From Candidatus Atribacteria bacterium (GTDB lineage: Bacteria > Atribacterota > JALVIU01): 9,136 bases of DNA. Below, one piece after another: positions 1 through 9,136 of this stretch (positions are counted from its first letter, which is position 1; the number at the start of each line of letters is the position of its first letter). The translations under genes were made by a program, and so were the position numbers. Below the pieces are notes generated by a model. The model was not told where the DNA came from, ran no database searches, and worked only from the letters and a program-made list of their open reading frames with translations. Location: the NCBI GenBank assembly GCA_027028665.1, contig JALVIU010000293.1, positions 1-9,136 on the forward strand, given 5' to 3'.

Positions 1-101
1 AACTCATAACTCCAATAGCCTTAGAAAAACAGTTAAGATTTGCTATCCGTGAAGGTGGAAGGACTGTAGGTGCAGGAGTTATTACTGAGATTATTGAGTA
101 A
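1..101 (+). CDS. tuf: Elongation factor Tu, C-terminal end (5' partial)
   Basis: Only the last 32 codons are present; the gene enters from the left edge, with the first whole codon at position 3. The fragment reads [19 protein letters not shown] and continues to a C-terminal [11 protein letters not shown]. This is the highly conserved last beta-barrel strand of EF-Tu domain 3, with the near-invariant [15 protein letters not shown] motif. EF-Tu is the GTPase that delivers aminoacyl-tRNA to the ribosomal A site in the cytoplasm. The stop TAA is at 99-101, and rpmG starts 17 nt later with no terminator between them, so the two are probably co-transcribed. The order tuf-rpmG-trnW-secE-nusG is common in bacteria and supports the call. 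The N-terminal GTPase domain lies outside the window and cannot be assessed. Confidence 0.95.
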
Positions 102-118
102 GAGGAAGGGACAAGCCG

Positions 119-268
119 ATGAAACAAGTCGTAATATTGGAATGTACAGAGTGTAAACATAGAAATTACACCACATATAAAGATAAAAAGAAAAGAAGTG
201 AAAGATTAGAGCTAAAAAAATATTGTAAATTTTGTAGAAAACATACGATTCATAGAGAGACACGATAG
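119..268 (+). CDS. rpmG: 50S ribosomal protein L33 (bL33), zinc-ribbon form
   Basis: A 49-residue protein, the normal length for L33, a small protein of the large ribosomal subunit near the E site. It starts [13 protein letters not shown], and all four zinc ligands are present: C9-x2-C12 and C36-x2-C39. This makes it the zinc-binding (C+) paralogue type. The middle is basic ([14 protein letters not shown]), as expected for an rRNA-binding protein. The ATG at 119 has a purine-rich GAGGAAGGG stretch just upstream. The gene lies between tuf and tRNA-Trp/secE, its usual position in many bacteria. Because it needs zinc, some organisms keep a second zinc-free copy elsewhere; none is visible here. 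The call is secure from length, cysteines and context. Confidence 0.95.
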
Positions 269-288
269 ATAATATATAAATTTCTTGC

Positions 289-361
289 AGGTCCGTAGCT
301 CTAACGGCAGAGCACCGGACTCCAAATCCGGGGGCTGCAGGTTCAAATCCTGCCGGACCTG
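289..361 (+). tRNA. trnW: tRNA-Trp (anticodon CCA)
   Basis: A complete cloverleaf can be folded by hand. The acceptor stem is AGGTCCG (289-295) with CGGACCT (354-360), and the discriminator is G361. The D stem is GCTC (298-301) with GAGC (310-313). The anticodon stem is CCGGA (315-319) with TCCGG (327-331), enclosing the loop CTCCAAA with anticodon CCA at 322-324. The variable loop is 332-336. The T stem is GCAGG (337-341) with CCTGC (349-353), around loop TTCAAAT. The 3' CCA is not encoded: the sequence after the discriminator is CC followed by T6, so CCA must be completed by nucleotidyltransferase. The gene sits inside the rpmG-secE interval and is probably processed from the operon transcript. 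G287-C288 can pair with G361-C362, extending the stem in the precursor. Confidence 0.97.
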
Positions 362-395
362 CCTTTTTTAATATAAAAATTAAGGAGATTCCAAG

Positions 396-596
396 ATGTG
401 GTTCAGTAAAGTATATCAAAAGTTTGTAAGATTTCTGAAGGAATCTTGGGGAGAATTTAAGAGAGTAACATGGCCCAGTAAGAAAGAGCTTATTTCAAGT
501 ACTACAGTCGTAATCTTATTTGTACTATTTTTTGCTATATTTATTGGTATTATAGATCTCCTTTTAACACAGATATTTACTATTTTTATAAGATAG
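396..596 (+). CDS. secE: Preprotein translocase subunit SecE
   Basis: A 66-residue membrane protein, the short single-span form of SecE found in most bacteria. It clamps the SecY channel of the Sec translocon in the inner membrane. The amphipathic N-terminal part (about residues 5-30) carries the hallmark ESWGEFKRVTWPSKKEL, including the conserved VTWP at 24-27. It is followed by one hydrophobic span at about 36-60. The start at ATG 396 is fixed by a strong SD, AAGGAG at 382-387, with an 8-nt spacer. nusG follows 16 nt after the stop, the near-universal secE-nusG pair. Nothing unusual is seen; the call rests on motif, size and context. Confidence 0.96.
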   Translation: MWFSKVYQKFVRFLKESWGEFKRVTWPSKKELISSTTVVILFVLFFAIFIGIIDLLLTQIFTIFIR

Positions 597-612
597 ATTA
601 TAGGGGTTCTGA

Positions 613-1149
613 ATGATCTTAAAAAATAAAAAAAAGTGGTATGTTGTTCATACTTATTCTGGGTATGAAGATCGAGTAAAAGTAAACTTAGAAAAAAGAG
701 TTGATTTAATGGGAATGAAGGACAAAATATTTCGTGTCCTCATTCCTACTGAGAACGTAATAGAGGTAAAAAATAGAAAAAAGAGAATAACTAAGAAAAA
801 AGTATTTCCAGGATACATCATTGTAGAGATGATCCTCACAGATGAATCCTGGAATTTAGTAAGGAATACTCCTGGTGTAACACGTTTCGTAGGTCCAGGA
901 GGTAAACCAGAACCTCTAAATGATGCAGAAGTAGAGAGAATTCTACGTCAGATAAGTGGAGAGGGCCCAAGCGCGAAGATTGATCTTCAGAAAGGAGATA
1001 GCGTAAAGATTATAGCGGGGCCATTTAGTGATCAGATAGGTACAGTTCAGGAAATAGATCCTGATCGTGAAAAAGTAAAGGTGTTAATTACTTTTTTTGG
1101 TAGAGAAACACCTGTAGAAGTTACTTTTTCCGATATAGAAAAGTTTTAA
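613..1149 (+). CDS. nusG: Transcription termination/antitermination protein NusG
   Basis: 178 residues, the normal NusG length. NusG is a transcription elongation factor that rides on RNA polymerase and links it to Rho or to ribosomal S10. The NGN domain spans about residues 8-112 and shows [12 protein letters not shown] near the start, the [10 protein letters not shown] core (64-73) and [10 protein letters not shown] (85-94). The KOW domain spans about 127-178 and shows [18 protein letters not shown] (128-145). No extra domain II insertion is present, unlike in some thermophilic NusGs. The start ATG 613 has only a weak AGGGG (602-606) upstream; since it lies 16 nt after secE, translational coupling is plausible. 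The stop TAA (1147-1149) overlaps the strong AAGGAGG of rplK. Confidence 0.97.
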
Positions 1150-1166
1150 GGAGGCATCTTAGAAAA

Positions 1167-1595
1167 ATGGCAAAAAAAGTAATTGCACAGGTAAAATTAC
1201 AACTTCCTGGTGGCGGTGCAAGTCCTGCACCACCTGTAGGACCAGCCCTTGGTCAACATGGGGCGAATATCATGGAATTTGTGAAAAGTTTTAACGAAAG
1301 GACAAAGAACCAAGCAGGAACTATCCTTCCAGTAATTATTACTATATATCAAGATAGAAGCTTTACATATATAGTAAAAACACCACCTGCCGCAGAACTT
1401 ATAAAGCAGACTATAGGTATTCAAAAAGGTTCAGGAGAGCCGAATAAGAATAAAGTAGGGAAAATTACGAGACAACAATTAAGAGAAATTGCTGAGAAGA
1501 AGTTGCCGGATCTTAATACAAATGATATAGAAGCAGCTGCAAAAATAATAGAAGGTACTGCCAGAAGTATGGGAGTGGAAGTAATAGAGCAATAA
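1167..1595 (+). CDS. rplK: 50S ribosomal protein L11 (uL11)
   Basis: 142 residues, standard for L11, which binds 23S rRNA helices 43/44 at the GTPase-associated centre and forms the stalk base with L10. The N-terminal domain contains the proline-rich [19 protein letters not shown] segment (14-32), the thiostrepton/factor-interacting face. The C-terminal rRNA-binding domain ends with the family signature [16 protein letters not shown] (115-130) and ARSMGVEV. The ATG at 1167 follows SD AAGGAGG (1148-1154), which overlaps the nusG stop. It is followed by rplA after 47 nt containing the probable L1 operator. Nothing unusual is seen in the protein. Confidence 0.98.
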
Positions 1596-1603
1596 TTATA
1601 GAA

Positions 1604-1636
1604 GTGGGAGAGTCTAAACTCTGTGACCACAGGAGG
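1604..1636 (+). promoter_or_regulatory. Probable L1-binding RNA stem-loop next to the rplA SD
   Basis: The short gap between rplK and rplA folds into a compact hairpin. GUGG (1604-1607) pairs with CCAC (1627-1630), and AGAG (1609-1612) pairs with CUCU (1619-1622). The loop is UCUAAA (1613-1618). An asymmetric internal loop lies between the two helices, with G1608 on one side and GUGA (1623-1626) on the other. The lower helix ends immediately before AGGAGG (1631-1636), the rplA SD. A two-helix stem split by an asymmetric loop resembles the L1 mRNA target, which mimics the L1 site in 23S rRNA. Bound L1 would cover the SD and repress its own gene. The structure is seen in the sequence; the binding protein is inferred from position and family knowledge. 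Confidence 0.7.
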
Positions 1637-1642
1637 TAAAAA

Positions 1643-2365
1643 ATGAAAAAGTATGGTAAAAAATATCGTGAAGCATTAACCAAATATGATCCTTCAAAGC
1701 TTTATAATCCAAAAGATGCATTGAGAATTGTAAAGGAAATTGCTTTTGCAAATTTTGATGAGACCGTAGAGACTGCTATAAGACTGGGAATAGACCCTAC
1801 AAAGGCTGATCAGAGAGTAAGAGGTACAGTAGTATTACCAAATGGAACAGGAAAAAGTGTGAGAGTATTGGTTTTTGCAAAAGGTGAAAAAGCAAAGGAA
1901 GCAGAAGAAGCAGGTGCAGATTATGTAGGCGCAGAAGATATAGCAGAAAGAATCACAAAAGAAGGTTGGCTTGATTTTGAAGCAGTTATCGCTACTCCAG
2001 ATATGATGAGTGTAGTAGGTAAATTAGGTAGAATTTTAGGTCCTCGTGGACTTATGCCAAATCCTAAAGTAGGAACAGTTACATTTGATGTAGCCAAGGC
2101 TGTAAAAGAAGCAAAGGCAGGAAGAGTAGAGTTTAGAGCAGATAGGTATGGCATACTCCATGTAGGGATCGGAAAGGTTTCTTTTGAGTTGGATAAATTA
2201 GCAGAGAATTTTGCTGTTTTACTTGATGCTGTAGTAAGGGCTAGACCTCAGGCTGCCAAAGGGAGATATTTAAAGAGTATTGCAGTATCTCCTACTATGG
2301 GTCCCAGTGTCAAAGTAGATCCACTTAAAGTGAGGGATTTTATTGAGGAGGTAGGTATATCCTAA
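1643..2365 (+). CDS. rplA: 50S ribosomal protein L1 (uL1)
   Basis: 240 residues, typical of bacterial L1, the protein of the mobile L1 stalk that helps release deacylated tRNA from the E site and also represses its own mRNA. The split domain I is made of about residues 1-68 and 160-240, with domain II inserted between. The family signature is clear at 116-146: [18 protein letters not shown], then [13 protein letters not shown]. The C-terminal part shows [19 protein letters not shown] and [12 protein letters not shown]. The start ATG 1643 follows AGGAGG (1631-1636) by 6 nt. The gene is preceded by a stem-loop that is probably its own operator and followed by the rplJ leader region. Confidence 0.98.
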
Positions 2366-2372
2366 ATTTAAT
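2343..2372 (+). promoter_or_regulatory. Candidate promoter for the rplJ leader (weak)
   Basis: At the 3' end of rplA, TTGAGG (2343-2348) is followed after 18 nt by TTTAAT (2367-2372). These match the sigma-70 -35 and -10 consensus at 4/6 and 5/6 positions. Transcription would start near 2379, about 12 nt before the L10-type leader, which is a sensible place for an rplJL promoter. In AT-rich DNA such matches arise often by chance, and read-through from rplA would also supply the leader, so this is only a candidate. Confidence 0.3.
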
Positions 2373-2390
2373 AAAAATAAATAGATAGAA

Positions 2391-2474
2391 AGCCAAAGAG
2401 GGTAGGTGCCATGTGGCTTAAAATTGCCTACTGAGGCTAAGAGAAAAATAAAAAGGACCTCTTATGCCTCATAG
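2391..2474 (+). promoter_or_regulatory. L10-type ribosomal protein leader with antiterminator
   Basis: The RNA upstream of rplJ has the hallmarks of the L10(L12) leader. The outer helix is AGCC (2391-2394) with GGCU (2435-2438). A purine-rich internal loop (AAAGAG against UGA) follows, of kink-turn type. The next helix is GUAGG (2402-2406) with CCUAC (2427-2431), capped by a GCC/GGC hairpin (2408-2417). A second fold excludes this one. Positions 2428-2443 can pair with 2459-2474: UAAGAG with CUCUUA, UGAGGC with GCCUCA, and CUA with UAG. This gives 15 pairs with single-base bulges at C2431 and U2465. The second fold consumes the 5' arm and loop of the terminator at 2450-2493 and would act as an antiterminator. 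L10(L12) binding should favour the first fold and hence termination, as known for Bacillus subtilis rplJL. Confidence 0.82.
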
Positions 2475-2493
2475 GGCATAAGAGGTCCTTTTT
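2450..2493 (+). terminator. Intrinsic terminator/attenuator in the rplJ leader
   Basis: A perfect 14-bp inverted repeat, GGACCTCTTATGCC (2455-2468) with GGCATAAGAGGTCC (2475-2488), closes a 6-nt loop. It extends through A5/T5 (2450-2454 and 2489-2493) to 19 bp, and the U-tract UUUUU follows the 3' arm. It lies upstream of the rplJ start, not after a gene. It must therefore be an attenuator that is conditionally bypassed, controlled by the leader fold just upstream. Confidence 0.9.
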
Positions 2494-2519
2494 ATTAACA
2501 GGAAAGGGAGCGTGAAACG

Positions 2520-3047
2520 ATGATTACAAAAGAGAAGAAGAAAGAGTTAATTGAAAACTTAAGAACACTCTATGATTCTTCAACTGGTATTATAATTACT
2601 GAGTATAGGGCTCTCTCTATGGAAGAAATCACTCAACTTAGAGAAGAGTTAAAAAAATCAGGAGATGTCTTCAAGGTAGTTAAAAACACACTTATGAAAA
2701 GGGCTATACAAGATAAAGGGATCGAGGGTGTAGAAGAACTATTTGTAGGCCCTGTGGCAGTAGCTTTTTCAAAAAGTGATGTAGGCCAAACTGCAAAGGC
2801 AATTCTTGATTTTCGCAAAAAAGTAGAAAAAGTAGATTTAAAAGGTGCAGTAATTGATGGTAAGCTATACGGTAAACAAGAGATTGAATCTATAGCAAGA
2901 TTACCGTCTAAAGAAGTTCTACTGGGACAACTAGCAAGTGCAATGGCAGCACCGCTTTCTAATCTTGTATCAGTACTTGCTGCACCTATTAGGGATTTTG
3001 TAAATCTACTTAACAATTTGAAAGACAAAAAAGAAAAAGAGTCATAG
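2520..3047 (+). CDS. rplJ: 50S ribosomal protein L10 (uL10)
   Basis: 175 residues, slightly longer than Escherichia coli L10 (165). L10 anchors the L12 dimers of the ribosomal stalk to the L11-binding region of 23S rRNA. The globular N-terminal domain (about 1-130) shows SSTGIIITEYRALSMEEITQL (split over 20-40), the conserved KVVKNTLMKRA (52-62) and FVGPVAVAFS (75-84). The C-terminal helix (about 145-175, LSNLVSVLAAPIRDFVNLLN onward) is the L12-binding arm. Its length, with a charged tail KDKKEKES, could hold three L12 dimers, as in thermophiles such as Thermotoga; this is inference. ATG 2520 follows GGGAG (2506-2510) by 9 nt. Expression is probably attenuated by the leader at 2391-2493. Confidence 0.97.
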   Translation: MITKEKKKELIENLRTLYDSSTGIIITEYRALSMEEITQLREELKKSGDVFKVVKNTLMKRAIQDKGIEGVEELFVGPVAVAFSKSDVGQTAKAILDFRKKVEKVDLKGAVIDGKLYGKQEIESIARLPSKEVLLGQLASAMAAPLSNLVSVLAAPIRDFVNLLNNLKDKKEKES

Positions 3048-3073
3048 TTTTTTAATGAAAGGAGGTGAAATAA

Positions 3074-3466
3074 GTGGCAGAAAAATTAACTCAAGAACAG
3101 ATATTAGATGCTATTGCTGAGATGTCAGTATTGGAACTTTCAGAACTCGTAAAGAAGTTTGAAGAAAAATTTGGCGTAAAGGCTCAGGCTCCTGTTGCAG
3201 TAGCTGCAGTAGCAGGCGCAGGAGCAGCAGGCGAGGCAGCAAAAGAAGAAGAAAAAACTGAATTTACTGTACAGCTTAAAGAGGTAGGCTCAAAGAGAAT
3301 AGAGGTGATTAAAGCTATAAGAGCAATCACTGGCCTCGGTCTTAAAGAGTCTAAGGCATTAGTAGATAGTGTTCCAGCTCCAGTGAAGGAGGGAGTTCCA
3401 AAGGATGAAGCAGAAAAGATCAAGGCACAGTTAGAGGAAGCAGGGGCTACAGTAGAGATAGTTTAA
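3074..3466 (+). CDS. rplL: 50S ribosomal protein L7/L12 (bL12)
   Basis: 130 residues, the normal length. L12 dimers form the flexible ribosomal stalk that recruits EF-Tu, EF-G and other GTPases. The N-terminal dimerisation domain is about residues 1-36 ([20 protein letters not shown]). It is followed by an Ala/Gly/Val-rich hinge at 38-58 with an acidic EEEK end. The C-terminal factor-binding domain is 61-130, with [20 protein letters not shown] and [14 protein letters not shown]. The start codon is GTG at 3074, well placed 8 nt after AGGAGG (3060-3065). The gene follows rplJ by 26 nt and ends 28 nt before a strong terminator, so it is the last gene of the ribosomal-protein unit. Codon use is similar to its neighbours. 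Confidence 0.97.
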
Positions 3467-3487
3467 TCTCGAATAATCATTACCATA

Positions 3488-3518
3488 TTGATATAAATAA
3501 AGGGGTATCTACTATAAA
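3488..3518 (+). promoter_or_regulatory. Candidate promoter embedded in the post-rplL terminator
   Basis: TTGATA (3488-3493, 5/6 to the -35 consensus) is followed by TATAAA (3513-3518, 5/6 to the -10), with a longish 19-nt spacer. The overlapping CTATAA would give 18. The -10 falls in the loop of the terminator hairpin. A transcript would start near 3525, about 27 nt before the next gene, after most of the hairpin has been passed. Only 16 nt separate the terminator from that gene, so a promoter here is needed unless transcription reads through. It is a weak prediction by eye. Confidence 0.3.
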
Positions 3519-3536
3519 TAGGTACCCCTTTATTTT
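3495..3536 (+). terminator. Intrinsic terminator after rplL
   Basis: AAATAAAGGGGTA (3495-3507) pairs with TACCCCTTTATTT (3523-3535). The stem continues inward as T3508-G3522 (wobble), C3509-G3521, T3510-A3520 and A3511-T3519, leaving a 7-nt loop. It is followed by a T-rich tail (TTTTACTTTTT). It closes the rplJ-rplL unit and lies just before the next coding region. Confidence 0.88.
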
Positions 3537-3551
3537 ACTTTTTAGCAGCCT

Positions 3552-5039
3552 ATGAATGAAAAAGAGATAGATTTCTTTTTAAAAATAGAAAATACCTTAT
3601 ATCTTGATATTCCATTCTCAAGAAAAATGGAATATATTATTAATTTTATAGCAGAGTTTTATAATCCAGAAATAGCTGCTTTTATTTCTATATCACATGG
3701 TAAAAAGAAGGATAGATTTGCAATATTGTGTGCTAAAGAAAAAAATAGGCTAAATCTGAGGTTGCTTATCGAAGAGAATAATGTATTTAAAAAAAAGCTT
3801 CCGGATCTCAAAAAAATTTTTGAAAATTTTGATAATAATAGACATGAGTATATACTGCCTATATCTCATGCATACAAAGGTAACAAATTTCTCTTTCTTT
3901 ATTTATCCTTTATAGACAATGAACTTAAAGGAAGAAGAGAATTAGAATTATTATTAAAATTATTACAAAATTATTACAAATATTATATTAAAATGACTTC
4001 TTTAAAAAAAGAGTATAACCAAACAAAATTGCTATATAATATAGCCAAGACAATTGATACCTTAGATGAGATAAATATAAATAAATCCTTCTCTAAGATA
4101 ATGAAATTTATAAAAAAGAGTATATCATATGATTATTTTTCATTATATATAAAAAAAGAAGATGAAACCCTTGTACGTGTTGATCTTGGATCTTCTTATG
4201 AAATAGATTTGCTCCATGATTTTAAATTTCATTTTGGAATAGGTCTTTCTGCATGGGTGGCAACTGCAGAAAAACCAGTAATTATAAATGACCTCTATAA
4301 GAAGAGGAGATTTAGATTAGCAAATGACATTAACCCTTATATTAATTCTATAATTTCTATGCCTCTTTTATTTAAAGGTAAGGTAGTAGGGGTATTAAAT
4401 CTTGCGAGAAACTATCCGTATAAGTTTTATAAGAAGAATCTTAAGATGTTAGAAATTATAGGCAGTCAAATTGCTTCTACTCTTGAAAATATAAAGCTTT
4501 TGAATAAATTAGAAAATATGGCTTATACAGATGGGCTTACTGGCCTATTTAATTATAGATACTTTATTCATGAGTTTGAAAAAGAATTAAAAAGGGCAGA
4601 GAGATATGCTTATGAGGTATCTTTGATAATTATAGATATAGATGATTTTAAAAAAGTAAATGATAAATTTGGACACAATGTAGGGAATATAGTACTTAAA
4701 AAGCTTTCTAGTATCTTATCTACAGCTCTAAGAAATGTGGATATATTGGCCCGATATGGAGGAGAAGAATTCGTTATCCTTCTTCCTAATACCGATAAAG
4801 AAGGTGCGGGAGTTTTGGCAGAAAGATTGAGAAAGAACATTAAAGAAGAATTTTTAAAGATATATTCTGAAGATCTTCCGTCTATTACCATTACACTGGG
4901 AGTTTCTACTTTCCCAGAAGATGGAAATAATATTTATGAACTTATAAAAAATGCAGATATTGCCTTGTATGAGGGAAAAAGGTTAGGAAAGGATAAGGCA
5001 ATTTTATATAAAGGAACTTTATTGGATGAAAAAAAATAA
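3552..5039 (+). CDS. GAF-GGDEF protein, probable diguanylate cyclase
   Basis: 495 residues, no signal peptide or membrane span, so cytoplasmic. Residues 1-150 look like a degenerate GAF fold (FISIS, DRFAILCA and YILPISHAYKG strands), followed by a linker helix. A clearer GAF sensor domain spans about 155-315 (GLSAWVATAEKPVIINDL; PLLFKGKVVGVLNLA). The GGDEF domain spans about 322-487: TDGLTGLFNYRYF (326-338), metal-binding IDIDDFK (361-367), GGEEF at 403-407, and an RxxD inhibitory site (R394-D397) exactly five residues upstream. This predicts GTP to c-di-GMP conversion with product inhibition. One oddity is that the usual Asp of FGHxxGD, which contacts guanine, is Asn (N379). The GAF ligand is unknown. 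The start ATG 3552 has no obvious SD. The 3' end overlaps the next gene by 14 nt. Confidence 0.85.
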   Translation: MNEKEIDFFLKIENTLYLDIPFSRKMEYIINFIAEFYNPEIAAFISISHGKKKDRFAILCAKEKNRLNLRLLIEENNVFKKKLPDLKKIFENFDNNRHEYILPISHAYKGNKFLFLYLSFIDNELKGRRELELLLKLLQNYYKYYIKMTSLKKEYNQTKLLYNIAKTIDTLDEININKSFSKIMKFIKKSISYDYFSLYIKKEDETLVRVDLGSSYEIDLLHDFKFHFGIGLSAWVATAEKPVIINDLYKKRRFRLANDINPYINSIISMPLLFKGKVVGVLNLARNYPYKFYKKNLKMLEIIGSQIASTLENIKLLNKLENMAYTDGLTGLFNYRYFIHEFEKELKRAERYAYEVSLIIIDIDDFKKVNDKFGHNVGNIVLKKLSSILSTALRNVDILARYGGEEFVILLPNTDKEGAGVLAERLRKNIKEEFLKIYSEDLPSITITLGVSTFPEDGNNIYELIKNADIALYEGKRLGKDKAILYKGTLLDEKK

Positions 5040-5622
5040 TTTTTATACAGTAAAATATATAGTGGAACATATATCTGCAATTTTGCCTGAGTCTTTTTCT
5101 TACCATTATATCCTATCAGAGACCTATTCTATTATAAATAGCCAACCAGATATTCCGATGAATCTTCTTAGGGTACGGATCCTGGATCAGATTGTTAAAT
5201 CCAATGAGACATTTTTTAAAAAATTAAAAAATGATATGAAGGAGATAATGGATGCCTACATTCTTTTATTAAGGGAAGATAGACACCCAAGTGAAGTTAT
5301 GGATATTATTTGGACAGAACTTGGATTAAATTCAAAGGAAAAGGAAGATTTTTTGTTATATATAAAAGGGACTCCTTTTCTATACTGTGAAAAAGCTGTA
5401 AAAGAGAGGCCAGATCTTGTCAGATTGTATGTAGATCGACTTTTTGATAAAGAGAAAATAATAATAGGTTTATATTATTTCGAAGGACTTACATTAAAAG
5501 AGATATCTCAGGCTCTTTTTATATCACATAAAAATGTGGTTATAAATTTTTCTTTAATTGCTTTTAAATTTTTGTTTGAAGTGTGTATAAAAATTTGCAT
5601 AAAGGAGAAAAATAAAGTATAA
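5026..5622 (+). CDS. Unknown protein with C-terminal sigma-70 region-4-like helix-turn-helix
   Basis: 198 residues. Residues 1-130 match no family I recognise and look alpha-helical. Residues about 134-185 resemble sigma-factor region 4: the DKEKIIIGLYYFEGLTLKEI segment (141-160) parallels the usual RE-KLIL-LYYFEGLTLKEIAEVLG pattern, and SQALFISHKNVV (161-172) is the expected turn and recognition helix. No sigma region 2 or -10-binding motif is present. The recognition helix lacks the usual basic VRQIE-type residues, reading VVINFSLIAFKF. It may therefore be a degenerate or protein-binding helix-turn-helix rather than a working sigma factor. ATG 5026 lies inside the upstream GGDEF gene (14-nt overlap), with AAAGGA at 5010-5015, so translation is probably coupled. 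No signal peptide is seen. The function is unknown; a transcriptional regulator is the best guess. Confidence 0.7.
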   Translation: MKKNNFYTVKYIVEHISAILPESFSYHYILSETYSIINSQPDIPMNLLRVRILDQIVKSNETFFKKLKNDMKEIMDAYILLLREDRHPSEVMDIIWTELGLNSKEKEDFLLYIKGTPFLYCEKAVKERPDLVRLYVDRLFDKEKIIIGLYYFEGLTLKEISQALFISHKNVVINFSLIAFKFLFEVCIKICIKEKNKV

Positions 5623-5623
5623 T
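5595..5623 (+). promoter_or_regulatory. Candidate promoter for the tig-clpP-clpX-lon operon
   Basis: A perfect TATAAT (5618-5623) overlaps the stop codon of the preceding gene. It lies 17 nt after TTGCAT (5595-5600), which keeps only the TTG of the -35 consensus. Transcription would start near 5630 and give a leader of about 17 nt ending in the tig SD AGGAGG (5634-5639). No terminator separates the preceding gene from tig, so read-through is also possible. Confidence 0.45.
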
Positions 5624-5646
5624 TATAAATTATAGGAGGAAACGAA

Positions 5647-7023
5647 ATGGCAGATATTAAAGAAATTGAAAGAAAAAGTTCTAAAATTAAATTTAAAGTG
5701 CTTTTACCAGAAGAAGAGGTAAAAAAGGCTTATTCAAAAACCCTTACATCTTTGTCGAAACAGATAAAAGTGCCCGGATTTAGAAAGGGAAAAGTCCCTA
5801 TAAACATTCTCAGAATGCATGTAGGGCCAGAGAAACTGAAATCAGAAGTTATTGATTCTATATTTTCTGATTTTTATAGTAAGGCAAGAAAGGAATTGGA
5901 TTTTATCCCTGTAGGATATCCTGAAATCACTGATTTAGATTTTGAAGAAGGAAAAGAGTCTTTCTTAGAGATAGAGGTTGATATTGAGCCTAACATAGAG
6001 CTTCCAAATATTGAAGATATAGAGGTAGAAAAGTTAAAAGTAGATGTTACCGAGAAAGAGGTTGAAGATACAATAGATGAGTTAAGACATTCAATGATGA
6101 CCCTTGAACCAATAGAAGATGAAGAGATAAAGGGAAAAAGAGATGAAGTTGTTTTTGCAAAGCTTGATATAGAGGCTAAAAATGATGAACTGAATGAAAA
6201 ATATAGAGACTTTTTTCATAAAGAGGAAGTTCCTATATATTTCGAAAAAGAGGGATTAGAAAATTTAGATAAAGAAGTGGTAAAGAGGATAAAAGGGGCA
6301 AAAATAGGAGAAGAGGTGACTTTTACATATACTTTCCCAAACGATTTTTATCTGGAAGACTTGAGAGGTAAAGAGGTAAAAGTCAAAATAGTACCTAAAG
6401 ATCTAAAGAGAATAATTATGCCAGATGCAGGTGATGAATTTGCGAAGGACTTGGGGTACGAGACGTTTGAGGAGTTGCGAAAAGAGATATATGAGAAATT
6501 AAAAAAGGAAAAGGATGGAAGAGAAGAAATAAGGCTTGAAAATCAGATAATAAAAGAACTTTTAGATAGAACTTCTTTTGACCCTCCAGAGATATATGTG
6601 AAGAGAAGGAGGGAAGCACTTAAGAGAGATTTTATTGAAGAACTAAAGAAGAACAATCTTACTCTAAAAGACTATTTAGAGCAGAATAATCTAAGGGAAG
6701 AAGATTTAGAAAAATATTATGAAGAAGAGGCAAAAAATCAATTAAAAATTTCTATGATTTTTGATGAGATCAAGAAAGAAAAGAATATAGAAGTAGTAGA
6801 AGAAGATGTAGAAAAAGCAATGGAAGACTTTGCATCCTCTTATAGAATTTCTAAAGAAAAGGTAAAAGAGCTCTACGAGAGAGATGAGAAACTTAGATCT
6901 TATTTAAAGGATAGAGCAGAAAAAGAGAAGATAATAAAATATTTGAAAAAGCATGTAAAGATAAAGGAAGTTGATAGTATAGAAAAAGAGGAGAGTGAAA
7001 ATACAGATGGTGAAAATAAATAA
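5647..7023 (+). CDS. tig: Trigger factor (ribosome-associated chaperone)
   Basis: 458 residues, close to the usual 430-450. Trigger factor docks on L23 at the ribosomal exit tunnel and shields nascent chains. The N-terminal ribosome-binding domain (about 1-115) carries the signature loop [10 protein letters not shown] (42-51). The FKBP-like PPIase domain is about 155-252 ([20 protein letters not shown], 220-239). The C-terminal chaperone arms fill about 253-440. The usual aromatic IPGFE-type segment of the PPIase pocket is replaced by LDKEVV-like residues, so isomerase activity may be weak or absent (inference). The protein is extremely rich in Lys and Glu and ends in a disordered acidic tail (442-458). 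ATG 5647 follows AGGAGG by 7 nt. It heads the tig-clpP-clpX-lon cluster and overlaps clpP by 17 nt. Confidence 0.96.
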
Positions 7024-7627
7024 TTCCTCCCTGGTGCCTATAGTAGTTGAACAGACACCAAGGGGTGAACGAGCATATGATATATATTCTCGTTTACTGC
7101 AGGATAGAATAATAATACTTGGTACCCCAATAGAGGATACAGTTGCGAATATAATTGTGGCAGAGCTTCTATTTTTAGAAGCTCAAGATCCGGAAAAGGA
7201 TATATATTTTTATATAAATAGCCCAGGAGGTTCTGTTACATCTACTTTAGCGATATATGATACAATGCAATATATAAAACCTGATATATCCACTATTTGT
7301 GTGGGTCAGGCAGCAAGTGGTGCTGCTTTGCTGCTTTTAGCTGGAAAAAGAGGAAAACGGTATTCTCTGCCAAATTCTCGCATTATGATTCATCAGCCTT
7401 TAGGTGGGGCACAGGGACAAGTTACAGATATATTAATCCAATCGAAGGAATTAAAAAGAATTAAAGATAAATTAAATGAGATAATATCTACTCATACAGG
7501 ACAACAAGTAAAGCAGGTCGAAAAAGATACAGAGAGAGATTATTATATGAGCCCAGAAGATGCAAAGAAATATGGTATTATAGATGAAATCCTTGTTCGA
7601 CATAGCATGGAGGAATCAAATGAGTAA
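7007..7627 (+). CDS. clpP: ATP-dependent Clp protease proteolytic subunit ClpP
   Basis: 206 residues from ATG 7007, a normal ClpP length. ClpP is a serine peptidase that forms a 14-subunit chamber fed by ClpX. The N-terminus [20 protein letters not shown] is typical. The catalytic triad is S104 ([11 protein letters not shown]), H129 ([11 protein letters not shown]) and D178 (KDTERD), with the same spacing as E. coli S97-H122-D171. YINSPGGSV (69-77) forms the oxyanion-hole region. After the catalytic Ser the usual MGA is GAA, a minor variant. The longer reading from GTG 6995 is less likely because that codon is only 1 nt from the GAGGAG (6988-6993) that would serve as SD; ATG 7007 is 13 nt away. 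The gene overlaps both tig and clpX. Confidence 0.95.
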
Positions 7628-8831
7628 AAAAGAAATTACGTGCTCATTCTGTGGACGTCCTCAAAGTGAGGTAAATAGAATAATAGCAGGAAATGGAGTT
7701 TATATATGTGATCTTTGTATAAAAGCTGCATACGAGCTCCTTCAGAAGGAAGATTTAAAGATTGCATATAATAGTATTGAATTGTATAAGCCAAAAAAAA
7801 TAAAAGAAATGTTAGATATGTATGTAATAGGACAGGATAAGGTGAAAAAGATCCTTTCAGTAGCAGTTTATAACCATTATAAAAGAATTCTCTCTGAAAA
7901 AGAGGAAGAAAGTAATGTGGAACTAGAGAAGAGTAATATATTGCTTGTGGGTCCTACCGGATCTGGGAAGACTTTACTTGCAAGGACTCTTGCAAAGATC
8001 CTGAATGTACCATTCGCGATAGCAGATGCAACTACACTTACAGAAGCAGGATACGTAGGTGAGGATGTGGAGAATATTTTATTACGTTTAATACAAGTAG
8101 CAGATTTTGATATACAAAAAGCAGAAAGAGGTATTATTTATATCGATGAGATAGATAAAATTTCCAGAAAATCAGAGAATAGATCTATCACAAGAGATGT
8201 ATCAGGAGAAGGTGTACAACAGGCTCTTCTTAAGATAATAGAGGGGACAGTTGCCAATGTTCCTGCAGGTGGTGGGAGGAAACATCCCCAACAAAAGTTC
8301 ATACAGATAAATACTAAAAATATACTGTTTATAGCAGGTGGAGCCTTTGATGGATTAGAAAAAATTGTTCGAAGTAGGATAGGAAAAAATACTATAGGTT
8401 TTGGATCTGCTATTAAAACAAAGAAGGATTTTAGTTATAATGAAATAATGAATTTTATAACCCCTGAAGACTTATTAAAGTTTGGTCTTATTCCTGAATT
8501 GATAGGTAGGCTTCCTGTAATAGCTGTACTTGAAGAGCTCACAGAAGATCAGCTTGTGAGAGTGCTTGTAGAACCTAAGAATGCATTGGTAAAACAATAT
8601 AAAGAGCTTTTACGTTTAGAAGGCATTGAACTTGAGTTTACAGATGGTGCATTATCTGCCATTGCACGCATGGCTATAGAGAGAGGCAGTGGTGCAAGGG
8701 GACTTCGTGCAATTTTGGAAGATATAATGCTTGATATTATGTATGAAGCTCCATCACGAACTAATATAGATAAAATAGTTATAGATGAAGATATTGTTAT
8801 GAAAGAATTTACAGCAAAGAAATCGGCTTAG
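7620..8831 (+). CDS. clpX: ATP-dependent Clp protease ATP-binding subunit ClpX
   Basis: 403 residues from ATG 7620. ClpX is an AAA+ unfoldase that forms a hexamer and threads substrates into ClpP. The N-terminal zinc-binding domain has C8-x2-C11 and C30-x2-C33. The AAA+ core shows Walker A GPTGSGKT (111-118), pore loop GYVG (144-147), Walker B IIYIDEID (172-179), the RKH pore loop (220-222) and sensor-2 GARGLR (358-363). The ClpP-docking IGF loop (259-261) is present, so it should work with the adjacent clpP product. An upstream in-frame ATG at 7584 would add 12 residues unlike any ClpX start. ATG 7620 has GGAGGA (7609-7614) 5 nt upstream, inside clpP, and overlaps the clpP stop by 8 nt. Confidence 0.97.
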
Positions 8832-8843
8832 GGAGGTGAAATA

Positions 8844-9136
8844 TTGGTACGAAAGGCTAAAGAAGTTTATCCATTAATACCGGTAAGAGATATTGTAATA
8901 TTTCCTTATATGGTGGTTCCTCTTTTTATAGGAAGAGAAAGGTCTGTAAAGGCTTTAGAAGAATTAATGAATAGAGATGATATTAAAAAAGAACTTGTTT
9001 TAGTTACTCAAAAGGATCCAGAAGTCGAAGAACCAGACATAGATGACCTCTATGAAATAGGAACTATAGCACATCTTGTGCAGTTATACAAACTTCCTGA
9101 TGGAACTATAAAGATTTTAGTAGAAGGATTCACAAG
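8844..9136 (+). CDS. lon: ATP-dependent protease Lon, N-terminal part (3' partial)
   Basis: The first 97 codons of a gene that runs off the right edge. The product begins VRKAKEVYPLIPVRDIVIFP and continues YMVVPLFIGRERSVKALEEL. This is the start of the Lon N-terminal substrate-recognition domain, where LIPVRD-VIFP-MVVPLFVGR-RS is strongly conserved. The AAA+ and Ser-Lys protease domains lie outside the window. The start is a TTG at 8844, supported by GGGAGG (8831-8836) 7 nt upstream; no ATG or GTG in this frame fits better. The SD overlaps the last base of the clpX stop, so expression is probably coupled. Lon following clpX is a common arrangement and supports a shared role in protein quality control. 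Confidence 0.94.
   Translation, partial: MVRKAKEVYPLIPVRDIVIFPYMVVPLFIGRERSVKALEELMNRDDIKKELVLVTQKDPEVEEPDIDDLYEIGTIAHLVQLYKLPDGTIKILVEGFT

Follow-up and report, generated by a model that had tools for sequence, protein, structure and literature searches.

The leader in front of rplJ, in a 9,136-nucleotide contig of Candidatus Atribacteria bacterium (the whole stretch analyzed here, hereafter the window), very probably functions as an autogenous transcription attenuator of rplJL of the Bacillus subtilis type. Its aptamer family, the mutual exclusion of its folds, the order in which these folds appear and their recurrence in relatives were obtained by computation, while the binding of L10 and its effect on termination would hold by analogy with B. 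subtilis. The original prediction, made from the sequence of this leader, had described a three-state attenuator, and this reading is supported by the aptamer identity, the mutual exclusion, the folding order and the matched complementarity in relatives.

The genes of the locus are arranged in one direction in the order nusG-rplK-rplA-[leader]-rplJ-rplL, and the leader is contained in the 154-nt gap between rplA and rplJ, directly upstream of the latter (Table 1). A scan of the + strand found no promoter-like site between rplA and the terminator; a promoter just upstream of the leader was thus rejected, and the leader is probably transcribed from upstream. The region 3467-5647 of the window, behind rplL, contains no rpoB. 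A terminator-like hairpin is found there at 3495-3535, together with genes for a GGDEF protein and for a small protein whose C-terminal segment is sigma-70-like, and beyond these lie frames taken to be tig, clpP, clpX and lon. The rpoB gene of this genome lies on other contigs; among the genomes sampled in the phylum, it is close behind rplJL in families f2 and f5 and elsewhere in f3, f4, f6 and f7.

Table 1. Features of the rplJ leader and of the genes behind it, in positions of the window
Feature	Position	Strand	Evidence
L10_leader (RF00557) match, aptamer and terminator	2375..2503	+	cmscan 53.9 bits vs gathering score 44
Predicted L10(L12)4 aptamer (anti-antiterminator)	2391..2438	+	Rfam alignment, folds
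Antiterminator 5' strand, common to the 3' strand of the aptamer	2425..2443 (2432-2443, plus 2425-2429 or 2427-2430)	+	Folds, duplex energies
Antiterminator 3' strand, common to the 5' arm and loop of the terminator and the first bases of its 3' arm	2459..2478 (2459-2471, plus 2472-2475 or 2474-2478)	+	Folds, duplex energies
Intrinsic terminator hairpin	2448..2495	+	Fold -34.2 kcal/mol at 37 C; Rfam alignment; scan
Likely Shine-Dalgarno region of rplJ	2502..2511	+	Pairing probabilities 0.00-0.17 over 2502-2510 (terminator/aptamer fold)
rplJ, ribosomal protein L10	2520..3047	+	NF000955.1, E 7e-50
rplL, ribosomal protein L7/L12	3074..3466	+	TIGR00855.1, E 1.1e-43

That an L10-type aptamer precedes rplJ was borne out by the RF00557 match, which scores above the family cut-off, covers the whole length of the model, terminator included, and is the only one in the window's own genome. 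The aptamer is closed by a helix (2391-2394/2435-2438) in the register of the Rfam alignment, followed by a kink-turn signature, read from the sequence only, that consists of an AAA bulge (2395-2397) and GA/GA (2398-2399, 2433-2434). Further elements include a stem (2402-2407/2426-2431), a hairpin (2408-2410/2415-2417) and UUAA at 2418-2421. At the level of sequence, the hallmarks of RF00557, namely, the AAA bulge, GA/GA and the CUUAA that makes the UAA internal loop, are all present at the aligned positions. The terminator has a G+C-rich stem from 2453 and a U-rich tract, UUUUUAUU, from 2489, and an A-tract is able to extend the hairpin from 2448. The gap between aptamer and terminator, given originally as 11 nt, is indeed short, with a small correction to the figure: it is 9-14 nt, counted from the end of the closing helix at 2438 to the A-tract or to the G+C-rich stem. 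The leader is an ordinary, well-formed further example of an RNA switch type that is already known. The hairpin at 2448-2495 is nearly symmetric with the A-tract on its 5' side, such that a terminator-like hairpin followed by U is also seen on the - strand. Sub-threshold Rfam matches over the hairpin to plastid and snoRNA families were judged to be chance.

Transcription arriving from upstream, as the lack of a promoter-like + strand site from rplA to the terminator makes probable, would also suit a constitutive partial terminator in the operon, reducing rplJL in comparison with nusG-rplKA, next to a non-functional aptamer. We regard this as highly improbable, since the aptamer has kept its conserved features, kink-turn and UUAA, with a score that exceeds the cut-off of the family, and aptamer and terminator are kept together across the phylum. 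Moreover, L12 is present in several copies, and rplJL is needed at a higher, not a lower, dose than rplKA.

The attenuator reading centers on a third helix. The segment 2428-2443 (CUACUGAGGCUAAGAG) pairs with 2459-2474 (CUCUUAUGCCUCAUAG) through 15 bp at a duplex energy of -17.0 kcal/mol, consisting of CUA/UAG (3 bp), a bulged C2431, UGAGGC/GCCUCA (6 bp), a bulged U2465 and UAAGAG/CUCUUA (6 bp). This is base by base the pairing with two bulges that had been proposed, and it is the best + strand partner in the window. When all 23-nt stretches of the + strand of the window were compared, the terminator arm was the best partner of the 3' strand of the aptamer (-23.1 kcal/mol), the next outside the leader reaching -17.3; on the - strand the top partner was, as expected, the exact reverse complement of the aptamer strand. 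The antiterminator is extended as the transcript grows, by CCUA 2427-2430/UAGG 2472-2475 at a 3' end of 2476 and by UGCCU/GGGCA at 2479, and the form preferred by the fold once 2478 is out comprises 2432-2443/2459-2471 plus UGCCU 2425-2429/GGGCA 2474-2478, 17 bp in total. The copy-like sequence noted earlier in the 3' arm of the terminator, GGCAUAAGAG at 2475-2484, does exist, yet it is a necessary consequence of a common target, because the terminator 5' arm pairs with its own 3' arm as well as with the aptamer 3' strand.

To follow the order of folding, equilibrium (non-kinetic) folds were computed for truncated transcripts beginning at 2385, at 37 and 60 C. At both temperatures, the aptamer alone was found with the 3' end up to about 2461, the antiterminator dominated at 3' ends from 2470 to 2482, and the terminator appeared together with a refolded aptamer from 2485. 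Folding with and without constraints gave the same picture: at the 3' end 2475 the antiterminator fold reached -29.4 kcal/mol versus -19.6 with the aptamer kept, and in the full leader the order was reversed, with -54.1 for the terminator state versus -44.4 for the antiterminator, a difference of about 10 kcal/mol in each case. Growing-transcript and constrained folds thus agree with the original prediction that the three overlapping structures, anti-antiterminator, then antiterminator, then terminator, exclude one another. In these models, the order of folding is that needed by a kinetic attenuator switch.

In the fold with terminator and aptamer, most of the likely Shine-Dalgarno region of rplJ is left unpaired, which favors transcriptional over translational control. 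An Escherichia coli-type repressor site, at which L10(L12)4 on the aptamer would lower rplJ translation, with the hairpin acting simply as a terminator or site of processing and the antiterminator pairing being coincidental, is very unlikely, even though the aptamer is of the same kind as that of E. coli, in which L10(L12)4 acts on translation (PMC10931766). Such a site leaves unaccounted for the strong hairpin with its U-tract between aptamer and start codon, the open Shine-Dalgarno, and a complementarity of own arms that exceeds that of shuffles and swaps inside and outside the phylum. When the antiterminator fold was forced, the leftover 3' arm of the terminator paired with the rplJ Shine-Dalgarno (within 2484-2510 of the window), and such pairing in the modeled read-through state could damp rplJ translation.

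For the comparison with relatives, 50 genomes of the phylum were used, in 42 of which the L10 gene was detected, the window's genome being the sole member of its family in the set. A first search of 61 genomes detected RF00557 in 22, and more leaders were added by reading upstream of rplJ, yielding 41 leaders in which aptamer and terminator were located (5 placed by hand). The duplex energy of the aptamer 3' strand with the terminator 5' arm was then compared between own arms and swapped or shuffled ones. With one leader per genus, own arms averaged -13.09 versus -11.18 for swapped arms (permutation, p = 0.0003); the own-arm advantage was retained in an exact permutation over the seven families of the phylum (p = 0.0026) and with the window left out (p = 0.004). 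The window's own pair was the extreme one (-18.1), dinucleotide shuffles of its terminator arm matching that energy at p = 0.002 and arms from the other families of the phylum being all poorer. A swap of the linker only (the bases after AGG) was not significant in the phylum (p = 0.13), indicating that the signal needs more than the lineage-specific extension.

The antiterminator strands differ by lineage, reading UGAGGC-UAAGAG/CUCUUA-U-GCCUCA in f1, GAGGUGAGA/UUUCACCUU in f5, CCUGGGGAG/CUCCUCAGG in genus g5 of f4, and CUGGG..GGCUUU/AAGCUCCCGG in genus g11 of f6. In 31 of the 41 leaders, the AGG of the aptamer was predicted to be mainly paired with the terminator arm once the arm is out. It was not mainly so paired in the folds of the g11 leaders L034, L036 and L041, and in L034 the terminator arm pairs with the 5' strand of the aptamer instead. 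Own arms had no advantage in the duplex comparison in f3, f7 and parts of f2 and f6. The best-sampled family, f5, in which the leaders align gap-free here, had 95% paired cells in the antiterminator helix versus 42-64% for slid partners; variation was little, with 1 of 9 pairs changed on both sides, and shuffled partners did as well in 172 of 500 cases. The expectation that relatives would support the pairing was mostly upheld, in that arms are matched across lineages, with little compensatory change within f5; what speaks for the pairing is thus complementarity matched from lineage to lineage, as judged from sequence comparison, and not classical covariation.

Complementarity might also arise by chance where a purine-rich strand of the aptamer meets terminator arms rich in pyrimidines, for the GAGG conserved in the aptamer pairs with many CCUC- or CCUU-containing arms, and swapped arms share part of the energy. 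Reversed arms in the phylum were likewise weakly better than shuffles (27/500), and part of the phylum signal may thus come from composition and repetitive pyrimidine runs. As an account of the pairing as a whole, chance is nevertheless extremely improbable, given that own arms beat both composition-preserving shuffles and swaps and that the window holds the extreme pair.

Several variations were seen among these leaders. Four of genus g13 in f4 (L012, L015, L019 and L020) have about 72-74 nt between aptamer and terminator and an apparent extra hairpin, compared with 7-18 nt in most of the phylum. In f5 leaders, e.g., L005, L009, L010 and L011, several members of one genus, the conserved G of the aptamer GAGG, which forms the kink-turn G-A pair, is replaced by C, U or A. 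No conserved short frame with a ribosome-binding site starts between aptamer and terminator in the 41 leaders, and a leader peptide like that of B. subtilis, which belongs there to an accessory leader-peptide/Rho layer and does not define this type of attenuator, was rejected on this ground.

The same analysis was applied beyond the phylum, where a scan of 386 genomes detected RF00557 in 60. In 36 leaders from outside the phylum, own arms reached -12.78 versus -9.97 for swapped arms (0/20,000 permutations). With one leader per family (29 families), the own value of -12.63 compared with -9.31 for shuffled (0/500) and -9.88 for swapped arms (0/20,000), and neither reversed arms nor the 3' arm put in place of the 5' arm produced any effect in these families. 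The overlap of aptamer strand and terminator arm thus looks general across RF00557 in these comparisons, a mildly new point. Whether this sharing is a general, unannotated third helix of RF00557 across many lineages, with L10(L12)4-dependent attenuation rather than translational repression as the usual mode, is in our judgment an evenly balanced question.

Under the attenuator reading, RNA polymerase, probably arriving from rplA, would transcribe the aptamer first. When free L10(L12)4 is scarce, the aptamer 3' strand would pair with the emerging 5' arm and loop of the terminator, and the antiterminator would prevent timely formation of the terminator, such that rplJL is transcribed; read-through would be the default provided that the antiterminator is formed early enough and is maintained. 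With L10(L12)4 in excess, the kink-turn aptamer would be held closed and the terminator 5' arm left free to pair with the 3' arm (2475-2494), halting transcription before rplJ.

The leader shares with that of E. coli rplJL, by analogy with the literature, the ligand and the recognition motif, and differs in the level of control, which in E. coli is translation (PMC10931766). As in RF00557, a kink-turn/UAA aptamer and then a terminator stand immediately before rplJ; the antiterminator is unannotated in the Rfam model, which contains the aptamer and terminator helices only. The L10 leader was listed as predicted in a comparative study of 2013 (PMC3766115), and a review of 2024 regarded the regulatory region as widespread, noted that its mechanism may diverge outside Bacillus and called for experiments (PMC10931766). 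What is added here is the swap-and-shuffle evidence, which suggests that pairing with the aptamer 3' strand is built into the terminator 5' arm; it lends computational support to an attenuation logic that reaches a distant phylum and many RF00557 leaders and names the bases to mutate.

In B. subtilis, L10(L12)4-dependent attenuation with three structures was demonstrated in 2015 by binding, footprinting, in vitro transcription and mutants: L10(L12)4 holds the aptamer and blocks the antiterminator, and termination follows (PMC4538822). This published mechanism agrees with the logic ascribed to the window, and in both leaders the anti-antiterminator (the aptamer), antiterminator and terminator exclude one another. 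The structures in B. subtilis share 8 and 5 nt, whereas the antiterminator here is mostly made of the aptamer 3' strand and the terminator 5' arm. The B. subtilis leader is 213 nt long, follows a mapped promoter and encodes a leader peptide, in contrast to the window, where no promoter-like site was found from rplA to the terminator and a conserved leader peptide was not seen either. The mechanism itself is already known from B. subtilis, and the window is a clear further member.
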